The notes below the pieces were generated by a model that was not told the DNA's origin, made no database searches, and saw only the letters and a list, made by a program, of their open reading frames with translations. Positions 1 through 64,000 of a stretch of DNA of 64,000 bases are shown one piece after another; positions within the stretch are counted from its first letter, which is position 1, and each line of letters starts with the position of its first letter. The position numbers were made by a program, and so were the translations under genes. Origin of the DNA: Agromyces sp. H66 (GTDB taxonomy: Bacteria; Actinomycetota; Actinomycetes; Actinomycetales; Microbacteriaceae); NCBI RefSeq assembly GCF_004959775.1, contig NZ_SJZG01000010.1, positions 38,605-102,604 on the forward strand. Direction: 5' to 3'.

Positions 1-13
1 GGTGCTCGGTCAT
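1..13 (-). CDS. start of a reverse-strand gene, probably ABC permease (partial)
   Basis: Only the first four codons (M-T-E-H) lie in the window. An ATG on the reverse strand at 13-11 is preceded by GGAG about six bases upstream, and it begins 30 bases after the stop of the ABC ATPase. In polyamine-type ABC operons the gene after the ATPase is usually an inner-membrane permease, so that is the inferred product. The sequence itself shows only the start signal. Confidence 0.45.
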
Positions 14-43
14 GTCGGTCTCCGTCGTGATCGGTGGATGGAC

Positions 44-1228
44 TCAGAGAGTGGGTGGTGCGACGTAGCCGCCGGCGCTCGCCGCGTCGTCGGCGGGGAA
101 GAGCAGCACGTTCTCGGCGCTCCACGTGCACACCGCGGTATCGCCGACCGCCAGGTCGGGCGCGTCGGGGGTGGGCCGCCGAACGATGAGGCTCTGGTCG
201 CCGCCGAGGCCGACGAGGTACTGCATCGTCTCGCCGAGGTGCGCGACGCCGAGGACCGCGCCGCGCACGGTGTTCACGGTGTCGGCGGGTCCGGCCGCGA
301 CCCGACCGCCCGGGGCATTCGCCGCGATCCCGACGAACTCCGGACGGACGGCCGCCTGCCCCTGTTGCCCTTCGGTCAGCTCGGCGCGGATGCCGCGCAC
401 CCGCGCGTGCGGCGAGTCCACCGCCGTGCCGCCGTCGACGACCGTGCCGCGGAAGAAGTTCTGCTGTCCGACGAAGGCCGCGACGTACGCGGACGCGGGC
501 CGCGCGTAGATCGTGTCGGCGTCGGCGAGCTGCTCGATGCGCCCGTCGCGCATGATGGCGATGCGGTCGCTCATCGACAGGGCCTCGCCCTGGTCGTGCG
601 TGACGAAGACGAACGTGATGCCGAGGCGCGACTGGAGGAGCTTCAACTCGAGTTGCATCTCCTCGCGCAACTGCCGGTCGAGCGCGCCGAGCGGCTCGTC
701 GAGGAGCAGCACGGACGGCCGGTTCACGAGCGCGCGGGCGAGGGCGACGCGCTGCTGCTGACCGCCCGAGAGCTGGGTGGGCTTGCGGTCGGCGAAGCCG
801 CGCATCTGCACGAGGTCGAGCGCGTCGACGACCTGCTCGCGGATCGCCGCCCTCGGCGTGCGGCGCTGCTGCAGGCCGTACGCCACGTTCTCCGCGACCG
901 ACATGTGCGGGAAGAGCGCGTACGCCTGGAACACGGTGTTCACGTCGCGGCGGTACGGCGGGATGCCCCGCACCGAGCGCCCGGAGATCAGGATGTCACC
1001 CTCATCAGGTTGCTCGAATCCGGCGATCATGCGAAGGGTCGTGGTCTTGCCGCACCCCGACGGACCGAGCAGCGAGATGAACTCGCCCGGCTCGATCGTG
1101 AGGGACATCCGGTCCACCGCGACGGCCGGCCCGTAGCGCTTGGTCACGCCGTCGAGCACGACGGCGCCCTTCGCCTCCGCGTCGCGGGTCGAGGAATCCA
1201 CCAGGTCCTCGCTCGTGGCTGATGTCAC
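44..1228 (-). CDS. potA: ABC transporter ATP-binding protein, spermidine/putrescine type
   Basis: Cytoplasmic ATPase that would power import of a polyamine or similar solute. The 394-residue product has Walker A GPSGCGKT near residues 55-62, Q-loop QAYALFPHM near 101, signature LSGGQQQR near 153-160, Walker B VLLLDEP near 173 and a C-terminal TOBE-type region that binds the permease or regulates activity. I chose GTG at 1228 because GGAGGT sits six bases upstream. An in-frame ATG at 1273 would add 15 residues but has no comparable ribosome binding site. The next gene in the same direction begins 30 bases later, so an operon continues off the left edge. The substrate is inferred from family resemblance to PotA; iron(III) or other PotA-like specificities remain possible. 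Confidence 0.85.
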   Translation of the reverse strand: MTSATSEDLVDSSTRDAEAKGAVVLDGVTKRYGPAVAVDRMSLTIEPGEFISLLGPSGCGKTTTLRMIAGFEQPDEGDILISGRSVRGIPPYRRDVNTVFQAYALFPHMSVAENVAYGLQQRRTPRAAIREQVVDALDLVQMRGFADRKPTQLSGGQQQRVALARALVNRPSVLLLDEPLGALDRQLREEMQLELKLLQSRLGITFVFVTHDQGEALSMSDRIAIMRDGRIEQLADADTIYARPASAYVAAFVGQQNFFRGTVVDGGTAVDSPHARVRGIRAELTEGQQGQAAVRPEFVGIAANAPGGRVAAGPADTVNTVRGAVLGVAHLGETMQYLVGLGGDQSLIVRRPTPDAPDLAVGDTAVCTWSAENVLLFPADDAASAGGYVAPPTL

Positions 1229-1396
1229 GTGGGGACCTCCACAGCTCGTTCGCACCTCTTCGTGTTCCGCCATTCAAGTGGGGGCCGCTCGCCGGTGCAA
1301 TCCGCCGCACCGCGGTCGGGACAGATCATCGCCGGATCGGGCCCAGCCCGACGATTCGTCCGAGGCGTCGGCGAATGACCCCGCAGGACCCGGTTG

Positions 1397-1411
1397 TTCT
1401 GCGGCGCAGAA
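1397..1411. promoter_or_regulatory. palindrome upstream of aceA, candidate operator
   Basis: TTCTGCG-G-CGCAGAA is a perfect inverted repeat with 7-base arms and a single central base. It lies about 145 bases upstream of aceA in the 327-base divergent spacer (1229-1555). I see no other strong structure in that spacer. Glyoxylate shunt genes of actinobacteria are commonly controlled by RamB/GlxR-type regulators. This palindrome matches neither consensus well, so the regulator is unknown. Confidence 0.4.
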
Positions 1412-1555
1412 ATACCGCGGAAGTTCACCCCCCGAATCGTCGGGTGCGGGTGCTCAGCGGCCCGCAGCATGGAGGAAACAGGCCCGGGCGACGCCGAATC
1501 AGACGCCGAACGGGACACCGAGACATCCGCACCGCTGCACCGAAGGAGCACCACG

Positions 1556-2878
1556 ATGAGCACGAACCGCCCCGGAGACCAGACCCAGACCGCTGCCGAG
1601 CTGCAGCTCGAGTGGGACGCGAACCCCCGGTGGACCGACGTCCGTCGTGACTACACCGCCGAGGACGTCATCGCCCTGCGCGGCCCCGTGCGCGAGGAGC
1701 GCACCCTCGCCAAGCGCGGCGCCGAGAAGCTCTGGGAGGACATCCAGAAGAACACCGGCACCGCGTTCGAGCGCATGGAGGACCCGGAGTGGTCGGCCGC
1801 GCTCGGCGCCCTCACCGGCAACCAGGCCGTGCAGCAGGTGCGCGCCGGCCTGAAGGCCATCTACCTCTCGGGCTGGCAGGTCGCCGCCGACGCCAACCTC
1901 TCGGGCCAGACCTACCCCGACCAGTCGCTGTACCCCGCCAACTCGGTGCCGGCCGTCGTGCGCCGCATCAACAACGCGCTGCTGCGGGCCGGCCAGATCG
2001 AGCAGGGTACTGACGATCGCGACTGGATGGCCCCGATCGTCGCCGACGCCGAGGCCGGCTTCGGCGGCCCGCTGAACGCCTACGAGCTCATGGGACAGAT
2101 GATCGAGGCCGGCGCGGCCGGCGTGCACTGGGAGGACCAGCTCGCCAGCGAGAAGAAGTGCGGCCACATGGGCGGCAAGGTGCTCGTGCCGACCTCGCAG
2201 CACATCCGCACCATCAACGCGGCCCGCCTGGCGGCGGATGTCGCGGGCGTGCCCTCGATCATCATCGCCCGCACCGACGCCCTCGCGGCGACCCTCCTCA
2301 CGAGCGACCACGACGAGCGCGACAAGCCGTTCGTCACCGGCGAGCGCACCGCCGAGGGCTTCTACAACGTGCAGAACGGCATCGAGCCGGTCATCGCCCG
2401 CGGCCTCGCCTACGCCGAGTACGCCGACATGCTCTGGGTGGAGTCGGCCGAGCCCGACCTCGACCTCGCCCGCCGGTTCGCCGAGGCCGTGCACGCGAAG
2501 TTCCCGGGCAAGCGCCTCTCGTACAACTGCTCGCCGTCGTTCAACTGGAAGCGCCACCTCGACGACGACCAGATCGCGAAGTTCCAGCGCGAGCTCGCGT
2601 CGATGGGCTACGCGTTCCAGTTCATCACCCTCGCGGGCTTCCACTCGCTGAACCACGGCATGTTCACGCTCGCCAAGGACTACAGCGAGCGTCACATGAG
2701 CGCCTACGTCGAGCTCCAGGAGGCGGAATTCGCCTCGGAGGCATCCGGCTACACCGCCACGCGCCACCAGCGCGAGGTCGGCACCGGCTACTTCGACCAG
2801 ATCGCCACCGCGCTGAACCCCAACAGCGCCACCCTCGCCCTCGTCGGATCGACCGAGGAAGAGCAGTTCAACCACTGA
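1556..2878 (+). CDS. aceA: isocitrate lyase
   Basis: Cleaves isocitrate to succinate and glyoxylate, the first step of the glyoxylate shunt needed for growth on acetate, fatty acids or other C2 sources. The 440-residue length is usual for the bacterial enzyme. The catalytic signature KKCGHMGGK is at residues 200-208 with the active-site Cys at 202. Substrate/Mg regions such as DADAGFGG-like [10 protein letters not shown] near 162 and the NCSPSFNW segment near 325 are intact. The ATG at 1556 follows AAGGAG (1543-1548) with a seven-base spacer. Malate synthase follows on the same strand 107 bases downstream, across a repeat, so the two are probably co-expressed. Assignment is firm. Confidence 0.97.
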
Positions 2879-2884
2879 CCGAGG

Positions 2885-2960
2885 CTCGCTGAGCCCGATG
2901 AAGTTCGCTGAGCCCGTCGAAGCGAGTACGTGCCTCGTCGCGTCCCTTCGACGGGCTCAG
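2885..2960. repeat. GCTGAGCCC repeat with inverted copy between aceA and aceB
   Basis: Two direct copies of GCTGAGCCCG(A/T)(T/C)GAAG, near 2889 and 2907, are followed by an inverted copy. CTGAGCCCGTCGAAG (2908-2922) and CTTCGACGGGCTCAG (2946-2960) form perfect 15-base arms with a 23-base loop. The transcript could fold into a stable hairpin between the two genes and act as a partial terminator or mRNA stabiliser. From memory, elements resembling CTTCGACGGGCTCAG recur in Microbacteriaceae spacers; that is not verified here. Confidence 0.65.
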
Positions 2961-2985
2961 GGACCGAGTTTCCAAGGAGACGACC

Positions 2986-4689
2986 ATGAACCCCACGACC
3001 GGCTCGACCCTCGAGCGAACGGATGCCGCGGCATCCACCCCCACCGACCGCACCGCGAGCGAGCCCAGGCGCGCGACCGGCAGCTTCCAGACCGTCGAAC
3101 CGCGCATCGAGGTCGCCGCGCCGCTCGGCGAGCGCTACGACGAGATCCTCACGCCCGGGGCGCTGCGATTCCTCGCCGACCTGCACGACCGGTTCGCGCA
3201 CACCCGGCACGAGCTGCTCGCCATCCGCCTGCAGAACCGCGTCGACGCGGCGAACGGGCGCGACCCGAAGTTCCTGCCAGAGACCGAGTGGATTCGCAAC
3301 GACGCGTCGTGGCGGGTCGCCGGCGGCGCCCCCGGCCTCGAGGACCGACGCGTCGAGATCACCGGCCCGACCGATCGGAAGATGGCGATCAACGCACTGA
3401 ACTCCGGCGCGAAGGTGTGGCTCGCCGACCAGGAGGACGCGACCAGCCCCACCTGGCAGAACGTCATCGAGGGACAGCTGTCGCTCTTCGACTTCCTGCG
3501 CGGCAACCTCGAGTACACGAGCCCCGAGGGCAAGGAGTACCGCGTCACCGCGACCGAGACGCCGACCATCGTGATGCGGCCGCGCGGCTGGCACCTCGTG
3601 GAGAAGCACCTGAAGTTCCACGACCGCGCCGGCCGGGCCATGCACGCGTCGGGCTCGCTCGTCGACTTCGGGCTGTACTTCTTCCACAACGCGCAGGCGC
3701 TCATCGCCGCGGGTCGCGGTCCGTACTTCTACCTGCCGAAGCTCGAGTCGCACCGCGAGGCGAAGCTCTGGAACGACATCTTCGTGTTCGCGCAGGACGC
3801 GCTCGGCATCCCGCAGGGCACCGTGCGCGCGACCGTGCTCATCGAGACCATCCAGGCCGCGTTCCAGATGGACGAGATCCTCTATGAGCTGCGCGACCAC
3901 TGCGCGGGCCTCAACGCCGGACGTTGGGACTACATCTTCTCGATCGTGAAGACGTTCCGTTCGCGCGGCCGTCGCTGGGTGCTGCCCGACCGCAAGCAGA
4001 TCACGATGACGGTGCCGTTCATGCGCGCTTACACCGAGCTCCTCGTGCAGACGTGCCACAAGCGCGGGGCGCACGCGATCGGCGGCATGAGCGCGTTCAT
4101 CCCGAACCGGCGCGACCCCGAGGTCACCGAGCGGGCGCTCGCCGCGGTCGCGGCCGACAAGCGCCGTGAGGCGGGCGACGGGTTCGACGGCACCTGGGTG
4201 GCGCACCCCGACCTCATCCCGACGGCGCGGGCGGAGTTCGATGCGGTGCTCGGCGACCGGCCGAACCAGGTCGATCGCCTCCGCGACGACGTGCACGTGA
4301 CCGCGTCCGACCTGCTCGACATCCCGTCGGCCGGCGGCCAGGTCACCGAGGCGGGCGTTCAGGACAACATCTCGATCGCGATCCGCTACCTCGAGTCGTG
4401 GCTGCGCGGCGTCGGCGCCGCGGCCATCGACAACCTCATGGAGGATGCCGCGACCGCCGAGATCTCGCGCTCGCAGGTCTGGCAGTGGCTGCACGACAAC
4501 ACCGTGACGGCCGAGGGCACGCGCATCGACCAGACGTCGATCGTGCGCCTCATGGCCGCGGCCGTGGCCGAGCTTCCGCGCTTCGACGGCGACCGCTTCG
4601 ACGACGCGATCTCGGTGTTCCGGTCGGTCGCGCTCGAGCCGGAGTTCCCGACGTTCCTCACGATCCCGGCGTACACCCGGTTCCTGTAG
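2986..4689 (+). CDS. aceB: malate synthase A
   Basis: Condenses glyoxylate with acetyl-CoA to malate, completing the glyoxylate shunt begun by the upstream isocitrate lyase. The 567-residue length fits malate synthase A rather than the roughly 720-residue G form. The conserved RPRGWH segment, with the glyoxylate-binding Arg, lies near residue 197. The catalytic-Asp signature LMEDAATAEISR lies near 483-494. ATG at 2986 is preceded by AAGGAG (2974-2979). The first 35 residues are Ala/Thr/Ser-rich and probably a flexible extension. Transcription probably ends at the long hairpin at 4729-4784. Confidence 0.96.
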   Translation: MNPTTGSTLERTDAAASTPTDRTASEPRRATGSFQTVEPRIEVAAPLGERYDEILTPGALRFLADLHDRFAHTRHELLAIRLQNRVDAANGRDPKFLPETEWIRNDASWRVAGGAPGLEDRRVEITGPTDRKMAINALNSGAKVWLADQEDATSPTWQNVIEGQLSLFDFLRGNLEYTSPEGKEYRVTATETPTIVMRPRGWHLVEKHLKFHDRAGRAMHASGSLVDFGLYFFHNAQALIAAGRGPYFYLPKLESHREAKLWNDIFVFAQDALGIPQGTVRATVLIETIQAAFQMDEILYELRDHCAGLNAGRWDYIFSIVKTFRSRGRRWVLPDRKQITMTVPFMRAYTELLVQTCHKRGAHAIGGMSAFIPNRRDPEVTERALAAVAADKRREAGDGFDGTWVAHPDLIPTARAEFDAVLGDRPNQVDRLRDDVHVTASDLLDIPSAGGQVTEAGVQDNISIAIRYLESWLRGVGAAAIDNLMEDAATAEISRSQVWQWLHDNTVTAEGTRIDQTSIVRLMAAAVAELPRFDGDRFDDAISVFRSVALEPEFPTFLTIPAYTRFL

Positions 4690-4728
4690 GACGTCGCGGC
4701 CCGAGCCTCAGCTCGTGCCTCAGCTCGT

Positions 4729-4784
4729 GCAGGAGAATGGGCGCCATCCCCTCCCATCAGGGGGGATGGCGCCCATCCTCCTGC
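4729..4784. terminator. long-stem bidirectional terminator between aceB and the wall protein
   Basis: The two arms, 4729-4751 and 4762-4784, are 23 bases each with one mismatch and a ten-base loop. They lie between convergent genes, so the structure can terminate both. There is no T-tract, which is common in high-GC actinobacteria. Just upstream, 4705-4728 is a 12-base unit (GCCTCAGCTCGT) repeated twice in tandem. Confidence 0.75.
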
Positions 4785-4870
4785 GGTCCCGGATGCCGCA
4801 GGGACACGTCGATCCGCGGCATCCGGGGCTCCTGGCCGGTGAGTCGGCCCGGATCATGCGACCCCCGCGG

Positions 4871-7267
4871 TCACCACGCTCGCTTCGGCGACTGCCGCAT
4901 CCGGCGACGGTGCAGTGCTCCGGCGACCGCGGCGCCCGCGAACGCGACCAGGGCGATCAGCAACGGAAACACGGGGTCGGCCCCGGTCGAGGCGAGCGCG
5001 GCGGTGTCACCGGACGATGCGCCGGCGCCATCGGGACCTCCCGCCGGGCCCTCGCCGGAACCGTCGGGAGAACCGAGCACCTCGAGCACGTTGAGCGCGA
5101 TGTCGGTGCCGTCCCAGCTGAGTTCGAGGGTCACCCCGTCGACCGTGAACTGCTGGCCGGGCACGGCGTCGTTCCCGGCCCCGCCGTTCGTCGTGACGAC
5201 CGTGAATTGGTCGCCCTCGACCGGGACGAAACCGTCGGCGAACGCGATGCTCCACTCCGCCGTCGCGAGCTTCTGCACGTCGACGTCGACCTGGTCGAAC
5301 GCGCAGGGCTCCGTGCCGCCGAGTTCGAGCTCGACCGTGCCGGTGCCGCCGAGTTCGTCGATCACGGCGAGACAGCCCGGTGATGCGCCCGGGGCGAGCA
5401 CGCCTCCGTCGAGGGCGATGCCGCGCAGCGTGCCGGTGCCGCCGAGCGTTCCCTGCACCGTCGCATCCGTCTGGGCGAAGGAGCCGTGCACATCGACTCG
5501 GCCGTCGGCCACCAGCAATCGAGACCCGGCGGCGAGGTCGGCCCAATCACCGTTCAGTTCGAGCGATCCGATGCCCTGGTGCGCGAATCCGCCTCCGCCG
5601 CGAAGGTCGCCGGCCCATGAGGTCGTCGCGTCGCCGCCGACGGTGAACTCCGAGGCCGCGTCCACCAGCAGCAGGGAACCGCCCGCGCCGGCGAGGGCGC
5701 CAACGCGCTCGCGGTCGTTGACGACGACGTCGCCGCCGTCGATCGTGACCGTCGCCGTGTCGGGGATGAGATCGTGAAGTTCGTCATGAGCCGTGTGCCG
5801 TGTGGTCACGTGCGCCGCCTGCACGAGCAGGTCACCGGGGACGGAGTCGTCGCGGTTCAGGGCGATGACGCCGGTCTCGGCGACGGTCGCGCCCGTGTAG
5901 GCGCTGGTTCCGCCGAGGTCGAAGAGGATGGGCGCGTCGCTGCCGGCGCTCGCCAGGTGCAGCGGACCGGTTCCGGAGACGCCGGCGAGGCTGATGGCCG
6001 AGGGCGTCGCGAGGGTCTCGACCCGGCCGCCGCCGTCGAGCTCCAGGTCGTTCACCGTCAGGCTCGCCGTCGGCGCCGACGTCGCGATACGCGAGGTCGC
6101 ATCGATGCGGATCGTCTCGTCGAGGGTGATCGTGTCGTCGGTGCCGATCGTGGCGCCGTTCACGGCCGTCGTGATCGCCGAGCCATCGGGCCCGAGCGCG
6201 AGCGCGTCGCCCGCGGTGAGCACCGATCCCGCTCCGCTCACCGAGGTCCGGCCGAGGTGGCCGAACTGCCCCTCCGCGATCGTCAGCGTGCCGGCGCCCT
6301 GCTCGGTGCCGACGATCAGCTCGCCGTCGGGGTTGGAGGTGAGCGTCGCGAACTGCGGGATCTCGGCGGCGCCGTCGAGCCCCAGCGTGCCGTCGCCGAC
6401 GGCGAGTCCGCCCGCGAAGCTCAGCGGGCTGCCGCCGGTGCCGCCCTGCACGCGCACGTCGGCGCCGACCGTCACCTGCGCGTCGAGCGACACGGCGTGC
6501 GGCCCGGCAATGAGCGAGTACGGTGCGAGCGCGCCCGAGGTCCCGAGTACGAGAGGCCGGGGGAAACCGGTGTCGGCGGTGAACTCCAGCGTCGCGGCGT
6601 CGTCGACGGTCAGGGGGCCGGCGTCGGGTCCGCAGTCGGTGCCGCCGCACCGCAGGGTCACGTCGTCCTCGATCGCGATCGCGCCCGCGTACTGATTGCC
6701 GCGGGGCGCCAGGGTGCCATCGCCGCGCACCACGAGGTGCTCGGCCGGGCCGCCGATGCGGCCGTCGACGATCGCGCCGTCGTACAGCGTCAGGATCGCG
6801 GTGGCACCGGGGTCCTGCGCGTAGGTCAGCCCGTGCCCCGGTTCGATGGTGAGATCGGCGGCCACGTGGTCGAGGTGTTCTCCGGCCGACTGGTGCACGA
6901 TCAGGTCGGCGACCAGCGACGTTGCGCCCGCCACCGTGAACGCGTTCGTCTCGACGGGCGCGCCGGCAACGCTGTACCCCGTTCCCTCCCATCGGATGCT
7001 CGAGAACACCGTGCCGAAGAGGTCGTTCGAGGTGGCGACGACCGCGGGGCCGGTCGGGAAGATGAGGGTGTCGGATGCCCCAGGGGCCGAGCCGGCGCAG
7101 TCGGTCCAGTTCCCCGGAGTCGACCAGTTCGCGTCGGCGGCGGCACCGGTCCAGGTGCAGTCCAGTCCGATCGCCGTTGCGGGAGGCGCGGCCAGTATGG
7201 AGGCCAGGATCAAGGCGGATGCCGGCGCGAGCACGAGGGCGGCGCGGGCAGGCGTCATCACGGTCAT
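4871..7267 (-). CDS. secreted LAXTG-anchored surface protein with beta-strand repeats
   Basis: A 798-residue exported protein probably displayed on the cell wall. An N-terminal signal peptide (Arg, hydrophobic core to about residue 32, Ala-rich end) is followed by WTGAAADANWSTPGNW, typical of autotransporter/adhesin-like beta-helix proteins. A long Gly/Thr/Asp-rich region follows with many short repeats of the GTLTI/GGTLxG kind (about 100-700). The C terminus has a Gly/Ser/Pro spacer, the sorting motif LASTG, a hydrophobic segment and an Arg-rich tail, which fits recognition by a class E sortase. No enzyme motif was seen. ATG at 7267 and ATG at 7258 are both possible starts; neither has a clear ribosome binding site. 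It is divergent from the LuxR-type gene at 7445, a plausible regulator. Confidence 0.8.
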   Translation of the reverse strand: MTVMTPARAALVLAPASALILASILAAPPATAIGLDCTWTGAAADANWSTPGNWTDCAGSAPGASDTLIFPTGPAVVATSNDLFGTVFSSIRWEGTGYSVAGAPVETNAFTVAGATSLVADLIVHQSAGEHLDHVAADLTIEPGHGLTYAQDPGATAILTLYDGAIVDGRIGGPAEHLVVRGDGTLAPRGNQYAGAIAIEDDVTLRCGGTDCGPDAGPLTVDDAATLEFTADTGFPRPLVLGTSGALAPYSLIAGPHAVSLDAQVTVGADVRVQGGTGGSPLSFAGGLAVGDGTLGLDGAAEIPQFATLTSNPDGELIVGTEQGAGTLTIAEGQFGHLGRTSVSGAGSVLTAGDALALGPDGSAITTAVNGATIGTDDTITLDETIRIDATSRIATSAPTASLTVNDLELDGGGRVETLATPSAISLAGVSGTGPLHLASAGSDAPILFDLGGTSAYTGATVAETGVIALNRDDSVPGDLLVQAAHVTTRHTAHDELHDLIPDTATVTIDGGDVVVNDRERVGALAGAGGSLLLVDAASEFTVGGDATTSWAGDLRGGGGFAHQGIGSLELNGDWADLAAGSRLLVADGRVDVHGSFAQTDATVQGTLGGTGTLRGIALDGGVLAPGASPGCLAVIDELGGTGTVELELGGTEPCAFDQVDVDVQKLATAEWSIAFADGFVPVEGDQFTVVTTNGGAGNDAVPGQQFTVDGVTLELSWDGTDIALNVLEVLGSPDGSGEGPAGGPDGAGASSGDTAALASTGADPVFPLLIALVAFAGAAVAGALHRRRMRQSPKRAW

Positions 7268-7444
7268 GGCTTCGAAGCTACGAGCCGGTGCAGCATCGGC
7301 GCAGTGGGGGTTTCCACGCAGACGTGCATCGTCCGGTGGGAGAAATCACGTACCGGATCGGTCCTGGGCAGCTTCCACCGAGGTTCACCGAGGTCCTAGT
7401 CTTGGGGCACCCGAGGGTCGATGTACCCCGGTTCAGGAGGGTGG

Positions 7445-9235
7445 ATGCGTTCGATCATCGCGGTGCTGGTGCCCGGTGAAGGGGCCGCGCTCGGCACCCG
7501 CGGCTTCGATGGGCTGGTGTTCGGAGCGGTCGGTTCGCGCCTCGCAGAGTCGGGCGACCCCGGCGCGGTGGTGCGACTCGCGCGCTACGAGCAGTTCGCG
7601 GGCCGTGAGGTCGAGGCGGACGCGCGCCTGAAGGCGCTCATCGACGACACCGGGGCGCCGGCGGGCGTGCGCCGGGAGGCGGCATCCCAGCGACGACTGG
7701 GTATCGCCTTCGAGTCGGAGTTCGGCGACATCGACTGGACTCGCGAGGTTCCGCCGTCGGAGCTCGACTCCGTCGGGGTGCGCGAGCTCGTGGCCATCGC
7801 CTTCGGGCGACTCATCGCCGACGGCCGCGAGCCCGAGGGCGGCTGGGCCGACGACTTCGTCCCGCCCGATTGGGCGGCCCAGCAGCAGCTCGTGCTCGAC
7901 GCCGCCGAGGCGCTCCTGCGGCTGCTCGATGTGGCAGACCGCGACGAGGTGCTGGCATCGATCGACCTCTGCGTGTGGGTGCCGATGATCTCGCTCGCTC
8001 ACGGCGACCATGACACGTTGCTGCGGGTTGTGTCGGCGGCGCGGCGGACGCACGGCCTTGCCGGGTTGCGCGTACTCGACGTGTTCTTCGACTATCTCGA
8101 GGGCATCACGCACGTGGCGAAGCTCGAGGTCGTCGAGGCGATACCGAAGCTGGAGTCCGCCATCGCCGGATTCGCGCAAGGCGCTGACCGGCGCTGGTGG
8201 ATGCTCGCGAAGGCGGCACAGGCACTTTCTGCGACGATCGCCCGAACGGAACTCCCGTCCGATCTCGATGAGCTCGAGCGGGCGCTCGTCGCCGGTACCT
8301 GGCGACGCGGGAGGCGCTCGCTCGGCCAGGCCACCCTCATGCTGATGGCGATCGTGCTCGCGAGCCACGGTGATCTCGACGGGGCGAGGCGGGTCGCACT
8401 CGCCGATGGCGGGCTCGATGAGCTCGTCGTACCGAACACCGACCGGATGTTCGTGATCGAAGCGGTGTGCATGGCCGCCCTCGCCGAGGGCGACGTCGAG
8501 ACATGCGATCGGATGCTCCGCATCGCGGACCACATGATGGCCTCTCCGTTCGTCGTGCTGGTGCGCGACCGCATCCGGGTCGCCGTCACCGCGCACGTGC
8601 GCGGCGCGGTGCCCGCGATGCTGCCGTCGGCTGAGCCCGATGCCTCGTTCGAGCAGCTGCGCACCCGTTGGCTGCTGCTCGCTCAGACCGTCGAGCACGG
8701 TGAGCGGGATACTGCCTTCAACGCACTCGCGGAGTTCGACGCCTACGCCAGCCGGGTGAGGGCGGCGGGCGTGAGGTTGCGCGCGGTCCGACTCTTCCAC
8801 GCGCGGGCGGCGGACGCGGCTGAGGTCGAACTCAGTCCGCGGCAGCTCGAGGTGGCGACGCTGGCGGCGGCCGGGTTGGCGAATCGAGAGATCGCCGAGC
8901 GTCTGTTCCTCGGGGTGCGGACGGTCGAGGGATACATCGCGGGCGCGATGCGCGCGCTCGGGCTGACCAGGCGAAGCGAGTTCGCGACGGCCGCGCTGCC
9001 GGTGCGCTTCGCCGGTGCCGACGGGAGACCCAGCGGAGAGGCCGTGCGGCTTCCGCTGCGTCAGGGCCAGGTCGCGGCATTGATCGCGGCGGGTGCCTCG
9101 AACGCCGGCATCGCCGCAGCGCTCGGCATCAGCGAGAAGACGGTCGACAAGCACATCGCGGTGATCAAGCAGCGCATCGGGGTCGGCACCCGCACCGCCA
9201 TTGCGGCGGCGTTCACCGGCGCTCCCCGATCCTGA
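7445..9235 (+). CDS. LuxR-family transcriptional regulator with two tandem C-terminal HTH domains
   Basis: A 596-residue predicted cytoplasmic regulator. Residues 1-450 are largely alpha-helical, resembling the TPR-like sensor region of large LuxR/MalT-like regulators, but no Walker motif is visible, so it is not a typical ATP-dependent LAL regulator. Two LuxR-type DNA-binding domains follow. The first starts with LSPRQLEVATLAAAG near 463 (recognition helix around TVEGYI). The second starts with LPLRQGQVAALIAAG near 536 (helix around TVDKHI). ATG at 7445 is preceded by AGGAGG (7435-7440) at a short four-base spacing; an upstream in-frame ATG at 7421 lacks this. It is divergent from the wall protein gene (178-base spacer with two copies of CACCGAGGT near 7385). 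Confidence 0.85.
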   Translation: MRSIIAVLVPGEGAALGTRGFDGLVFGAVGSRLAESGDPGAVVRLARYEQFAGREVEADARLKALIDDTGAPAGVRREAASQRRLGIAFESEFGDIDWTREVPPSELDSVGVRELVAIAFGRLIADGREPEGGWADDFVPPDWAAQQQLVLDAAEALLRLLDVADRDEVLASIDLCVWVPMISLAHGDHDTLLRVVSAARRTHGLAGLRVLDVFFDYLEGITHVAKLEVVEAIPKLESAIAGFAQGADRRWWMLAKAAQALSATIARTELPSDLDELERALVAGTWRRGRRSLGQATLMLMAIVLASHGDLDGARRVALADGGLDELVVPNTDRMFVIEAVCMAALAEGDVETCDRMLRIADHMMASPFVVLVRDRIRVAVTAHVRGAVPAMLPSAEPDASFEQLRTRWLLLAQTVEHGERDTAFNALAEFDAYASRVRAAGVRLRAVRLFHARAADAAEVELSPRQLEVATLAAAGLANREIAERLFLGVRTVEGYIAGAMRALGLTRRSEFATAALPVRFAGADGRPSGEAVRLPLRQGQVAALIAAGASNAGIAAALGISEKTVDKHIAVIKQRIGVGTRTAIAAAFTGAPRS

Positions 9236-9251
9236 TCGCGGCGGGGCCCAG

Positions 9252-10631
9252 TCAGCGCAGCGGCACGCCGACGTCGCTGCCGCCCTCGGGCGTGACCCGC
9301 GTGGCCATCTTCAGGAGCGTGGGCGCCGGCACGAATCCGCCCGCGAAGAGCGCCTCGCCCTGCCGGAACCAGGGCGACCGCGCGACGAGCTCGGCCGGCG
9401 CGTAGCCGAAGTAGGTGCCGAGCTCGACGAGGTCGATCGGCGACGACATCTTCATCAGCGCGAGGTTGTCGCACTGGCTGATGATGCCGGGATGCACCTT
9501 CGACGGCCGCTGGGTCGAGAGCAGCAGCCACAGCCCGAACTTGCGGCCCTCCGCGGCGATCTGGATGAGCCGCTCGCGCACCGCGACGGCGAGCGCCGAG
9601 TCGAGGCTTGGTGACGCCAGGTTGTGCGCCTCGTCGATCACGAGGAGCACCGGCCGGCGTTCCTCGCGTCGCTCCCAGAGCTCGTCGAGCACCGAGAGCG
9701 CGACGACGAGCTGCTGCTCGGGCGTGGAGAATCCGCCGAGGTCGAGCACCGTGGCATCCGGCCGCTCGTCGATCACCTCGGTCGCCGCGGTGCGGCTGCC
9801 CGCCCACACCTCCCACTCCAGGACGCCGAGGTTCTCGAGGCGGAGCGCCAGCCGGCGGTGGGCGGGGTCGTCGGAGTCGCGGAGGGTCGGCAGGATCCCC
9901 TCGATCTCGATCGTGTCCAGCACGTCGCGCATGTGCAGCAGCGAGTTGAACTCGTCGCGATCGGCGACGGGGTCGAGCTGCAGCACGGCCGCCTTCGAGG
10001 CGACGGGCATGGTCGTGAACCGGGCCCGCAGCGGCTCGGCACCCTCGACGTTCGGACGGAGCACCCGGATGTCGCGCTGCGCGAGCGCCTCCGCGGTGGG
10101 CCCGGTCGCGCCCGGGTTCAGCTCGCCGATGCGCACGAAGTCGGAGTTCGGGTCGAAGATCACGATCGGCAGGGCGGTATGGGCGATGAGCTGCTCGAGC
10201 ACGACGCCGAGCGCGTACGTCTTGCCCGACCCGCTCTGCCCGCACCAGAACGTGTGCCGGTTGAAGCGGTGGGGGAGGAGCCGCGCGGGGCCACCCGGGG
10301 GCGTGAGCGCCGTGCCGACCTCGAGTTGGGCTCCGCTCGTGCGATGCAGCAGGTCGAGGGTGTCGAGGTCGGCGGGTACGACCGCCGCGCGTTCGAATGC
10401 GTGGCTGCTCCGGGTGTCGAGGCGTCCGTCGACGAGTTCGCCGAGCAGGCGTCCGCGCAGCACGGGCGGCTCGGTCTCCGACCGCGATTCGACGAGCGCG
10501 AGCTGGCGCACGCCGTCGTCGGCCACGGTGACGAGCGAGCCCGCGACGATGGACGAGCCCGAGGCATCCGCCGCGGTGAAGGAACGCCCGTCGGTGGAGC
10601 GTGCTGAGATCTCGATGGTGTCGGCGCCCAT
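9252..10631 (-). CDS. HerA-like ATPase/helicase (HAS-barrel plus FtsK-HerA domain)
   Basis: A 459-residue cytoplasmic ATPase. Residues 1-70 resemble the small HAS-barrel domain of HerA proteins. The ATPase core has Walker A GQSGSGKT at 131-138, an IVIFDPNSDF strand, Walker B LLVIDEAHN near 355 and the STQRPSKVHPGI sensor segment near 400. HerA proteins are hexameric translocases that work with a NurA nuclease in DNA end processing or act as motors in defence systems. No NurA or other partner gene is next to it here, so the role is uncertain. ATG at 10631 is favoured because homology begins there. It ends 16 bases from the convergent LuxR gene, and its start is divergent from the GNAT pseudogene. 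Confidence 0.82.
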   Translation of the reverse strand: MGADTIEISARSTDGRSFTAADASGSSIVAGSLVTVADDGVRQLALVESRSETEPPVLRGRLLGELVDGRLDTRSSHAFERAAVVPADLDTLDLLHRTSGAQLEVGTALTPPGGPARLLPHRFNRHTFWCGQSGSGKTYALGVVLEQLIAHTALPIVIFDPNSDFVRIGELNPGATGPTAEALAQRDIRVLRPNVEGAEPLRARFTTMPVASKAAVLQLDPVADRDEFNSLLHMRDVLDTIEIEGILPTLRDSDDPAHRRLALRLENLGVLEWEVWAGSRTAATEVIDERPDATVLDLGGFSTPEQQLVVALSVLDELWERREERRPVLLVIDEAHNLASPSLDSALAVAVRERLIQIAAEGRKFGLWLLLSTQRPSKVHPGIISQCDNLALMKMSSPIDLVELGTYFGYAPAELVARSPWFRQGEALFAGGFVPAPTLLKMATRVTPEGGSDVGVPLR

Positions 10632-10673
10632 GGTGACGATCCTGCCATCGGGGCGCTCGCTCTGCGAGAATCG

Positions 10674-11095
10674 GTGATCGTGTCCGAGATCGTGATGCGC
10701 CGAGCGACGGCGACGGATGCCGCGGCGCTCGCCGAGCTCGCTGCCGAGACGTTCCCCCTGGCCTGCCAGCCGAACACGCCCGCCGAGGCGATCGCCGCGT
10801 ACATCGACGAGGAGCTCACTGTCGCGCGGTTCGAGGAACACCTCGACGATGCGGCGCGGGTCCTGTTCGTCGCCGAGGAATCCGGCGGCCGTCTCGTCGG
10901 GTACACGATGCTCATCACGGGAGAGCCCGGCGATCCCGATGCCGCGGCGGTCGTCGTGGCCAGGCCGGCGGTCGAGCTGAGCAAGGTCTACACGCGAGGT
11001 GCGGTGCACGGCACGGGCGTGGCCCAGGCAAGCGGTTCACGTTCGGGGGCCGGGTGGAGGAGGACTGGGTGCTCGAGCGCCCGCTCGTCCCGTGA
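10674..11095 (+). pseudogene. GNAT N-acetyltransferase, internal deletion and frame break
   Basis: Starting at GTG 10674 or 10680, the frame encodes a normal GNAT N-terminal half up to ELSKVYTRGAVHGTGVA near 11025, which is the start of the acetyl-CoA loop. The frame then breaks. The next frame gives KRFTFGGRVEEDWVLERPL and a stop at 11093-11095, which looks like a normal GNAT C terminus. The roughly 50 residues that should carry the rest of the acetyl-CoA site and the FYxxxGF region are missing. Enzymatic activity is therefore very unlikely. It is divergent from the HerA-like gene with a 42-base gap. Confidence 0.75.
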
Positions 11096-11116
11096 CGATT
11101 GTCATCGTCGATATCT

Positions 11117-11130
11117 CTGACTAAAGTCAG
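11117..11130. promoter_or_regulatory. MarR-type operator in front of the MarR-GNAT gene
   Basis: CTGACT-AA-AGTCAG is a perfect palindrome ending five bases before the ATG of the MarR-GNAT fusion. It is the right size and type for a MarR dimer site, and its GACnnnnGTC core recurs in the palindrome at 45318-45337 ahead of another MarR-linked operon. Autorepression is inferred. Confidence 0.65.
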
Positions 11131-11134
11131 CAAT

Positions 11135-12031
11135 ATGGTCGATTCGGTCGATTCCGCCGCCGTGGCGAGGGTGCGCGCGTTCAATCGCGCGGTCACGACG
11201 CGCATCGGCGCGCTGCAGGACCACTACCTCGGCAGCGCCCGCCCGCTCGGGAGCTCACGGGTGCTCTGGGAGATCGACGGCGACGGCGTCGAGGTGCGCG
11301 ACATCCGGGAACGGCTCGAACTCGACTCGGGTTACCTCTCCCGGCTGCTGCGCTCGCTCGAGCGCGAGGGACTCGTGACGGTCGACGCGTCACCCGCCGA
11401 CTCGCGCGTGCGCAGCATCCGCCCCACCGACGCCGGACGCGCCGAGCGCGCGGAACTCGACCGGCGCAGCGACGAGCTCGCGGCCTCGCTCCTCGCCCCG
11501 CTCGGCGACGGGCAGCGACGACGTCTGGTCGACGCCATGGACACCGTGATGCGCCTGCTCGACGCGGGCCTCGTCGAGGTGGAGCCGGCGGATGCCGCGT
11601 CCGACGATGCCCGGCGGTGCCTCGTGGCCTACTACGACGAGCTCGCCCGACGCTTCCCCGACGGCTTCGACCCCGGCCAGAGCCTGCATCCCGACACCCA
11701 CGAGTTCGCGGAGCCCACCGGACGGTTCGTGCTCGCCCGCCTGCACGGCCGCGCCATCGGCTGCGGCGCGGTGCTGTTCGAGGATGGCGGGCGCGCATAC
11801 CTCAAGCGGATGTGGGTCGACGAGTCGGTGCGCGGCATGGGCGTCGGGCGGCGCATCCTCGAGGCGCTCGAGCAGGCCGCACGCGAGCACGGCGCGACAT
11901 CCGCGGTGCTCGAGACCAACGCGACCCTCACCGAGGCCATCGCCATGTACCGGGCGTCGGGCTACGCGGAGGTCGAGCCGTTCAACGACGAGTTCTACGC
12001 CGACCTCTGGTTCGAGAAGCCGCTGGCGTAG
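11135..12031 (+). CDS. MarR-family regulator fused to GNAT acetyltransferase
   Basis: A 298-residue two-domain protein. Residues 1-140 are a MarR winged helix (VRDIRERLELDSGYLSRLLRSLE as the HTH and a DSRVRSIRPTDAGR wing). Residues 150-298 are a complete GNAT fold with the acetyl-CoA motif VRGMGVGRRIL near 238 and AMYRASGYAEV near 276. MarR-GNAT fusions are a known actinobacterial architecture; the acetylated substrate is usually unknown. ATG at 11135 is chosen because the palindrome at 11117-11130 abuts it and the MarR domain starts there; a TTG at 11099 is an unlikely alternative. It follows the decayed GNAT pseudogene. Confidence 0.88.
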   Translation: MVDSVDSAAVARVRAFNRAVTTRIGALQDHYLGSARPLGSSRVLWEIDGDGVEVRDIRERLELDSGYLSRLLRSLEREGLVTVDASPADSRVRSIRPTDAGRAERAELDRRSDELAASLLAPLGDGQRRRLVDAMDTVMRLLDAGLVEVEPADAASDDARRCLVAYYDELARRFPDGFDPGQSLHPDTHEFAEPTGRFVLARLHGRAIGCGAVLFEDGGRAYLKRMWVDESVRGMGVGRRILEALEQAAREHGATSAVLETNATLTEAIAMYRASGYAEVEPFNDEFYADLWFEKPLA

Positions 12032-12147
12032 GGTCGGTCGCTCAGCCCGGACGTCTCGTGGACGTTGAGGCGCGTCTTCGCGAGCGCGCGGTGGAACGCA
12101 CGTGTGCACCGTGCGCCGTGGCGGTGCCCCGATGGGATGCGTGGTCG

Positions 12148-12426
12148 TCAGGCCACCAGCGAATGTACGGGTACAGAGGAACGCTGCCGAACGCCCTTCG
12201 TGATCCCGCGGATGACCAGCCATGCCAACGGCGCGGCTGCCAAGAGGAGAATCTCGCCGACGATGCTCACCCACATCGCGACACGGAACTGTTCGAGGTC
12301 CTCGGCGGCCAAGAAGAGGCGGGTCGTTTGCCCTATGGAGACGTTGCCGACGACCGTCGTGCGATCCGGACGGCTCTGTTCGCTGGATCGCGTGCAACTC
12401 CAGCGATCCGTTCGAGGCGTCGGCAC
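12148..12426 (-). pseudogene. possible remnant of a small membrane protein gene
   Basis: A 92-codon reverse-strand frame whose middle encodes a plausible membrane segment (VAMWVSIVGEILLLAAAPLA, near residues 49-68) followed by basic residues. The upstream frame-shifted reading (VFHIPQGVDSGADASNGSLE) looks coding-like too, suggesting a broken longer gene. There is no clear ribosome binding site. The surrounding 12032-12466 holds no other gene I can support. Function unknown; low confidence. Confidence 0.3.
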
Positions 12427-12466
12427 CGCTGTCTACACCCTGTGGGATGTGGAAGACCGATCCTAG

Positions 12467-12573
12467 ATGGAGTCGCCGATGAGCTCCGTGATCGAACGCA
12501 TCGGACAGCCCTCCGCAGATGGTCCCTTCCTCACCGAGTCCGAGCGCACCTGCTCGAGGCGACCGAGTGGTGA
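12467..12573 (+). pseudogene. antitoxin remnant of a MazEF-type pair, frameshifted
   Basis: Starting at ATG 12467 or 12479, the frame reads SVIERIGQPSADGPFLTESER and then goes out of register near 12545. One base over, the sequence continues as AHLLEATEW with a TGA at 12571-12573 that overlaps the toxin start, as expected for the end of a MazE-like antitoxin. A single missing base explains the break. If real, no functional antitoxin is made. Confidence 0.5.
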
Positions 12574-12887
12574 TCGCCCACGGCGACATCGTCTGGGTCG
12601 ACTCCGGGTCCCCTCGTGGCTCCGAACCGGCCAAGCGACGACCGGCCGTCGTCATGCAGGAGGACCGGCTGCTCGCCACCAAGATCGCCACAGCCCCGGT
12701 CGTACCACTGACGTCGAACGTCGCGCTCGAAGCGTTCCCGGGCAACGTCCTGGTCCCGGTCGACGCGTCCGGACTCGGCAAAGACTCCGTGGCGCTCGTG
12801 TCAGAGGTCGGGCCGATCAGTCGGGAGTTCCTCGACCCGTACCCGCGCGACCGGCGGAACCCACGCCGCCCGCCGCCGCAATCCTAG
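12570..12887 (+). CDS. MazF/PemK-family toxin with truncated C terminus
   Basis: MazF/PemK toxins are sequence-specific endoribonucleases. The 105-residue product has the family N-terminal strand GDIVWVDSGSPRGSE, the RRPAVVMQ motif near residue 25 and the conserved run PGNVLVPVDASGLGKDSVAL near 55-74. After ISREFLDPYP the sequence no longer resembles the family and ends in an Arg/Pro-rich tail, so the last helix seems lost. GTG 12570 (or 12567) overlaps the stop of the broken antitoxin. The novel tail lies antisense to the end of the membrane protein gene at 12801-13136, pointing to a recombination junction near 12850. Activity is doubtful. Confidence 0.65.
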   Translation: MIAHGDIVWVDSGSPRGSEPAKRRPAVVMQEDRLLATKIATAPVVPLTSNVALEAFPGNVLVPVDASGLGKDSVALVSEVGPISREFLDPYPRDRRNPRRPPPQS

Positions 12888-13136
12888 GAGCGCTATCGAG
12901 GTGACGAGCGCAGCAATGCCGACGGCGATCGTGCCGTACCTCGCGATGTAGTGGCCGGCCAGTATGATCTCGCGGTTGCACTCGGTCGCGGGTGGATTGC
13001 AGCGGTCGCCGACGAAGAACACCACGACCGCGTACGAGGCCAGAACTCCCAGAGCCGGCGTGAGCAGGAGCAGACCGATGATCGTCAAGCCGCGATCCTC
13101 ACGGTTGATGGGTTTCTCGGCCGTGTTCGTCTTCAC
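12801..13136 (-). CDS. small two-helix membrane protein, C terminus altered by junction
   Basis: A 111-residue product with hydrophobic segments near residues 18-42 and 70-90 and a short extracytoplasmic loop holding two Cys (GDRCNPPATECNR). I do not recognise the family. The last 25 residues or so read antisense into the MazF-like toxin, so the natural end was probably replaced by a rearrangement. The start is a GTG without a good ribosome binding site. Existence as a translated gene is plausible, not certain. Confidence 0.45.
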   Translation of the reverse strand: MKTNTAEKPINREDRGLTIIGLLLLTPALGVLASYAVVVFFVGDRCNPPATECNREIILAGHYIARYGTIAVGIAALVTSIALLGLRRRAAWVPPVARVRVEELPTDRPDL

Positions 13137-13183
13137 CGGTCAAGTATCACGGAGGACGGGCGCGGCGCGATCGGCGCTGAGGC

Positions 13184-13594
13184 TCAGATCATGAACGCGC
13201 CCTCACGCGAAGGATCCATCAGCAGGCTGGGATCTGACTCATACGATCGCGCAGATCGTTGACCGATCAGCCCGAGGACCGATCTATCTCGCGTCTTCCG
13301 CATTCGGGAAGCGCCATCGGCGTGGACGGTCTGCGATTCGATCGCCTTGAAGCCTGCGATCGACATAGACATGACGAGGCCGGCGGCGATCAACGCGGCA
13401 CCGAGCGGAGCAAGGGTCGTTCGCGCGATGGCGAGTATGCCTTCGAATGCCAGCTGCGCTGCGTTCCACTCCGCCGTGTTCACTCCCCACCACGCGGTGA
13501 GCGCATGGGGTGCCGACGCGACCAGAAGACCGCCGGCCAACGCAATGGCCACTCCCCACCCGATCACGACTTTCGGCATGGACTCCGTGCTCAT
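13184..13594 (-). CDS. hypothetical membrane protein
   Basis: A 136-residue protein with membrane segments near residues 6-26 and 57-80 and a charged C-terminal tail (RMRKTRDRS). The central AWWGVNTAEWNAAQL loop is probably outside. ATG at 13594 is preceded by GAGGAG at a seven-base spacing, which is a good start. Family not recognised. It lies on the same strand as the small membrane protein 47 bases downstream and is divergent from the MazEF-type pair. Confidence 0.6.
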   Translation of the reverse strand: MSTESMPKVVIGWGVAIALAGGLLVASAPHALTAWWGVNTAEWNAAQLAFEGILAIARTTLAPLGAALIAAGLVMSMSIAGFKAIESQTVHADGASRMRKTRDRSVLGLIGQRSARSYESDPSLLMDPSREGAFMI

Positions 13595-13652
13595 TCGCTG
13601 TCTCCTCGCAGAATTCGGACCCGACGCATACCAGCTGGTTGACGGTTCGACG

Positions 13653-13658
13653 TATGAT
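13653..13658 (+). promoter_or_regulatory. -10 element of a leaderless antitoxin promoter
   Basis: TATGAT lies six bases before the GTG start at 13665, so transcription would start at or next to the start codon. No ribosome binding site is present, consistent with leaderless translation. GGTTGACGGTTCGACG just upstream may be part of the antitoxin operator. Confidence 0.6.
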
Positions 13659-13664
13659 TGAGGT

Positions 13665-13904
13665 GTGACCACGCAGATCGCCATTCGACTCAACGACCTC
13701 GAACTCGAAGCTCTCGACCTCGAGGTCGTCGAGGGCCGTGCCGCGAACCGGTCCGAAGCCGTCCGCCGCGGGATCGCCCGCCTCCAGCGAGAACAACGCT
13801 ACCGACGGGAAGAGGCGACGCTCATCGAACTCGCCCGTCGTGGCGAGTCGGTCTACCCCGACCTCGACGGCGTGCTCGATCTGACGCATCCCGAACTGGA
13901 CTGA
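13665..13904 (+). CDS. ribbon-helix-helix antitoxin of a MazEF-type pair
   Basis: A 79-residue protein beginning TTQIAIRLNDLELEALD, an RHH/CopG-like DNA-binding strand and first helix, followed by RSEAVRRGIARL, the second helix. The C-terminal part should wrap the toxin. Its stop overlaps the toxin ATG by one base (TGATG), the usual coupled antitoxin-toxin order. The start is GTG with TATGAT six bases upstream, so it is probably leaderless and autorepressed. Confidence 0.82.
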   Translation: MTTQIAIRLNDLELEALDLEVVEGRAANRSEAVRRGIARLQREQRYRREEATLIELARRGESVYPDLDGVLDLTHPELD

Positions 13905-14209
13905 TGCGCACGATCGCGTTGGTCCAACTGGACAAGCGTCGTCCTGCGCTGATCTTGACTCGTCAGTCGAAACTCCACCTCCTGACCTGGGTGACCGTTG
14001 CACCCATCACCAGCACGGTCCGAGGAATCACCACCGAGGTCTCGGTTGGGCCCCGCAACGGAGTTGACCACGAGAGCGTCATCAGTTGCGACAACATCAC
14101 CACGGTACGAAGGAGCGCGGTCGGCGACACGATCGGTCTCCTCTTCGATGACCAGGAGCAGGCACTGGCGCGCGCTATCAGCGATGCCTTCGACCTGGAC
14201 CTCTGGTAG
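13904..14209 (+). CDS. mazF: MazF-family mRNA interferase toxin
   Basis: A 101-residue MazF-type endoribonuclease that would cleave mRNA when released from the antitoxin. It shows LDKRRPALILTR near residues 8-19, VTVAPITSTVRG near 29-40, EVSVGPRNGVDHESVISCDN near 44-63 and a C-terminal helix with DDQEQALARAISDAF. All family blocks are present, unlike the truncated homologue at 12570. Translation is coupled to the antitoxin by TGATG. The 226 bases downstream (14210-14435) show no gene. Confidence 0.85.
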   Translation: MRTIALVQLDKRRPALILTRQSKLHLLTWVTVAPITSTVRGITTEVSVGPRNGVDHESVISCDNITTVRRSAVGDTIGLLFDDQEQALARAISDAFDLDLW

Positions 14210-14435
14210 CGCGCGTCGGTTCGCTACAGGCCACTGCGGCCGATCGCCAAGCCCTGCCGTCCGTTGCTCGCCAGCTCTGAGGATTCTCGTCCGGCCGGCT
14301 CGCGAATCTCTCCGCGATGGTATGCGTGCTGATCGTCGACCTCGCCCCCCAAGCAGTCCCGCGTGCCCGCGACGCTCGCTCTTGAATGGAGCCCGTGGAT
14401 GGCAGTCCGGCGTTCGCAGGATCGGGGTGGCGCTC

Positions 14436-15181
14436 ATGGGAGCCGAAGTACTCGTAGAAGACGTCTCACTTCGCGTCGGCGTCGACGCGCGATGGCGGCC
14501 GCTGCTCAGGCTCGGTGCCGGCGCGGCGGTGTTCGTGGTGATCATGATCCCGTTCCAGGCGTTCGTGTTCATCCTCAGCCCCCGCCGCAGACCGTCCTCG
14601 AGTACTTCGACCTCTTCGAGCGCAATCCCCTGCTCGGCCTGCTGGATCTCGACCTTCTCCTCACGATCGACTACCTTGCGATGATCCCGTTCTACTTGGC
14701 CTTGTTCGTGGTCCTCACGCGAGCATCAGCGACGTCGGCACTGGTGGCCCTGATCGCGGGCCTGTTCAGTGTGGCGCTCTACCTCTTCTCGCGCGAGGCG
14801 ACGTTCTCGATGTGGCTCCTGAGCAGCCAGTACGCATCCGCCGCCACCGCAGCGCAAGAGGCAGCACTCGTGGCCGCCGGCCAGACGCTGCTCACCCTCT
14901 ACAACGGTGGTTCGTTCGGTCTCAGCTACATCCTCGGCGCCGTCAGCACGCTGATCTTCTCGGTCGCCATGGTCAGATACCGTGTCTTCGGGCTTCTCCC
15001 CGGCATCGTCGGAATCATCACCGGAGTCACGATGCTCGTCCCAGCCAACCTGGGCCAGATCGGCGTGATCGTCGCGATGCTGTCACTGATCCCCACCGCG
15101 CTGTGGCTGATCCTTCTCAGCCGCGCATTCTTCCGCACCGCCAAACCGACCACCTCAGGCGGCCGCTTCAGCCGCCGCTAG
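14436..15181 (+). pseudogene. DUF4386-like membrane protein, single-base frameshift
   Basis: ATG 14436 starts a frame with a first membrane segment (FVVIMIPFQAFVFIL) that breaks at a run of five C at 14579-14583. Adding one C restores a continuous protein through TVLEYFDLFERNPLLGLLDL and five further hydrophobic segments to a stop at 15181. Total length, near 248 residues with about six membrane helices, matches DUF4386-type proteins of unknown function. The break is in a homopolymer, so a sequencing or assembly error, or phase variation, is as likely as a true mutation. Confidence 0.65.
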
Positions 15182-15235
15182 CGTCAGGCGCTCCCGTCCA
15201 CGCCGACGTCCGATCCGAGAAGCCGCCGGGCGAGA

Positions 15236-16450
15236 TCAGGCCTGCTCCGGCAGTTCGGAGCGGCGCGACCGGAGCAGGAACGGTGCGCAGATCGCGATGA
15301 TGACACCCGGGACGACGGCGCTCATTGCGAGTGCCTGCCCGGGCTCGGCAACGTCGGTGAAGGCACCGAACACCGCGGCGCCGAGCGCCGCTCCGAACTG
15401 CACGGCGGTGTCCATCCAGCCGTTCGCCTCGGTGCGTACCGAGGCATCGGCGCGGGCGTTCGCGGCGAGATAGCCGGCGATCAGCGCGGGCGCGAGGAAG
15501 AGGCCGCTCAGGACGAATCCGATGAGCGCCACGACCGTTCCGCCGACGAGTCCGGTGGCGGCCATGACGAGGAGGAGCACCGGGGTCAACACGAGCAGTT
15601 GACGCTCCAGCAGCGACCGCAGTTGCATGGAACCGTAGAGCAGGCCGCCGATGGCGCTCGCACCCGCGAAGAGTGCGAGGAGCACGCCGGAGAGCAGGGC
15701 GCTGGACTGCTCGGCGGCGACGGCCGGCGCCGCGATGTCCACGGCACCGAGGACGATCCCGGGAGCGACCATCGCGAGCACGACCGGCAGGAACCCTCGG
15801 GTGCGCAGCGGCGAGCGGCCGGGCGCCTCGGCCTGATCGGCGCCGTGCGATCCGCGCTGCTCGCGAGAAAGCGGGCTGGTCACGAACAACGCTGCACCGA
15901 CCGCGACGCAGCCCACGGAGAGCAGCAGCGACGCGAACGGGTCCACGGCCGCGGCCAGGAACGCGGTGAGCAGGGGACCGACCGCGTACGTCACCTCGCC
16001 GGCGACGGCATCGAGGCTGAGCGCGCGCGTGCGCAGTCCGCCCGGGGGCAACGCCATCGACCACAGCACCCGCATGCTGGTCGCGAACGGCGGTGAGGAT
16101 GCCCCGGCCACCGCGCCGAGGCACAGCAGCACGGGCAGCTCCGCATGCGCGTTGAGGCCGAGGGCGACGAGCGATGCGGCGTAGGTGAGGCTGAGCGCCG
16201 TCAGCACCACGGTCTGCCCGCGCCGATCGATCAGCCGGGCGCGCCAGGGCGTGGCCACGACGTTCGCGATGCCGAGCGTCGCGATCACCACGCCCGCGAC
16301 CGCGAACGAGCCCGTGGACCGTTCGAGCAGGAAGACCAACGCGAGGCCGGATGTCGCAAGGGACAGCCGCCCGATGACGCTCGGCAGGAAGGAACGAGCG
16401 ACGTGTCGCGTGTGCAGCACAGCTCGATAGGACAGGTGTTCGGTGGGCAT
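15236..16450 (-). CDS. MFS transporter
   Basis: A 404-residue integral membrane protein with about twelve hydrophobic segments in two halves. A basic loop (ARLIDRRGQ, near residue 71) sits between helices 2 and 3, the position of the MFS signature, and a charged central linker (REQRGSHGADQAEAPGRS) separates the halves. It is most like small efflux or sugar-efflux MFS proteins; the substrate is not predictable. ATG at 16450. The frameshifted DUF4386-like gene runs convergently into its 3' end. Confidence 0.82.
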   Translation of the reverse strand: MPTEHLSYRAVLHTRHVARSFLPSVIGRLSLATSGLALVFLLERSTGSFAVAGVVIATLGIANVVATPWRARLIDRRGQTVVLTALSLTYAASLVALGLNAHAELPVLLCLGAVAGASSPPFATSMRVLWSMALPPGGLRTRALSLDAVAGEVTYAVGPLLTAFLAAAVDPFASLLLSVGCVAVGAALFVTSPLSREQRGSHGADQAEAPGRSPLRTRGFLPVVLAMVAPGIVLGAVDIAAPAVAAEQSSALLSGVLLALFAGASAIGGLLYGSMQLRSLLERQLLVLTPVLLLVMAATGLVGGTVVALIGFVLSGLFLAPALIAGYLAANARADASVRTEANGWMDTAVQFGAALGAAVFGAFTDVAEPGQALAMSAVVPGVIIAICAPFLLRSRRSELPEQA

Positions 16451-16661
16451 GCCAGTCTCCGGTGCCGATGGGCCCTCGACTCGGATCCGCGGATGCGCGG
16501 ATCATCGGAAGCGCGGAGAGCCCGTTTGCCTGAAAGGTGGGTGCACGCTCGGAACGGCGTGCAGAAACTCGCCCCGGGCCGTGGTCAGAAACGGCGAAGG
16601 GCGGGAGGCGAGGGGAGTTGGAATTCAGGCAACCATGAGACCGATCGTGCACAGCATACCG

Positions 16662-16778
16662 TCACCCGGTGCCGACTTCGGGCACCCATCGCCGCAGTAC
16701 TCGCCGCACGGCGAAACAGTCCTCGCCGCGCCGCCAGTCGATGAGCAGGTTCTTCGTGAGGAACGACGCGACGGTCAT
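16662..16778 (-). pseudogene. photolyase relic with internal deletion
   Basis: The reverse strand reads M-T-VASFLTKNLLIDWRRGE, almost identical to residues around 345-365 of the complete photolyase at 18259-19647. It then continues with RRVLRRWVPEVGTG and a stop, matching the RGEYVRRWVTEVGTD region about 50 residues further on. The sequence between the two RGE tripeptides is missing. The DNA match to the intact gene is nearly exact over about 55 bases (16720-16775 against 18565-18610). This is a short duplicated or left-over piece, not a functional gene. Confidence 0.7.
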
Positions 16779-16815
16779 GCACGATCACGAGAATTGTCCG
16801 CAAGGCTCGCAGCCG

Positions 16816-16832
16816 TACCCCGTTCGGGGGTA
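16816..16832. promoter_or_regulatory. inverted repeat upstream of formaldehyde dehydrogenase
   Basis: TACCCC (16816-16821) and GGGGTA (16827-16832) flank a five-base spacer, about 58 bases before the start codon. It could be an operator for the dehydrogenase gene. No regulator gene is adjacent to suggest which protein binds. Confidence 0.35.
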
Positions 16833-16890
16833 GCGTCGTAACTCAATCAGGAAATCTGACCAGCACGAATGCGTTCGAGGGGGAGCAATT

Positions 16891-18114
16891 ATGTCTGGAA
16901 ACAGGGCGGTCGCCTATCAGGGGCCGGGCGTGGTCAAGGTCATCGACACCGACTACCCCGATTTCGAGCTTCACGACGGACCGGGTGTGAATCCCGCGAA
17001 CATCGGCCGGAAGATCCCGCATGGGGTGATCCTCAAGACCGTCGCGACGAACATCTGCGGGTCCGACCAGCACATGGTGCGCGGTCGCACGACAGCGCCC
17101 GAAGGGTTGGTGCTCGGTCACGAGATCACCGGCGAGGTCGTGGAGGCCGGCCCCGACGTCGAGTTCATCAAGGTCGGCGACCTCGTGTCGGTGCCGTTCA
17201 ACATCTCGTGCGGACGCTGCCGCAACTGCAAGGAGGGCAAGACGGGCATCTGCTTGAACGTCAACCCCGATCGGCCGGGCAGCGCCTACGGCTACGTCGA
17301 CATGGGCGGATGGGTCGGCGGGCAGGCCGAGTACGTGCTCGTGCCCTACGCGGACTGGAACCTCTTGAAGTTCCCCGACCGCGATCAAGCGCTCGAGAAG
17401 ATCCTCGACCTCGCGATGCTGTCCGACATCTTCCCGACCGGCTTCCACGGCGCGGTCACCGCCGGGGTCGGCGTGGGTTCCACCGTCTACATCGCCGGTG
17501 CAGGACCGGTCGGGCTGGCAGCGGCGGCCGGTGCGCAGTTGCTCGGCGCGGCCGTCGTCATCGTCGGCGACCTCAACGAAGACCGGCTCGCGCAGGCCCG
17601 CAGCTTCGGCTGCGAGACCGTCAACGTGGGCCAGGGATCCGTGCCCGACCAGCTCGAGCAACTCCTCGGTGTGCCCGAGGTGGATGCCGCGGTCGACGCC
17701 GTGGGATTCGAGGCGCGCAGCGAAGGTCACGGTGCCGACGCGAAGGAAGCACCGGCGACCGTGCTCAACTCGCTGATGACGGCGACCGCTGCGGGCGGGG
17801 CCATCGGGATTCCCGGACTCTACGTGACGGGTGACCCGGGGGCCGTCGACGAGGCCGCCAAGGTCGGATCGCTCTCGATCAGCCTTGGCACCGGGTGGGC
17901 GAAGTCACTGTCGTTCACCACTGGCCAGTGCCCCGTCATGCGCTACAACCGGCAGCTCATGATGGCGATCCTGCACGACAAGGTCCACATCGCCGACGCC
18001 GTCAACGCCAAGGCGATCAGCCTGGACGACGCGCCGCAGGGGTACGCCGAATTCGACGCCGGCGCCGCCACCAAGTACGTCCTCAATCCCAACGGGTACA
18101 TCAAGGCAGCCTGA
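16891..18114 (+). CDS. fdhA: formaldehyde dehydrogenase, glutathione-independent (zinc alcohol dehydrogenase family)
   Basis: Oxidises formaldehyde to formate with NAD+ without added glutathione, a detoxification role in the cytoplasm. The 407-residue product has the catalytic zinc Cys in NICGSDQHMVRGR near residue 55, GHE in LGHEITGEVVEAG near 75, the structural-zinc Cys cluster SCGRCRNCKEGKTGIC near 110 and a Rossmann motif GAGPVGLAAAAGAQ near 204. Closely related proteins include formaldehyde dismutase, which I cannot exclude. ATG at 16891 follows GGGGGAG. A hairpin at 18128-18161 ends the unit. Confidence 0.9.
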   Translation: MSGNRAVAYQGPGVVKVIDTDYPDFELHDGPGVNPANIGRKIPHGVILKTVATNICGSDQHMVRGRTTAPEGLVLGHEITGEVVEAGPDVEFIKVGDLVSVPFNISCGRCRNCKEGKTGICLNVNPDRPGSAYGYVDMGGWVGGQAEYVLVPYADWNLLKFPDRDQALEKILDLAMLSDIFPTGFHGAVTAGVGVGSTVYIAGAGPVGLAAAAGAQLLGAAVVIVGDLNEDRLAQARSFGCETVNVGQGSVPDQLEQLLGVPEVDAAVDAVGFEARSEGHGADAKEAPATVLNSLMTATAAGGAIGIPGLYVTGDPGAVDEAAKVGSLSISLGTGWAKSLSFTTGQCPVMRYNRQLMMAILHDKVHIADAVNAKAISLDDAPQGYAEFDAGAATKYVLNPNGYIKAA

Positions 18115-18127
18115 CCCGGGTGCGCAT

Positions 18128-18161
18128 GAACGCCCGGAGCAGCAGAGCGCTCCGGGCGTTC
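18128..18161. terminator. hairpin terminator after formaldehyde dehydrogenase
   Basis: Perfect 13-base arms GAACGCCCGGAGC (18128-18140) and GCTCCGGGCGTTC (18149-18161) with an eight-base loop, 14 bases after the stop codon. There is no T-run. Confidence 0.75.
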
Positions 18162-18258
18162 CCTCTGCGTGCAGTCGCGCGACGGTCAGGCGGTTGCCTG
18201 CCGGACGACGTCTCCCTGCCACGAATCATCCCGCTACTCCGGCCGGCGAACCGTGCAC

Positions 18259-19647
18259 TCAATCGATCCCGGTGGTCTTCGTGCCTGCCCCGCGCGCGGC
18301 CTTCACGTGCTCGTAGGCCGCGAGCGCGGCGGCCCGACTCTCGCGCAGGTCGACGATCGGCTCGGGGTACGCGTCGGTGCCGACCTCGGTCACCCAGCGC
18401 CGCACGTATTCGCCGCGCGGGTCGAACTTGGTCGCCTGCAGCTCGGGGTTGAAGACGCGGAAGTACGGCGCGGCATCCGCCCCCGAACCGGCGACCCACT
18501 GCCAGTTGAACGCGTTCGCGGCGGCATCGGCGTCGACGAGGGTGTCCCAGAACCACTCCTCGCCGCGCCGCCAGTCGATGAGCAGGTTCTTCGTGAGGAA
18601 CGACGCGACGACCATGCGCACCCGGTTGTGCATCGCACCCGTCGCCCACAGCTCGCGCATGCCCGCGTCGACGAGCGGCACGCCGGTGCGGCCCCGCTGC
18701 CACGCGCGAAGCGCAGCCTCGTCGAGCGGCGGCCACGGGAACGCGTCGAACTCCGGGCGCCAGTTGCGCGTGGCGAGGTCGGGCGCGTGGAACAGCACGT
18801 GCCACGCGAACTCCCGCCAGCCGAGCTCGGCGAGGAAGCGCGCGGCGCCCCCGCCGCCGGCCCGTCGCTCGCGAACCGCGTGCCAGACCTGGTATGGACT
18901 CAGCTCGCCCCAGCGCAGGTGCGGCGAGAGGCGGGAAGTCGCCGCGAGCGCCGGCCGGTCGCGGCCCTCGTCGTAGCCGTCCAAGTCGTCGGCGATGAAC
19001 TCCTCGAGTCGGGCATGGGCGGCGTCGGCGCCCGGCGTCCACGTCCGGCGGAGCCCCTCGGCCCAGTCGGGTCGGGTGGGCAGCAGGCCCCAGTCGTCGA
19101 GCACGTCGCCCGCGGCATCCGTGCCCTCGATCGTCTCGGGAGGCGGGAGCGGATGTCGCGGCGCGGGCGCCGCGGTGCAGGCACGCCAGAACGGGGTGAA
19201 CACCGAGAACGGCGTGCCCTGACCGGTGCGGATCGTCCACGGCTCGAACAGGAGGCTCGCCGCGAAGCTGCGCGCGTCGATGCCGCGGCCCGCGAGTTCG
19301 GCCTTCAGTGCAGTGTCGAGCTCGCGCTCGGCGCCGCCGTAGCGCCGGTTCCAGAACACCGCCCCGGCGCCGGTCTCGTCGACGAGCGAGCGGATGACGC
19401 CCGCCGCCGCTCCCCGACGCAGCACGAGCGTGCCGCCGATCCCCTCGAGCGACGCCGAGAGCGCGGTGAGGCTGCCGTGCAGCCACCACTTCGCCGCGCC
19501 GCCGAGCGCACGCACGCCGGGCGATTCCTCGTCGAGCACGTAGACGCACACGACGGGGTCGCCACGGAGGGCGGCGGCGGCCAGCGCCGGGTGATCGGCG
19601 ACGCGCAGGTCGTCGCGGAACCAGACGATCGTCGGGGTATCCGCCAT
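18259..19647 (-). CDS. phrB: deoxyribodipyrimidine photolyase
   Basis: Light-driven repair of cyclobutane pyrimidine dimers with FAD. The 462-residue protein begins TIVWFRDDLRVADHPAL, the antenna-domain signature. The C-terminal FAD domain shows FLAELGWREFAWHVLFH, WQRGRTGVPLVDAGMREL, TGAMHNRVRMVVASFLTKNL and DADAANAFNWQWVAGSG-like segments in the usual order. ATG at 19647. It starts 25 bases after the end of the MFS gene upstream, so both probably share a transcript. A partial copy of its central part lies at 16662-16778. Confidence 0.93.
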   Translation of the reverse strand: MADTPTIVWFRDDLRVADHPALAAAALRGDPVVCVYVLDEESPGVRALGGAAKWWLHGSLTALSASLEGIGGTLVLRRGAAAGVIRSLVDETGAGAVFWNRRYGGAERELDTALKAELAGRGIDARSFAASLLFEPWTIRTGQGTPFSVFTPFWRACTAAPAPRHPLPPPETIEGTDAAGDVLDDWGLLPTRPDWAEGLRRTWTPGADAAHARLEEFIADDLDGYDEGRDRPALAATSRLSPHLRWGELSPYQVWHAVRERRAGGGGAARFLAELGWREFAWHVLFHAPDLATRNWRPEFDAFPWPPLDEAALRAWQRGRTGVPLVDAGMRELWATGAMHNRVRMVVASFLTKNLLIDWRRGEEWFWDTLVDADAAANAFNWQWVAGSGADAAPYFRVFNPELQATKFDPRGEYVRRWVTEVGTDAYPEPIVDLRESRAAALAAYEHVKAARGAGTKTTGID

Positions 19648-19672
19648 GCGGCGACCATAGCCGACGGCGCGG

Positions 19673-21118
19673 TCAGGCCGCAGCCGAGGCCGCCCCCGCG
19701 GCCGTCCCCGCCGCCGCAGGCCGCGCCGCCGCTCGTGCCGCAGCCCGGGCGATCGCCCACGTGCCGAGTCCCGACGCGAGGAAGATCGCGGCGAGGATCG
19801 CCCACCCGGCGAGCCCGTGCGCGAGCGCCGTCGACGTCACGACGAGCGGCGCCGCGAGGGCGCCGACCGAGTAGCCCATCCCGAACACGCCCTGGTAGGT
19901 GCCCGCCCGCACCGGGTCGGCGAGCTCGAAGCTGAGTCCCCAGCCGCCGGCCTGCGAGAGCACCTCGGCGAACGCGTGGGCGAGGGCCGCGACGACGATG
20001 ACGGCGATCGCGAACCCCATCGGCAGTCCCGCGGCCGACGCGTACACGAGGCATGCGGCCGCCATGAGCCACGCGGCGATCGCCGACACGCGGCCTGCCG
20101 TGCGCAGATCGTGGGTGCCGCGCGAGAGCGGCACCTGGAACAGCACCACGATGCCCGTGTTGAGGATGATCACGGCGGCCACGAGCACCTCGGGCGCCGC
20201 GGTCTCGTTCGCGATCCAGAGCGGCACGCCGATCTCGCCGACGCCGAACTGCATGCCGAAGATCGCGCTGAGGGCGGTGAGGGCGAGGTAGCGCGGGTCG
20301 CGCCAGGGCGAGTGGGCGCGCAGGGCGCGCCGTTCGGCGCGGGCGGATGCCGCGACATCCGTCGATCCCGTCATCGTCGTCACGGGTGCGCTGAGCGGCC
20401 GGCTCGGCGCGTCGACCGAGGCGGGCAGGCGCATGAGCTGGATGACGCTGACGAGATACATCAGCCCGGCGCCGGCGATGGTCCACCGATAGGCGTCGGC
20501 GGTGCCCGCGACGAGGGCCAGCGCACCGATGCCCGAGCCCACCGCGATCGCCACATTCGTGACGGAGCGCAGCACCGCGCGGGCGTGAACGCGGCGCGCG
20601 CCGTCGAACGCGCGCGCGATGATCGCCATGCGCGTGGAGTTCGACGCCTGCCCGACGGCCCCGACGAGCACGGCGATGACGAGCGCGGTGACGAAGTCCT
20701 GCACGAAGACGTAGCAGACGAGGCCGATGCCGTCGAGCGTCGAGAGCACGACGAGCAGGCGCCGGGCGCTCAGGCGGTCGGCGAGCCATCCGCCCGCGAG
20801 CGAAGCCAGCACGCCCGCCCCGCTCGCGGCGGCGAGCACGAGGGCGACCTCGTGCGCCGCGAGCCCGACGATGAGCGTGAAGTAGAGCACCGTCACGGCG
20901 AGGAACACGCCGCGGCCGACCCGGCTGATCAAGGTCGCGATGACGAGGATGCGCAGCACGGGGTCGTCGACGGATGCCGCGAGGCGTCGCACGAAGCCTC
21001 GGGGTGCGGCCGGGGCATCCGCTTCGGTCGTGGCTCCGGCGGAGGCGACTGCGTCGTCGTCGGGCTCGGGATCGATGGCGGGGAAGGTGCCGGTGTCGGG
21101 GGAGGGTGGATGGCTCAC
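19673..21118 (-). CDS. MFS transporter
   Basis: A 481-residue membrane protein with about twelve hydrophobic helices. A hydrophilic N-terminal extension of about 50 residues (Asp/Ala/Glu-rich) precedes the first helix. The loop GGWLADRLSARRLL near residue 112 is the MFS signature between helices 2 and 3. The C-terminal tail is Ala-rich. Efflux is inferred; the substrate is unknown. It is divergent from the ArsR-type regulator at 21175, whose operator lies in the 56-base spacer, so it is probably that regulator's target. phrB follows in the same direction. Confidence 0.82.
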   Translation of the reverse strand: MSHPPSPDTGTFPAIDPEPDDDAVASAGATTEADAPAAPRGFVRRLAASVDDPVLRILVIATLISRVGRGVFLAVTVLYFTLIVGLAAHEVALVLAAASGAGVLASLAGGWLADRLSARRLLVVLSTLDGIGLVCYVFVQDFVTALVIAVLVGAVGQASNSTRMAIIARAFDGARRVHARAVLRSVTNVAIAVGSGIGALALVAGTADAYRWTIAGAGLMYLVSVIQLMRLPASVDAPSRPLSAPVTTMTGSTDVAASARAERRALRAHSPWRDPRYLALTALSAIFGMQFGVGEIGVPLWIANETAAPEVLVAAVIILNTGIVVLFQVPLSRGTHDLRTAGRVSAIAAWLMAAACLVYASAAGLPMGFAIAVIVVAALAHAFAEVLSQAGGWGLSFELADPVRAGTYQGVFGMGYSVGALAAPLVVTSTALAHGLAGWAILAAIFLASGLGTWAIARAAARAAARPAAAGTAAGAASAAA

Positions 21119-21158
21119 GGATCCGTTCTCCCAGAACCGAATGACGCGTCGAAATCGA

Positions 21159-21175
21159 TGTAGCGTAGTGCTACA
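21159..21175. promoter_or_regulatory. operator overlapping the ArsR-type regulator start
   Basis: TGTAGC-GTAGT-GCTACA is a perfect inverted repeat whose last base is the A of the regulator ATG (21175). The inner GTAGTGCTAC is itself a palindrome. The position fits simultaneous control of the regulator and the divergent MFS gene. Confidence 0.65.
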
Positions 21176-22134
21176 TGTTGCGCTACCTGCTCACCGAGGA
21201 CGACGTCGGCGCCGTGCGATTCGGCATCTCGCCGCTGAACGAGCTCGCCCTCTCGTTGCGGGCCATCCATCAGCCTGAGCGGTTCCCGTTGCAGCTCGGC
21301 TGGCTGCGTCGCACCGAGCAGGCCCGGGCACGGCTCGACCTGGCCACCCTCTCCGCGCTCATCGACGAGCGCATGTGGACGCCCGACTTCCTGAACCCCC
21401 GGCCGTCGTCGCCGCTCACGAGACTCGACGACGAGTTCACGGCGCTCCTCGCGACCCCGCCAGAAGTATTCAGGGCCGACCTCGTCGCGGTGCACGGGCG
21501 CGTGCCCGAGCCGTTCCTCGGGTCGACGGACGCGGCGCTTCGAAGGATCGTGCGCGCCCTGCGGCAACTCTGGGAGACGTGCTTCGAACCGTACTGGCCG
21601 CGCATGCGCGCGGTGCTCGAAGCCGACGTGGTGTACCGCGGGCGTCAGGTGGCGCAGTCGGGCCTCGCTGCGATGCTGAACGGGCTGTCGTCGCGCATCT
21701 CCTACGAGCACGGCGTCGTCTCGGTGCGGCTCTCCGATCCGCGCGAGCGCACCTACGCGATCGACGGCAATGGGCTCACGCTCGTGCCGACCCTCTTCAC
21801 GAGGCGGGTCTCCGTGCCCGTCGGCGAGGGCCCGCCCACGATCATGTACTCGGCGCGAGGCCAGGGCGCCCTGTGGGAGGCCGAACGGATCGCGAACCCA
21901 GCCGCCGTGGCCGCGGTGCTCGGCGAGACCCGGGCGCGCCTCCTCGCCGCGCTCGGCGACCCGGCGTCGTCGACCGAGCTGGGCGTGCGGCTCGGCGTCA
22001 CCGCCTCGGCCGTCAACCAGCACCTGCGCGTGCTGCGCGACGCGGGGCTCCTCGTGAGCACGCGGTACGGACGCAGCGTGCTGTACCTGCGCAGCGAGCT
22101 CGGCACCGCGCTGCTCGAGGCCCGCACCGGGTAG
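21175..22134 (+). CDS. ArsR-type winged-helix transcriptional regulator (DUF5937-like N-terminal domain)
   Basis: A 319-residue regulator. Residues 1-230 form an uncharacterised helical domain typical of actinobacterial DUF5937 proteins, with FGISPLNELALSLRA near the start. The C terminus (about 245-315) is an ArsR winged helix with SSTELGVRLGVTASAVNQHLRVL as the HTH followed by the wing. No metal-binding CxC motif is present, so it is not a metal sensor of the ArsR type. ATG at 21175 overlaps its own operator, with no ribosome binding site. Probable target: the divergent MFS gene. Confidence 0.82.
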   Translation: MLRYLLTEDDVGAVRFGISPLNELALSLRAIHQPERFPLQLGWLRRTEQARARLDLATLSALIDERMWTPDFLNPRPSSPLTRLDDEFTALLATPPEVFRADLVAVHGRVPEPFLGSTDAALRRIVRALRQLWETCFEPYWPRMRAVLEADVVYRGRQVAQSGLAAMLNGLSSRISYEHGVVSVRLSDPRERTYAIDGNGLTLVPTLFTRRVSVPVGEGPPTIMYSARGQGALWEAERIANPAAVAAVLGETRARLLAALGDPASSTELGVRLGVTASAVNQHLRVLRDAGLLVSTRYGRSVLYLRSELGTALLEARTG

Positions 22135-22143
22135 GGCGCCCCG

Positions 22144-22794
22144 TCAGTCCGCGGAGACCGGGAGGCTGTGCCAGGTCTCGAACGCGACGGCCGCCGCCCC
22201 CTCGACGTCGCCCGCGGCGCACAGCCGGATCAGCTCATCATGGCGGTCGGGCGAGCGCCGGCCGTCGGCCGACGCGAACCGCACTCGCTCGATCCGTCGC
22301 AGCACGGGCATGAACTGCTCGAGGACCGTGGCGATCGCCCGGTTGCCGGCGACCGTCACCGGGATGTCGTGCAGCTCGTCGTCGGCACGGAGCGCCGCGT
22401 CGATGTCGCCGGCGTCGATGGCGGCGGCGAACCGGCGGGCCGCGTCGCGCATCGCATCGAGGTCCGCGGCGGTGAAGTGGTCGACGGCCTCCCGGACGGC
22501 GAGCTCGTGCATGGCGGCGACCACGTCTCGCGCGTCCCGCGTCGCACGCACGTCGAGCGAACTGACGACCGTCGACCGGCCGGGACGGGCGACCACGAGC
22601 CCGCCCTGGGCGAGGCGGAGGAGTGCTTCGCGCACGGGAGTGCGACTGACGCCGAGCCACGTCGCGAGCTCGCCGTCCTTCAGCTGTTCGCCGGGAGCGA
22701 AGGTGCCGTCCACGATCGCGTCGCGGAGGCGCGTGTAGACGTCGTCTCGCAGGAGAGAGCGGTCGACGGGTGGGCGATGCGTGGGAATGGGCAC
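22144..22794 (-). CDS. GntR-family transcriptional regulator (FadR/FCD subfamily)
   Basis: A 216-residue repressor-type protein. The N-terminal winged helix contains LRDAIVDGTFAPGEQLKDGEL and WLGVSRTPVREALLRLAQGG. The C-terminal FCD domain is all-helical, with acidic and His residues that bind metal or an acid ligand (for example DELHDIPV near 145). The start is taken as GTG 22794 because the HTH begins a few residues later. There is no good ribosome binding site. It is divergent from the TRIC-like gene with TGCAATAT repeats between them. Ligand unknown. Confidence 0.82.
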   Translation of the reverse strand: MPIPTHRPPVDRSLLRDDVYTRLRDAIVDGTFAPGEQLKDGELATWLGVSRTPVREALLRLAQGGLVVARPGRSTVVSSLDVRATRDARDVVAAMHELAVREAVDHFTAADLDAMRDAARRFAAAIDAGDIDAALRADDELHDIPVTVAGNRAIATVLEQFMPVLRRIERVRFASADGRRSPDRHDELIRLCAAGDVEGAAAVAFETWHSLPVSAD

Positions 22795-22799
22795 ACCAC

Positions 22800-22842
22800 A
22801 TATTGCACACAAAATCAGGAGGATCGATAGTGAATGCAATAT
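22800..22842. promoter_or_regulatory. inverted ATATTGCA repeats in the GntR/TRIC divergent spacer
   Basis: ATATTGCA (22800-22807) and TGCAATAT (22835-22842) are exact inverted copies about 27 bases apart in an AT-rich island (22795-22855) of an otherwise GC-rich window. They may be two half-sites or two separate sites of the GntR regulator. Confidence 0.45.
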
Positions 22843-22945
22843 ATTACATACGCGGAGCGTTACCAGTCGTCGGCCATGTGATCCGAAGCGGCGCACGCAC
22901 CACGAAAGCGGGGCGTTCGCCACATCCACCCGGAAGGACCTCGCA

Positions 22946-23614
22946 ATGACCGAGATCATGCCGTTCGTCATCCCGCTGTGGGCGGAACTCGCCGCCGTCG
23001 GGCTCGGCGCGCTGCAGGGCGCGCTCTTCGCCGGCGCGTTCACCGACCGCCGCATCGACGTGCTCGGCGTGGTGCTCATCGGCATCGGCGTCGCGCTCGG
23101 GGGAAGCCTGCTGCGCGACATCCTGCTCGGCGAGCCTCCGGTCGTCATCCGCGGTGAGTGGTACCTCCCCGTCGCTGCGGCGGTGGCGCTGATCGGGATG
23201 TCGCTGCAGCGGGCGTTCGCCCGCCTCGACACCGTGATCCTCGTGCTCGACGCCGTGACGATCGGCCTCTTCGGGGCGATCGGCACGTCGAAGGCCCTCG
23301 CGCTCGGCGTGCCCGCCGGCCCCGCGGTCTTCGTGGGCGCCGCGGCGGCGGTCGGCGGCTCCGTGTTGCGGGACGTGACGCTCAACGTGCCGGTTGCGCT
23401 CTTCCACGTCGGGTCGCTCTACGCCGTCGCCGCAGCCGCGGGCGCCGTGCTGCTCGTCGTGCTCGTGGCGGGCGGCGTCCCGGCGCTCTATGCCGCCATC
23501 GGGGGCGTCGTGGTCACGACTGTGATCCGACTCCTCGCCGTGCGGTTCGGTTGGAGCTTCCCCGAGCAGCAGGCGCTCGTCGTGCGGCGCCGTCGGCGCT
23601 CCCGCCTGGCGTAG
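22946..23614 (+). CDS. TRIC-type (UPF0126) cation channel family membrane protein
   Basis: A 222-residue membrane protein with seven hydrophobic segments. It contains the internally duplicated glycine-rich motif of the prokaryotic TRIC family: GGSLLRDILLGEPP near residue 53 and GGSVLRDVTLNVPVA near 137. Bacterial TRIC homologues form trimeric monovalent-cation channels. Some members act as amino-acid-linked transport proteins, so the physiological role is open. ATG at 22946 follows GGAAGGA. Control by the divergent GntR protein is inferred. Confidence 0.82.
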   Translation: MTEIMPFVIPLWAELAAVGLGALQGALFAGAFTDRRIDVLGVVLIGIGVALGGSLLRDILLGEPPVVIRGEWYLPVAAAVALIGMSLQRAFARLDTVILVLDAVTIGLFGAIGTSKALALGVPAGPAVFVGAAAAVGGSVLRDVTLNVPVALFHVGSLYAVAAAAGAVLLVVLVAGGVPALYAAIGGVVVTTVIRLLAVRFGWSFPEQQALVVRRRRRSRLA

Positions 23615-23668
23615 GTGCACTCGAGGACGGGGCGGGCCCATCGGTCGCCCCGCCCGTGCGCCATCGAG

Positions 23669-23700
23669 TTGCATTCGGTACTCGGGTACAGGTTTACCGT
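23669..23700 (+). promoter_or_regulatory. MerR-type promoter with long spacer
   Basis: TTGCAT (23669-23674) and a -10-like TTTACC/TACCGT (23693-23700) are about 18-20 bases apart. The spacer contains an imperfect dyad running from CGGTA to TACCG and including GTACTCGGGTAC. Overlong spacers with a central dyad are the hallmark of promoters activated by MerR proteins. It fits the MerR gene two positions downstream. Confidence 0.5.
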
Positions 23701-23706
23701 GGAGTC

Positions 23707-24054
23707 ATGAGTACGGAAACGCTGAACTGGGTCCCGTCGTCATGCACCCTGCCGACGGTCGAGCGGCCGCTCCGAGAGCGGGAGTTCGAGCGCCTCTTCG
23801 CGTCGGAGCTGCGCGACGTGACTCGAACCTCGGCGACGAGCGCGGAGTTCGCGCTCACGTCGCGGAGCGTCGCCGCGGCTCGCGACCTGGCCGGCCGCGA
23901 GACCTCCTGCTGCTCCTTCTTCACCTTCGACATCCGCGACGACGGCGTCGAGGCCGTCATGTCCATCGCCGTTCCACCGGCGCACACGGCGGTGCTCGAG
24001 GCGATCGTCGGCTCGGCGCTGCGCGCCCGCGATTCGAGAGCGGCCGGAGCATGA
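23707..24054 (+). CDS. small cysteine-containing protein cotranscribed with MerR
   Basis: A 115-residue soluble protein, family not named with confidence. Cys residues lie in SSCTLPTVERPLR near residue 13 and as a vicinal pair in GRETSCCSFFTFDI near 68, a possible thiol metal or electrophile site. The product ends with a short basic tail. Its stop overlaps the MerR start (ATGA). The promoter ahead looks MerR-regulated, so it is probably the main regulated product. Metal or thiol stress is an inference from the Cys pattern and context. Confidence 0.7.
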   Translation: MSTETLNWVPSSCTLPTVERPLREREFERLFASELRDVTRTSATSAEFALTSRSVAAARDLAGRETSCCSFFTFDIRDDGVEAVMSIAVPPAHTAVLEAIVGSALRARDSRAAGA

Positions 24055-24473
24055 CCCTCCGCGCCGGAGAGGTCGCCCAGCGCGCCGGTGTCAACCTGCA
24101 GACGCTGCGCTACTACGAACGCCGCGGCATCCTCTCGGAGCCCGACCGCAGCCTCGGCGGTCACCGCCGGTACGACGACGACACGGTGCTCGTGCTCCAG
24201 GTGGTCAAGGCCGCGCAGGCGCTCGGGTTCTCGCTCGACGAGATCGCCGAGCTCATGGACATCGGGTCGCATGCGCACCGCCGTCGCCCACGGCTCGCCG
24301 ACCGGGCACGTGCGAAGCTGGTGCAGGTGCGCGAGAAGATCGCCGCCCTCCAGCAGATCGAGGCGACCCTCGAGCGTGCGATCGAGGCAGGGTGCGACGA
24401 CCTTGCCGTGTGCGCCCTCGAGGAGGACTGCCCGATCCCGTTCCCATCCATCGCGGCGCGAAGCGCGAGTTGA
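24051..24473 (+). CDS. MerR-family transcriptional regulator
   Basis: A 140-residue activator. The N-terminal winged helix reads AGEVAQRAGVNLQTLRYYER followed by GGHRRYDDDTVLVLQVVKAAQ. A long dimerisation helix (RAKLVQVREKIAALQQIEAT) follows. The C-terminal effector loop holds Cys in GCDDLAVCALEEDC, three thiols that could bind metal as in MerR/CueR/ZntR relatives, although the pattern is not one I can assign to a metal. It overlaps the upstream small gene by four bases. Confidence 0.87.
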   Translation: MTLRAGEVAQRAGVNLQTLRYYERRGILSEPDRSLGGHRRYDDDTVLVLQVVKAAQALGFSLDEIAELMDIGSHAHRRRPRLADRARAKLVQVREKIAALQQIEATLERAIEAGCDDLAVCALEEDCPIPFPSIAARSAS

Positions 24474-24549
24474 CCGCCGGTCGTCGGTCGCCGTGCGCCG
24501 GCCGCCGTGCGTCGTCCGCCGTCCGCGCGGACGCCCGGGAAGCGCGGGT

Positions 24550-25344
24550 TCAGCCGCGACGCAGCCAGCGCGCCACGCGCTCCCGCAGCGCCGCCGTCTG
24601 CGCGGCCGGCCCGTCGTCGCGGCCCGGGACGAGCTCCATGGGCGTGCGCAGGCCGCCCGCCCACTGCTCCGCGACGGCGACGGGATGCACGGGGTCGCGC
24701 ATGGCGCCGACCACGAGCGAGCGGATGTCGCGGGCGCCGAGCTCTGCGAGCTCGGACTCGGCGTCGAACGCGCGGTTGCGCGGGATCTCGACGAGTCGCA
24801 TGGCCCGGCGGGAGGCATCCGGTGCCTGGAACTGGGCGAGGAGCGCCCGCCCGCCCGCCGGCGACACGGCGGCGACCCGCTGGTAGACCTCGCGCTCCTG
24901 GAACTCGGCGGCCCCGGCGGGACCCGCGTCGGCGAGGATCTGCCCGATGACGGGGAACGGCCGCAGGTGCTCGGGAAGCGACCGGTCGTCGAACGACGGC
25001 CGCACGAACACCGCGCGCGCGACGGGCAGCAGGCCCGCGAGCGCGATGCGCAGCGCGATCGCCGCGCCCATCGAGATGCCGATGATCGTGACCGGCTCCG
25101 ATGCCGAGCGCGTCCCGCGCCCCGCGTCGGCCATCGCCGCGGGCACCTGCTCGCAGACCTCGACGGCGAGACGGTCGATCGCGAAGTCCGCGGGTTCGCC
25201 GACCGCGAGGAAGCCGCCGTGCGCCCGCACGTCGGGGGCGATGACGATCTCGTCGCCGCCCGAGACCTCCTGCACCACCGGCTCGAAGAGCCCGAGCGGC
25301 TGGCGCCGGTCGGCCCCGAGCCCGTGCAGCAGCACGGTCGTCAC
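24550..25344 (-). CDS. alpha/beta hydrolase
   Basis: A 264-residue cytoplasmic hydrolase. HGLGADRR after the first strand is the oxyanion-hole region. The nucleophile elbow is GISMGAA near residue 98 (Ser). A late GRDDGPA near 245 occupies the region where the Asp/His part of the triad is expected, but the usual catalytic His is not obvious. GTG 25344 overlaps the stop of the YqaJ-like nuclease gene by four bases (GTGA), so the two are translationally coupled. Substrate unknown. Confidence 0.75.
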   Translation of the reverse strand: MTTVLLHGLGADRRQPLGLFEPVVQEVSGGDEIVIAPDVRAHGGFLAVGEPADFAIDRLAVEVCEQVPAAMADAGRGTRSASEPVTIIGISMGAAIALRIALAGLLPVARAVFVRPSFDDRSLPEHLRPFPVIGQILADAGPAGAAEFQEREVYQRVAAVSPAGGRALLAQFQAPDASRRAMRLVEIPRNRAFDAESELAELGARDIRSLVVGAMRDPVHPVAVAEQWAGGLRTPMELVPGRDDGPAAQTAALRERVARWLRRG

Positions 25345-26042
25345 GCGAGCGCTCCGGGGCGGTAGATCGCGCGGGGGTCGGGCACGGGATCGCCGGTCGG
25401 CCGCAGCGCGGCGAGCAGCTCGTTCGCGAGGTGCACGAGGATCGCGATCTGGTCGTCGTCGCGATCGACCCACCGGCACTGCGGTTCCGCGCCGACCGGC
25501 ACGAAGTCCTCGTGGTGCTCCCACACGACGAGCGTGCGCTCGGCGCCGAGCACGTACTGCTGCCACCACACCTGACGCAGGTAGGTGCGCGGAATGGCGC
25601 GCCAGGGTCGCGACGTCGTCTTGATCTCGCACAGCTCGAGTGCGCCCTGCGCCGTCACGCGCAGGCCATCGGGCGTGGCGAGGTGACGGCGATCGCCCTC
25701 CGCGTGGAACAGCAGGGTCGACGGGGTGATGCCGTGCTCGCTGTTCGCCCACGCGGCGATCACCGGCTCCCGCGTGCGACCGTGGTCGGTGAAGCGGCTG
25801 CCGCCGAATCCGCGCGTGCCGTGCAGCTTCTCCCACGCCGCGCCGCGCACCGATGCCCGGGACGCCAGCTTCGCGGCATCCGTCGCCGTCACCCCTCGGG
25901 AGCGGGCCCGGAGCCACGCCACACGGTCGCTCGCATCCGCGACGATCCGCGTCTCGTGCGGATGCCGGATGGGCGTCGGCGGCCGGTGCGCCTCGGTCGC
26001 CGCGCCCTCCAGGTCGAAGAGGGCGAAGGGGGTATCGGGCAC
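25341..26042 (-). CDS. YqaJ-like (lambda exonuclease family) nuclease
   Basis: A 233-residue PD-(D/E)XK-type nuclease. It shows RSRGVTATDAAKLA near residue 48, REPVIAAWANSEHG near 93, the catalytic Asp in HLATPDGLRV near 120, and ELCEIKTTSRPW near 135, whose E-x-K completes the metal site. The C-terminal YLRQVWWQQYVLGAERTLVV is a family hallmark. Such nucleases are usually phage recombination exonucleases, but here no phage or RecT-like gene is nearby and the partner is an alpha/beta hydrolase. The start is GTG 26042. Chromosomal actinobacterial copies of this kind exist; their role is unclear. Confidence 0.78.
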   Translation of the reverse strand: MPDTPFALFDLEGAATEAHRPPTPIRHPHETRIVADASDRVAWLRARSRGVTATDAAKLASRASVRGAAWEKLHGTRGFGGSRFTDHGRTREPVIAAWANSEHGITPSTLLFHAEGDRRHLATPDGLRVTAQGALELCEIKTTSRPWRAIPRTYLRQVWWQQYVLGAERTLVVWEHHEDFVPVGAEPQCRWVDRDDDQIAILVHLANELLAALRPTGDPVPDPRAIYRPGALA

Positions 26043-26146
26043 CCCCAGAGCGTACCGCGCACCGGCCCCGGCGCATGGGGCGACGCGGCGTTGTGCGACC
26101 CTTCGCCGCGGCCTCGGCGAGGATCATGGTGTGAGGGGGCGACGAG

Positions 26147-27100
26147 ATGACGGATGCCGCGATGGATGCCGCGATGACGGATGCCGCGCTCCGGTGGCTG
26201 CTCGACGAGCACACCGACGTGGCGGTGCGGTACCAGGCGCACCGCGATCTTCTCGGGCACCATGACGCCTCGCTCCGTCGCCGGATCGCCGTGGAGGGGG
26301 AGGGTGCGGCGCTGCTCGCCGCGCGCGGACCGAACGGCCACTGGGGGCGCGGGTTCTACCAGCCGAAGTGGACGTCGAGCCACTACACGCTGCTGGAGCT
26401 GAGGAACCTCGGCCTGCCGCCCGAGACGCCCGCGCCGAGGGAGACGGGCGCCATGATCCTGGCCGAGGAGCGGGGGCGCGACGGCGGACTCAACCCGAGT
26501 CGTACCATCGGCCAGAGCGACGTCTGCATCAACGGCATGGCCCTGAACTACCTCAGCTACTTCGGTGCGGCCACGGGCGATCTCGCGAGCATCGTGGACT
26601 TCATCCTGTCGCAGCGCATGCCCGACGGCGGCTTCAACTGCCGTTCGAACCGGTCGGGCGCCACGCACTCGTCGGTGCACACCACCGTGAGCGTGATCGA
26701 GGGCATCACCGAGTACCTCCGCGGCGGGCATGGGCACCGCGCCGACGAGCTCGCCGCGGCCGCGGCATCCTCGGTCGGATTCCTGCTGCGGCACCGGCTC
26801 TTCCGGAGCGAGCACACCGGCGAGCCGATGCACCCGGAGTTCGTGCGGCTCCACCATCCGGCGCGCTGGCACTTCGACATCCTCCGCGGACTCGACGCAC
26901 TGCGGGACGCCGGCGTCGCGTACGACCCGCGAATGGACGACGCGATCGAGATCCTTCGGCGCCGTCGGCGCGACGACGGGCGCTGGGCGGCGAGCAGCGC
27001 CTACCCCGGGGCGACGCACCTGCCGCCGGTCCGTGCCGGCCTGCCGCACCCGTGGGTGACGCTCGGCGCGCTGCGCGTGCTGGGCGCGTACGGCTCGTAG
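26147..27100 (+). CDS. terpenoid-cyclase/prenyltransferase-toroid-like protein
   Basis: A 317-residue protein made of helical repeats resembling the alpha-alpha toroid of squalene-hopene cyclases and prenyltransferases (ILSQRMPDGGFNCRS near 150, RRRRDDGRWAASSAYP near 270). The cyclase DxDD acid motif is not visible, so it is unlikely to be a standard cyclase. HTTVSVIEGITEYLR near 180 is highly conserved-looking. ATG 26147 is preceded by GGGGGCG. The first 14 residues come from a repeated ATG(A)CGGATGCCGCG stretch. Divergent from the YqaJ-like gene. Function not assigned. Confidence 0.65.
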   Translation: MTDAAMDAAMTDAALRWLLDEHTDVAVRYQAHRDLLGHHDASLRRRIAVEGEGAALLAARGPNGHWGRGFYQPKWTSSHYTLLELRNLGLPPETPAPRETGAMILAEERGRDGGLNPSRTIGQSDVCINGMALNYLSYFGAATGDLASIVDFILSQRMPDGGFNCRSNRSGATHSSVHTTVSVIEGITEYLRGGHGHRADELAAAAASSVGFLLRHRLFRSEHTGEPMHPEFVRLHHPARWHFDILRGLDALRDAGVAYDPRMDDAIEILRRRRRDDGRWAASSAYPGATHLPPVRAGLPHPWVTLGALRVLGAYGS

Positions 27101-27103
27101 CCG

Positions 27104-27181
27104 CCCGCCGGATGTTCCCGTTCGCACCCCACGTCTCCGATGGGACGGCAACACCACGCGGGAACGGGAAGATGCGGCGGG
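27104..27181. terminator. hairpin between convergent toroid-like and ROK genes
   Basis: Arms 27104-27123 and 27162-27181 pair over 20 bases with two mismatches and a 38-base loop. The structure is downstream of both genes and can act on both. Confidence 0.55.
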
Positions 27182-27199
27182 AGGTGCGGTGCCTCGCCC

Positions 27200-28387
27200 T
27201 CAACGCGCGGCGAGCGCGTCGATGCCCTCGGGGGAGAGCGCGTGGTGGATGGCGAGCATGCTCGCACCGAGCACCGCGGCGTTCCCTGCGGCCGCGGACT
27301 GCACGATCGAGAGGTGCTCGGTCGCCAGCGGCATCGAGCGGGTGTACACGATCTCGCGAACGCCGGCGATGAGGTGCTCGCCCGCGCGGGCCATCGATCC
27401 GCCGATCGCGATGACCGACGGGTTGATGAGGCTCACGCAGGCGGTGAGCACCTCGCCGATGTCGCGTCCGGCCTGGCGCACCGCCTGAATGGCGTCGAGA
27501 TCGCCGCGCTTCACGAGCTCGACGACGTCGCCGCCGGTCTGCACGTCGACACCCTGCTCCCGCAGCGAACGCGCGATGGCCGGGCCCGAGGCGAGCGCTT
27601 CGAGGCATCCACGGTTCCCGCAGTGGCAGGGCACGTCGGCGCCGCGCGCGACGCGCACGTGGCCGATGTCACCGGCGATGCCCTGCGCCCCCCGCTGCAG
27701 GAGACCGCCCGAGATGATGCCCGAGCCGATGCCGGTGGCCACCTTCACGAACACGAGGTGCTCCACGCTCGGCCAGGCGACCGCGCGTTCGCCCAGCGCC
27801 ATGATGTTGACGTCGTTGTCGACGAGCACGGGGACCTCGAGGTGCTGCTGCACCCAGCCCGGCACGTCGAATCGATCCCAGCCGGGCATGATCGGCGGGT
27901 TCACCGGCCGGCCCGTGGAATGCTCGACCGGCCCGGGCACGCCGATGCCGATGGCGGCCAGGTCGTGGCGATCGCGACCGAGTTCGTCGATGAGGGCGAG
28001 GCCCACGTCGACCATCCAGCCGAGCACGGCCTCCGGTCCGAGTGCGATGTCCTTGCGTTCGCTCCGCTCGGCGAGCACCGATCCGGCCAGGTCGGTCACC
28101 GCGATGTGGGCGCGCGACGCGCCGAGGTCGGCCGCGAGCACGATGCGAGCGGCGGGGTTCAGGGCGAACTGCGACGGCGGCCGACCGCCCGTGGACGCGG
28201 CATCCGCCACCGGGGTGACGAGCCCGAGCCGCATGAGCTCGTCGACGCGGGCCGCGACCGTGGATCGGGCCAGCCCGGTGGACTGCGCGAGGGCGGCCCG
28301 GGTGCGGGGCACGCCGTCGCGGAGCAACTGGAACAGTTCGCTCGCCCCCGAGCTCCCGAGCGCCGATCCACGGCTGATGTCGACCAT
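27200..28387 (-). CDS. ROK-family transcriptional repressor
   Basis: A 395-residue sugar-responsive repressor. The N-terminal winged helix contains LAQSTGLARSTVAARVDELMR (near 35-55). The sugar-kinase-like domain has the nucleotide fold start VLAADLGASRAHIAVTDLAG and VPGPVEHSTG. The ROK zinc motif is CHCGNRGCLEALASG near 245-259. Divergent from the eight-gene sugar operon starting at 28495, which it very likely controls, with inverted repeats in the 107-base spacer. ATG 28387 has a GGAG too close to be an ideal ribosome binding site, so translation may be leaderless or start slightly elsewhere. Confidence 0.88.
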   Translation of the reverse strand: MVDISRGSALGSSGASELFQLLRDGVPRTRAALAQSTGLARSTVAARVDELMRLGLVTPVADAASTGGRPPSQFALNPAARIVLAADLGASRAHIAVTDLAGSVLAERSERKDIALGPEAVLGWMVDVGLALIDELGRDRHDLAAIGIGVPGPVEHSTGRPVNPPIMPGWDRFDVPGWVQQHLEVPVLVDNDVNIMALGERAVAWPSVEHLVFVKVATGIGSGIISGGLLQRGAQGIAGDIGHVRVARGADVPCHCGNRGCLEALASGPAIARSLREQGVDVQTGGDVVELVKRGDLDAIQAVRQAGRDIGEVLTACVSLINPSVIAIGGSMARAGEHLIAGVREIVYTRSMPLATEHLSIVQSAAAGNAAVLGASMLAIHHALSPEGIDALAAR

Positions 28388-28447
28388 GCTCCGAGTAAAG
28401 CACACCGGCTTCCACGACACGGTGAGGAGTCGGATGTCACAGAACAG

Positions 28448-28488
28448 ACATCTTTTGACGAACCACTAGCAAAAGTTGCCTCAGATGT
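28448..28488. promoter_or_regulatory. nested inverted repeats between ROK repressor and sugar operon
   Basis: ACATCT (28448-28453) pairs with AGATGT (28483-28488), and inside them CTTTTG (28452-28457) pairs with CAAAAG (28470-28475). This AT-rich, symmetric 41-base block directly precedes the operon start and is the best candidate for the ROK operator. Confidence 0.5.
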
Positions 28489-28494
28489 GTCAGC

Positions 28495-29610
28495 ATGGCG
28501 GGCATGACAACGGACGTCACCGCCCCGGTCCGCACGCTTCGTGCCGGCTTCGTCGGCGGCGGATTCATGGCCGCCGTGCACTCCAGGGCCGCTCGCGCCG
28601 CGCGCGCCGACCTCGCGGGCGCGGCATCCTCCTCACCGAGCCGTTCCCGAGAAGCGGCCGACCGACTCGGCCTCGACGCCGCGTTCGACTCGGTTGACGC
28701 CCTCGTCGCGGACCCCGACATCGACGTCGTCCATGTCTGCACCCCCAACGCCCTGCACGCTCCCATCGCGAAAGCGGCGCTCCTGGCCGGCAAGCACGTC
28801 ATCTGCGAGAAGCCCCTCGCGACCAGGTCGACGGATGCCGCGGAGCTCGCCGCACTCGCCGCCGAGCGTGGACTCGTGGCGGCCGTGCCGTTCGTGTACC
28901 GCTTCCACCCGATGGCTCGCGAAGCGCGAGCGCGCGTCGCGCGCGGCGAGACCGGACGCCTCATCAGCGTGCACGGCGCCTACCTGCAGGACTGGCTGGC
29001 CGGCCCCCGCGACGACGACTGGCGCGTGGACGCGGAACTCGGCGGGCCGTCGCGGGCGTTCGCCGACATCGGGTCGCACCTCGTCGACCTCGTCGAGTTC
29101 GTCACGGGCGACCGCATCGTGCGCCTCAATGCGTCGACCCGCACGGTCTACGAGGCGCGCGCGACGCACGTCGACATCGCCACCGAGGACCTCGCCGCCG
29201 TCGTCATCGAACTGGGCTCGGGAGCGGTGGGCACGCTGCTCGTCTCGCAGGTCGCGCCGGGCCGCAAGAACGCCCTCTCCATCGAGCTGGCGGGCAGCGA
29301 CGCGAGCGTGCGCTTCGAACAGGAACGCCCCGAACGGCTCTGGGTGGGCCGCAGCGGCGGCTCGGGCCTCGTCGACCGCGACCCGGCTCGTCTCGCGCCC
29401 GATGCCGCACGCCTGGCGATCGTGCCGGCGGGGCATCCGATGGGCTACCAGGACGCCTTCAACGCGTTCGTCGCCGACGCCTACGCGGCCATCGGCGGGT
29501 CGACCCCCGAAGGGCTGCCCGGATTCGACGACGGCCTGCGTGCGGTGCGCGTCACCGAGGCCGTGCTCGCGTCCGCGGCATCCGGCGACTGGACCGAGGT
29601 GGCGTCGTGA
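28495..29610 (+). CDS. Gfo/Idh/MocA-family oxidoreductase
   Basis: An NAD(P)-dependent sugar or cyclitol dehydrogenase, 371 residues. The Rossmann motif GFVGGGFMAAVHSRA is near residue 18. CTPNALHAPIAKAALLAGKH and the conserved EKP (ICEKPLATRS near 102) are the family core. The catalytic-site segment with the general acid-base His is AFADIGSHLVDLVEF near 190. First gene of the sugar operon; its stop overlaps the next GTG by four bases. ATG at 28495 or 28504 could start translation; neither has a clear ribosome binding site. Substrate unknown, but the ABC importer suggests a taken-up sugar or inositol-like compound. Confidence 0.87.
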   Translation: MAGMTTDVTAPVRTLRAGFVGGGFMAAVHSRAARAARADLAGAASSSPSRSREAADRLGLDAAFDSVDALVADPDIDVVHVCTPNALHAPIAKAALLAGKHVICEKPLATRSTDAAELAALAAERGLVAAVPFVYRFHPMAREARARVARGETGRLISVHGAYLQDWLAGPRDDDWRVDAELGGPSRAFADIGSHLVDLVEFVTGDRIVRLNASTRTVYEARATHVDIATEDLAAVVIELGSGAVGTLLVSQVAPGRKNALSIELAGSDASVRFEQERPERLWVGRSGGSGLVDRDPARLAPDAARLAIVPAGHPMGYQDAFNAFVADAYAAIGGSTPEGLPGFDDGLRAVRVTEAVLASAASGDWTEVAS

Positions 29611-31127
29611 GCGCGAACCTGGCCGAGTCCGGGCCCGTGCTCGTGGCCGAGGGCCTCGAGAAGTCGTTCTTCGGCGTCACCGTGCTGCGCGGCGTCGGCC
29701 TCACGCTGCACCCGGGCGAGGTGCACGGGCTCGTCGGCGAGAACGGCGCGGGCAAGTCGACGTTCATGAAGATCCTCGCGGGCGTGTACGAGCGCGACGC
29801 GGGTACCGTCGTGCTCGGCGGCCGTGAGGTCGACTTCTCGCACCCCGTCGAGGCCGCTCGCTCCGGTCTCGCGACCGTGTTCCAGGAGTTCAACCTGCTG
29901 CCCGAGCGCACGGTCGCGCAGAACGTCTTCCTCGGCCGTGAGCCGCGGCGCGGCGGTCTCGTCGACCGCCGGGCCATGGTGCGCGAGACGCGCGCGCTCC
30001 TCGACGACCTCGGCGTCGAAGGCGTCGATCCGGATGCCCCGGTGCGCACGCTCACCGTCGCGGAGCAGCAGATCGTCGAGATCGTGAAGGCACTGTCGGT
30101 CGATGCCCGGGTCATCCAGATGGACGAGCCGACCGCGGCGCTCGCCGACCACGAGGTTGAGCTGCTCTACGCGATCGTGCGGCGGCTCGCCGAGCGCGGG
30201 GTGGCGATCCTCTACGTCTCGCACCGGCTCAAGGAGATCTTCGACCTGTGCGACACCATCACGGTGCTGAAGGACGGAGCGCTCGTCTCGAGCGGCCCGG
30301 CGTCGGAGCTCGACACCGACGAGCTGGTGCGCCGCATGGTCGGCCGGCCGATCTCGGCCTACTTCCCCGACCGCGAGGAGGGCACCGGGCTCGGCGCGTC
30401 GCGCCTCGAGCTCCGCGGCGCGGGCAACGCCTACGTCGACGACATCGACCTCGAGCTGCGCGCCGGCGAGATCGTCGGCGTCGCGGGGCTGCAGGGCTCG
30501 GGCCGCACCGAACTCGTCGAGGCGCTGTTCGGCATCACGCCGTTCACGCGCGGCGAGCTTCGGCTCGACGGGCGCCCGGTGCGCATGACCTCGCCGCGGC
30601 AGGCGGTCAGGGCCGGAGTCGCGCTCATCACCGAGGACCGCAAGGCCCAGGGCCTCGCGCTCAACCAGTCCGTCGCCGACAACGCGCTGCTCGTCATCCG
30701 GTCGGTCTTCGCCCGCCGCACGAGCGACGTGCGGCGGGAGCTGCCGGGCGTGCTCTCGTCGCTCGAGGTCGCCTCGCGCGGCATCGACCAGGAGGTGCAG
30801 TACCTCTCGGGCGGCAACCAGCAGAAGGTCGTGCTGGCGAAGTGGCTCGCCACGAAGCCCCGTGTCGTGCTCCTCGACGAGCCGACCCGCGGCATCGACG
30901 TCGGGGCCAAGGTCGCCGTGTACACGCTCATGCGCCGTCTCGCGAAGGAGGGAGTGGCGATCCTCATGATCTCGTCCGAGCTGCCCGAGGTGATCGGCAT
31001 GTCCGACCGCATCGTCGTCATGCACGACGGGCGCGCATCCGCCGAACTCCCCGCGCGCAGCGACGAAGCGACGATCCTCTCGGCCGCGACCGGCACGCTC
31101 CGCGTGGGCGGGGAGGAGGCGCCATGA
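29607..31127 (+). CDS. sugar ABC transporter ATP-binding protein, RbsA/MglA type
   Basis: A 506-residue protein with two ABC domains, as in the carbohydrate uptake family CUT2. Domain 1 has Walker A GENGAGKST near residue 47, an ABC-signature region LTVAEQQIVEIVKAL and Walker B RVIQMDEPTAAL. Domain 2 has a degenerate P-loop GLQGSGRTELVEALFG near 295, signature LSGGNQQKVVLAKWL near 395 and RVVLLDEPTRGIDVGAK. A degenerate second P-loop is normal for this family. GTG 29607 overlaps the dehydrogenase stop; its own stop overlaps the next permease ATG. Confidence 0.93.
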   Translation: MSANLAESGPVLVAEGLEKSFFGVTVLRGVGLTLHPGEVHGLVGENGAGKSTFMKILAGVYERDAGTVVLGGREVDFSHPVEAARSGLATVFQEFNLLPERTVAQNVFLGREPRRGGLVDRRAMVRETRALLDDLGVEGVDPDAPVRTLTVAEQQIVEIVKALSVDARVIQMDEPTAALADHEVELLYAIVRRLAERGVAILYVSHRLKEIFDLCDTITVLKDGALVSSGPASELDTDELVRRMVGRPISAYFPDREEGTGLGASRLELRGAGNAYVDDIDLELRAGEIVGVAGLQGSGRTELVEALFGITPFTRGELRLDGRPVRMTSPRQAVRAGVALITEDRKAQGLALNQSVADNALLVIRSVFARRTSDVRRELPGVLSSLEVASRGIDQEVQYLSGGNQQKVVLAKWLATKPRVVLLDEPTRGIDVGAKVAVYTLMRRLAKEGVAILMISSELPEVIGMSDRIVVMHDGRASAELPARSDEATILSAATGTLRVGGEEAP

Positions 31128-32209
31128 GCGGTCCGGCAGGCAACGCCACCCCGACGAGCGCCACGCCGACCGCACGTCCGCGTCGCCGACCCCTCGACGC
31201 GAGCCTCATCGTGGGCATCGCCCTCGTCGCGGTCATCGTGATCGGCGCCGTGCTCGTCGCGAGCGTCGGGCGCAACTTCTTCAGCCCCGGCAACATCCGC
31301 GACATCCTCACCGGCATGAGCGTGCTCGGCTTCGTTGCGATCGGGCAGACCCTCGTCATCCTGTGCGCGTCGCTCGACCTCTCGGTGCCCTACGTCGTGA
31401 GCCTGTCGAGCCTCATCGCCGCCGACCTCATGGCGGGCGACCCGGCGAACATCCCGCTCGCAGTGCTGGCCGTGCTCGCCGTCGCCGCCCTGATCGGGCT
31501 CGCGAACGGGCTCATCGTCACCGAGCTCAGGGTGAACGGCTTCATCGCCACGCTCGGCACCGGCCTCATCATCAAGGGCTACCTCGACTCGAGCTACAAG
31601 GGCACCAGCGGCGACGTGCCCTGGGAGTTCCAGCTCATCGGCGCGACGGGCCTCGGCCCCGTGCCGGTGTCGACGCTCATCATGCTCGCGGTCGCGCTCG
31701 GCGGGGCGTTCTTCCTCGCCCGCACCCGCACCGGCAACCACATGTTCGCGGTCGGCGGCAACGAGCAGGTGGCACGCCTGTCCGGCATCCGCACCGCACG
31801 ACCGCTCATCGTCGCGCACGTGCTCTGCTCGGTCACGGCCGCGCTCGCCGGTCTCCTCCTCGCGAGCCGCCTCGGTGTCGGCAGCCCGACGGTCGGCACG
31901 CAGGGCGGCTACGACCTGCTCTCGATCGCGGCGGTCGTGCTCGGCGGCACGCTGCTGCTCGGCGGTCGCGGCTCCGTCTGGGGCACGATCGGCGGCGTCG
32001 CCATCTTCGCCGTCGTCGACAACGTCATGAGCGTCATGCAGGTGAACCCCTTCCTGAAGGACGTGGTGCGCGGCACCGTCATCGTCGCGGCCGTCGCCGT
32101 CTACACGAGCCGTTCGCTCGATCGGCGCAGGCCGAGGTTCGGCGGCGGTTCCGGCGCCACGACGGCCGCGAGTCCGCAGCGTGGCGACCGAGAGGAGGTG
32201 CAGGCATGA
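31124..32209 (+). CDS. sugar ABC transporter permease (CUT2 type)
   Basis: A 361-residue inner-membrane permease of the RbsC kind with eight to ten hydrophobic helices. A positively charged N-terminal region (RPRRRPLD) precedes the first helix. IGQTLVILCASLDLSVPYVV near residue 70 and AVGGNEQVARLSGIRT near 210 are the typical blocks, the latter being the cytoplasmic ATPase-contact loop. ATG 31124 overlaps the ATPase stop and its stop overlaps the next permease start, so the subunits are translationally coupled. Probably forms a heterodimer with the second permease. Confidence 0.9.
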   Translation: MSGPAGNATPTSATPTARPRRRPLDASLIVGIALVAVIVIGAVLVASVGRNFFSPGNIRDILTGMSVLGFVAIGQTLVILCASLDLSVPYVVSLSSLIAADLMAGDPANIPLAVLAVLAVAALIGLANGLIVTELRVNGFIATLGTGLIIKGYLDSSYKGTSGDVPWEFQLIGATGLGPVPVSTLIMLAVALGGAFFLARTRTGNHMFAVGGNEQVARLSGIRTARPLIVAHVLCSVTAALAGLLLASRLGVGSPTVGTQGGYDLLSIAAVVLGGTLLLGGRGSVWGTIGGVAIFAVVDNVMSVMQVNPFLKDVVRGTVIVAAVAVYTSRSLDRRRPRFGGGSGATTAASPQRGDREEVQA

Positions 32210-33426
32210 CCGCCGTGACGCCGGAGCGCCCGAGCGCGGGGCGCCGCCTCGCCGGATTCGCGCGCCTGCTCGTGAGCCCGCGCGGTGCGGTGTTCCTGCT
32301 CCTGGCCGTGCTGCTCATCGCGATCACGGCACTCAACCCGTCGTTCGCCGAGCCGGGCCAGTTCATCCGGTTCATCCAGCGGGTGGCGCCCGTCGCGATC
32401 GTGGCGATCGGGCAGTACTTCGTGATCGTCGGGGGCGAGTTCGACCTGTCGATGGGATCGGTGGTCACCGCGCAGGTCGTCATCGCCGGCAACCTCATCG
32501 GGCAGGACGACGCGAGATCGGTGCCGGTGCTCGCGCTCATGCTCGCGTTCGGTGCGCTCGTGGGTCTCGTGAACGGCCTCATCGTGTCGTTCCTCAAGGT
32601 GCCGAGCTTCATCGTCACGCTCGGCATGATGCTGGCACTCCTCGGCGCCACGCTGTACTGGACCGGGGGCGCGGCGACCGGCAACCCGGCCGACGGGTTC
32701 CGGCAGATCGGCCGCGGCGGCATCGGCGACCTGCCGGTGATCGGCGTCCTGCCGTGGTCGGTCCTCATCCTCGCGGTCGTGCTCGCCGCCGCGATCTGGT
32801 TCGCGCGCCGCCCGTTCGGCCGCACGATCATCGCGCTCGGCGACAACCCGGTGACCGCCCGTTACTCGGGTACCCGCACCTGGTGGGTGAAGACGTCGAC
32901 GTTCGTCCTCTCCTCGCTCTCGGCGACCGTCGCGGGGGTGCTCCTCGTCGGCTATGCGGGCGTGCACCCGAGCGTCGGCCGCGGCTACGAGTTCACGGCC
33001 ATCACCGCGGTCGTGCTCGGCGGCGTCGTGCTCGGCGGCGGACGCGGCTGGGTGGTCGCCGCCGCGGCCGGCGCGTTCGCGCTCGAGGCCCTGTTCACGC
33101 TGCTCAACTTCGCGGGCGTGCCCTCGACGTATCGCGACGCGGTGCAGGGCGCGATCATCATCCTCGCCGTCGCGTACGCGGCGACCACCGTGAGCGCGCG
33201 CCGACGCGGGCGCGCCCTCGAGGCGCCGGCCGACGCGCCGTCGCCCGATACGGAACCGTCGCCCGATACGGAGCCGTCGCCCGACACCACGCCGGCCACC
33301 GGGCCGGCCCCAGAGACTTCGCCGGCGCCCACGGCGAAGGAGCCCGATCCGTCCCCGGATCCCGCTCGTCCTGCACCCATTCCCTCGACGCAGAGGGCTG
33401 ACAACGAAACCAAGGGAGGTTCGTGA
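32206..33426 (+). CDS. sugar ABC transporter permease (CUT2 type) with long repetitive tail
   Basis: A 406-residue RbsC-like permease. The membrane part (about residues 20-335) has IGQYFVIVGGEFDLSMGSVV near 65 and ALGDNPVTARYSGTRT near 208 as the family blocks. The tail after residue 335 is hydrophilic, Pro/Thr/Glu/Asp-rich and contains three PSPDTx units; it should be cytoplasmic and disordered. ATG 32206 is preceded by GAGGAGG and overlaps the preceding stop. Its stop overlaps the binding-protein start by one base (TGATG). Confidence 0.9.
   Translation: MTAVTPERPSAGRRLAGFARLLVSPRGAVFLLLAVLLIAITALNPSFAEPGQFIRFIQRVAPVAIVAIGQYFVIVGGEFDLSMGSVVTAQVVIAGNLIGQDDARSVPVLALMLAFGALVGLVNGLIVSFLKVPSFIVTLGMMLALLGATLYWTGGAATGNPADGFRQIGRGGIGDLPVIGVLPWSVLILAVVLAAAIWFARRPFGRTIIALGDNPVTARYSGTRTWWVKTSTFVLSSLSATVAGVLLVGYAGVHPSVGRGYEFTAITAVVLGGVVLGGGRGWVVAAAAGAFALEALFTLLNFAGVPSTYRDAVQGAIIILAVAYAATTVSARRRGRALEAPADAPSPDTEPSPDTEPSPDTTPATGPAPETSPAPTAKEPDPSPDPARPAPIPSTQRADNETKGGS
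33238..33291 (+). repeat. three tandem 18-base units in the permease tail
   Basis: Units at 33238-33255, 33256-33273 and 33274-33291 each start CCGTCGCCCGA and encode PSPDTE, PSPDTE and PSPDTT. The first two differ at one base. They probably arose by slippage and may vary in number between strains. Confidence 0.8.
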
Positions 33427-34631
33427 TGCGACGCAGGTTCACTGTGGCATCCGCCATGGTCGGCGCTCTCGCGCTGATCGCGCTCGCCGGCTGTACCACC
33501 GACCCCAACGTGACGGCGCCGACGGATGACGCCGACGCCACGGAGGAGTCGGTCGAGTGGTTCGACCAGGAGCTCTACGACAAGCAGGACGCCGAACGCG
33601 GCGTCACGCCGGAGGGGCCGGAAGGCCAGCCGTGGCTCCAGTACATCAACGCCGAGTTCGTCGACACCTCGCAGCACGCGAGCGAGGGGGCGAAGAAGGC
33701 GTGCTTCGCGAACGCCTCGATCTCGAATCCGTGGCGGCAGACCGGTTGGATCACGATGAACGAGCAGCTGAAGGTGCTGCAGGAGCAGGGCGTGATCTCC
33801 GAGATGGAGACGCGCGACGCCCAGGACTCGGATGACACCCAGATCGCCGACATCGACTACTTCATCAACGAGGGGAACTGCGACGTCTTCGTCATCTCGC
33901 CGAACTCCACGGCGGCGATGACCCCGGCGGTCGAGCGTGCGTGCGACACCGGCAAGCCGGTCATCGTGTTCGACCGCGGCGTGCAGACCGACTGCCCGAC
34001 CACGTTCATCCACCCGATCGGCGGCTTCGCGTGGGGGATCGACACGGCCGAGTTCCTCATCGACGAGCTCGACGAGGGCGCCAAGGTCGTGGCGCTGCGC
34101 ATCCTGCCGGGCGTCGACGTGCTGGAGCAGCGCTGGGCCGCGGCCGAGAAGCTCTTCGACGAGGCGGGCATCGAGGCGGTCGACTACTTCACGGGCGCCG
34201 ACCCGACCGAGATCAAGAAGATCATCTCCGACGAGCTCGCCAAGGGCGACGTGCACGGCGTGTGGATGGATGCCGGTGACGGCGCCGTCGCGGCTATCGA
34301 GGCGTTCGAGGACGCCGGCGTCGACTATCCCGTGATGACGGGTGAGGACGAGATGAGCTTCCTCCGCAAGTGGAAGGAGACCGGGCTCACGGGCCTCGCG
34401 CCGGTGTACTCGAACTTCCAGTGGCGCACGCCGCTGCTCGCGATCCAGAAGATCTTCGCGGGTGAGGAGGTGCCGAAGGAGTGGGTGCTCCCGCAGAGCC
34501 CGATCACCGCCGGAGAGGTCGACCAGTACCTCGAGGCGAACGACGGCATGCCCGACGGCCACTACGCGAAGTTCGGCGGCGAGGACCTGCCGGGCTACCC
34601 GCAGGTCTGGCAGGATCGCGTCATCCCGTAA
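33426..34631 (+). CDS. sugar ABC transporter substrate-binding lipoprotein
   Basis: A 401-residue periplasmic-binding-protein family 4 type receptor. The signal peptide ends in the lipobox LAGC (Cys 22), so it should be lipid-anchored outside the membrane. Mature blocks include CDVFVISPNSTAAM near 145, GKPVIVFDRGVQTDC near 165 and VWMDAGDGAVAAIEAFEDAG near 280, the two-lobed Rossmann-like fold. ATG 33426 has GGGAGG six bases upstream and overlaps the permease stop. An in-frame GTG three bases earlier is less likely. Ligand unknown; the ribose/galactose/inositol group is most similar by eye. Confidence 0.9.
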   Translation: MRRRFTVASAMVGALALIALAGCTTDPNVTAPTDDADATEESVEWFDQELYDKQDAERGVTPEGPEGQPWLQYINAEFVDTSQHASEGAKKACFANASISNPWRQTGWITMNEQLKVLQEQGVISEMETRDAQDSDDTQIADIDYFINEGNCDVFVISPNSTAAMTPAVERACDTGKPVIVFDRGVQTDCPTTFIHPIGGFAWGIDTAEFLIDELDEGAKVVALRILPGVDVLEQRWAAAEKLFDEAGIEAVDYFTGADPTEIKKIISDELAKGDVHGVWMDAGDGAVAAIEAFEDAGVDYPVMTGEDEMSFLRKWKETGLTGLAPVYSNFQWRTPLLAIQKIFAGEEVPKEWVLPQSPITAGEVDQYLEANDGMPDGHYAKFGGEDLPGYPQVWQDRVIP

Positions 34632-34649
34632 CCCTCAACGCCACCACCA

Positions 34650-34697
34650 CCGAGAGTGCACTCCCAGCCCTTCCGAGGGCGAAGAGTGCACTCTCGG
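34650..34697 (+). terminator. intra-operon hairpin after the binding-protein gene
   Basis: CCGAGAGTGCACTC (34650-34663) and GAGTGCACTCTCGG (34684-34697) are perfect 14-base arms with a 20-base loop. Placed 18 bases after the binding-protein stop and 40 bases before the isomerase gene, it may partially terminate transcription or protect the upstream mRNA, giving more binding protein than isomerase. Confidence 0.65.
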
Positions 34698-34737
34698 AAC
34701 TCACTACTCGATCACTGGGCATTCGCGAGGAGGCCGC

Positions 34738-35607
34738 ATGCGTCGCACCATCGGCGTGAACACCTGGGTGTGGACGTCGCCGCTCGACGACGCCGCGCTC
34801 GCCGCCATTGCGGCGAAGGCCGCTGGCATGGGCTTCGGGGCGATCGAGCTGCCGATCGAGCAGCCGGGGGACTGGGCTCCGGATGCCGCGGCCGACGTGC
34901 TCGCCGAGCACGGGCTCGCGCCCATCGTGATCGGCGCCATGGGGCCCGGCCGCAACCTCGTCGCCGCGCCCGGGTCCGAGATCGTGGCGACGCAGAACTA
35001 TCTCGTGCACTGCCTCGGCGTCGCAGAGCGGCTCGGGTCCCCGGTGGTCGCCGGACCGTTCACCGCGGCCACCGGACGGGCCTGGCGCATGGACGCCGAG
35101 GAACGCGAGGCCCGCTACCGCGAGCTGCGCACGAGCCTCGCGCCCCTCGTCCGGCAGGCGGAGGCACGCGGCATCCGTCTCGCGATCGAGCCGCTGAACC
35201 GCTACGAGACCAGCCTCGTGAACACGGTCGAGCAGGCGCTCGAGGCGCTCGGACCGCTGCTCGGCCCGGGCCTCGGCCTGGCGCTCGACAGCTACCACCT
35301 CAACATCGAGGAGAAGCACGTCGGCGATGCGATCCGCGCGGCGGGCGAGCACCTCGCGCACGTGCAGGTCTGCGGCAACGACCGCGGGGCCGTGGGCGAC
35401 GATCACCTCGACTGGCCCGGATTCCTCGACGCCCTCGACGAAACCGGCTATGCCGGTGTGCTCGGGCTCGAGAGTTTCACGGGCGAGAACGCGACGATCG
35501 CGGTCGCGGCGTCCGTGTGGCGGCCGCTCGCGGCATCCCAGGACGAACTCGCGGAGCGCAGCATCCGCTACCTGAACGCACTGCAGGACGAAAGGGACGT
35601 GACATGA
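34738..35607 (+). CDS. sugar phosphate isomerase/epimerase (TIM barrel, tagatose 3-epimerase-like)
   Basis: A 289-residue xylose-isomerase-like TIM barrel. Family features are GVNTWVWTSPL at the start, LAIEPLNRYETS near 160 with a metal-binding Glu, LALDSYHLNIEE near 192 with Asp and His, and LGLESFTGEN near 250 with the last Glu. The pattern resembles D-tagatose/D-psicose 3-epimerases, so 3-epimerisation of a keto sugar is a reasonable guess. ATG 34738 follows AGGAGG at a four-base spacing. Its stop overlaps the next gene start by four bases. Confidence 0.82.
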   Translation: MRRTIGVNTWVWTSPLDDAALAAIAAKAAGMGFGAIELPIEQPGDWAPDAAADVLAEHGLAPIVIGAMGPGRNLVAAPGSEIVATQNYLVHCLGVAERLGSPVVAGPFTAATGRAWRMDAEEREARYRELRTSLAPLVRQAEARGIRLAIEPLNRYETSLVNTVEQALEALGPLLGPGLGLALDSYHLNIEEKHVGDAIRAAGEHLAHVQVCGNDRGAVGDDHLDWPGFLDALDETGYAGVLGLESFTGENATIAVAASVWRPLAASQDELAERSIRYLNALQDERDVT

Positions 35608-36635
35608 CCGCTTCGACGGGCTCGGCGACCGATTCCCACCCTGTAACTCTCTTCACCGGTCAGTGGGCCGACCTCTCGTTCGAGGAGGTCGCCCGGCTCG
35701 CCGCCGAATGGGGTTACGACGGGCTCGAGATCGCGTGCTCGGGCGACCATCTCGACCTGAAGCTCGCCGAGGAGGAGCCGGGCTACCTCGACGAGCGCCG
35801 CGAGATCCTGAAGCGGCACGGGCTCGAGGTGTACGCGATCTCGAACCACCTGACCGGACAGGCGGTGTGCGACGACCCTATCGACTTCCGGCACGAGGCG
35901 ATCCTGCGCCCGTACACGTGGGGCGACGGCGACGCCGAGGGCGTCAGGCAGCGGGCCGCCGACGACATGAAGCGCTCGGCGCGCGTGGCGCGGGCGCTCG
36001 GGGTCGACACCGTCGTCGGCTTCACCGGGTCGAGCATCTGGCCGTACGTGGCGATGTTCCCGCCCGTGCCGGCGTCGGTGATCGAGGGCGGGTTCGAGGA
36101 CTTCGCGAATCGGTGGAATCCGATCCTCGACGTGTTCGACGCCGAGGGCGTGCGGTTCGCGCACGAGGTGCACCCGTCGGAGATCGCGTACGACTACTGG
36201 AGCTCGGTGCGCACGCTCGAGGCGATCGACCACCGTGCGGCGTTCGGGTTCAACTGGGACCCGAGCCACATGATGTGGCAGGGCATCGACCCGGTCGGCT
36301 TCATCCTCGAGTTCCAGGACCGCATCTACCACGTCGACTGCAAGGACACCCGGCTTCGACCGCAGAACGGGCGCGCGGGCGTGCTCGGCTCGCACCTGCC
36401 GTGGGGCGATCCGCGACGCGGCTGGGACTTCGTCTCGACCGGGCACGGCGACGTGCCATGGGAGGACGCGTTCCGCGCGCTCGACGCGATCGGCTACACG
36501 GGCCCGATCTCGGTCGAGTGGGAGGACGCCGGCATGGACCGCCTGCACGGCGCCAGGGAGGCGGTCGGGTTCATCCGCTCGCTCCTCTGGCCGCGGCCCA
36601 CCGTCTCGTTCGACGCGGCGTTCTCGAACCAGTAG
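35604..36635 (+). CDS. sugar phosphate isomerase/epimerase family protein (TIM barrel)
   Basis: A 343-residue xylose-isomerase-like TIM barrel, more distant from the preceding gene. It has DGLEIACSGDHLDLK near residue 40, FAHEVHPSEIAYDYWS near 188 with a metal-site Glu, GFNWDPSHMMWQGIDP near 214 with Asp and His, and ISVEWEDAGMDRLHGA near 300 with the last Glu. Related proteins act on sugars or inositol derivatives. The N terminus encodes MTASTGSATD across a CTTCGACGGGCTC sequence that resembles the repeat at 2946-2960, so the first ten residues may derive from a repeat element. Last gene of the operon. Confidence 0.82.
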   Translation: MTASTGSATDSHPVTLFTGQWADLSFEEVARLAAEWGYDGLEIACSGDHLDLKLAEEEPGYLDERREILKRHGLEVYAISNHLTGQAVCDDPIDFRHEAILRPYTWGDGDAEGVRQRAADDMKRSARVARALGVDTVVGFTGSSIWPYVAMFPPVPASVIEGGFEDFANRWNPILDVFDAEGVRFAHEVHPSEIAYDYWSSVRTLEAIDHRAAFGFNWDPSHMMWQGIDPVGFILEFQDRIYHVDCKDTRLRPQNGRAGVLGSHLPWGDPRRGWDFVSTGHGDVPWEDAFRALDAIGYTGPISVEWEDAGMDRLHGAREAVGFIRSLLWPRPTVSFDAAFSNQ

Positions 36636-36708
36636 CGGGCGGATGCCCCGCCGCGGGCGCTGCTCGGGAGGCCCACGCATCGCGAGAGCCGCCGAGCGAG
36701 TGGCCCGT

Positions 36709-36732
36709 TCGGGCCATCCGACGATGGCCCGA
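36709..36732. terminator. hairpin after the sugar operon
   Basis: TCGGGCCAT (36709-36717) and ATGGCCCGA (36724-36732) form a perfect nine-base stem with a six-base loop, about 75 bases after the last operon gene. Probably the operon terminator. Confidence 0.5.
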
Positions 36733-36828
36733 AGACGCGATGCCCCCGGGTGCCGCTTCGCGGTGGAATCGATGACAACCGACCGACCCCGTCATACCGG
36801 GGCGGGACAGCTACACCAGGGAGTCATC

Positions 36829-37236
36829 ATGTCCGAGACCGTCACCGCCGACATCAGCCGCGCTCGCGCGTCGATCGCATTCGGCCGCGAGCACGGGTAC
36901 TACCGCGTGCTCTTCGAGGCGGGTCCCGTGGACGCGGCCGGCTTCGCGGAACTCGCGGGGGTGTCCGAGCACCATGCTCGAGCCTGGCTCGACGAGCAGG
37001 TCGAGGCGGGCGTGCTCCGCGCCGTCGCCGCCCCGAGCGGCGACCGGGAGGAGCTGCTGCTCCCCGGCGAGCACGTGCCGATCCTCCTCGGCGACCGGGG
37101 CGGCCACGAACTCGACGGCGCCCGGGAGCTCCTGGACGAGCACCGCGACGAGCTGCCCGCGGTGCTCGGCGCCGAGCACGAACACCGGCGCGTGCGCGCC
37201 TTCGCCGACCACGCCCGCCTGATGCGCGTGGTCTAG
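36829..37236 (+). CDS. truncated methyltransferase: stand-alone winged-helix N-terminal domain
   Basis: A 135-residue product matching only the first part of the complete methyltransferase at 38517-39758. HGYYRVLFEAGPVDAAGFAE and LAGVSEHHARAWLDEQVEAG align with GLYRALHEHGPMTADRLAAS and the following helix there, and HVPILLGDRGG aligns with HVPVLVGETHP. The SAM-binding domain is absent. The frame is intact, with ATG 36829 preceded by AGGGAG, so a small DNA-binding or dimerisation protein may still be made. It is followed by the intact hydrolase-LuxR fusion, 33 bases away, mirroring the second cassette copy. Confidence 0.7.
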   Translation: MSETVTADISRARASIAFGREHGYYRVLFEAGPVDAAGFAELAGVSEHHARAWLDEQVEAGVLRAVAAPSGDREELLLPGEHVPILLGDRGGHELDGARELLDEHRDELPAVLGAEHEHRRVRAFADHARLMRVV

Positions 37237-37269
37237 GCCGAGCATCCCTCGCCTTCCTAGACTGGGGGC

Positions 37270-38331
37270 GTGCAGCCCGAGGACCAGGTCATCCGCTACG
37301 CGGAGTTCGACGGGACGTCGATCGCCTGGTCCGCGGTCGGCTCCGGGCCGCTCCTGATCGTCGGCGGGTGGTGGTCGAGCCACCTCGAGCTCGACTGGCG
37401 CAACCCCGGGTTCCGGCGGTTCGTCGGGGAACTGGCGCGGCATCGCACCGTCGTCCGCTACGACCGGCCCGGCGCGGGCGTGTCCGATCGCGGGGTGATG
37501 CCGGCACGCTCGCTCGACGAGGAGGTCGAGACGTTCGAGCGACTCGTCGAGGTCGCCTCGCCGGGTGCCGGGCCGATCTCGCTTTTCGGTGCGTCGTCGG
37601 GCGGCGGAGTGGCCTCGCTGTTCGCGGCGAGGCATCCCGAACGCGTCGATCGCATGGTGCTGTACGGCACGTACGCCCGCGGCGTCGATCTCGCGCCGCC
37701 CGCCGCGCGCGAGGCGATGCTCGGCGTCATCGAACAGCACTGGGGGCTCGGCTCGCGCGTGCTCGCCGACCTGTTCCTGCCCGATGCGACGGCCGAGGAA
37801 CGCGACGAGTTCGTCGAGTTCCAGCGTCGCTCCGCCTCACGCGAGGTCGCACTCGCGTCGCTTCGCGCCGTCTACGCCTTCGACGCCTCGGGCCACCTCG
37901 GCGACGTGCTCGCGCCCACGCTCGTGCTGCACCGGCGTGCCGACCGCGCGATCCCGTTCGCGCTCGGCAAGGACGTGGCGGGCCGCATCCGCAACGCGCG
38001 CTTCGTCGCCCTCGAGGGCGACGACCACTTCCCCTGGCGCGGCGACGTCGACGCCGTCGTGCGCGAGACGCTCGACTTCCTCGGGGTGCCCGTCGAGACG
38101 CCCCGGCCGAATGCCGCGGGCGCGGCCGGCGCCGGCGCCGCGCGGCTCACCGAACGCGAACGCGAGGTGCTGCGCCTCGTCGCCCGCGGCGAGACCGACG
38201 CCGAGATCGCGGCGCGCCTCGTGCTGTCGGCGCACACCGTGCACCGGCACATCGCGAACATCCGCACCAAGCTGGGGGTGCCGTCGCGCACCGCCGCGGC
38301 CGCATGGGCGCTGCGCAACGAGCTCATCTGA
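37270..38331 (+). CDS. alpha/beta hydrolase fused to a LuxR-type DNA-binding domain
   Basis: A 353-residue two-domain protein. Residues 1-280 are an alpha/beta hydrolase: VGGWWSSHLELDW oxyanion region, nucleophile elbow GASSGGG near 108 (Ser), an acid in HRRADRAIPFA near 223 and the catalytic His in LEGDDHFPWRGD near 250. Residues 295-353 are a LuxR HTH: LTEREREVLRLVARGETDAE and HTVHRHIANIRTKLGV. Fusions of this kind are known as adenylate-cyclase-linked or signalling hydrolases in actinobacteria; here the hydrolase may sense rather than degrade a small molecule. GTG 37270 has GGGGGC just upstream. A decayed paralogue lies at 39802-40440. Confidence 0.85.
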   Translation: MQPEDQVIRYAEFDGTSIAWSAVGSGPLLIVGGWWSSHLELDWRNPGFRRFVGELARHRTVVRYDRPGAGVSDRGVMPARSLDEEVETFERLVEVASPGAGPISLFGASSGGGVASLFAARHPERVDRMVLYGTYARGVDLAPPAAREAMLGVIEQHWGLGSRVLADLFLPDATAEERDEFVEFQRRSASREVALASLRAVYAFDASGHLGDVLAPTLVLHRRADRAIPFALGKDVAGRIRNARFVALEGDDHFPWRGDVDAVVRETLDFLGVPVETPRPNAAGAAGAGAARLTEREREVLRLVARGETDAEIAARLVLSAHTVHRHIANIRTKLGVPSRTAAAAWALRNELI

Positions 38332-38516
38332 ACCCCTCGGGTGGGCGCACCTGCCGCCGCCCACCTGCTCAGGTGAGCGAACGGATGCCCCGGCCTGGCC
38401 GCTTCCGGCCATGGCGGGTTGGCCGGTTCGGGCGATTCCCCGGCCGCGCGCATCGGCGTTGACTGTGTCCCCGTGCCGGGGATCCGCCCGGCCGTATGAC
38501 GATGCAAGGAATCACC

Positions 38517-39758
38517 ATGTCCGACACCCTGACCACCGGCGGTGCAGCACGCCCCGAGGGCGACCCGCACGTCCTGGCCGAGGATCCGGCCGTCACCTCG
38601 TTCCCGGCCGACGTCACGACCTCGCCCGAGGCCGAGGCCGACGCCGCAGCCCGGGTCGGCGCCTACGCCCAGCAGCTCGTCGGCATGCTCGGCGGCGCCG
38701 CCGAACTGCTCACCATCGAGATCGGCCGGCGGTTCGGTCTCTACCGTGCGTTGCACGAGCACGGGCCCATGACCGCCGACCGACTCGCCGCGTCCGCCGG
38801 CATCGCCCCGCGCTACGCGCGCGAGTGGCTCGAGCAGCAGGCCGCCGCCGGCCACGTCGCCGTCGAGGTGTCGGGAGACTCCGGACTCGACCGCCGGTTC
38901 AGCCTGCCGCCCCTCCACGTGCCCGTGCTCGTCGGCGAGACGCACCCGGCGCACGTCGCCCCGGTCGCGAGCCTCGCCGCGGGCGTCGCACTGGCCTTCC
39001 ACGAGGTCGTCGCCGACTTCGGCCAGGGCAACGGTGTCGCCTACGACGAATACGGCGCGGAGCTCCGTCGGGGACTCGGCGACCTGCACCGGCCCAGGTT
39101 CACGCACGAGATGCGCGGCTGGGTCGACGCGTTGCCCGACCGGGCCGCGGCACTCGACGCGGGTGGCGCGGTGCTCGACGCGGGCTGCGGCACGGGCTGG
39201 TCGACGATCTCCCTGGCGAACGCGTTCCCGAACGCGCACGTCGTGGGCCTCGACCTCGACGAGGCCTCCATCGAGGAGGCCAGGGAGAACGCCCTCGCTG
39301 CGGGCGTCGCCGACCGGGTCGCATTCGTGCTCGGCGACGCCGCCGACGCCGGGGCCGTGCAGCGTGCCGCCGCCTCGGCGCGAGGTGCGGGGGAGCGCGC
39401 CGACGGGGCATCCGGTTTCGACCTCGTCACCATCTTCGAGGCGTTGCACGACATGGGACGGCCGGTCGACGCGCTCGCCGGCATCCGCGCGCTGCTGCGA
39501 CCGGGTGGCGCGCTCCTCGTCGCCGACGGGCGCGTCGCCGACGAGTTCCACGCGAATGCCGAACCGGTCGAGCGGATGCTGTACGCGCTCAGCGTGCTGC
39601 ACTGCGTCCCTGCGACGACCGCCGAGTCCGACGCGGTCGCGAACGGCACGGTGCTGCGCGCGCCGACGCTGCGACGGTGGGCGGCAGAGGCGGGCTTCGG
39701 GCCGGTCGACGTGCTCGACATCGAGAACCCGTTCTGGCGCTTCTACCGCATCGGGTGA
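38517..39758 (+). CDS. SAM-dependent methyltransferase with N-terminal winged-helix domain
   Basis: A 413-residue class I methyltransferase of the Rv2258c-like type. After a disordered Ala/Asp/Glu-rich 45-residue stretch, a winged-helix dimerisation domain contains FGLYRALHEHGPMTADRLAA near residue 78. The SAM motif is VLDAGCGTGWSTISLANA near 220, motif II VVGLDLDEASIEEAREN near 242, and FDLVTIFEALHDMGRPVDA near 301 marks the later core. ATG 38517 follows AAGGA at a seven-base spacing; an in-frame ATG at 38496 is less likely. The decayed hydrolase-LuxR paralogue follows 43 bases later. Substrate unknown. Confidence 0.85.
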   Translation: MSDTLTTGGAARPEGDPHVLAEDPAVTSFPADVTTSPEAEADAAARVGAYAQQLVGMLGGAAELLTIEIGRRFGLYRALHEHGPMTADRLAASAGIAPRYAREWLEQQAAAGHVAVEVSGDSGLDRRFSLPPLHVPVLVGETHPAHVAPVASLAAGVALAFHEVVADFGQGNGVAYDEYGAELRRGLGDLHRPRFTHEMRGWVDALPDRAAALDAGGAVLDAGCGTGWSTISLANAFPNAHVVGLDLDEASIEEARENALAAGVADRVAFVLGDAADAGAVQRAAASARGAGERADGASGFDLVTIFEALHDMGRPVDALAGIRALLRPGGALLVADGRVADEFHANAEPVERMLYALSVLHCVPATTAESDAVANGTVLRAPTLRRWAAEAGFGPVDVLDIENPFWRFYRIG

Positions 39759-39801
39759 GTGCGCCCTTCCTCGCGTCCGACGGCGCTTCTGCACTGGGGC
39801 C

Positions 39802-40440
39802 GTGGAGCCCGGTGATCAGCTGATCCGCTACGCCGAGCTCGCCATCCTCGAGGCCCGCGTCGCCACCGCCGTCGGCGACGCCGAGGTCGCCGTGTTCGGC
39901 GTGTCGTCGGGTGGCGCGGTCTCGTCGTCGTTCGCGGCGAGGCATCACGGAGCGGGTGTCGGCGCTGATCCTGTACGGCTCGTTCGCGAACGGCACCGAC
40001 CTCGGCCCGCCCGCGGTGCGCGAGGGGCTCGTCGACGTGATCCGCGCCCACGGGGGGTTCGGCTCCCGTGTGCTCGCCGACCTCTTCCTCCCCGACGCGA
40101 GCATCGACGATCGCGACGAGTTCGTCGACTCCACCCCGCACCTCGGGCTCATCCGCGCGCCCGCGCTCGTGCTGCACCGGCGCGAGGACCACGCGATCCG
40201 GTTCGCGCTCGCGGCGGACCTCGCGGCGCGGATTCCCGGCGCGCGGCGAGCTCACCGATCGGGAGAAGGAGGTGCTGCGCCTCGTCGCGCGGGGCGAGAC
40301 CGACCAGGCCATCGCCGGCCTCCTCGTGCTGAGCCCGCACACCGTGCATCGGCACCTCGCGAACATCCGCACGAAGCTCGGCGTCCCGTCCCGTGCGGCC
40401 GCGGCGGCGTGGGCGCTTCGCCACGGACTCATCCGACGCG
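39802..40440 (+). pseudogene. decayed alpha/beta hydrolase-LuxR paralogue
   Basis: This is a broken copy of the gene at 37270. From GTG 39802 it reads EPGDQLIRYAEL, then jumps over about 75 residues to VFGVSSGGAVSSSFAARH. A frame change near 39945 leads to SALILYGSFANGTDL and GSRVLADLFLPDASIDDRDEFV, then another in-frame gap of roughly 30 residues. A second frame change near 40240 follows, and finally a nearly perfect LuxR domain (LTDREKEVLRLVARGETDQA, HTVHRHLANIRTKLGV). The His region of the hydrolase is gone and the native stop is missing. No functional full protein can be made. Confidence 0.8.
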
Positions 40441-40481
40441 ACCCGACGCGGCACGGGCGCGGAGCATCCGCCCACCCGGCT

Positions 40482-40512
40482 CATAGGAAACGCATAGGGC
40501 GGCGCGGATACT
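40482..40512 (+). promoter_or_regulatory. direct-repeat site and -10 of the two-component operon
   Basis: CATAGG occurs at 40482-40487 and 40493-40498, exactly one helical turn (11 bases) apart, the spacing preferred by OmpR-type response regulators. GATACT (40507-40512) is a -10-like element ending six bases before the ATG at 40519, so the mRNA is probably leaderless or nearly so. Autoregulation by the encoded regulator is inferred. Confidence 0.6.
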
Positions 40513-40518
40513 GGAGGC

Positions 40519-41265
40519 ATGAGCACCACCGCGACATCCCAGCACCGCGCCCCGCAGCTCGCGAAGGGCGACGGCTCCATGGTGCGCGTCCTCGTCGTCG
40601 ACGACGAGCAGTCGCTCACCGACCTGCTGAAGATGGCGCTGCGGTACGAGGGCTGGGACGTGCGCACCGCCGCCGACGGGCTCACCGCGGTCAAGGTCGC
40701 GCGCGAGTTCCGCCCCGACGCGATCGTGCTCGACATCATGCTCCCCGACATCGACGGGCTCGAGGTGCTGCAGCGGGTGCGCGCCGACGGAACCGAGACC
40801 CCCGTGCTCTTCCTCACCGCGAAGGACTCGCTCGACGACCGCATCGCCGGCCTCACCGCGGGCGGCGACGACTACGTCACCAAGCCGTTCAGCCTCGAAG
40901 AGGTGGTCGCGCGGCTGCGCGGACTCATCCGCCGATCCAGCCTGACGCTCGCCAAGGCGAAGGGCCCCGTGCTCGTCGTCGGCGATCTCACGCTCGACGA
41001 GGACTCCTACGAGGTCGCGCGCGGCGGCACGCCCATCGAGTTGACGGCCACGGAGTTCGAGCTGCTCCGCTTCCTCATGCGCAACCCACGCCGCGTGCTC
41101 TCCAAGGCGCAGATCCTCGACCGGGTCTGGAGCTACGACTTCGGCGGCCGTGAGTCGGTCGTCGAGCTCTACATCTCCTACCTGCGCAAGAAGATCGACG
41201 CCGGTCGCGAGCCGATGATCCACACCGTGCGCGGCGCCGGCTACCTGCTCAAGGCCGCTGGATGA
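40519..41265 (+). CDS. OmpR-family response regulator
   Basis: A 248-residue DNA-binding response regulator. The receiver domain has VLVVDDEQSLTDLL near residue 24, the phosphorylated Asp 72 in VLDIMLPD, the LTAKD Thr/Lys region near 94 and VTKPFS near 119. The C-terminal winged helix shows ELTATEFELLRFLMRNPRRV and SVVELYISYLRKKID. The gene overlaps the sensor kinase start by four bases. It resembles the TcrX/MprA group of actinobacterial regulators; the signal is unknown. Confidence 0.94.
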   Translation: MSTTATSQHRAPQLAKGDGSMVRVLVVDDEQSLTDLLKMALRYEGWDVRTAADGLTAVKVAREFRPDAIVLDIMLPDIDGLEVLQRVRADGTETPVLFLTAKDSLDDRIAGLTAGGDDYVTKPFSLEEVVARLRGLIRRSSLTLAKAKGPVLVVGDLTLDEDSYEVARGGTPIELTATEFELLRFLMRNPRRVLSKAQILDRVWSYDFGGRESVVELYISYLRKKIDAGREPMIHTVRGAGYLLKAAG

Positions 41266-42806
41266 CCAGGCCGGGCGATCCCGGCCACGCCGCGGCGGCG
41301 CGCGAGGAGGCGACCTCGCACGTCCCGGCTCAGGTGACCGGGCCGATGGCGGATGCCGCGCTCCCGCGTCACCCGGTGACCCTGCACCGGCGACTCCTCG
41401 TCATCGTGGCCGCGTTGCTCGTCGCCGTGAGCGCCGTCATCGGCGTGGCGACCGTGGCCATCTTCCACGGCTCGTCGGTGGAGCGCCTCGACGCGAGTCT
41501 CCGCGCGACGACGACCCGTGCCGACCAGGTCGACGTCCCGGCGCTTCCGCCCGATCCGTCGGTGCGCGCCGAGGAGTTCCTGCGCGTTCCCGGCCAGCCC
41601 GTCGGCACGCTCGCGGCGTTCGTCAGCGACACCACGGTGTTCGCTCGGTACATCTCCGCGGGCGGCGAGGTTCCAGAGCTCGACGTCGCCGCCACCCGCG
41701 CCCTGACGGAGGTGCCACTCGACGGCAGGCCGCACACCATCACGGTGGGCTCGCTGGGCGAGTACCGCGCGCTGGCCCTCTCGCTGGAGGCCGCGCCCGA
41801 ATTCCGTGCCGTGCTCGCCCTGCCCATGGCCGACCTGAATGCACAGACGACGCAACTGGCCTGGACGGTCGCGCTCGTGGCGCTCGCGGGCCTTGCCGTC
41901 GCACTCGCGATCGGTTCCGCCGTGGTGCGGCGCGCGCTGAGCCCGCTCGCCGACGTCACCAGCACGGCGCAGCGCGTGTCGGATCTGCCGCTCGACCGCG
42001 GCGACGTCGCGCTCGCCGAGCGCGTGCCGGTCGGCGACGAGCGCACCGAGGTCGGCCGCCTGGGCACGGCGTTCAACCGCATGCTCGGACACGTGGCATC
42101 CGCGCTCTCGGCCCGCGAGCAGAGCGAGCAGAAGGTGCGCCGCTTCGTCGCGGACGCGAGTCACGAGCTCCGCACGCCGCTCGCCTCGATCCGCGGCTAC
42201 GCCGAGCTCACGCGGCTGCACGGCGGCGAGCTCCCGCCCGACGTGGTGCACGCGATCGGCCGGATCGAGGCGGAGTCGTTGCGCATGACCGAGCTCGTCG
42301 AGGACCTCCTGTTGCTCGCCCGTCTCGACGAGGGCCGCGAACTCGCCGCCCGGCCCGTGGACCTGCGTCAGCTCGTGGTCGACTCGGTCGGCGACGCGCA
42401 GGCTGCGGGCCCAGACCACGACTGGCGCGTCGCCGTGCCCGACGAGCCGGTGACCGTCATGGGCGACGCGTCGCGGCTGCACCAGGTGCTGGCGAACCTG
42501 CTCGCGAACGCGCGGGCGCACACGCCCGAGGGCACGGAGGTCGTGGTTCGCCTGCAGCGGGTGACGGATGCCGCGCCCGACCGGGTGCGCCTCACCGTGA
42601 CCGATGACGGTCCGGGCATCGACGCCGGCGTGCGTGCGAACCTGTTCGAGCGATTCGTGCGCGGCGACGCCTCCCGGTCGCGCCGAGCGGGGAGCACCGG
42701 TCTCGGGCTCGCCATCGTGCGCGCCGTCGTCGAGGCGCATGGCGGCACGGTCGCCGTCGAGAGCGAGCCCGGTCGCACCGAGTTCACGGTCGACCTGCCC
42801 GCCTGA
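41262..42806 (+). CDS. sensor histidine kinase
   Basis: A 514-residue membrane sensor kinase, partner of the upstream response regulator. A 45-residue cytoplasmic lead is followed by helix 1 (LLVIVAALLVAVSAVIGVAT, near 45-65), an extracellular sensor of about 130 residues and helix 2 (VALVALAGLAVALAIGSAVV, near 205-225). Next come HAMP, the H-box FVADASHELRTPLASI with phospho-His 301, the N-box HQVLANLLANARAHT near 407, the G1 motif DDGPGIDAG near 447, and G2 TGLGLAIVRAVVE near 480. The extracellular part lacks an identifiable sensory fold. Terminates at the long hairpin 42836-42893. Confidence 0.93.
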   Translation: MTRPGDPGHAAAAREEATSHVPAQVTGPMADAALPRHPVTLHRRLLVIVAALLVAVSAVIGVATVAIFHGSSVERLDASLRATTTRADQVDVPALPPDPSVRAEEFLRVPGQPVGTLAAFVSDTTVFARYISAGGEVPELDVAATRALTEVPLDGRPHTITVGSLGEYRALALSLEAAPEFRAVLALPMADLNAQTTQLAWTVALVALAGLAVALAIGSAVVRRALSPLADVTSTAQRVSDLPLDRGDVALAERVPVGDERTEVGRLGTAFNRMLGHVASALSAREQSEQKVRRFVADASHELRTPLASIRGYAELTRLHGGELPPDVVHAIGRIEAESLRMTELVEDLLLLARLDEGRELAARPVDLRQLVVDSVGDAQAAGPDHDWRVAVPDEPVTVMGDASRLHQVLANLLANARAHTPEGTEVVVRLQRVTDAAPDRVRLTVTDDGPGIDAGVRANLFERFVRGDASRSRRAGSTGLGLAIVRAVVEAHGGTVAVESEPGRTEFTVDLPA

Positions 42807-42835
42807 TTCGCGGGTCGCGCGGGGAGGCGGAAGCG

Positions 42836-42893
42836 CGAGATGATGCCAAGTGCACCGTTCCCCGGCCAGCACGGTGCATTTGGCATCATCTCG
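42836..42893. terminator. long-stem bidirectional terminator
   Basis: Arms 42836-42858 and 42871-42893 pair over 23 bases with one G-T wobble and a 12-base loop, located between the convergent sensor kinase and MarR genes. Same architecture as the hairpin at 4729-4784. Confidence 0.8.
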
Positions 42894-42942
42894 GCGCCCG
42901 ACCGGGTGAGGCGCCCGAGCAGGCCAGACGGGTGCTCGGGCG

Positions 42943-43446
42943 TCAGCCCTCGTCGCCCGAGCCGGGCGACGGCTCCTCGGCGACCATGACCTCGTTCGCG
43001 AGGCGGCCGAGCAGTCGCGCGAGCTGTTCGACGTCCTCGGCCGGCCAGGTTCGCAGCTTCGCGTGGGTCTGGCGCTGCATCCGGGAGGCCTTCTGGCCGA
43101 CGCGCTCGATCGCCTGGGGCGTGGGCCGGATGATCCGGGCCCGGCCGTCCGTCGGGTCGGCCGCCCCCTCGGCGAGGCCGAGCGCCTGGAGGTGCCGGAT
43201 CTGGCGGCTCACGACGCTCTTGTCGATCTCGAGCTCGGCGGCGATGGCCCCGGCGTGCATCGGCCCGCGACGCACGATCGCCGACAGGATCTTGTAGCCC
43301 ACCGGTTGCAGGTCTGGATGCACGGCGGCGGCGGCCTCCTTCCACACGGCTCGCGCCCGCACGAAGAGCAGCCGGAGCTGCTCCTCGACCGAGGCGATCT
43401 CGTCGTCGGAGGCCGTGCGCGATGCGGCCGCGTCGGGGGCGGTCAT
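42943..43446 (-). CDS. MarR-family transcriptional regulator
   Basis: A 167-residue repressor-type winged-helix protein. HPDLQPVGYKILSAIVRRG, AIAAELEIDKSVVSRQIRHL (HTH) and DPTDGRARIIRPTP (wing) appear in order. The end is Glu/Pro/Ser-rich. It starts nine bases after the drug exporter stop on the same strand, so it is the second gene of the exporter operon and probably represses it through the palindromes at 45293-45337. Confidence 0.9.
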   Translation of the reverse strand: MTAPDAAASRTASDDEIASVEEQLRLLFVRARAVWKEAAAAVHPDLQPVGYKILSAIVRRGPMHAGAIAAELEIDKSVVSRQIRHLQALGLAEGAADPTDGRARIIRPTPQAIERVGQKASRMQRQTHAKLRTWPAEDVEQLARLLGRLANEVMVAEEPSPGSGDEG

Positions 43447-43455
43447 GGGGCGATC

Positions 43456-45276
43456 CTATTGCCCGTCGGAACGTGGTCCGCGCGCGACGGATGCCTCGTC
43501 CACCACGTCGAGGGCATCGGTGGCGGGATCGTGCGCGAGACCCACCGGGGTGAGCGCGACGGATGCCGCGGCGGTGTCGATCACGGCGTCCGCAGCATCC
43601 TCGAATTCCCGGACGTGCTCCTCGTGTCGATCGGCCGGGGTCGCGGTCGCGGCATCCGCCCGCTCCTCGGCTTTCGCCCGCTGGATCGCGTTCTGGGTGC
43701 CCAGGGTCACGTTGGGGAGGAAGAGCACCGCGACGAGCGTGACGATCGCCAGCGGGACCGCGGTCAGGAACACGCTGCCCACGCCGGTGCCGTAGGCGGA
43801 CTCGACGATGACCCGGAGGAACCCCGGCAGCTGGCTGATCTGGGGGATCGTGCCGCCGTCGAGCGTCCTGGCCGCCTCGAGCTGCTGCTCTGGTGAGAGC
43901 CCGCCGATTCCCGTGGCGATGTGCTCGGCCACCACGGTGCCGAGGATCGAGCCCATGACCGCGACGCCGACGGCGCCGCCGAGGCTGCGGAAGAACGTCA
44001 CCGCACTGGTGGCGACGCCGAGGTTCCTCACCTCCGTCGTGTTCTGCACGATGAGCACGAGGTTCTGCATCAGCATTCCGACCCCGGCACCGAGCGCGAA
44101 CATCGAGACGCCGACGTACCAGAAGTCGGTGTCGTACTCGAGTCGCGAGAGCAGGATGCTGCCGATGATCATGAGCACGCTTCCGGCGACCATGAAGCCC
44201 TTCCACCTGCCGCGCCGGCTCACGAGCGCGCCGATCACGGTGGAGGCGATGAGCAGGCCCGCCATCATGGGGATCGTGAGCAGACCGGACTCGGTCGGAG
44301 TGGCGCCGCGCGCGAGCTGCATGTACTGGCTGAGGAAGACCGCGGTGCCGAACATCGCAACCCCGACGGAGATCGAGGCGATCACGGCGAGCGTGAACGT
44401 GCGGTTCCGGAAGAGGCCGAGCGGGATGACCGGCTCCTTCACGCGGAGCTCGACCATGATCGCGATCGCGAGGAGGAGCACCGCGCCGCCCACCATGACG
44501 AGGCTCGGTACCGAGATCCACTCGAACTCGCTGCCCGCGAACGTCACCCAGAGCAGGAGGAGCGAGACGCCCGCCGAGATGAGCACGATGCCCACATAGT
44601 CGATGGAGACCTTCTGCCTCGGGCGCTTGGGCAGGTGCAGGGTGCGCTGGAGCAGCACGAGGGCGACAACGGCGATCGGCAGGGCGACGAAGAAGTTCCA
44701 GCGCCAGCCGAGGCCGTCGGTGAGGACGCCGCCGAGCAGCGGCCCACCGACGGTGGCCACCGCCATGACGGCGCCGAAGAGCCCGGCGTACTTCCCGCGT
44801 TCGCGCGGGCTGATGATGTCGGCCATGACGATCTGGCTGAGGGCCACGAGCCCGCCCGCGCCGATGCCCTGGAAGACGCGCATCGTGATGAGGGTTGCGG
44901 TGTCCTGCGAGAAGCCGGCGATCGCCGAGGCGAGCACGAACACCACGAGGGCCAGCTGCAGCAGTAGCTTGCGGTTGAACAGGTCGGCCAGCTTGCCCCA
45001 CACGGGCGTCGACACGGTGGTCGCGAGCAGGGTCGCCGTGACGACCCAGGTGAAGGCCGACTGGTCGCCCTCGAGGTCGGAGATGATGACCGGGAGCGAC
45101 GTGCCGACGACCGTGTTCGCGAGCATCGACACGAACATGCCGAGCAGCAGGCCCGAGAGCGCGGTGAGCACCTCCCGGTGGGTCATGCCGTTGTCGGAGA
45201 GCGCGGCGGGCGCGGAAAGCGCGGCGGGCGCGGCATCCGTCGGCTTCGGAGCGCGAACGCGGGAGGGCTTGGCCAT
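43456..45276 (-). CDS. MFS drug exporter, DHA2 (14-helix) family
   Basis: A 606-residue proton-driven exporter with fourteen predicted membrane helices. Motif A lies in GKLADLFNRKLLL near 90, the RVFQGIGAGGLVALS block (motif B) near 130 and the GPLLGGVLTDGLGWRWNFF block (motif C) near 180, which marks drug:H+ antiporters. A 30-residue N-terminal tail and a 100-residue acidic C-terminal tail flank the membrane part. ATG 45276 has TGGAG just upstream; a TTG at 45306 would run through the operator and is unlikely. Cotranscribed with a MarR repressor. Confidence 0.9.
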   Translation of the reverse strand: MAKPSRVRAPKPTDAAPAALSAPAALSDNGMTHREVLTALSGLLLGMFVSMLANTVVGTSLPVIISDLEGDQSAFTWVVTATLLATTVSTPVWGKLADLFNRKLLLQLALVVFVLASAIAGFSQDTATLITMRVFQGIGAGGLVALSQIVMADIISPRERGKYAGLFGAVMAVATVGGPLLGGVLTDGLGWRWNFFVALPIAVVALVLLQRTLHLPKRPRQKVSIDYVGIVLISAGVSLLLLWVTFAGSEFEWISVPSLVMVGGAVLLLAIAIMVELRVKEPVIPLGLFRNRTFTLAVIASISVGVAMFGTAVFLSQYMQLARGATPTESGLLTIPMMAGLLIASTVIGALVSRRGRWKGFMVAGSVLMIIGSILLSRLEYDTDFWYVGVSMFALGAGVGMLMQNLVLIVQNTTEVRNLGVATSAVTFFRSLGGAVGVAVMGSILGTVVAEHIATGIGGLSPEQQLEAARTLDGGTIPQISQLPGFLRVIVESAYGTGVGSVFLTAVPLAIVTLVAVLFLPNVTLGTQNAIQRAKAEERADAATATPADRHEEHVREFEDAADAVIDTAAASVALTPVGLAHDPATDALDVVDEASVARGPRSDGQ

Positions 45277-45292
45277 ATGACTCCAGAATTGA

Positions 45293-45337
45293 TTGATTGG
45301 AGTCAACTATAAGGAACTAGTGGACTTACGTCAACTA
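45293..45337. promoter_or_regulatory. two MarR-type operators ahead of the drug exporter
   Basis: Site 1 (45293-45306) is TTGATTGG-AGTCAA, an imperfect palindrome. Site 2 (45318-45337) has arms TAGTGGAC and GTCAACTA around TTAC with one mismatch. Both contain TAGTTGAC/GTCAACTA in the exporter direction. Core spacing and sequence resemble the site at 11117-11130. Confidence 0.6.
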
Positions 45338-45384
45338 TCGAGGTCTCGGCAGCCCGGCCGGCGTGGGTCTGCGGACGTCGCGGC

Positions 45385-45774
45385 TCATCCCACCACGGCG
45401 ACGGCCTCGATCTCGACCAGAGCCTCGGGCCGCCCGAGGCTCGCGACATTGAGCACGGTGACGGCGGTCGCGTGCCGGCCCCATACCCTCGCCGAGGCGG
45501 CATAGCCCGCGTTCGGGTCCTGACCGGCCGCGAGGTAGATCGCGAGCCGTACGACATTCGTCTGATCGGCCCCCGCCTCGGCGAGCACCGCGAGCACGTT
45601 CCGCAGCGCCTGCTCGGTCTGCGGGCCGAGTCCGCCCTCGACGATGGCGCCCGAGGCATCCGTGCCGTTCTGGCCGCCGACGTAGAGCGTGTCGTGGCCG
45701 CCGCGAACGAGCACCCCCTGGCTGAAGGCCGGGTTCGCAAACAGCGACGACGGGTTCAGGTGTGTGATCTCCAT
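45385..45774 (-). CDS. Rid (YjgF/YER057c/UK114) family protein lacking the RidA arginine
   Basis: A 129-residue small trimeric-type protein. GGQNGTDASGAIVEGG near 33 and LRNVLAVLAEAGADQTNVVRL near 58 are the Rid core. The ending ALVEIEAVAV matches. The segment that in RidA contains the catalytic Arg (PARS) reads HATA here, so imine/enamine deaminase activity of the RidA kind is unlikely; it belongs to a non-RidA Rid subgroup. ATG 45774. It lies between an exporter operon and a peptidase gene without clear linkage to either. Confidence 0.82.
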   Translation of the reverse strand: MEITHLNPSSLFANPAFSQGVLVRGGHDTLYVGGQNGTDASGAIVEGGLGPQTEQALRNVLAVLAEAGADQTNVVRLAIYLAAGQDPNAGYAASARVWGRHATAVTVLNVASLGRPEALVEIEAVAVVG

Positions 45775-45817
45775 GCTGCGTTCCTATCCCGACCCGCCGA
45801 CGCTCCGGTCGAACGCC

Positions 45818-45852
45818 GCCGGGGGCACTCGATCCACTCGAGTGCCCCCGGC
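45818..45852. terminator. terminator of the M14 peptidase gene
   Basis: Perfect 15-base arms (45818-45832 and 45838-45852) with a five-base loop, directly downstream of the reverse-strand peptidase stop at 45870. The strong GC-rich stem lacks a T-run. Confidence 0.8.
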
Positions 45853-45869
45853 TCAGTCGTGCGCCGTCG

Positions 45870-47003
45870 TCATTCGTGCTCGTGGGGGTTCGTCACGAAG
45901 TCCCCTCGCTCGCGGATGTCGTCTGCGGGTGCCGTGCTCGCCGTCCACAACGAGCCCTCGGCCGCGGCCGTGAGCACGGCCATGCCGGCGACCTCGGCGT
46001 GCTTGGCGAGGTGCCCGACGGACTTCTGGCCGATGCCGCCTCGGACTTCGAAGAGCACCGAGGCGGAGCCGAGCAGGCCATAGGCGTTGCGTGCAATACC
46101 GGGAGTCGTCGTGCTCGGATACCTCGTGATGTTCGCCCAGCCGTAGTCCTCGAGCGAGGTCAGCATGACCGACACCGCGCGCTTCGACGTCGTGATCGTC
46201 GACGCGAACTCATCGGCGATGCCGAGGCGTGCGGCCTCCTCGGTGGCGTTGGGCCACATGATCGAGCCGGTGATGAGTCGGCCGTCCTCGTCGACGTAGG
46301 ACCCCTGGTGGTGGAAGTCCACGACCACCTGCGGCTGGCGTTCGTCCCAGAGCAGGCGCATGGCGACGGCCTCGTCGACCGGGTTGTTCGCGTCGAGTCC
46401 GGGCTGATACGAGTGGTCGTACGCGCTCTCCGTGTAGGAGTGGTACCGGTTGATGTCGTACCCGCGTCCGCCCTGGTAGAACGAGCAGAAGGCGGAGCAG
46501 GTCGGGTCGTAGTTCTGCCGCCACGGGGTGGTGAGACCCTGCGAGTCGACCACGTCGCCGTCGAACCCGTCGACATTGACCCGCGGCACGATCGTCACGG
46601 TGAGGGCCTCGCGAATCGCCTGCGCCTGCGTGGAGTTCCCGGCGAGCGCCCGGACGATCGAGAGCATCCCCTCGCTGACCACGTATTCGTTGCCGTGCTG
46701 GTTGGCGACGAACATGATGTCCACAGGACCGTCACCGACCGTGACGACGGGGATGTCGCGCCCGAGGTTGGACTGCAGCGGAGCGGGCGCGACATCGATC
46801 GTGCCGCCGGAGCTGCGCTCGATCGTGCGCAGCGTGTCCCAGAGCTGCTCGTATCCGTGGATCGCCTCGACGTTCTCTTCGCCGTCGTCCCAGGGCCCGC
46901 CGGGCACCGTGACCGGGTCGGCCAGCGCGGGACCGGCCAGACCCACGAGGGTCACGGCCACGAGGGATGTGCCGAGGGCTGATCCGATGGTTCGCAAACG
47001 CAT
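45870..47003 (-). CDS. secreted M14-family zinc carboxypeptidase
   Basis: A 377-residue exported metallopeptidase. The signal peptide MRLRTIGSALGTSLVAVTLV ends in GPALA, a signal-peptidase I-like site near residue 28. The zinc site is NQHGNE near 103 (His and Glu) plus His in DFHHQGS near 230. The catalytic Glu should lie in LFEVRGG near 318. Four closely spaced Cys are reduced to two in DPTCSAFCSFY near 165, probably a disulfide. M14 enzymes trim C-terminal residues or peptidoglycan peptides; the substrate is not predictable. ATG 47003 is preceded by AAGGAGAG. Confidence 0.85.
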   Translation of the reverse strand: MRLRTIGSALGTSLVAVTLVGLAGPALADPVTVPGGPWDDGEENVEAIHGYEQLWDTLRTIERSSGGTIDVAPAPLQSNLGRDIPVVTVGDGPVDIMFVANQHGNEYVVSEGMLSIVRALAGNSTQAQAIREALTVTIVPRVNVDGFDGDVVDSQGLTTPWRQNYDPTCSAFCSFYQGGRGYDINRYHSYTESAYDHSYQPGLDANNPVDEAVAMRLLWDERQPQVVVDFHHQGSYVDEDGRLITGSIMWPNATEEAARLGIADEFASTITTSKRAVSVMLTSLEDYGWANITRYPSTTTPGIARNAYGLLGSASVLFEVRGGIGQKSVGHLAKHAEVAGMAVLTAAAEGSLWTASTAPADDIRERGDFVTNPHEHE

Positions 47004-47169
47004 ACCGTCTCTCCTTCTGATGTGTCAGTGCACTGCACATGAAGGGGCGGGGGAGCGAGCGCAGGGGGCCCCGTTCGGTGCGTTCAGTCTGGCAAGCGAG
47101 TTCGAGCGAGGTCAAGGCCGACCTCAGCGGATGTCGGCGAGAAGGCGTCATCACCAGGGGGCTCCGATT

Positions 47170-47197
47170 TTGCGACGGATGCGGCATCCGCTACTGT
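47170..47197 (+). promoter_or_regulatory. rplJL promoter
   Basis: TTGCGA (47170-47175) and TACTGT (47192-47197) are separated by 16 bases, a good housekeeping promoter. It lies about 220 bases upstream of rplJ, leaving room for the leader described next. Confidence 0.6.
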
Positions 47198-47199
47198 GG

Positions 47200-47420
47200 A
47201 TGGAGCCGAAGACCGCTGGTTGTCGTGCGCGCCGCAAGGCGAGCCGACCGAAGTCTTGCGAAAGCAAGTGCCCGCGCAGGTGTGACGAAGACTTCCCGAT
47301 CGTTCGGGCCGAGCTCCGCGCAACTGCGCCGGAGCTCTTTTCTTTCTCCCATGAGTTTGCCCAGCGCTCCCAGGCCGTGCACCGCCTCCGCGGTGCGCGT
47401 TGAATTCACAAGGAGTGGCC
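47200..47420 (+). promoter_or_regulatory. ribosomal protein L10 leader with attenuator terminator
   Basis: The roughly 220-base untranslated region before rplJ matches the place and structure of the L10 leader, which binds free L10(L12)4 to stop excess synthesis. An intrinsic terminator lies within it: GAGCTCCG (47311-47318) pairs with CGGAGCTC (47330-47337) and is followed by TTTTCTTT (47338-47345). This T-run is the only clear one found with a GC stem in the window. Upstream GC-rich stems around 47240-47290 would form the protein-binding junction. Confidence 0.75.
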
Positions 47421-47936
47421 ATGGCGAACAAGGAAGCCTCGGTTGCCGAACTCACGAACCTGTTCGAGAGCTCGACCGCCGTTCTGCTGACCGAATACCG
47501 CGGCCTCACTGTTGCCCAGCTCAAGACGCTGCGCAAGTCCATCAGTGGGGACGCGAGCTACGCCGTGGTGAAGAACACGCTGACCAAGATCGCGGCGAAC
47601 AACGCCGGCATCTCGTCGTTCGACGACGAGCTCGCCGGACCGTCGGCGATCGCGTTCGTGCACGGTGACCCGGTCGCCGTCGCGAAGGCGCTGCGTGACT
47701 TCGCCAAGGCGAACCCCCTCCTCGTGGTCAAGGGCGGCTATTTCGATGGCAAGCCCCTGACCGCCGAAGAGGTAGGCAAGCTCGCCGACCTCGAGTCCCG
47801 CGAAGTGCTGCTGGCGAAGCTCGCCGGCGCCTTCAAGGCCTCGCTGTTCGGAGCCGCATATCTGTTCAACGCACCGCTCTCGAAGGCCGTTCGCACGGTC
47901 GACGCGCTGCGTGAGAAGCAGGAGTCCGCTGCGTAG
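47421..47936 (+). CDS. rplJ: 50S ribosomal protein L10
   Basis: A 171-residue ribosomal stalk base protein that anchors L7/L12 dimers to 23S r[22 protein letters not shown] near residue 23 and [13 protein letters not shown] near 52 are typical; the C-terminal helix ([14 protein letters not shown]) binds L7/L12. ATG 47421 follows AAGGAG. It is regulated by the leader at 47200-47420 and cotranscribed with rplL 50 bases downstream. Confidence 0.97.
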
Positions 47937-47986
47937 GCGCGAGCCTCTCAAGCGGTGAGTAACCAGGAAATCTAAGGAGAAGAATC

Positions 47987-48376
47987 ATGGCGAAGCTGTC
48001 CACTGAGGAACTGCTCGAGCAGTTCAAGGGCCTGACCCTCATCGAGCTCTCGGAGTTCGTCAAGGCGTTCGAGGAGACCTTCGAGGTCACCGCGGCCGCC
48101 CCGGTCGCCGTTGCCGGCCCCGCTGCCGCAGGCGGCGGCGCCGCTGCCGAAGAGGTCGAGGAGAAGGACTCCTTCGACGTCATCCTCGAGGCTGCCGGCG
48201 ACAAGAAGATCCAGGTCATCAAGGTCGTGCGCGAGCTCACCTCGCTCGGCCTCGGCGAGGCCAAGGCCGTCGTCGACGGTGCTCCCAAGGCCGTGCTCGA
48301 GGGCGCGAACAAGGAGACCGCCGACAAGGCGAAGGCTTCCCTCGAGGAGGCCGGCGCGACCGTCACCCTCAAGTAG
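47987..48376 (+). CDS. rplL: 50S ribosomal protein L7/L12
   Basis: A 129-residue stalk protein that recruits translation factors. The N-terminal dimerisation part [20 protein letters not shown] is followed by an Ala/Gly-rich hinge ([19 protein letters not shown], near 44-60). The C-terminal domain reads [20 protein letters not shown] and [23 protein letters not shown] 47987 is preceded by AAGGAG. Ends before the hairpin at 48432-48472. Confidence 0.97.
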
Positions 48377-48431
48377 TCGCCGCCCGCGAGAGCGGGAACG
48401 CAGCTTGAGGTGACCTGCGTCACCTGAATGA

Positions 48432-48472
48432 ACGGATGCCCCGTGGCCGATCATCGGCCGCGGGGCATCCGT
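48432..48472. terminator. rplJL terminator (bidirectional)
   Basis: Arms 48432-48450 and 48454-48472 pair over 19 bases with one G-T wobble and a three-base loop. Both arms include the heptamer GGATGCC/GGCATCC that is over-used in this window. It lies 56 bases after rplL and before the convergent LacI gene. Confidence 0.8.
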
Positions 48473-48492
48473 CGTATTGGGCGCGGCCGCCT

Positions 48493-49521
48493 TCAGCGCG
48501 GCGCAGACGTCGTGCTCGAACGCACCACCAGCCGGGTCTTGAGCGGCGTGTCGTCGTGCTCGGGGGCGCCGTCGTCGGACACCTCGCCGAGGAGGCGCAT
48601 GACGCGGGCGACGGCGATCCGACCCTGCTCGCCGGGGTACTGCTCGACCGTCGTCAGCCCGAACAGCTCGGCGTACTCGTGCCCGTCGATGCCGACGATC
48701 GAGAGCTGGCTCGGCATCGCGATGCCGAGCCGCTCGGCCGCGCGCATCGCACCGAACGCGACCTCGTCGGATGCCGCGAAGATCGCGGTCGGGCGATCGC
48801 CGGGATGCCCGAGCAGTTGGAGGGCCGCCGCGTAGCCGCCCGGGAGGCTCATCTCGGCCTCGACGACGCCACCCGAATTGCCGGCCGGTGCGAGGCCCGC
48901 GGCATCCATCGACTCGAGGAATCCCGAGCGGCGGAGCCCCTGGACGCTCCGCGCCGCGGCACCCGAGCCGGCGCCCGCGAGATGCGCGATGCGCGTGTGA
49001 CCGAGCTTCAGGAGATGCTCGGTGGCGAGGGATGCCGCGGCGCGATCGTCGATGGCGAGCCGTGGCGCGCCGGGCGCCGTGCCGCCGAGCGCGAGGATGG
49101 GCTTGGCTCGCCGCGTGATGACCTCGACCTCGCGTTCGGTCAGGTCGACGCCGACCGCCATCACCGCATCGACGCGCTTGCGGGCGAGGAAGAAGTCGAA
49201 CACGCGGTCGCGCTCGGGTCCCGCCTGGGCGAGGTTGTAGAGGGTGAGGTCGTAGCCCGCCGAGAGCAGCGCGCGCTCGATGCCCTCGAGCACCTCGCCG
49301 AAGAACCAGCGGTTGACGAACGGGATGACGACGCCGACGTTCTTCGTGCGTCCGGTCACGAGGCTCGCGGCGTCGGGAGAGGCGATGTAGCCGATGCGCG
49401 CCGCGGCCGCCTGGACGCGTCGTCGGGTGTCCTCCGCGACGTAGCCGCGCCCGCTGAGCGCGCGTGAGGCCGTGGCTTTGGAGACGCCCGCCAGGCGTGC
49501 GACGTCGCCGATCGCTGGCAT
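48493..49521 (-). CDS. LacI-family transcriptional regulator
   Basis: A 342-residue sugar-responsive repressor. The HTH is IGDVARLAGVSKATASRALS followed by the hinge helix (SLVTGRTKNVGVVIP). The periplasmic-binding-like core has MAVGVDLTEREVEV, LAIDDRAAASLATEHLLKLG near 160 and IVGIDGHEYAELFGLTTVEQ near 275. ATG 49521 has GGAGGGAGG just upstream. It is divergent from a sugar ABC operon, with three palindromic LacI-type sites between, so it very probably controls both. Confidence 0.92.
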   Translation of the reverse strand: MPAIGDVARLAGVSKATASRALSGRGYVAEDTRRRVQAAAARIGYIASPDAASLVTGRTKNVGVVIPFVNRWFFGEVLEGIERALLSAGYDLTLYNLAQAGPERDRVFDFFLARKRVDAVMAVGVDLTEREVEVITRRAKPILALGGTAPGAPRLAIDDRAAASLATEHLLKLGHTRIAHLAGAGSGAAARSVQGLRRSGFLESMDAAGLAPAGNSGGVVEAEMSLPGGYAAALQLLGHPGDRPTAIFAASDEVAFGAMRAAERLGIAMPSQLSIVGIDGHEYAELFGLTTVEQYPGEQGRIAVARVMRLLGEVSDDGAPEHDDTPLKTRLVVRSSTTSAPR

Positions 49522-49581
49522 GTGCGCCTCCCTCCATCGGGCAGCTCCGTTGCCGAGTGTAATGCGAATCCCGTGCAATGT

Positions 49582-49751
49582 GGAACCGTTTCCCTATGTC
49601 ATGAGGCATCTCGAGTCCGCGGCATCTCGCGCAGGTGAGAGCGCTCTCGCCCTGTCATTCCACGGCCCGTTCGGCCGGTGTCCGAACCGTGACCTGACAT
49701 CACTTGTGAGGATCCGTGTGGTGTCCTACCGTGGACGCTGGAACCGGTTCC
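49582..49751. promoter_or_regulatory. three LacI-type palindromic operators
   Basis: GGAACCGTTTCC (49582-49593), GAGAGCGCTCTC (49637-49648, perfect) and GGAACCGGTTCC (49740-49751, perfect) lie in the 267-base spacer between the LacI gene and the sugar ABC operon. The first is about 60 bases before the repressor start, the last 37 bases before the binding-protein start. A central CG dinucleotide is the hallmark of LacI-family operators. The two GGAACC sites share a sequence; the GAGAGCGCTCTC site may be bound by the same or another LacI protein. Confidence 0.75.
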
Positions 49752-49788
49752 CGGCTTCGCCTTGCACCATACTCAACGAGGAGAAGAC

Positions 49789-51147
49789 ATGAGACTCACA
49801 CGGCATCGCCGTTGGATGGCCCCGGTCGTGGGCGCCGCGGCGATCGGATTGGCACTCACGGCCTGCACCGGCGACATCGCCGACCAGGAGGCGGGCGACG
49901 TCGACTGCGCCGATTACGAGGAGTACGGCACGTTCGACGGCGCCGAGGTCACCATCGGGGGCACGATCCTCGACCTCGAGGCCGACCGGCTCGTCGAGTC
50001 GTGGTCCGACTTCGAGACCTGCACCGGCATCTCGGTCGACTACCAGGGCTCCAGCGAGTTCGAGGCGCAGATCGCGGTGCTCGCCGAGGGCGGCAACGCG
50101 CCCGACGTCGGCATCGTGCCGCAGCCCGGGTTGCTCCAGCGACTCGCCGACGGCGGCTGGCTCATCCCGGCCTCCGAGGCCGTCGAGGCCAACGTCGACG
50201 AATGGTGGTCGGAGGACTGGAAGCAGTACGGCACCTACGACGGAACGTTCTACGCCGCGCCGCTCATGGCCAGCATCAAGGGCTACGTCTGGTACTCGCC
50301 GGCCGAGTTCGACGAGAAGGGCTACGAGACTCCCGAGACGCTCGACGAGCTGAAGGACCTGTCGGAACAGATCGCGGCCGACGGTGAGCACAAGCCGTGG
50401 TGCGTGGGTCTCGAGTCGGGCGATGCCACCGGATGGCCGGGCACGGACTGGATCGAGGACTACATGCTCCGTCTGCACGGCCCCGACGTCTACGACCAGT
50501 GGGTGAACCACGAGATCCCGTTCAACGACCCGCGCGTCTTCGAGGCGTTCGAAGCCGTCGGGCAGTACCTGAAGAACGACCGCATGGTCAACGGCGGCAT
50601 CGGCGACGTGTCGACGCAGATCACGGAGGCCTTCCAGACGGCCGGCCTGCCGATCCTCGACGGCGAGTGCTCGCTGCACCACCAGGCCTCGTTCTACGAG
50701 ACCTTCTGGAACCCCGAGGGCGGCGATGAGAACACCGTCGCTCCCGATGGCACCGTGTGGGCGTTCCTGCTGCCGCCCGTCGAGGCCGGTGGCGGACTCA
50801 ACGTGACCGGTGGCGGCGAGTTCCCCGTCGCGTTCCGCGACGCCGAAGAGGTCGAGGCGTTCCGCGCCTACCTCTCGAGCGACACCTGGGCGAACAACCG
50901 GGTGGGTCTCGGCGGCGTCATCAGCGCGAACAAGGGGCTCGACCCCGAGGTCGCGTCGAGCGAGCTGCTGACCCAGTCCATCGAGATCCTTCAGGACCCC
51001 GAGACGACGTTCCGCTTCGACGGATCCGACCTGATGCCCGGTGCCGTCGGCGCCGATTCCTTCTGGAAGGGCATCGTCTCCTGGGTGAGCGGGCAGGGCA
51101 CGCAACAGGTCCTCGACACGATCGAGGCGAGCTGGCCGTCGAGCTAG
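49789..51147 (+). CDS. sugar ABC transporter substrate-binding lipoprotein (alpha-glucoside type)
   Basis: A 452-residue family 1 extracellular solute-binding protein. The signal peptide ends in the lipobox LTAC (Cys 26). Blocks include GNAPDVGIVPQPGLLQRLAD near 103, FYAAPLMASIKGYVWYSPAEF near 155 and GGGEFPVAFRDAEEVEAFRAYL near 350. It resembles AglE-type alpha-glucoside receptors more than maltose receptors, by overall pattern only. ATG 49789 follows GAGGAG at a short spacing. First gene of a three-gene importer; no ATPase gene is linked, so it probably shares an MsiK-like ATPase encoded elsewhere. Confidence 0.88.
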   Translation: MRLTRHRRWMAPVVGAAAIGLALTACTGDIADQEAGDVDCADYEEYGTFDGAEVTIGGTILDLEADRLVESWSDFETCTGISVDYQGSSEFEAQIAVLAEGGNAPDVGIVPQPGLLQRLADGGWLIPASEAVEANVDEWWSEDWKQYGTYDGTFYAAPLMASIKGYVWYSPAEFDEKGYETPETLDELKDLSEQIAADGEHKPWCVGLESGDATGWPGTDWIEDYMLRLHGPDVYDQWVNHEIPFNDPRVFEAFEAVGQYLKNDRMVNGGIGDVSTQITEAFQTAGLPILDGECSLHHQASFYETFWNPEGGDENTVAPDGTVWAFLLPPVEAGGGLNVTGGGEFPVAFRDAEEVEAFRAYLSSDTWANNRVGLGGVISANKGLDPEVASSELLTQSIEILQDPETTFRFDGSDLMPGAVGADSFWKGIVSWVSGQGTQQVLDTIEASWPSS

Positions 51148-51177
51148 TAGCGGTCGACTCGCAACAGACGGCATGAT

Positions 51178-51209
51178 CGAGGGGCGGGGTTCGAAGACCC
51201 CGCCCCTCG
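51178..51209 (+). terminator. intra-operon hairpin after the binding-protein gene
   Basis: CGAGGGGCGGGGT (51178-51190) and its exact complement (51197-51209) form a 13-base stem with a six-base loop, 31 bases after the binding-protein stop. As in the first sugar operon (34650-34697), it probably sets receptor expression above that of the permeases. Confidence 0.7.
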
Positions 51210-51243
51210 GCACCCCTGATTCAACGACGAACGGGAGGCACAG

Positions 51244-52212
51244 ATGACCACGGCCGATCTGCTCGGCAAGCTTCTGCAGGTGGTGATGGGGCTCGCGGTC
51301 TTCGCCGCGGTCGTCGGCCTCCTCATCTTCTTCATCGACAAGGCGCCGAAGAGGGGGCGCGACTACTGGCAGCTCGTCGGGTTCCTCGCACCGGCGATGA
51401 TCTTCGTCGCGATCGGGCTCGTGTACCCGGCGATCCGCACGAGCATCCTCGCATTCCAGGACTCGAGCGGTGCCTTCACGTGGGACCACTTCATCTGGAC
51501 GTTCACGCAGCCGACGGCGGTGCGCACGCTCATCAACACGATCATCTGGGTCGCCCTCGTTCCCACGGTGGCGACCGCGGTCGGACTCGCCTACGCGGTG
51601 TTCATCGACAAGTCGCGCGGCGAGCGCTACTACAAGGCGATCCTGTTCATGCCCATGGCGATCTCGTTCGTCGGCGCGGGCATCATCTGGAAGTTCGTCT
51701 ACGAGTACCGTTCGGGCGATCGCGAGCAGATCGGCCTGCTCAACGCGATCGTCACCGGGTTCGGCGGCGATCCGGTGCAGTGGCTGCAGACCGACCCGAT
51801 CAACACCTTCCTGCTGATCGTCGTCATGATCTGGATCCAGACGGGCTTCGCGATGGTCGTGCTCAGCGCGGCGATCAAGGGCATCCCCACGGAACAGATC
51901 GAGGCCGCCCAGCTCGACGGCACGAACGGCTGGCAGCGTTTCACCAACGTCACGGTGCCCGGCATCCGCGGTTCCCTCGTGGTCGTGCTCACCACGATCT
52001 CGATCGCGACGCTGAAGGTCTTCGACATCGTGCGCACGATGACGGCGGGCAACTTCAACACGAGCGTCATCGCCAACGAGATGTACACGCAGGCGTTCCG
52101 TGCGAGCGAAGTCGGCCGGGGGTCGGCGCTCGCGTTGATCCTGTTCGTGCTCGTGCTCCCGATCATCATCTACAACGTGAACGTGCTCCGTAAGCAGAGG
52201 GAGATCCGATGA
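51244..52212 (+). CDS. sugar ABC transporter permease (MalF/AglF type)
   Basis: A 322-residue inner-membrane permease with about eight hydrophobic helices. An extra N-terminal helix and charged linker (KAPKRGRDYW) precede the core, typical of the AglF kind. The cytoplasmic EAA motif QIEAAQLDGTNGWQRFTNVT near residue 219 contacts the ATPase. ATG 51244 follows GGGAGG. Its stop overlaps the next gene by four bases. Confidence 0.9.
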   Translation: MTTADLLGKLLQVVMGLAVFAAVVGLLIFFIDKAPKRGRDYWQLVGFLAPAMIFVAIGLVYPAIRTSILAFQDSSGAFTWDHFIWTFTQPTAVRTLINTIIWVALVPTVATAVGLAYAVFIDKSRGERYYKAILFMPMAISFVGAGIIWKFVYEYRSGDREQIGLLNAIVTGFGGDPVQWLQTDPINTFLLIVVMIWIQTGFAMVVLSAAIKGIPTEQIEAAQLDGTNGWQRFTNVTVPGIRGSLVVVLTTISIATLKVFDIVRTMTAGNFNTSVIANEMYTQAFRASEVGRGSALALILFVLVLPIIIYNVNVLRKQREIR

Positions 52213-53192
52213 GCAGCGTCGCCCCGGCAGACCTTCCCGTCGCCAAGGACCTCGGTGCGATCGAGGCCGCCGAGATCGCCACGACGAAGACCGCGCGCGT
52301 GAAGCGGCGCCTGACGTCGCGAACGGCCACGGTCGTCTCCCTCATCATCGCGGTCGCCTGGACGATTCCCACCTTCGGGCTGTTCATCTCGTCGTTCCGG
52401 CCGGCGGAGCTCATCCGCACCACCGGCTGGTGGACCATCTTCCAGAACCCCGGCTTCACGCTCGACAACTACCGCGACGTGCTGTTCTCCACGTCGCAGT
52501 CGTCGCCGCAGCTCGGCGCCTACTTCGTGAACTCCATCGCGATCGCGTTGCTCGGCACGCTCATCCCGCTGGTGTTCGCGTCGATGGCCGCCTACGCGTT
52601 CGCGTGGATCAAGTTCAAGGGCGCGAACGTGCTGTTCATCTTCGTGTTCGCCCTGCAGATCATTCCGCTGCAGATGGCGCTGGTGCCGCTGCTGCAGATC
52701 TTCTCGACGTGGTTGCGGCCCATGCAGGCGTGGCTGCACGACGTGATCCCGATCATCCCCGAGCAGAACTACGCGCCCGTGTGGCTGGCCCACGCCATGT
52801 TCGGTCTGCCGCTCGCCATCTTCCTGCTGCACAACTTCATCTCGGAGATCCCGAACGATGTCGTGGAAGCGGCGCGGGTCGACGGCGCGACCCACGGGCA
52901 GATCTTCTTCCGCATCGTGCTGCCGCTCGCCGTTCCGGCCATCGCATCGTTCGCGATCTTCCAGTTCCTCTGGGTCTGGAACGACCTGCTCGTCGCCCTG
53001 ATCTTCTCGGGCGGCACGCAAGACGTGGCTCCGTTGACGCAGCGATTGGCCGAGCTCACCGGTACGAGGGGCCAGGACTGGCAACGCCTGACGGCTGCCG
53101 CGTTCGTGTCGCTCGTCATTCCGCTCATCGTGTTCTTCAGCCTGCAGCGCTACTTCGTGCGCGGCCTCCTCGCGGGGTCGACGAAGGGGTAG
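52209..53192 (+). CDS. sugar ABC transporter permease (MalG/AglG type)
   Basis: A 327-residue permease with six core helices plus an N-terminal soluble stretch of about 30 residues. The EAA motif VVEAARVDGATHGQIFFRIV near residue 218 is well preserved. IPLQMALVPLLQIFSTWLRP near 156 is typical of MalG-like proteins. ATG 52209 overlaps the preceding stop. Forms a heterodimer with the upstream permease. The operon ends at the hairpin 53222-53251. Confidence 0.9.
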   Translation: MSSVAPADLPVAKDLGAIEAAEIATTKTARVKRRLTSRTATVVSLIIAVAWTIPTFGLFISSFRPAELIRTTGWWTIFQNPGFTLDNYRDVLFSTSQSSPQLGAYFVNSIAIALLGTLIPLVFASMAAYAFAWIKFKGANVLFIFVFALQIIPLQMALVPLLQIFSTWLRPMQAWLHDVIPIIPEQNYAPVWLAHAMFGLPLAIFLLHNFISEIPNDVVEAARVDGATHGQIFFRIVLPLAVPAIASFAIFQFLWVWNDLLVALIFSGGTQDVAPLTQRLAELTGTRGQDWQRLTAAAFVSLVIPLIVFFSLQRYFVRGLLAGSTKG

Positions 53193-53221
53193 CGCCGGCC
53201 TGGGAGCGGGCAGGGGGAGAG

Positions 53222-53251
53222 GGATGCCACGAGCCGACGCTCGTGGCATCC
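53222..53251. terminator. terminator of the alpha-glucoside-type importer operon
   Basis: GGATGCCACGAGC (53222-53234) and its exact complement (53239-53251) form a 13-base stem with a four-base loop, 29 bases after the last permease. The stem begins with the GGATGCC heptamer. Confidence 0.8.
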
Positions 53252-53599
53252 GCTCTGCCTCCCAGCCGCAGCCGTGACCTGCGACGGGGCGCGGGTCCAC
53301 CGTCGCAACCGAACACGGACCCGACCTCGCCGTCTGTCGCCGAGTTCGGAGGTCGAGCCCACGTGGCCCACGCGTCGGGCCCGTCCGGCGACGGCCGCGG
53401 CTACGAGGGTCGGGTCGGACTGCCGAACCTCGACCCGTCGGCGGCGGGGAGCGGCAAGCTCGTGGCGACCTGCCTCATCGTCACCGGAGGCTGACCGCCG
53501 CAGCATCGGCGTGACGCACATGGCGTGTCAGCGATCACTCGCTGTGGTGGATCCTTCCCTCACGACGCGCTCGTGCGACAAGCACGACACCGCCACACC
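53252..53599. other. spacer without supportable gene
   Basis: About 350 bases between the importer terminator and the next promoter. One forward frame ending at 53494 reads like a protein C terminus (GYEGRVGLPNLDPSAAGSGK followed by LVATCLIVTGG) but has no start, ribosome binding site or recognised relatives, so it may be a gene relic. Nothing else was seen. Confidence 0.4.
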
Positions 53600-53628
53600 T
53601 TGACCCGGTCGCGCTGAACTCGTACATT
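53600..53628 (+). promoter_or_regulatory. strong housekeeping-type promoter
   Basis: TTGACC (53600-53605) and TACATT (53623-53628) with a 17-base spacer are near-consensus. Transcription would begin near 53635, just ahead of a small leader ORF (53651-53710) and a membrane protein gene. Confidence 0.7.
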
Positions 53629-53650
53629 AGCGTTCGAGTAAAGGAGAGGC

Positions 53651-53710
53651 GTGGCGCACCGCATCCACCCGAGCCGAGATGCCGACGCCGGTATCGAGGA
53701 GCAGGCATGA
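53651..53710 (+). CDS. small leader ORF coupled to the membrane protein gene
   Basis: GTG 53651 with AAGGAGAGG ending just before it starts a 19-residue ORF (VAHRIHPSRDADAGIEEQA) whose TGA overlaps the ATG of the membrane protein gene (ATGA, 53707-53710). It has its own good ribosome binding site, while the downstream gene has a weaker one, so ribosomes finishing this ORF may reinitiate. It is too short for a domain. It could be a regulatory leader peptide or simply a coupling ORF. Confidence 0.5.
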   Translation: MAHRIHPSRDADAGIEEQA

Positions 53711-54288
53711 CCGTCACCGACGCCGCCGGTCCCCAGCTGGGCATTCGGATGCTTCGACGCTGGCCCACCGCGTTCGGGCTCGTCTTCGGGGCATCCCTCG
53801 TCGTCGCGTACTGGTTCGGATTCGCCGACACCGAACGCATGTCCCAGGTCCTCATTGCTGCCGGCCTCGTCTACCTGGGATCGGCGGCCCTCCGCCTGCG
53901 GACCGCGGCCTGGCCCGTGTTCGCCGCGACGGTCGTGCTGATCACGACCGGATTCCTCGTGCCGTCGTTCGACCCGTTCTGGTGGATGCTCGGCATCGCC
54001 GGCCTGCTGGTCGTCGTCGGGCTGGTGCGCGGTGCGCTGCGGCCGCCGTGGGGCATGCCGCTCGCGTTCGGCGCGATGGCGCTGATCGTCGTCGTCGCCC
54101 TCGCGGCATCCAGACTCGACGGGCCGTGGGCGGCTCTGCTCGTGGCCGGGGGGCTCCTGGCGCACGCCGTGTGGGATGTGGTCCACCACCGCACCGGGCG
54201 CGTCGTCGTGCGATCGATGGCCGAGTTCTGCGCCGTGCTCGACACGCTCCTGGCGTTCGGGATCGTCGCCGTGACCTTCCTGGGGTAG
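53707..54288 (+). CDS. hypothetical membrane protein
   Basis: A 193-residue protein with about six hydrophobic segments (for example FGLVFGASLVVAYWFGF near 23 and LLVVVGLVRGALRPPWGMPL near 99) and a HAVWDVVHHRTGRVV loop near 155 with three His. I do not recognise the family; similar small actinobacterial proteins are annotated as hypothetical. ATG 53707 overlaps the leader ORF stop. A GNAT gene follows nine bases after its stop, so the two probably form an operon. Confidence 0.75.
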   Translation: MTVTDAAGPQLGIRMLRRWPTAFGLVFGASLVVAYWFGFADTERMSQVLIAAGLVYLGSAALRLRTAAWPVFAATVVLITTGFLVPSFDPFWWMLGIAGLLVVVGLVRGALRPPWGMPLAFGAMALIVVVALAASRLDGPWAALLVAGGLLAHAVWDVVHHRTGRVVVRSMAEFCAVLDTLLAFGIVAVTFLG

Positions 54289-54297
54289 GGGTTGGCG

Positions 54298-54822
54298 ATG
54301 ACCGAGTCGCACCACTCGGAACCGGTGATCCGGGCGGCGAGATCGACGGATGTCCCCGCGATCGCGCGGATCTGGCGTGACGGGTGGGCCGACGGTCACG
54401 CGGGCCACGTCCCCGAGGAGCTGTATCGGCACCGGACCGCCGACACGTATCCGGCGCGGGTGCGCGATCGCCTCGACCGGACATGGCTGGCCGAACGCGA
54501 CGGGATCATCACGGGTTTCGTCGTGGTCGTCGGCGACGAGGTCGAGCAGGTCTACGTCGATGCGGCCGCGCGCGGCACCGGCGTGGCGGCGATGCTGCTC
54601 GAGCACGCCGAGCGGGTGGTGGCTGGCGCCGGGCACCAGCTGGCGTGGCTCGCCGTCGTCGCGGGCAACGCGCGAGCGCGGGCGTTCTACGAACGCTCGG
54701 GATGGCGCGACACGGGCCTACTCGACTACGAGGCCGAGACCGCCACGGGGTTCGTGATCGTGCCGTGCCGCCGCTACGAGAAGGTGCTCGCCGAGACGGA
54801 TGCCGCGCCGCGGCGTGCGTAG
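54298..54822 (+). CDS. GNAT-family N-acetyltransferase
   Basis: A 174-residue acetyltransferase. VIRAARSTDVPAIARIWRDG starts the fold. The acetyl-CoA loop is ARGTGVAAMLLEHAE near 97, and NARARAFYERSGWRDTG near 122 gives the C-terminal strand-helix signature. All motifs are complete, unlike the pseudogene at 10674. ATG 54298 is used; a TTG at 54292 is an unlikely alternative. Substrate unknown. A hexamer repeat and a long imperfect hairpin follow. Confidence 0.88.
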   Translation: MTESHHSEPVIRAARSTDVPAIARIWRDGWADGHAGHVPEELYRHRTADTYPARVRDRLDRTWLAERDGIITGFVVVVGDEVEQVYVDAAARGTGVAAMLLEHAERVVAGAGHQLAWLAVVAGNARARAFYERSGWRDTGLLDYEAETATGFVIVPCRRYEKVLAETDAAPRRA

Positions 54823-54830
54823 GGTGCGCG

Positions 54831-54854
54831 CCCGTGCCCGTGCCCGTGCCCGTG
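54831..54854. repeat. CCCGTG hexamer repeated four times
   Basis: Four perfect tandem CCCGTG units occupy the spacer nine bases after the GNAT stop. Likely slippage-prone; no function is apparent. Confidence 0.85.
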
Positions 54855-54876
54855 CCGCACGCACGCTCGCCGAGTG

Positions 54877-54934
54877 CGAGTTGTTGCCATCTGCACCGCT
54901 GGCATCGTGTTGCGGTGCATCCGGCATCAACTCG
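54877..54934. terminator. imperfect hairpin between GNAT gene and wall-protein relic
   Basis: Arms 54877-54898 and 54913-54934 pair over 22 positions with four mismatches around a 14-base loop. It sits between convergent reading directions, so it could serve as a terminator for the GNAT gene. Confidence 0.5.
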
Positions 54935-55038
54935 TCCGGGCCACCCCGAACACGTGGACAGCACACCGCCGGGACGCCCGCCCGCGCAGGCGGCGGGCGC
55001 CCGACCGGACGCCCGCCACTCGACCCCTGCGGTGCGGA

Positions 55039-55410
55039 TCAGTTCAGATCGCGTGCCCCGCCTCGACGCCGCCGCCGCGCGATGAGGAGTGCGCCGCCGC
55101 CCAGGCCGAGCAGCACGACCGCTCCCGTGACGAGTGCGGCGACGCCGTCGACGCCGGTCGCCGCGAGCTTGGCGGGCGTGGGTGCGAACGGCGGCTCCTC
55201 CCACGGACCGGTCGTCCAGACGCCGTCGACCCACGCCGTGTACACGCGATTCGCGGGCAGCTTCGACACCGACACCCGCGCGGTCCCGTCGGCGTCGGCC
55301 GTCACGGTGTGGGTGCCGCCCGGCATCAGCGGGAACGCCGCGGTCGGTGACCTTCACGCTGTACCGCACCCCGGCGACGAGCGCCACCGCGCGGCCGAGT
55401 ATCGTGTTTG
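55039..55410 (-). pseudogene. C-terminal relic of a LAXTG wall-anchored protein
   Basis: The reverse strand encodes a 95-residue intact ending: MPGGTHTVTADADGTARVSV, a Trp-rich stretch, then the sorting motif LAATG near residue 54, a hydrophobic membrane segment and the tail RRRRRGG. Upstream, another frame reads ALVAGVRYSVKVTD, which fits the same beta-sandwich-like protein but is out of register, with a break near 55345. No signal peptide or start is visible. Thus it is the truncated, frameshifted end of a larger surface protein. Confidence 0.65.
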
Positions 55411-55558
55411 AGAGGTGGGGTGACGCATGGTGCACTACCTTCGGGCACGGTGGAATCCGAGCGTCCCTCAACCTGGGCCGTCACGCCCTGCGCGAACGTC
55501 CCCGGTTCGGGCCGGCGAGCGCGGCGGGCGCGTCACCCGCGCCGCTTAGGGTGAAGGC

Positions 55559-57517
55559 ATGAGCATGCACGGTGGTGGGGGGATGCCGCCGCCAGGGGCC
55601 AGGCCCGGCGGCGCGCGCGGCGGCGGTCCACGGGGTCGCATCTCCAGCGCCGACATCGAGGCCCAGCGCGCCGAGAACGCCGAGGCGCCGAAGATTCCTC
55701 ACCTGCTCCGTCGCATCGTCGAGCTGTTCGCGCCGCACAAGGCGGCCCTCGTCACCACCGTCGTGCTCGTGCTCGTGGGCGCCGCGCTCAGCGTCATCCC
55801 GCCGCTGCTCACCCAGCGCGCGTTCGATGACGGCCTGTTCCCGGCCGGGCCCGACGGTGTGCCGACGGGTCCGAACCTCCCGGTGCTCGGCACGGTCGTC
55901 GCGGCCATGATCCTCGTCTTCGTGGCATCCGCCCTGCTCGGCGTCTGGCAGACGTGGCTCACCGCGACCATCGGCAACAAGGTCATGGGTGCCCTGCGGG
56001 TTCGTCTCTTCACGCACCTGCAGGCGATGGAGCTCAGCTTCTTCACGCGCACGAAGACCGGCGTCATCCAGTCGCGCCTGCAGAACGACGTGGGCGGCGT
56101 GGCATCCGTGCTCACCAACACCGTCTCGAGCGTGCTCGGCAACACCGTCACCGTGCTCGCGGCGTTCGTCGCGATGCTCCTCCTCAACTGGCAGCTCACG
56201 ATCATCGCGCTCGTGCTGATGCCCTTCATGGTCATCGCGCAGCGGCGCGTGGGGCAGGTGCGCGCGCGCATCGCCGCGAAGACGCAGGAGTCGCTTTCGG
56301 AGATGACGGCGATCACGCAGGAGACCCTGTCGGTGAGCGGCATCCTGCTCTCGAAGAGCTTCACCCGCCAGCGCAGCGAGATCGAGCGCTACGCCGACGA
56401 GAACCGCAACCAGATCCGGCTGCAGGTGAAGCAGCAGATGACCGGCCAGTGGTTCTTCGCCATGGTGTCGATCTTCATGTCGTCGATCCCCGCCATCGTC
56501 TATCTCGTGGCGGGGTGGCTCATCGGCGGCGGCGGCGCCGACATCACGGCCGGCACGATCGTGGCGTTCACCACCGTGCAGGCGCGGCTGCTCTTCCCGC
56601 TGATGGGGCTCATGCGCGTCGCGCTCGACCTGCAGACCTCGAGCGCCCTGTTCGCGCGGATCTTCGAGTACCTCGACCTGAAACCGGCGATCACGGATGC
56701 CCCCGGCGCCCGCCCGGTGCGTGAGCGTGTCGACGGGACATCCGCGTCCGCCCTCGGCCGTGTCGAGTTCGAGGACGTGACCTTCCGCTACCCCGACGCC
56801 GACGGCGACTCGCGGCCGACGCTCGACGGCGTGAGCTTCACGATCGAGCCCGGCCAGTACGCCGCCTTCGTGGGGCCCTCCGGAGCCGGCAAGACGACGG
56901 TGTCATACCTGGTGCCGCGGCTCTACGAGGCGTCGGGCGGCGTCGTGCGGTTCGCGGGCGACGACGTGCGGGAGCTCCAGCAGGAGTCGCTCATCTCGCA
57001 CATCGGCATCGTCAGCCAGGAGACGTACCTCTTCCATGCGTCGATCGCCGAGAACCTGCGATATGCGAAGCCGGATGCCACCGACGCCGAGCTCGAGGCC
57101 GCGGCGCGTGCGGCGAACATCCACGAGACCATCGCGTCGTTCCCCGATGGGTACGACACCGTGGTGGGGGAGCGCGGCTATCGACTCTCCGGCGGCGAGA
57201 AGCAGCGCATCGCCATCGCGCGGGTGCTGCTCAAGGACCCCGCGGTGCTCGTGCTCGACGAGGCGACGAGCGCGCTCGACACCATCAGCGAGCGGGTCGT
57301 GCAGCAGGCGCTCGACGACGCGTCGCGCGGGCGCACCACCATCGCCATCGCACACCGACTGTCGACGGTGGTCGGCGCCGACGTGATCTTCGTGATCGTC
57401 GGCGGGCGCATCGTCGAGCAGGGCACGCACGCCGACCTCATCAACGCCGGTGGCGTGTACGCGTCGCTGTACCGGCAGCAGGAGGAGCGCCCGGAGGTGC
57501 CCGCAAGCCCGCTCTAG
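55559..57517 (+). CDS. ABC exporter, fused permease and ATPase (multidrug/lipid type)
   Basis: A 652-residue half-transporter that should work as a dimer. A Gly/Pro/Arg-rich 45-residue N-terminal region precedes six membrane helices (about 65-370). The ATPase has Walker A GPSGAGKTT near 441, Q-loop VSQETYLFHASIAENLRY, signature LSGGEKQRIAIARVLL near 544, Walker B VLVLDEATSALD near 564 and H-loop AHRLSTV. The ATG at 55559 lies six bases after TAGGGT (55547-55552), a -10-like element, so the mRNA may be leaderless. Export substrate unknown. Confidence 0.92.
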   Translation: MSMHGGGGMPPPGARPGGARGGGPRGRISSADIEAQRAENAEAPKIPHLLRRIVELFAPHKAALVTTVVLVLVGAALSVIPPLLTQRAFDDGLFPAGPDGVPTGPNLPVLGTVVAAMILVFVASALLGVWQTWLTATIGNKVMGALRVRLFTHLQAMELSFFTRTKTGVIQSRLQNDVGGVASVLTNTVSSVLGNTVTVLAAFVAMLLLNWQLTIIALVLMPFMVIAQRRVGQVRARIAAKTQESLSEMTAITQETLSVSGILLSKSFTRQRSEIERYADENRNQIRLQVKQQMTGQWFFAMVSIFMSSIPAIVYLVAGWLIGGGGADITAGTIVAFTTVQARLLFPLMGLMRVALDLQTSSALFARIFEYLDLKPAITDAPGARPVRERVDGTSASALGRVEFEDVTFRYPDADGDSRPTLDGVSFTIEPGQYAAFVGPSGAGKTTVSYLVPRLYEASGGVVRFAGDDVRELQQESLISHIGIVSQETYLFHASIAENLRYAKPDATDAELEAAARAANIHETIASFPDGYDTVVGERGYRLSGGEKQRIAIARVLLKDPAVLVLDEATSALDTISERVVQQALDDASRGRTTIAIAHRLSTVVGADVIFVIVGGRIVEQGTHADLINAGGVYASLYRQQEERPEVPASPL

Positions 57518-57599
57518 CGTGCTGGGTTGCCCGAACGCCATGCCGCGCTCGGCGGCTGCAGGGGGCGGCGGGGGGTCGGGTCGTCGTAGTCTGCGGGTC

Positions 57600-58928
57600 A
57601 TGACCGATGTGGCCGCGCTCCGGGAGTCACTCGACGGCGAGGTGTTCAACCCCGACTCGCCCGGGTATGAAGAGGTGCGACGCCCGGTCAATCCCAACTA
57701 CGCGGATGCGCATCCGCAGCTCCTAATCGGGTGCCGCTCGACTTCGGACGTCGTTCGCGCCCTCGGTCACGCGAGAGCCACCGGAATGCGCATCGTGCCG
57801 CGCGGCGGCGGCCACTGCTTCGCGGGGCGATCGAGCACCGACGGGATCGTGCTCGACCTGGCTCCGATGGACGCCATCGTCGTGGACGACGACGGCGTCG
57901 CCACGGTCGGGGCCGGCGCGCGACTGGCGCAGGTGTACTCCGCGTTGCATGAGCACGGGCGGACCATTCCGGCCGGCTGCGGAGCGACGGTCGGGATCGC
58001 GGGTCTCACGCTCGGCGGCGGGATCGGCCTGCTCGGTCGCACCCACGGTCTCACGTGCGACCGCCTGGTCGGCGCCCGGGTCGTGCTCGCGGACGGGCGC
58101 GTCTTGGATTGCGACCGCGACCACGAGCCCGACCTCTTCTGGGCGCTCCGCGGGGCAGGTGGCGGCCAGTTCGGGGTGGTCACCTCGCTGCGCTTCGAGA
58201 CCGTGGAGGAACCGATGTCCATCCGGTTCGAGGGCCTATGGCCGGACACCGAACCCGAGGACGTGGTCGCGGCATGGCAGGAATGGGCGCCGGATGCTCC
58301 CGCCGGCATCACCGCGAACCTGAGCGTCGTGGCAGAACCCGGCCGGCCCATCGAGGTCGCGCTCCTCGGCGCCTCGCTGCTGGGTGAAACAGCGACGCGT
58401 GACGTGCTCGACGAGTTCAGCGCCGCCGCGGGTGTCGCCCGCGTGAGCGACGTCCACAGCCCTCAGCCCTACTCGGCGCTGAAGGACGCCCTCGCCCGCC
58501 AGGACCCCGGGGAGGACGGCGCGGTCGGGCTCCGCATCAGGTCGGAGTTCTTCTCCCGCTCGATGCGGTCGAGCACCATCGCGAGCCTGCTGGCCGAGCT
58601 CCAGGACGACGCGAGCGTCGCGCGACGACAGCTCAACTTCACGGCAATGGGTGGCGCCTACAACCGGGTCGCCGAGGACGCGACGGCCTTCGCCCATCGC
58701 GACGAGCGCTTCCTGCTCGAGCACATCGAGGCGGCCCCGGGCGCGTGGGTCGACCGCTCCTGGGCGATCGCGCATGCCGACGGATCGGGGGGCGTGTATC
58801 CCAACTTCCCAGACCCGCGACTGGGCGACTGGTCCACGGCCTACCACGGCGGCAACCATGACCGGCTGGCGGCGATCAAGCGCGACTACGATCCCGAGCG
58901 GTTCTTCGACTTCCCGCAGGCGGTCTAG
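57600..58928 (+). CDS. FAD-linked oxidoreductase, berberine-bridge-enzyme-like
   Basis: A 442-residue PCMH-type FAD oxidase. The FAD domain shows RIVPRGGGHCFAGRSSTDGI near 64, with the His that often binds FAD covalently, and GCGATVGIAGLTLGGGIGLL near 126. In bicovalent members a Cys stands three residues before the VG of the second motif; here the only Cys is five residues before it, so a Cys bond is uncertain. The C-terminal BBE segment YNRVAEDATAFAHRDERFLL and the final FDFPQAV ending are present. ATG 57600 is six bases after TAGTCT, consistent with a leaderless transcript. Substrate unknown (sugar or phenolic). Confidence 0.87.
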   Translation: MTDVAALRESLDGEVFNPDSPGYEEVRRPVNPNYADAHPQLLIGCRSTSDVVRALGHARATGMRIVPRGGGHCFAGRSSTDGIVLDLAPMDAIVVDDDGVATVGAGARLAQVYSALHEHGRTIPAGCGATVGIAGLTLGGGIGLLGRTHGLTCDRLVGARVVLADGRVLDCDRDHEPDLFWALRGAGGGQFGVVTSLRFETVEEPMSIRFEGLWPDTEPEDVVAAWQEWAPDAPAGITANLSVVAEPGRPIEVALLGASLLGETATRDVLDEFSAAAGVARVSDVHSPQPYSALKDALARQDPGEDGAVGLRIRSEFFSRSMRSSTIASLLAELQDDASVARRQLNFTAMGGAYNRVAEDATAFAHRDERFLLEHIEAAPGAWVDRSWAIAHADGSGGVYPNFPDPRLGDWSTAYHGGNHDRLAAIKRDYDPERFFDFPQAV

Positions 58929-58959
58929 AAGACGCGTCACACGCGGCGAGTACCGTGCA

Positions 58960-59054
58960 CCGGCGCACGTTTGCGCCGGAACGGGCTCCGTGCGGCGGCA
59001 TCGGCCGGTATGCAGCATCTGCGACGACGGCCGAGGTCGTCGAACGTGCTGCAT
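58960..59054. terminator. two hairpins after the FAD oxidoreductase
   Basis: First, CCGGCGCA (58960-58967) and TGCGCCGG (58972-58979) form a perfect eight-base stem with a CGTT loop. Second, arms 59010-59028 and 59036-59054 pair at 16 of 19 positions with a seven-base loop. Together they separate the oxidoreductase from the cystathionine beta-synthase gene; the remaining spacer to 59209 holds no gene. Confidence 0.55.
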
Positions 59055-59209
59055 CCCCGAATCGTCGCGCCTGCGGCATCCGCGCGACTAGGCTTGGCGC
59101 GTGAACCCTTGCATGTTGTGTTGTCGTCGCTGAGACGGGCGACCCCTTTTCCAGCGTCGCGCACCGCATCCGGCGCCCAAGACGCACTGACACGAGGAAC
59201 GAACACGGC

Positions 59210-60577
59210 ATGAAGTACGCAGAGACCATCGTCGATCTCGTCGGCAACACCCCGCTCGTCAAGCTGCACAAGGTCACCGAGGGGGTGACGGATGCCACGG
59301 TGCTGGTGAAGCTCGAGTACCTGAACCCCGGCGGCTCCTCGAAGGACCGAATCGCGGGGCGCATCATCGATGCGGCCGAGGCGGAGGGCAAGCTCAAGCC
59401 GGGCGGCACCATCGTGGAACCCACGTCGGGCAACACCGGCGTCGGGCTCGCGCTCGTCGCCCAGCAGCGCGGTTATCGCTGCATCTTCGTGTGCCCCGAC
59501 AAGGTCGGCGAGGACAAGCGCAACGTGCTCACCGCGTACGGCGCCGAGGTCGTCGTGACGCCGACCGCCGTGGCCCCCGACAGCCCCGAGTCGTACTACG
59601 GAGTATCCGACCGCCTCGCCCGCGAGATCCCGGGCGCCTACAAGCCCGACCAGTACTCCAACCCCAACGGCCCGCGCTCGCACTACGAGACCACCGGCCC
59701 CGAGATCTGGCGCGACACCGAGGGCAAAATCACGCACTTCGTCGCCGGCGTCGGCACCGGGGGCACCATCACGGGCACCGGCCGGTACCTCCGCGAGGTG
59801 TCGGGCGATCGGGTGCGCATCATCGGCGCCGACCCCGAGGGCTCGGTCTACTCCGGCGGCACCGGCCGACCCTACCTCGTCGAGGGCGTGGGCGAGGACT
59901 TCTGGCCGACGGCCTACGACCCGTCGGTGCCGCACGAGGTCATCGCGGTGAGCGACGCCGAGTCGTTCGCGATGACCCGGCGACTGGCCCGCGAGGAGGG
60001 CATCCTCGTCGGCGGGTCGAGCGGCATGGCCGTGGTCGCGGCGCTCAAGGCCGCGGCATCCGCGGGCCCCGACGACGTGTTCGTGGTGCTGCTGCCCGAC
60101 GGCGGCCGGGGCTACCTCGGCAAGATCTTCAACGACAAGTGGATGCGCGCCTACGGCTTCTCGAACGCCCCCGAGGGCGACACCGTCGCCGAGCTGCTCG
60201 CCGCCAAGGCCGACCGTACGCCGCCGCTGCTCTACGTGCGCCCGAACGACACGATCCGCGACGCCATCGACACCATGACGAACGCGGGCGTGTCGCAGCT
60301 GCTCGTGCTCACCACCGAGCCGCCGGTCGTGCTCGGCGAGGTCGTCGGCGCACTGCACGAGGAGGAGCTCCTCGACCTCGTGTTCTCGGGCAGGGCGAAG
60401 CTCACCGACAAGGTCACCACCGTCATCGGCGAGCCGCTGCCCCAGATCGGCGTGAACGAGCCCGTGGCATCGGCGCGCGCGGCGTTCGCGACCGCGCCCG
60501 CGATGCTCGTGACGGGCGGCGGCAAGGCGCTCGGCGTCATCAGCCGCTCCGACCTGCTCAGCTACCTCTCGGCCTGA
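59210..60577 (+). CDS. cystathionine beta-synthase
   Basis: PLP enzyme that joins serine (or O-acetylserine) with homocysteine to form cystathionine. The 455-residue product has the PLP lysine K45 in GGSSKDRIAG, the phosphate loop GTGGTITGTGRYL near 182 and EPTSGNTGVGLALVAQQRG near 70. C-terminal CBS domains (about 335-455, NDTIRDAIDTMTNAGVSQLL and GVISRSDLLSYL) distinguish it from cysteine synthases of about 310 residues. ATG 59210 lacks a strong ribosome binding site. The next gene, 33 bases away, is cystathionine gamma-synthase/lyase, so both belong to one transsulfuration unit. Confidence 0.9.
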   Translation: MKYAETIVDLVGNTPLVKLHKVTEGVTDATVLVKLEYLNPGGSSKDRIAGRIIDAAEAEGKLKPGGTIVEPTSGNTGVGLALVAQQRGYRCIFVCPDKVGEDKRNVLTAYGAEVVVTPTAVAPDSPESYYGVSDRLAREIPGAYKPDQYSNPNGPRSHYETTGPEIWRDTEGKITHFVAGVGTGGTITGTGRYLREVSGDRVRIIGADPEGSVYSGGTGRPYLVEGVGEDFWPTAYDPSVPHEVIAVSDAESFAMTRRLAREEGILVGGSSGMAVVAALKAAASAGPDDVFVVLLPDGGRGYLGKIFNDKWMRAYGFSNAPEGDTVAELLAAKADRTPPLLYVRPNDTIRDAIDTMTNAGVSQLLVLTTEPPVVLGEVVGALHEEELLDLVFSGRAKLTDKVTTVIGEPLPQIGVNEPVASARAAFATAPAMLVTGGGKALGVISRSDLLSYLSA

Positions 60578-60610
60578 CGGCCGACTCGCTCCTCGCACCG
60601 GAAGGCCACC

Positions 60611-61777
60611 ATGCACGACGACGCACGCTTCGACACCCGCGCCATCCACGCGGGGCAGGAGTTCGACCCGACCACCGGCGCGGTCATCCCGCCGATCTAC
60701 CAGACCTCGACGTTCGTGCAGGACGGCATCGGCGGCCTGCGCGGCGGCTACGAGTACTCCCGCGCCGGCAACCCCACGCGCACCGCGCTCGAGACGCAGC
60801 TCGCGGCGCTCGAGGGCGGCATCCGCGGCCTCTCGTTCGCGTCCGGCCTCGCCGCCGAGGACGCCCTGCTGCGCACCGTGCTCGCGCCCGGCGACCACGT
60901 CGTGATCGGCAACGACGTCTACGGGGGCACGCACCGGCTCGTGCGTCGCATTCACGGGGCCTGGGGAATCCGTCACACCACGGTGGACACGAGCGACATC
61001 GGTGCCGTGCGCGACGCGATCGAGCTGGGCACCACCAAGGTGCTCTGGGTGGAGACGCCGTCGAATCCGCTCATGAAGATCTCCGACATCGCGGCGCTCG
61101 CCGAGCTCGGCGACGAGGCCGGCGTGCTCGTCGTCGTCGACAACACGTTCGCCTCGCCCGCGCTGCAGCAGCCGCTCGCGCTCGGCGCCGCGGTGGTCGT
61201 GCACTCGACGACGAAGTACCTCGGCGGACACTCCGACGTGGTCGGCGGTGGCCTCGTGTTCGCGGCCGGGCAGGAGGAGCTCGCCGAGCGCGTCACGTTC
61301 ACGCAGTTCGCGGCGGGCGCGATCTCGGGTCCGTTCGACGCCTTCCTCACGTCGCGCGGCATCAAGACCCTCGGCATCCGGATGCAGCGGCACAGCCAGA
61401 ACGCCCTGGCCATCGCGCGCCGCCTCGACGAGCACCCGGCCGTCGAGCGCGTGTACTACCCGGGGCTGGAGTCGCACCCCGGACACGAGCTCGCCGGGCG
61501 CCAGATGTCGGGATTCGGCGGCATGCTCTCGATCGCGTTCGCCGGGGGCGCGCCGGCCGCCAGGCGGTTCGCCCAGTCGACCTCGCTGTTCCAGCTCGCC
61601 GAGTCGCTCGGCGGCGTCGAGTCGCTCGTGAACTATCCGTCGGAGATGACCCACGCGTCGGTGAAGGGCACCGAGGCGGAGGTGCCCGATTCGATCGTGC
61701 GACTGTCGGTGGGCATCGAGGACGTCGACGACCTCCTCGACGACATCGACCAGACGCTCGTGCGCATCGCGGGTTGA
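60611..61777 (+). CDS. metB: cystathionine gamma-synthase / gamma-lyase
   Basis: PLP-dependent transsulfuration enzyme of the Cys/Met metabolism family. The 388-residue product has the PLP lysine K202 in STTKYLGGHSD. YEYSRAGNPTRTALE near 47 and FASGLAAEDALLRTVLAPGD near 77 bind the cofactor. SLGGVESLVNYPSEMTHASV near 335 lies at the active site. Sequence alone does not separate the synthase (cystathionine from O-acyl-homoserine and Cys) from the lyase. The beta-synthase neighbour suggests a role in reverse transsulfuration. The stop codon lies inside a 13-base repeat (61769-61781). Confidence 0.88.
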   Translation: MHDDARFDTRAIHAGQEFDPTTGAVIPPIYQTSTFVQDGIGGLRGGYEYSRAGNPTRTALETQLAALEGGIRGLSFASGLAAEDALLRTVLAPGDHVVIGNDVYGGTHRLVRRIHGAWGIRHTTVDTSDIGAVRDAIELGTTKVLWVETPSNPLMKISDIAALAELGDEAGVLVVVDNTFASPALQQPLALGAAVVVHSTTKYLGGHSDVVGGGLVFAAGQEELAERVTFTQFAAGAISGPFDAFLTSRGIKTLGIRMQRHSQNALAIARRLDEHPAVERVYYPGLESHPGHELAGRQMSGFGGMLSIAFAGGAPAARRFAQSTSLFQLAESLGGVESLVNYPSEMTHASVKGTEAEVPDSIVRLSVGIEDVDDLLDDIDQTLVRIAG

Positions 61778-61827
61778 GGAGGCCGCGCCGCGCCGCGGGT
61801 TGAGGAGTGCGCGCCTCCTCGACCCGC
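61769..61827. repeat. GCGGGTTGAGGAG repeat with inverted copy, overlapping the metB stop
   Basis: GCGGGTTGAGGAG occurs at 61769-61781 and 61795-61807. CTCCTCGACCCGC (61815-61827) is its inverse with one wobble, pairing with the second copy around a seven-base loop or with the first over a longer loop. The metB stop TGA (61775-61777) is part of the first copy. The element looks like a short dispersed palindromic repeat that also works as a terminator. Confidence 0.7.
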
Positions 61828-61848
61828 CGGATGCATCGTGGCAGGATC

Positions 61849-61865
61849 TTGACGCAAGCTGTCAA
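61849..61865. promoter_or_regulatory. short inverted repeat before the APC permease gene
   Basis: TTGAC (61849-61853) and GTCAA (61861-61865) flank seven bases, 26 bases before the permease ATG. It may be a regulator site or overlap a -35 element; weak on its own. Confidence 0.3.
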
Positions 61866-61890
61866 TCTGCCAGCGGTGCGTGTCGGTCGG

Positions 61891-63288
61891 ATGGCTGAGA
61901 ATGAGCGGGTGACTTCGAACCAGCCCGCCACCCGGGCGGCCCCGCAACGCCACGGCGGCACCCTCGGCCTCGGCCAGGGCACGGCCCTCTACATCGGGAG
62001 CGTCCTCGGCACCGGCATCCTCGTGCTGCCCGGGCTCGCCGCCTCGGCGGCCGGCCCGGCGTCGATCATCGCGGTGGCCGCCGTGCTCGTGCTCTCCATC
62101 CCGCTCGCGGGCACGTTCGCCGCGCTCGCCGCCCGCTACCCCGACGCCGGGGGAGTGGCGAGCTTCGTGCGCCGCGCCCTCGGCGGCACGGCCGCGCGCA
62201 TGACCGGGTACTGGTTCTACTTCGGCGTGTGCGTCGGTGCGCCGGTGCTCGCGATCCTCGGCGGCGAGTACGTCGTCGCTGTGCTCGGCGTCGACCGCGC
62301 CGCCGTGCCGGTGATCGGCTTCGCGGTCTTCGTGCCGCCGTTCATCGCCAACTGGTTCGGTGTCCGCGTGGCCGGATGGGTGCAGTTCGCGCTCACGGGC
62401 CTGCTGCTCACGGTCGTCGTAGGAGTGGTGGCCGTCACGTTCCCGGCCGTCGACGCCTCGAACTTCGAGCCGTTCCTGCCGAACGGCTGGGCCGGCGTGG
62501 GCCTCGCCATCAGCCTGTTCGTCTGGGCCTTCGCCGGATGGGAGGTCGGCACCCACATCGCGGGCGAGTTCAAGAATCCGCGGCGCACCATCCCGCTCGC
62601 GACCGGCATCGCCATCGTCGTCGTCGGCGCCGGCTACCTCGCGCTGCAGGCCGTCACCGTCGCCGTGCTCGGCGACCGTGCCGGCGACGGACAGGCACCG
62701 CTCGTCGACCTCGTCGAGACGACGCTGCCCGGCGTCGGCCCGGTGTTCGTCGCGATCATCGCCGCCATCGTCACGTTCGGCGTGATGAACGCCTACCTGC
62801 CGGCATTCGGCAAGCTCGGGGCCGCGCTCGGCCGCGACGGCGACCTTCCGAAGTTCTTCGCGAAGGGGGCGGCCGACGGCGAGATCCCGCGTCGCTCCCT
62901 CGCGCTGACCGGTGTGCTGATCGTCGTGTACTTCGGCCTCATGCTCCTCAACAACCTCGACCTCACCGGGTTCATCCTGATCCACACGAGCAACATGGTC
63001 GCGATCTACGCCCTCGGCATGGTCGCCGCGACGCTGCTGCTCGAGCGCTGGAGCCTCGACTGGTGGCTCGCGGTCGTCGCGACGATCATGACGGCCGGCC
63101 TGCTGGTGCTCGCCGGCGCGAACCTCGTCGTGCCGCTCGTGCTCGCCGTCGCGGCGGTGCTCGTCACGGTCGTGCGCAGGTGGCGACGCGGCCCCGCGGA
63201 TGTCGCGGCGGCACCCGTCGATCTCGAACGCGAGCCCGAGCCCGCCCTCGTCGCCACGAACGCCACCTCACGACAGGACACCGAGTGA
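61891..63288 (+). CDS. APC-superfamily amino acid permease
   Basis: A 465-residue secondary transporter with twelve hydrophobic helices. The N-terminal block LGLGQGTALYIGSVLGTGIL near 25-44 has the GS-x-x-GTGI substrate-site signature. FVWAFAGWEVGTHIAGEFKNP near 211 and the intracellular GRDGDLPKFFAKG near 320 are characteristic. A 40-residue soluble C terminus is charged. ATG 61891 has no strong ribosome binding site; an in-frame GTG a few codons later is possible. Its stop overlaps the next gene by four bases, so it is coupled to the cyclase-family gene. Confidence 0.85.
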   Translation: MAENERVTSNQPATRAAPQRHGGTLGLGQGTALYIGSVLGTGILVLPGLAASAAGPASIIAVAAVLVLSIPLAGTFAALAARYPDAGGVASFVRRALGGTAARMTGYWFYFGVCVGAPVLAILGGEYVVAVLGVDRAAVPVIGFAVFVPPFIANWFGVRVAGWVQFALTGLLLTVVVGVVAVTFPAVDASNFEPFLPNGWAGVGLAISLFVWAFAGWEVGTHIAGEFKNPRRTIPLATGIAIVVVGAGYLALQAVTVAVLGDRAGDGQAPLVDLVETTLPGVGPVFVAIIAAIVTFGVMNAYLPAFGKLGAALGRDGDLPKFFAKGAADGEIPRRSLALTGVLIVVYFGLMLLNNLDLTGFILIHTSNMVAIYALGMVAATLLLERWSLDWWLAVVATIMTAGLLVLAGANLVVPLVLAVAAVLVTVVRRWRRGPADVAAAPVDLEREPEPALVATNATSRQDTE

Positions 63289-64000
63289 CCGAGTACCGCG
63301 CCCACTTCGACGCCGAGATCGAGTTCGTGAACGGAGGTGGGCTGCGGGCCGAGGGGTTCCGCCTCGACCTCCCGGCGGCCGACCTCGACGAGGCCGCGAT
63401 CGGCGAGCTCCTCGTGCGACACCTCGGACTCGCGCTGGTCGGGCGGGTCGCGCTCTCGAACCTCGCGATCGTCGAGGAACCGCACCGCGGGTCGCGCGGC
63501 ATGGCCGAGGCGGGTACGGCCGGCGTCGCGGCATCCGCAGCGCCAGGCACCGTCGCCGCGCGCGGCGAGCTCGTCGACCTCAGCCACGCCATCCGGGCCG
63601 GACTCGTGACCTATCCGGGCATCCCGGCGCCGACCGTGACCCCGCACCTGACCCGCGAGGCGTCACGCGAGCACTATGCGCCGGGCACCGAGTTCGCGAT
63701 CGACCTCATCACCATGGCCGGCAACACGGGCACCTACCTGGACAGTCCGTACCACCGGTACGCCGACGGCGGCGACCTGGCAAGCCTGTCGCTCGAGACG
63801 CTCGTCGGGCTGCCGGCCGAGGTGTTCCATCTCGAGGATGCCTCGGGCCGCGGCATCCCCGCCGAGGTCTTCTTCGACCGCGAGCTCGCGGGCACCGCGG
63901 TGCTGCTGCACACGGGCTGGAGCCGTCACTTCGGCACGCCCGAGTACGCGCACGGAGCGCCGTTCCTCACCGAGGCGGGCGCGCGGCACCTCGTCGACGC
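63285..64000 (+). CDS. cyclase-family (kynurenine formamidase-like) protein, 3' part off window
   Basis: GTG 63285 overlaps the permease stop by four bases. The frame is open for 238 codons to the window end. Residues 1-75 form an extra N-terminal region not seen in kynurenine formamidases. The cyclase fold starts at LVDLSHAIRAGLVTYPGIPA near 94. The usual metal motif HxGTHxDxPxH is changed to NTGTYLDSPYH near 145-155, with the first two His replaced by Asn and Tyr, so the normal metal site is probably reorganised. The partner permease suggests a role with an amino acid or amide, but the substrate is unknown. Confidence 0.75.
   Translation, partial: MTEYRAHFDAEIEFVNGGGLRAEGFRLDLPAADLDEAAIGELLVRHLGLALVGRVALSNLAIVEEPHRGSRGMAEAGTAGVAASAAPGTVAARGELVDLSHAIRAGLVTYPGIPAPTVTPHLTREASREHYAPGTEFAIDLITMAGNTGTYLDSPYHRYADGGDLASLSLETLVGLPAEVFHLEDASGRGIPAEVFFDRELAGTAVLLHTGWSRHFGTPEYAHGAPFLTEAGARHLVD

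Follow-up and report, generated by a model that had tools for sequence, protein, structure and literature searches.

The window, meaning the whole 64,000-nucleotide stretch of the 4.23-Mb Agromyces sp. H66 genome that was analysed, contains two methyltransferase-like genes alternating with two hydrolase-LuxR genes, and the question is whether these are two adjacent copies of a two-gene unit, as an earlier note held, or the parts of one regulatory module. We consider it likely that H1, the operator, M1 and M2 form a self-contained circuit beside a dead H2 remnant of divergent lineage. Comparison among genomes shows that the operator exists, that it is placed exclusively and is tied to H, that M1, H1 and M2 are conserved, and that H2 comes from a foreign lineage. 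The M1-H1-M2-H2 locus occupies 36701-40438 from O1 to the end of H2, all on the + strand, with the following features:

Operator O1, 36701-36741, + strand: palindrome TGGCCCGTTCGGGCCA (36701-36716), an 8-nt spacer and TGGCCCGAAGACGCGAT, 87 nt upstream of the M1 start.
M1, 36829-37236, + strand: stand-alone winged-helix protein of 135 aa, a homologue of the N-terminal domain of methyltransferases of the Rv2258c/TnmJ type.
TAGACT hexamer, 37258-37263, + strand: 6 nt upstream of the H1 GTG.
H1, 37270-38331, + strand: intact 353-aa protein with an alpha/beta hydrolase sensor domain and a LuxR/GerE DNA-binding domain.
Operator O2, 38396-38436, + strand: palindrome TGGCCGCTTCCGGCCA, an 8-nt spacer and TGGCCGGTTCGGGCGAT, 80 nt upstream of the M2 start.
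M2, 38517-39758, + strand: complete Rv2258c/TnmJ-like SAM methyltransferase of 413 aa.
H2 remnant, 39762-40438, + strand: intergenic region and broken hydrolase-LuxR gene, the gene itself at 39802 to about 40438.

A search of 36000-41500 for structured RNA gave no match at the gathering threshold.

H1 and M2 are whole genes, as the earlier note had claimed, H1 being a single alpha/beta hydrolase plus GerE frame. Its C-terminal GerE domain matches PF00196 (E 8.5e-18, 64.2 bits; cut-off 23.5), and in Pfam at E 0.01 the N-terminal part matches hydrolase families only, with neither an autoinducer-binding domain of the AHL LuxR type nor a receiver domain of the NarL/FixJ type. The triad S109-D225-H253, assigned from motif positions, is invariant in 8/8 and in 21/21 of the H proteins compared; the sensor domain has the Ser-Asp-His set of a catalytic alpha/beta hydrolase and may be one. 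M2 has an N-terminal HTH_65 domain (PF21320, 5.8e-8) and a SAM-binding domain (PF13847, 8.1e-22), matches TnmJ (4e-39) and Rv2258c (1.3e-31) over most of its length, and is a probable small-molecule methyltransferase. It adjoins H in just 8 of the 23 H-bearing Agromyces genomes, 7 other genomes thus having an orthologue next to H, and omega is 0.26-0.41 in pairs that include our own copy.

The loss of several segments and two frames that had been described for H2 is also real: several segments are missing and there are two frame-breaking changes. Homology starts three bases past the M2 stop, and H1 and H2 DNA is colinear, with three long blocks of 75-79% identity and a 49-base start block of 82%. 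Despite this similarity H2 is closer to another species' H than to H1: it is 82% identical over aligned bases to the H of Agromyces genome G241 versus 72% to H1, and groups with G241 H at 100% ultrafast bootstrap, not with H1. H1 and H2 are not each other's closest relatives, as tandem duplicates would be expected to be. The differences in H2 fall 20/11/48 by codon position, so the decay is recent; by these comparisons H2 is what is left of an H gene from a divergent 'beta' lineage that broke not long ago. A TA(G/C)ACT hexamer lies 6-7 nt upstream of the H GTG in 18 of 20 aligned rows, where H2 has TGCACT. Presumably it is the −10 element of a leaderless transcript, which it resembles, and TAGACT before the H1 GTG is probably such a −10. 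The equivalent start regions (ACTGGGG before the GTG) earlier offered as a sign of common descent are real; they are the end of this hexamer.

H2 would most simply have been left behind when an M1-H1-M2 segment recombined beside, or over, a resident M1-H pair. This is one of two possible event orders, and three trees of flanking genes give support of 73, 26 and 88 at the node of our own genome. A rather unlikely alternative is that an Agromyces ancestor had H1 of the alpha lineage and H2 of the beta lineage in tandem, and that one or the other was lost nearly everywhere, with H2 now decaying here. G241 has the beta form alone, which fits the loss of either copy, while the genes on its downstream flank cluster with those of genomes that carry alpha (100% with G218); against this, no second H was found in the 8.5-14 kb regions read in the other 21 Agromyces genomes whose H is at least 63% identical, and many independent losses would be needed.

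M1 had been described as a methyltransferase cut down by decay, and the earlier note held that its account would fall if relatives had the same short form as a stable, independent gene. This is what we find: M1 is in open frame beside H in 20 of the 23 Agromyces genomes (own included) with a close H1 relative, and its frame stops before H in all 20. In a winged-helix tree of 54 rows and 120 columns, in which ownC12 is a long, misplaced branch within the M2 group, M1 forms its own clade, set apart from M2 and its paralogues at 100% support; the winged-helix domains of M1 and M2 are 42% identical over about 76 residues. A Pfam search gave no match at all in M1, and so no SAM-binding domain. The predicted structure (pLDDT 88) best matches the N-terminal domains of the methyltransferases TnmJ and Rv2258c, with MarR regulators also among the structural matches; with two Rv2258c chains the Foldseek rmsd is 2.2-2.5 A across 84 columns, and it is poor, 10-13 A, over longer alignments with whole methyltransferases. 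By NG86 omega, a crude measure in such GC-rich genes, substitutions among close relatives have the pattern of purifying selection: our M1 gives 0.24-0.39 against 11 alpha genomes, 0.56-0.64 against G210, G222 and G226, and 0.69-0.84 against the five beta genomes, in a range of 0 to 1.30 across all 190 M1 pairs. Median pairwise omega is 0.60 for M1 versus 0.32 for H1, a weaker constraint on M1. Across the genus M1 is, on this evidence, a stable, conserved short gene and not the product of a recent truncation. It may be all that survives of an old methyltransferase, its dimerisation/winged-helix domain, and act as a partner or co-regulator.

With H2 and M1 placed in this way, tandem duplication of a methyltransferase/hydrolase-LuxR cassette followed by reciprocal decay becomes extremely unlikely. 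The colinear homology of H1 and H2 (the 75-79% blocks), the winged-helix domain common to both methyltransferase-like genes and the full methyltransferase-H order with palindrome in Microbacterium sp. Root166 would all fit it; the grouping of H2 with G241 and the separate, fully supported group of an M1 that is short in 20 genomes would not. Reciprocal decay is rejected, M1 being short and stable in relatives and H2 nearer to the G241 H than to H1. The four genes do stand where the earlier note put them and H1 and H2 are colinear, but M1 and M2 are no duplicate pair and H1 and H2 are no tandem copies, so that 'exactly one working copy of each' is a coincidence of two separate histories.

What joins the genes is a common operator. 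The regions upstream of M1 and M2 each contain the same tandem operator of about 41 bp, TGGCC-N6-GGCCA followed by TGGCC-N7-GCGAT, and these are the only two copies in the genome (reversed control 0). Single boxes are not enriched there (10 sites versus 13 in the reversed control), and in this genome the tandem form alone therefore carries information. Across 60 Agromyces genomes we found 30 sites in 23 (reversed control 0 in 60), and these 23 are the genomes with an H relative of at least 54% identity; none of the 37 others carries the operator. It is present upstream of 20/20 M1 genes and 8/8 M2 genes adjoining H, 28 matches that hold by construction, the pattern having been derived from those regions; within Agromyces the informative results are that it is missing elsewhere and that G079, a genome outside the pattern-building alignment, has two sites. 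The independent tests are the family scan and the other genera. Of 398 genomes in the scan, 5 carry the operator, at 7 sites in all (control 0), and in two of these from other genera, G292 and G443, where H was not known beforehand, an H gene lies about 90-100 bp from the site. The palindrome occurs at 41 of 44 H loci across many actinobacterial genera (28 of 31 outside Agromyces), usually in a methyltransferase promoter, as against a mean of 0.7 and a maximum of 2 in 30 rounds of dinucleotide shuffling and a best of 14/44 for the other 29 half-sites of the same composition.

The operator tracks H, not M1 or M2: G079, G089, G292 and G443 have operator and H, and the regions read there matched neither M1 nor M2; Nocardia and Nocardioides also keep the palindrome with H, again where nothing in the regions read matched M1. 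The HTVHRH helix is invariant in 21/21 close H proteins and changed in relatives that have no operator. The operator lies near H's own gene and co-occurs with it, as a cognate site would, the exceptions being G122 (H 50% identical), which has no operator, and L204, which keeps the HTVHRH helix and lacks the palindrome. Since operator occurrence follows H across genomes and genera, H1 is very probably its cognate regulator. In Agromyces the binder could also be M1 or some other protein of the locus: M1 has a winged-helix fold, its structural matches include MarR regulators, and the operator lies ahead of all 20 M1 genes adjoining H. Even so, binding by M1 in place of H1, with H1 acting elsewhere, seems very improbable, given the four genomes and two genera above that keep the operator with H and whose regions read gave no match to M1, two M1-like frames distant from H that have no operator site, and best M1 matches that are methyltransferase N-terminal domains.

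H1 would thus act as a transcription factor of the one-component LuxR type, with an alpha/beta hydrolase as its sensor, and would bind O1 before M1, controlling the M1-H1 operon and its own gene with it, and O2 before M2; the switch would be a ligand that its hydrolase domain binds or hydrolyses. The regulatory module that the earlier note gave as an alternative, in which a winged-helix domain and a methyltransferase are joined by a hydrolase-type receptor, gains support here from the common operator linking M1-H1 and M2 and from the recurrence in other genera of H paired with a methyltransferase.

With LuxR/GerE one-component regulators (PF00196) H1 shares the C-terminal GerE domain, a palindromic operator and, probably, the control of a neighbour as well as of its own operon; it differs in its alpha/beta hydrolase sensor with intact triad. 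Among Rv2258c/TnmJ methyltransferases (PDB 5f8c, 8g5s), M2 matches most of the length and M1 the N-terminal domain, M1 differing in having no catalytic domain and in being a stand-alone protein that shares an operon with a regulator. The best NCBIfam match of H1, far under the 800-bit cut-off, is NF058673 (3.8e-21, 75 bits), a LipJ-type hydrolase fused to adenylate cyclase; both join an alpha/beta hydrolase to a signalling output, a cyclase there and a LuxR domain in H1. The sensor domain also has the fold of the plant hormone receptors DAD2/D14 (4dnq, E 2.4e-15) and KAI2 (4hta, E 4.2e-15), which likewise retain the triad in a signalling protein, although bacterial depolymerases, esterases and hydrolases match H1 better (up to 7.7e-17) and the output of H1 is a fused DNA-binding domain.

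H1 may sense the methyltransferase product. More specifically, and tentatively, the H hydrolase domain could be the receptor for a methylated small molecule, e.g. a methyl ester. The methyltransferase under operator control would make this molecule and so write the mark that the hydrolase reads and erases, while the LuxR domain sets methyltransferase expression.

Hydrolase-fused LuxR regulators occur in at least 10 named actinobacterial genera, and the titles and abstract openings of the open-licence papers matched describe no such fusion. This family can now be assigned an operator and a recurrent target class, the methyltransferases, with which H is paired again in other genera. Its specificity was sufficient for the operator to predict two regulators not seen before, which makes binding and ligand directly testable. 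H2 illustrates that a broken neighbour may mimic a duplicate while being an allele of another lineage, and M1 that a reduced enzyme domain can last as a separate gene. If the proposed loop is true, unrelated methyltransferases (Methyltransf_11 and Rv2258c-like) would have been swapped behind the same operator, and Actinomycetes would have a bacterial write-read-erase loop in one regulator, resembling the hydrolase-type hormone receptors of plants.

The locus lies within a 4.23-Mb draft genome (the window is G000:C2:38605-102604) and comprises three genes and a gene remnant, with these window positions:

36829-37236: M1, a short winged-helix gene of 135 aa
37270-38331: H1, 353 aa, matching hydrolase families plus GerE
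38517-39758: M2, 413 aa, with HTH_65 plus a methyltransferase domain
~39802 to 40438: H2, a broken relative of H1

Both flanks are conserved (gene names by eye): the upstream one (window 33423-36635) has genes for a sugar-binding protein and two isomerase-like proteins, and the downstream one (window 40519-45306) has a response regulator/kinase pair together with MarR-like and MFS-like genes. Thirteen of 21 relatives have the H/M2 block separated from the response regulator by a conserved reverse-strand gene of ~470-550 aa, mostly with a second gene of ~220-275 aa next to it; neither is present at window 40439-40518.

An alignment of the regions upstream of M1 and M2 shows a shared tandem site (operators O1 and O2), which consists of the palindrome TGGCC-N6-GGCCA, 6-9 bases, and then TGGC(C/T)-(C/G)-N6-G(C/G)GAT (box 2). 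The core pattern occurs twice in the genome, ahead of M1 and of M2, and its reverse not at all. In 60 genomes of the genus a longer pattern gives 30 sites in 23 genomes, 20 before M1, 8 before M2 and 2 in G079 (~0.9 kb before its H gene and 2.5 kb behind it), with none in the other 37 genomes and none for the reversed control over all 60. H matches at E 1e-40 were found in 26 of the 60, with identities of at least 54% in 23 (own included) and 38-43% in the other three, and the 23 operator-bearing genomes are exactly the 23 with a close H (Fisher 4e-17, a value that ignores kinship and counts 28 pattern-defining matches present by construction). The second G079 copy (G079:C1:137320-137360, L172) faces a region in which one frame resembles, by eye, an FAD-dependent oxidoreductase, possibly a further operator target class. 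A scan of 398 family genomes returned seven sites in five genomes (control 0), namely our own, G079 and G089, where H was already known, and G292 and G443, where it was not known beforehand and where H genes of 57% and 60% identity lie ~90-100 bp from the site.

Among 44 loci collected across genera by H protein search, 41 have the palindrome (13/13 Agromyces and 28/31 others), against a mean of 0.7 and a maximum of 2 in 30 rounds of shuffled loci, and 14 for the best of the other 29 half-sites of the same composition. The misses are L204, L225 (cut at a contig end) and L227 (32% identity), and the palindrome is absent from the examined loci of H relatives with 36-50% identity, including G122 at 50%. 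The operator tracks H rather than either M1 or M2. In the region of the second HTH helix, HTVHRH is invariant in 21/21 close H proteins; G122 has HTAHRH and more distant relatives deviate further, but L204 is a counterexample that keeps HTVHRH without the palindrome. The sensor-domain residues S109, D225 and H253 are likewise kept in 21/21 sequences, and the H model (mean pLDDT 89) matches a depolymerase, esterases and an enol-lactonase, as well as the hydrolase-type receptors DAD2 and KAI2. A TA(G/C)ACT element 6-7 nt ahead of the H GTG in 18/20 rows (TGCACT in H2) suggests that an additional, leaderless promoter serves H itself.

The earlier note had taken the locus for a duplicated cassette with reciprocal decay. 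M1 is no decayed form of M2, since the short form is present in 20/23 genomes with a close H and forms a clade apart, a 100%-support branch parting M1 sequences from M2, M2 paralogues and a Microbacterium methyltransferase. The M1 stop lies 9-61 bp ahead of H in 19 of these 20; in G243, 1,117 bp separate the two, with a reverse-strand frame of 312 aa in between. No M1 match was found beside H in G237, G247 and G079. Internal stops in three M1 rows are matches extending past the M1 stop, and with local matches only the G234 row still does so. Omega (NG86, a crude method for these GC-rich genes) is 0.24-0.39 for M1 against 11 genomes of the alpha H lineage and up to 0.84 against more distant ones, 0.19-0.26 for H1 against 13 alpha genomes, and 0.26-0.41 for M2 against 7 genomes; the all-pair medians of 0.60, 0.32 and 0.32 for M1, H1 and M2 make M1 the least constrained. 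Its predicted fold (mean pLDDT 88) is that of a winged helix flanked by long helices, best matched by the N-terminal domains of TnmJ, also found by the M1 profile (8.7e-5), and Rv2258c. In an excerpt of the RedM report, the RedM N-terminal domain is a dimerisation domain, and Rv2258c is counted among RedM structural homologues (PMC10784701). Second M1-like frames (L137, G213:C1:331925-332227; L138, G251:C9:94304-94630) lie away from any H match, with no operator in the 8-9 kb read.

Nor do H1 and H2 stand as tandem copies. H2 is 82% identical over aligned bases to the G241 H gene and 72% to H1, and pairs with G241 at 100% ultrafast bootstrap within a beta clade that includes G213, G227, G236 and G251; by its sequence it belongs to the other lineage than H1. 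The downstream-flank tree groups G241 with alpha-carrying G218 (100), and the beta form thus seems to have passed from one lineage to another here. Similarity to G241 starts at 39762, three bases past the M2 stop, and includes the intergenic stretch before H. Relative to G241, H2 lacks ~219, 66 and 128-130 bases, the first two losses being frame-preserving, and has one extra base near 39947. Differences by codon position (20/11/48) resemble those between the intact G213 and G241 genes (42/32/98), so most of the divergence is older than the break.

Ten genes adjacent or close to the operator outside Agromyces include seven with a match to Methyltransf_11. That of L197 has a homocysteine S-methyltransferase family match after the operator, its listed frame starting before it, and those of L198 and L201 gave no Pfam match. 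Seven methyltransferase probes matched in 34 of the 44 H loci, three of them through M1 itself, leaving 31 (5/13 Agromyces, as M2, and 26/31 others). The palindrome directly precedes the methyltransferase in 23 of those 26 (by eye); in L197 and L222 another gene intervenes, and L204 has a box-2-like match ahead of its methyltransferase. In Microbacterium L202 a full Rv2258c-like methyltransferase, 48% identical to M2, stands before H with the palindrome. Obligatory pairing is argued against by the absence of M2 beside H in 15/23 close-H genus genomes (in one of them, G079, a different frame in that place looks methyltransferase-like by eye) and of any match to the seven probes in L198, L200 and L201. 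The operator-facing gene in Cryobacterium L198, L200 and L222, divergent from H, encodes a ~290-aa protein, hotdog/thioesterase-like by eye, with no Pfam or NCBIfam match for that of L198. Elsewhere in the genome, two further LuxR-type genes are followed by Rv2258c-like methyltransferases (L139, G000:C1:410620-412106; L140, G000:C12:481137-482633) with this operator absent from the 7 kb read, so that LuxR and methyltransferase pairing recurs with other regulators.

We propose that H dimers would occupy O1 and O2, that their binding would change when the hydrolase domain takes up, and perhaps hydrolyses, a small molecule, and that the methyltransferase may act on the sensed molecule or a relative of it. 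Hydrolase sensors are already known, and so are LuxR output domains. In the titles and abstract starts retrieved from the open-licence literature, none describes such a regulator coupled to a defined operator and to methyltransferase targets that recur and are exchangeable.
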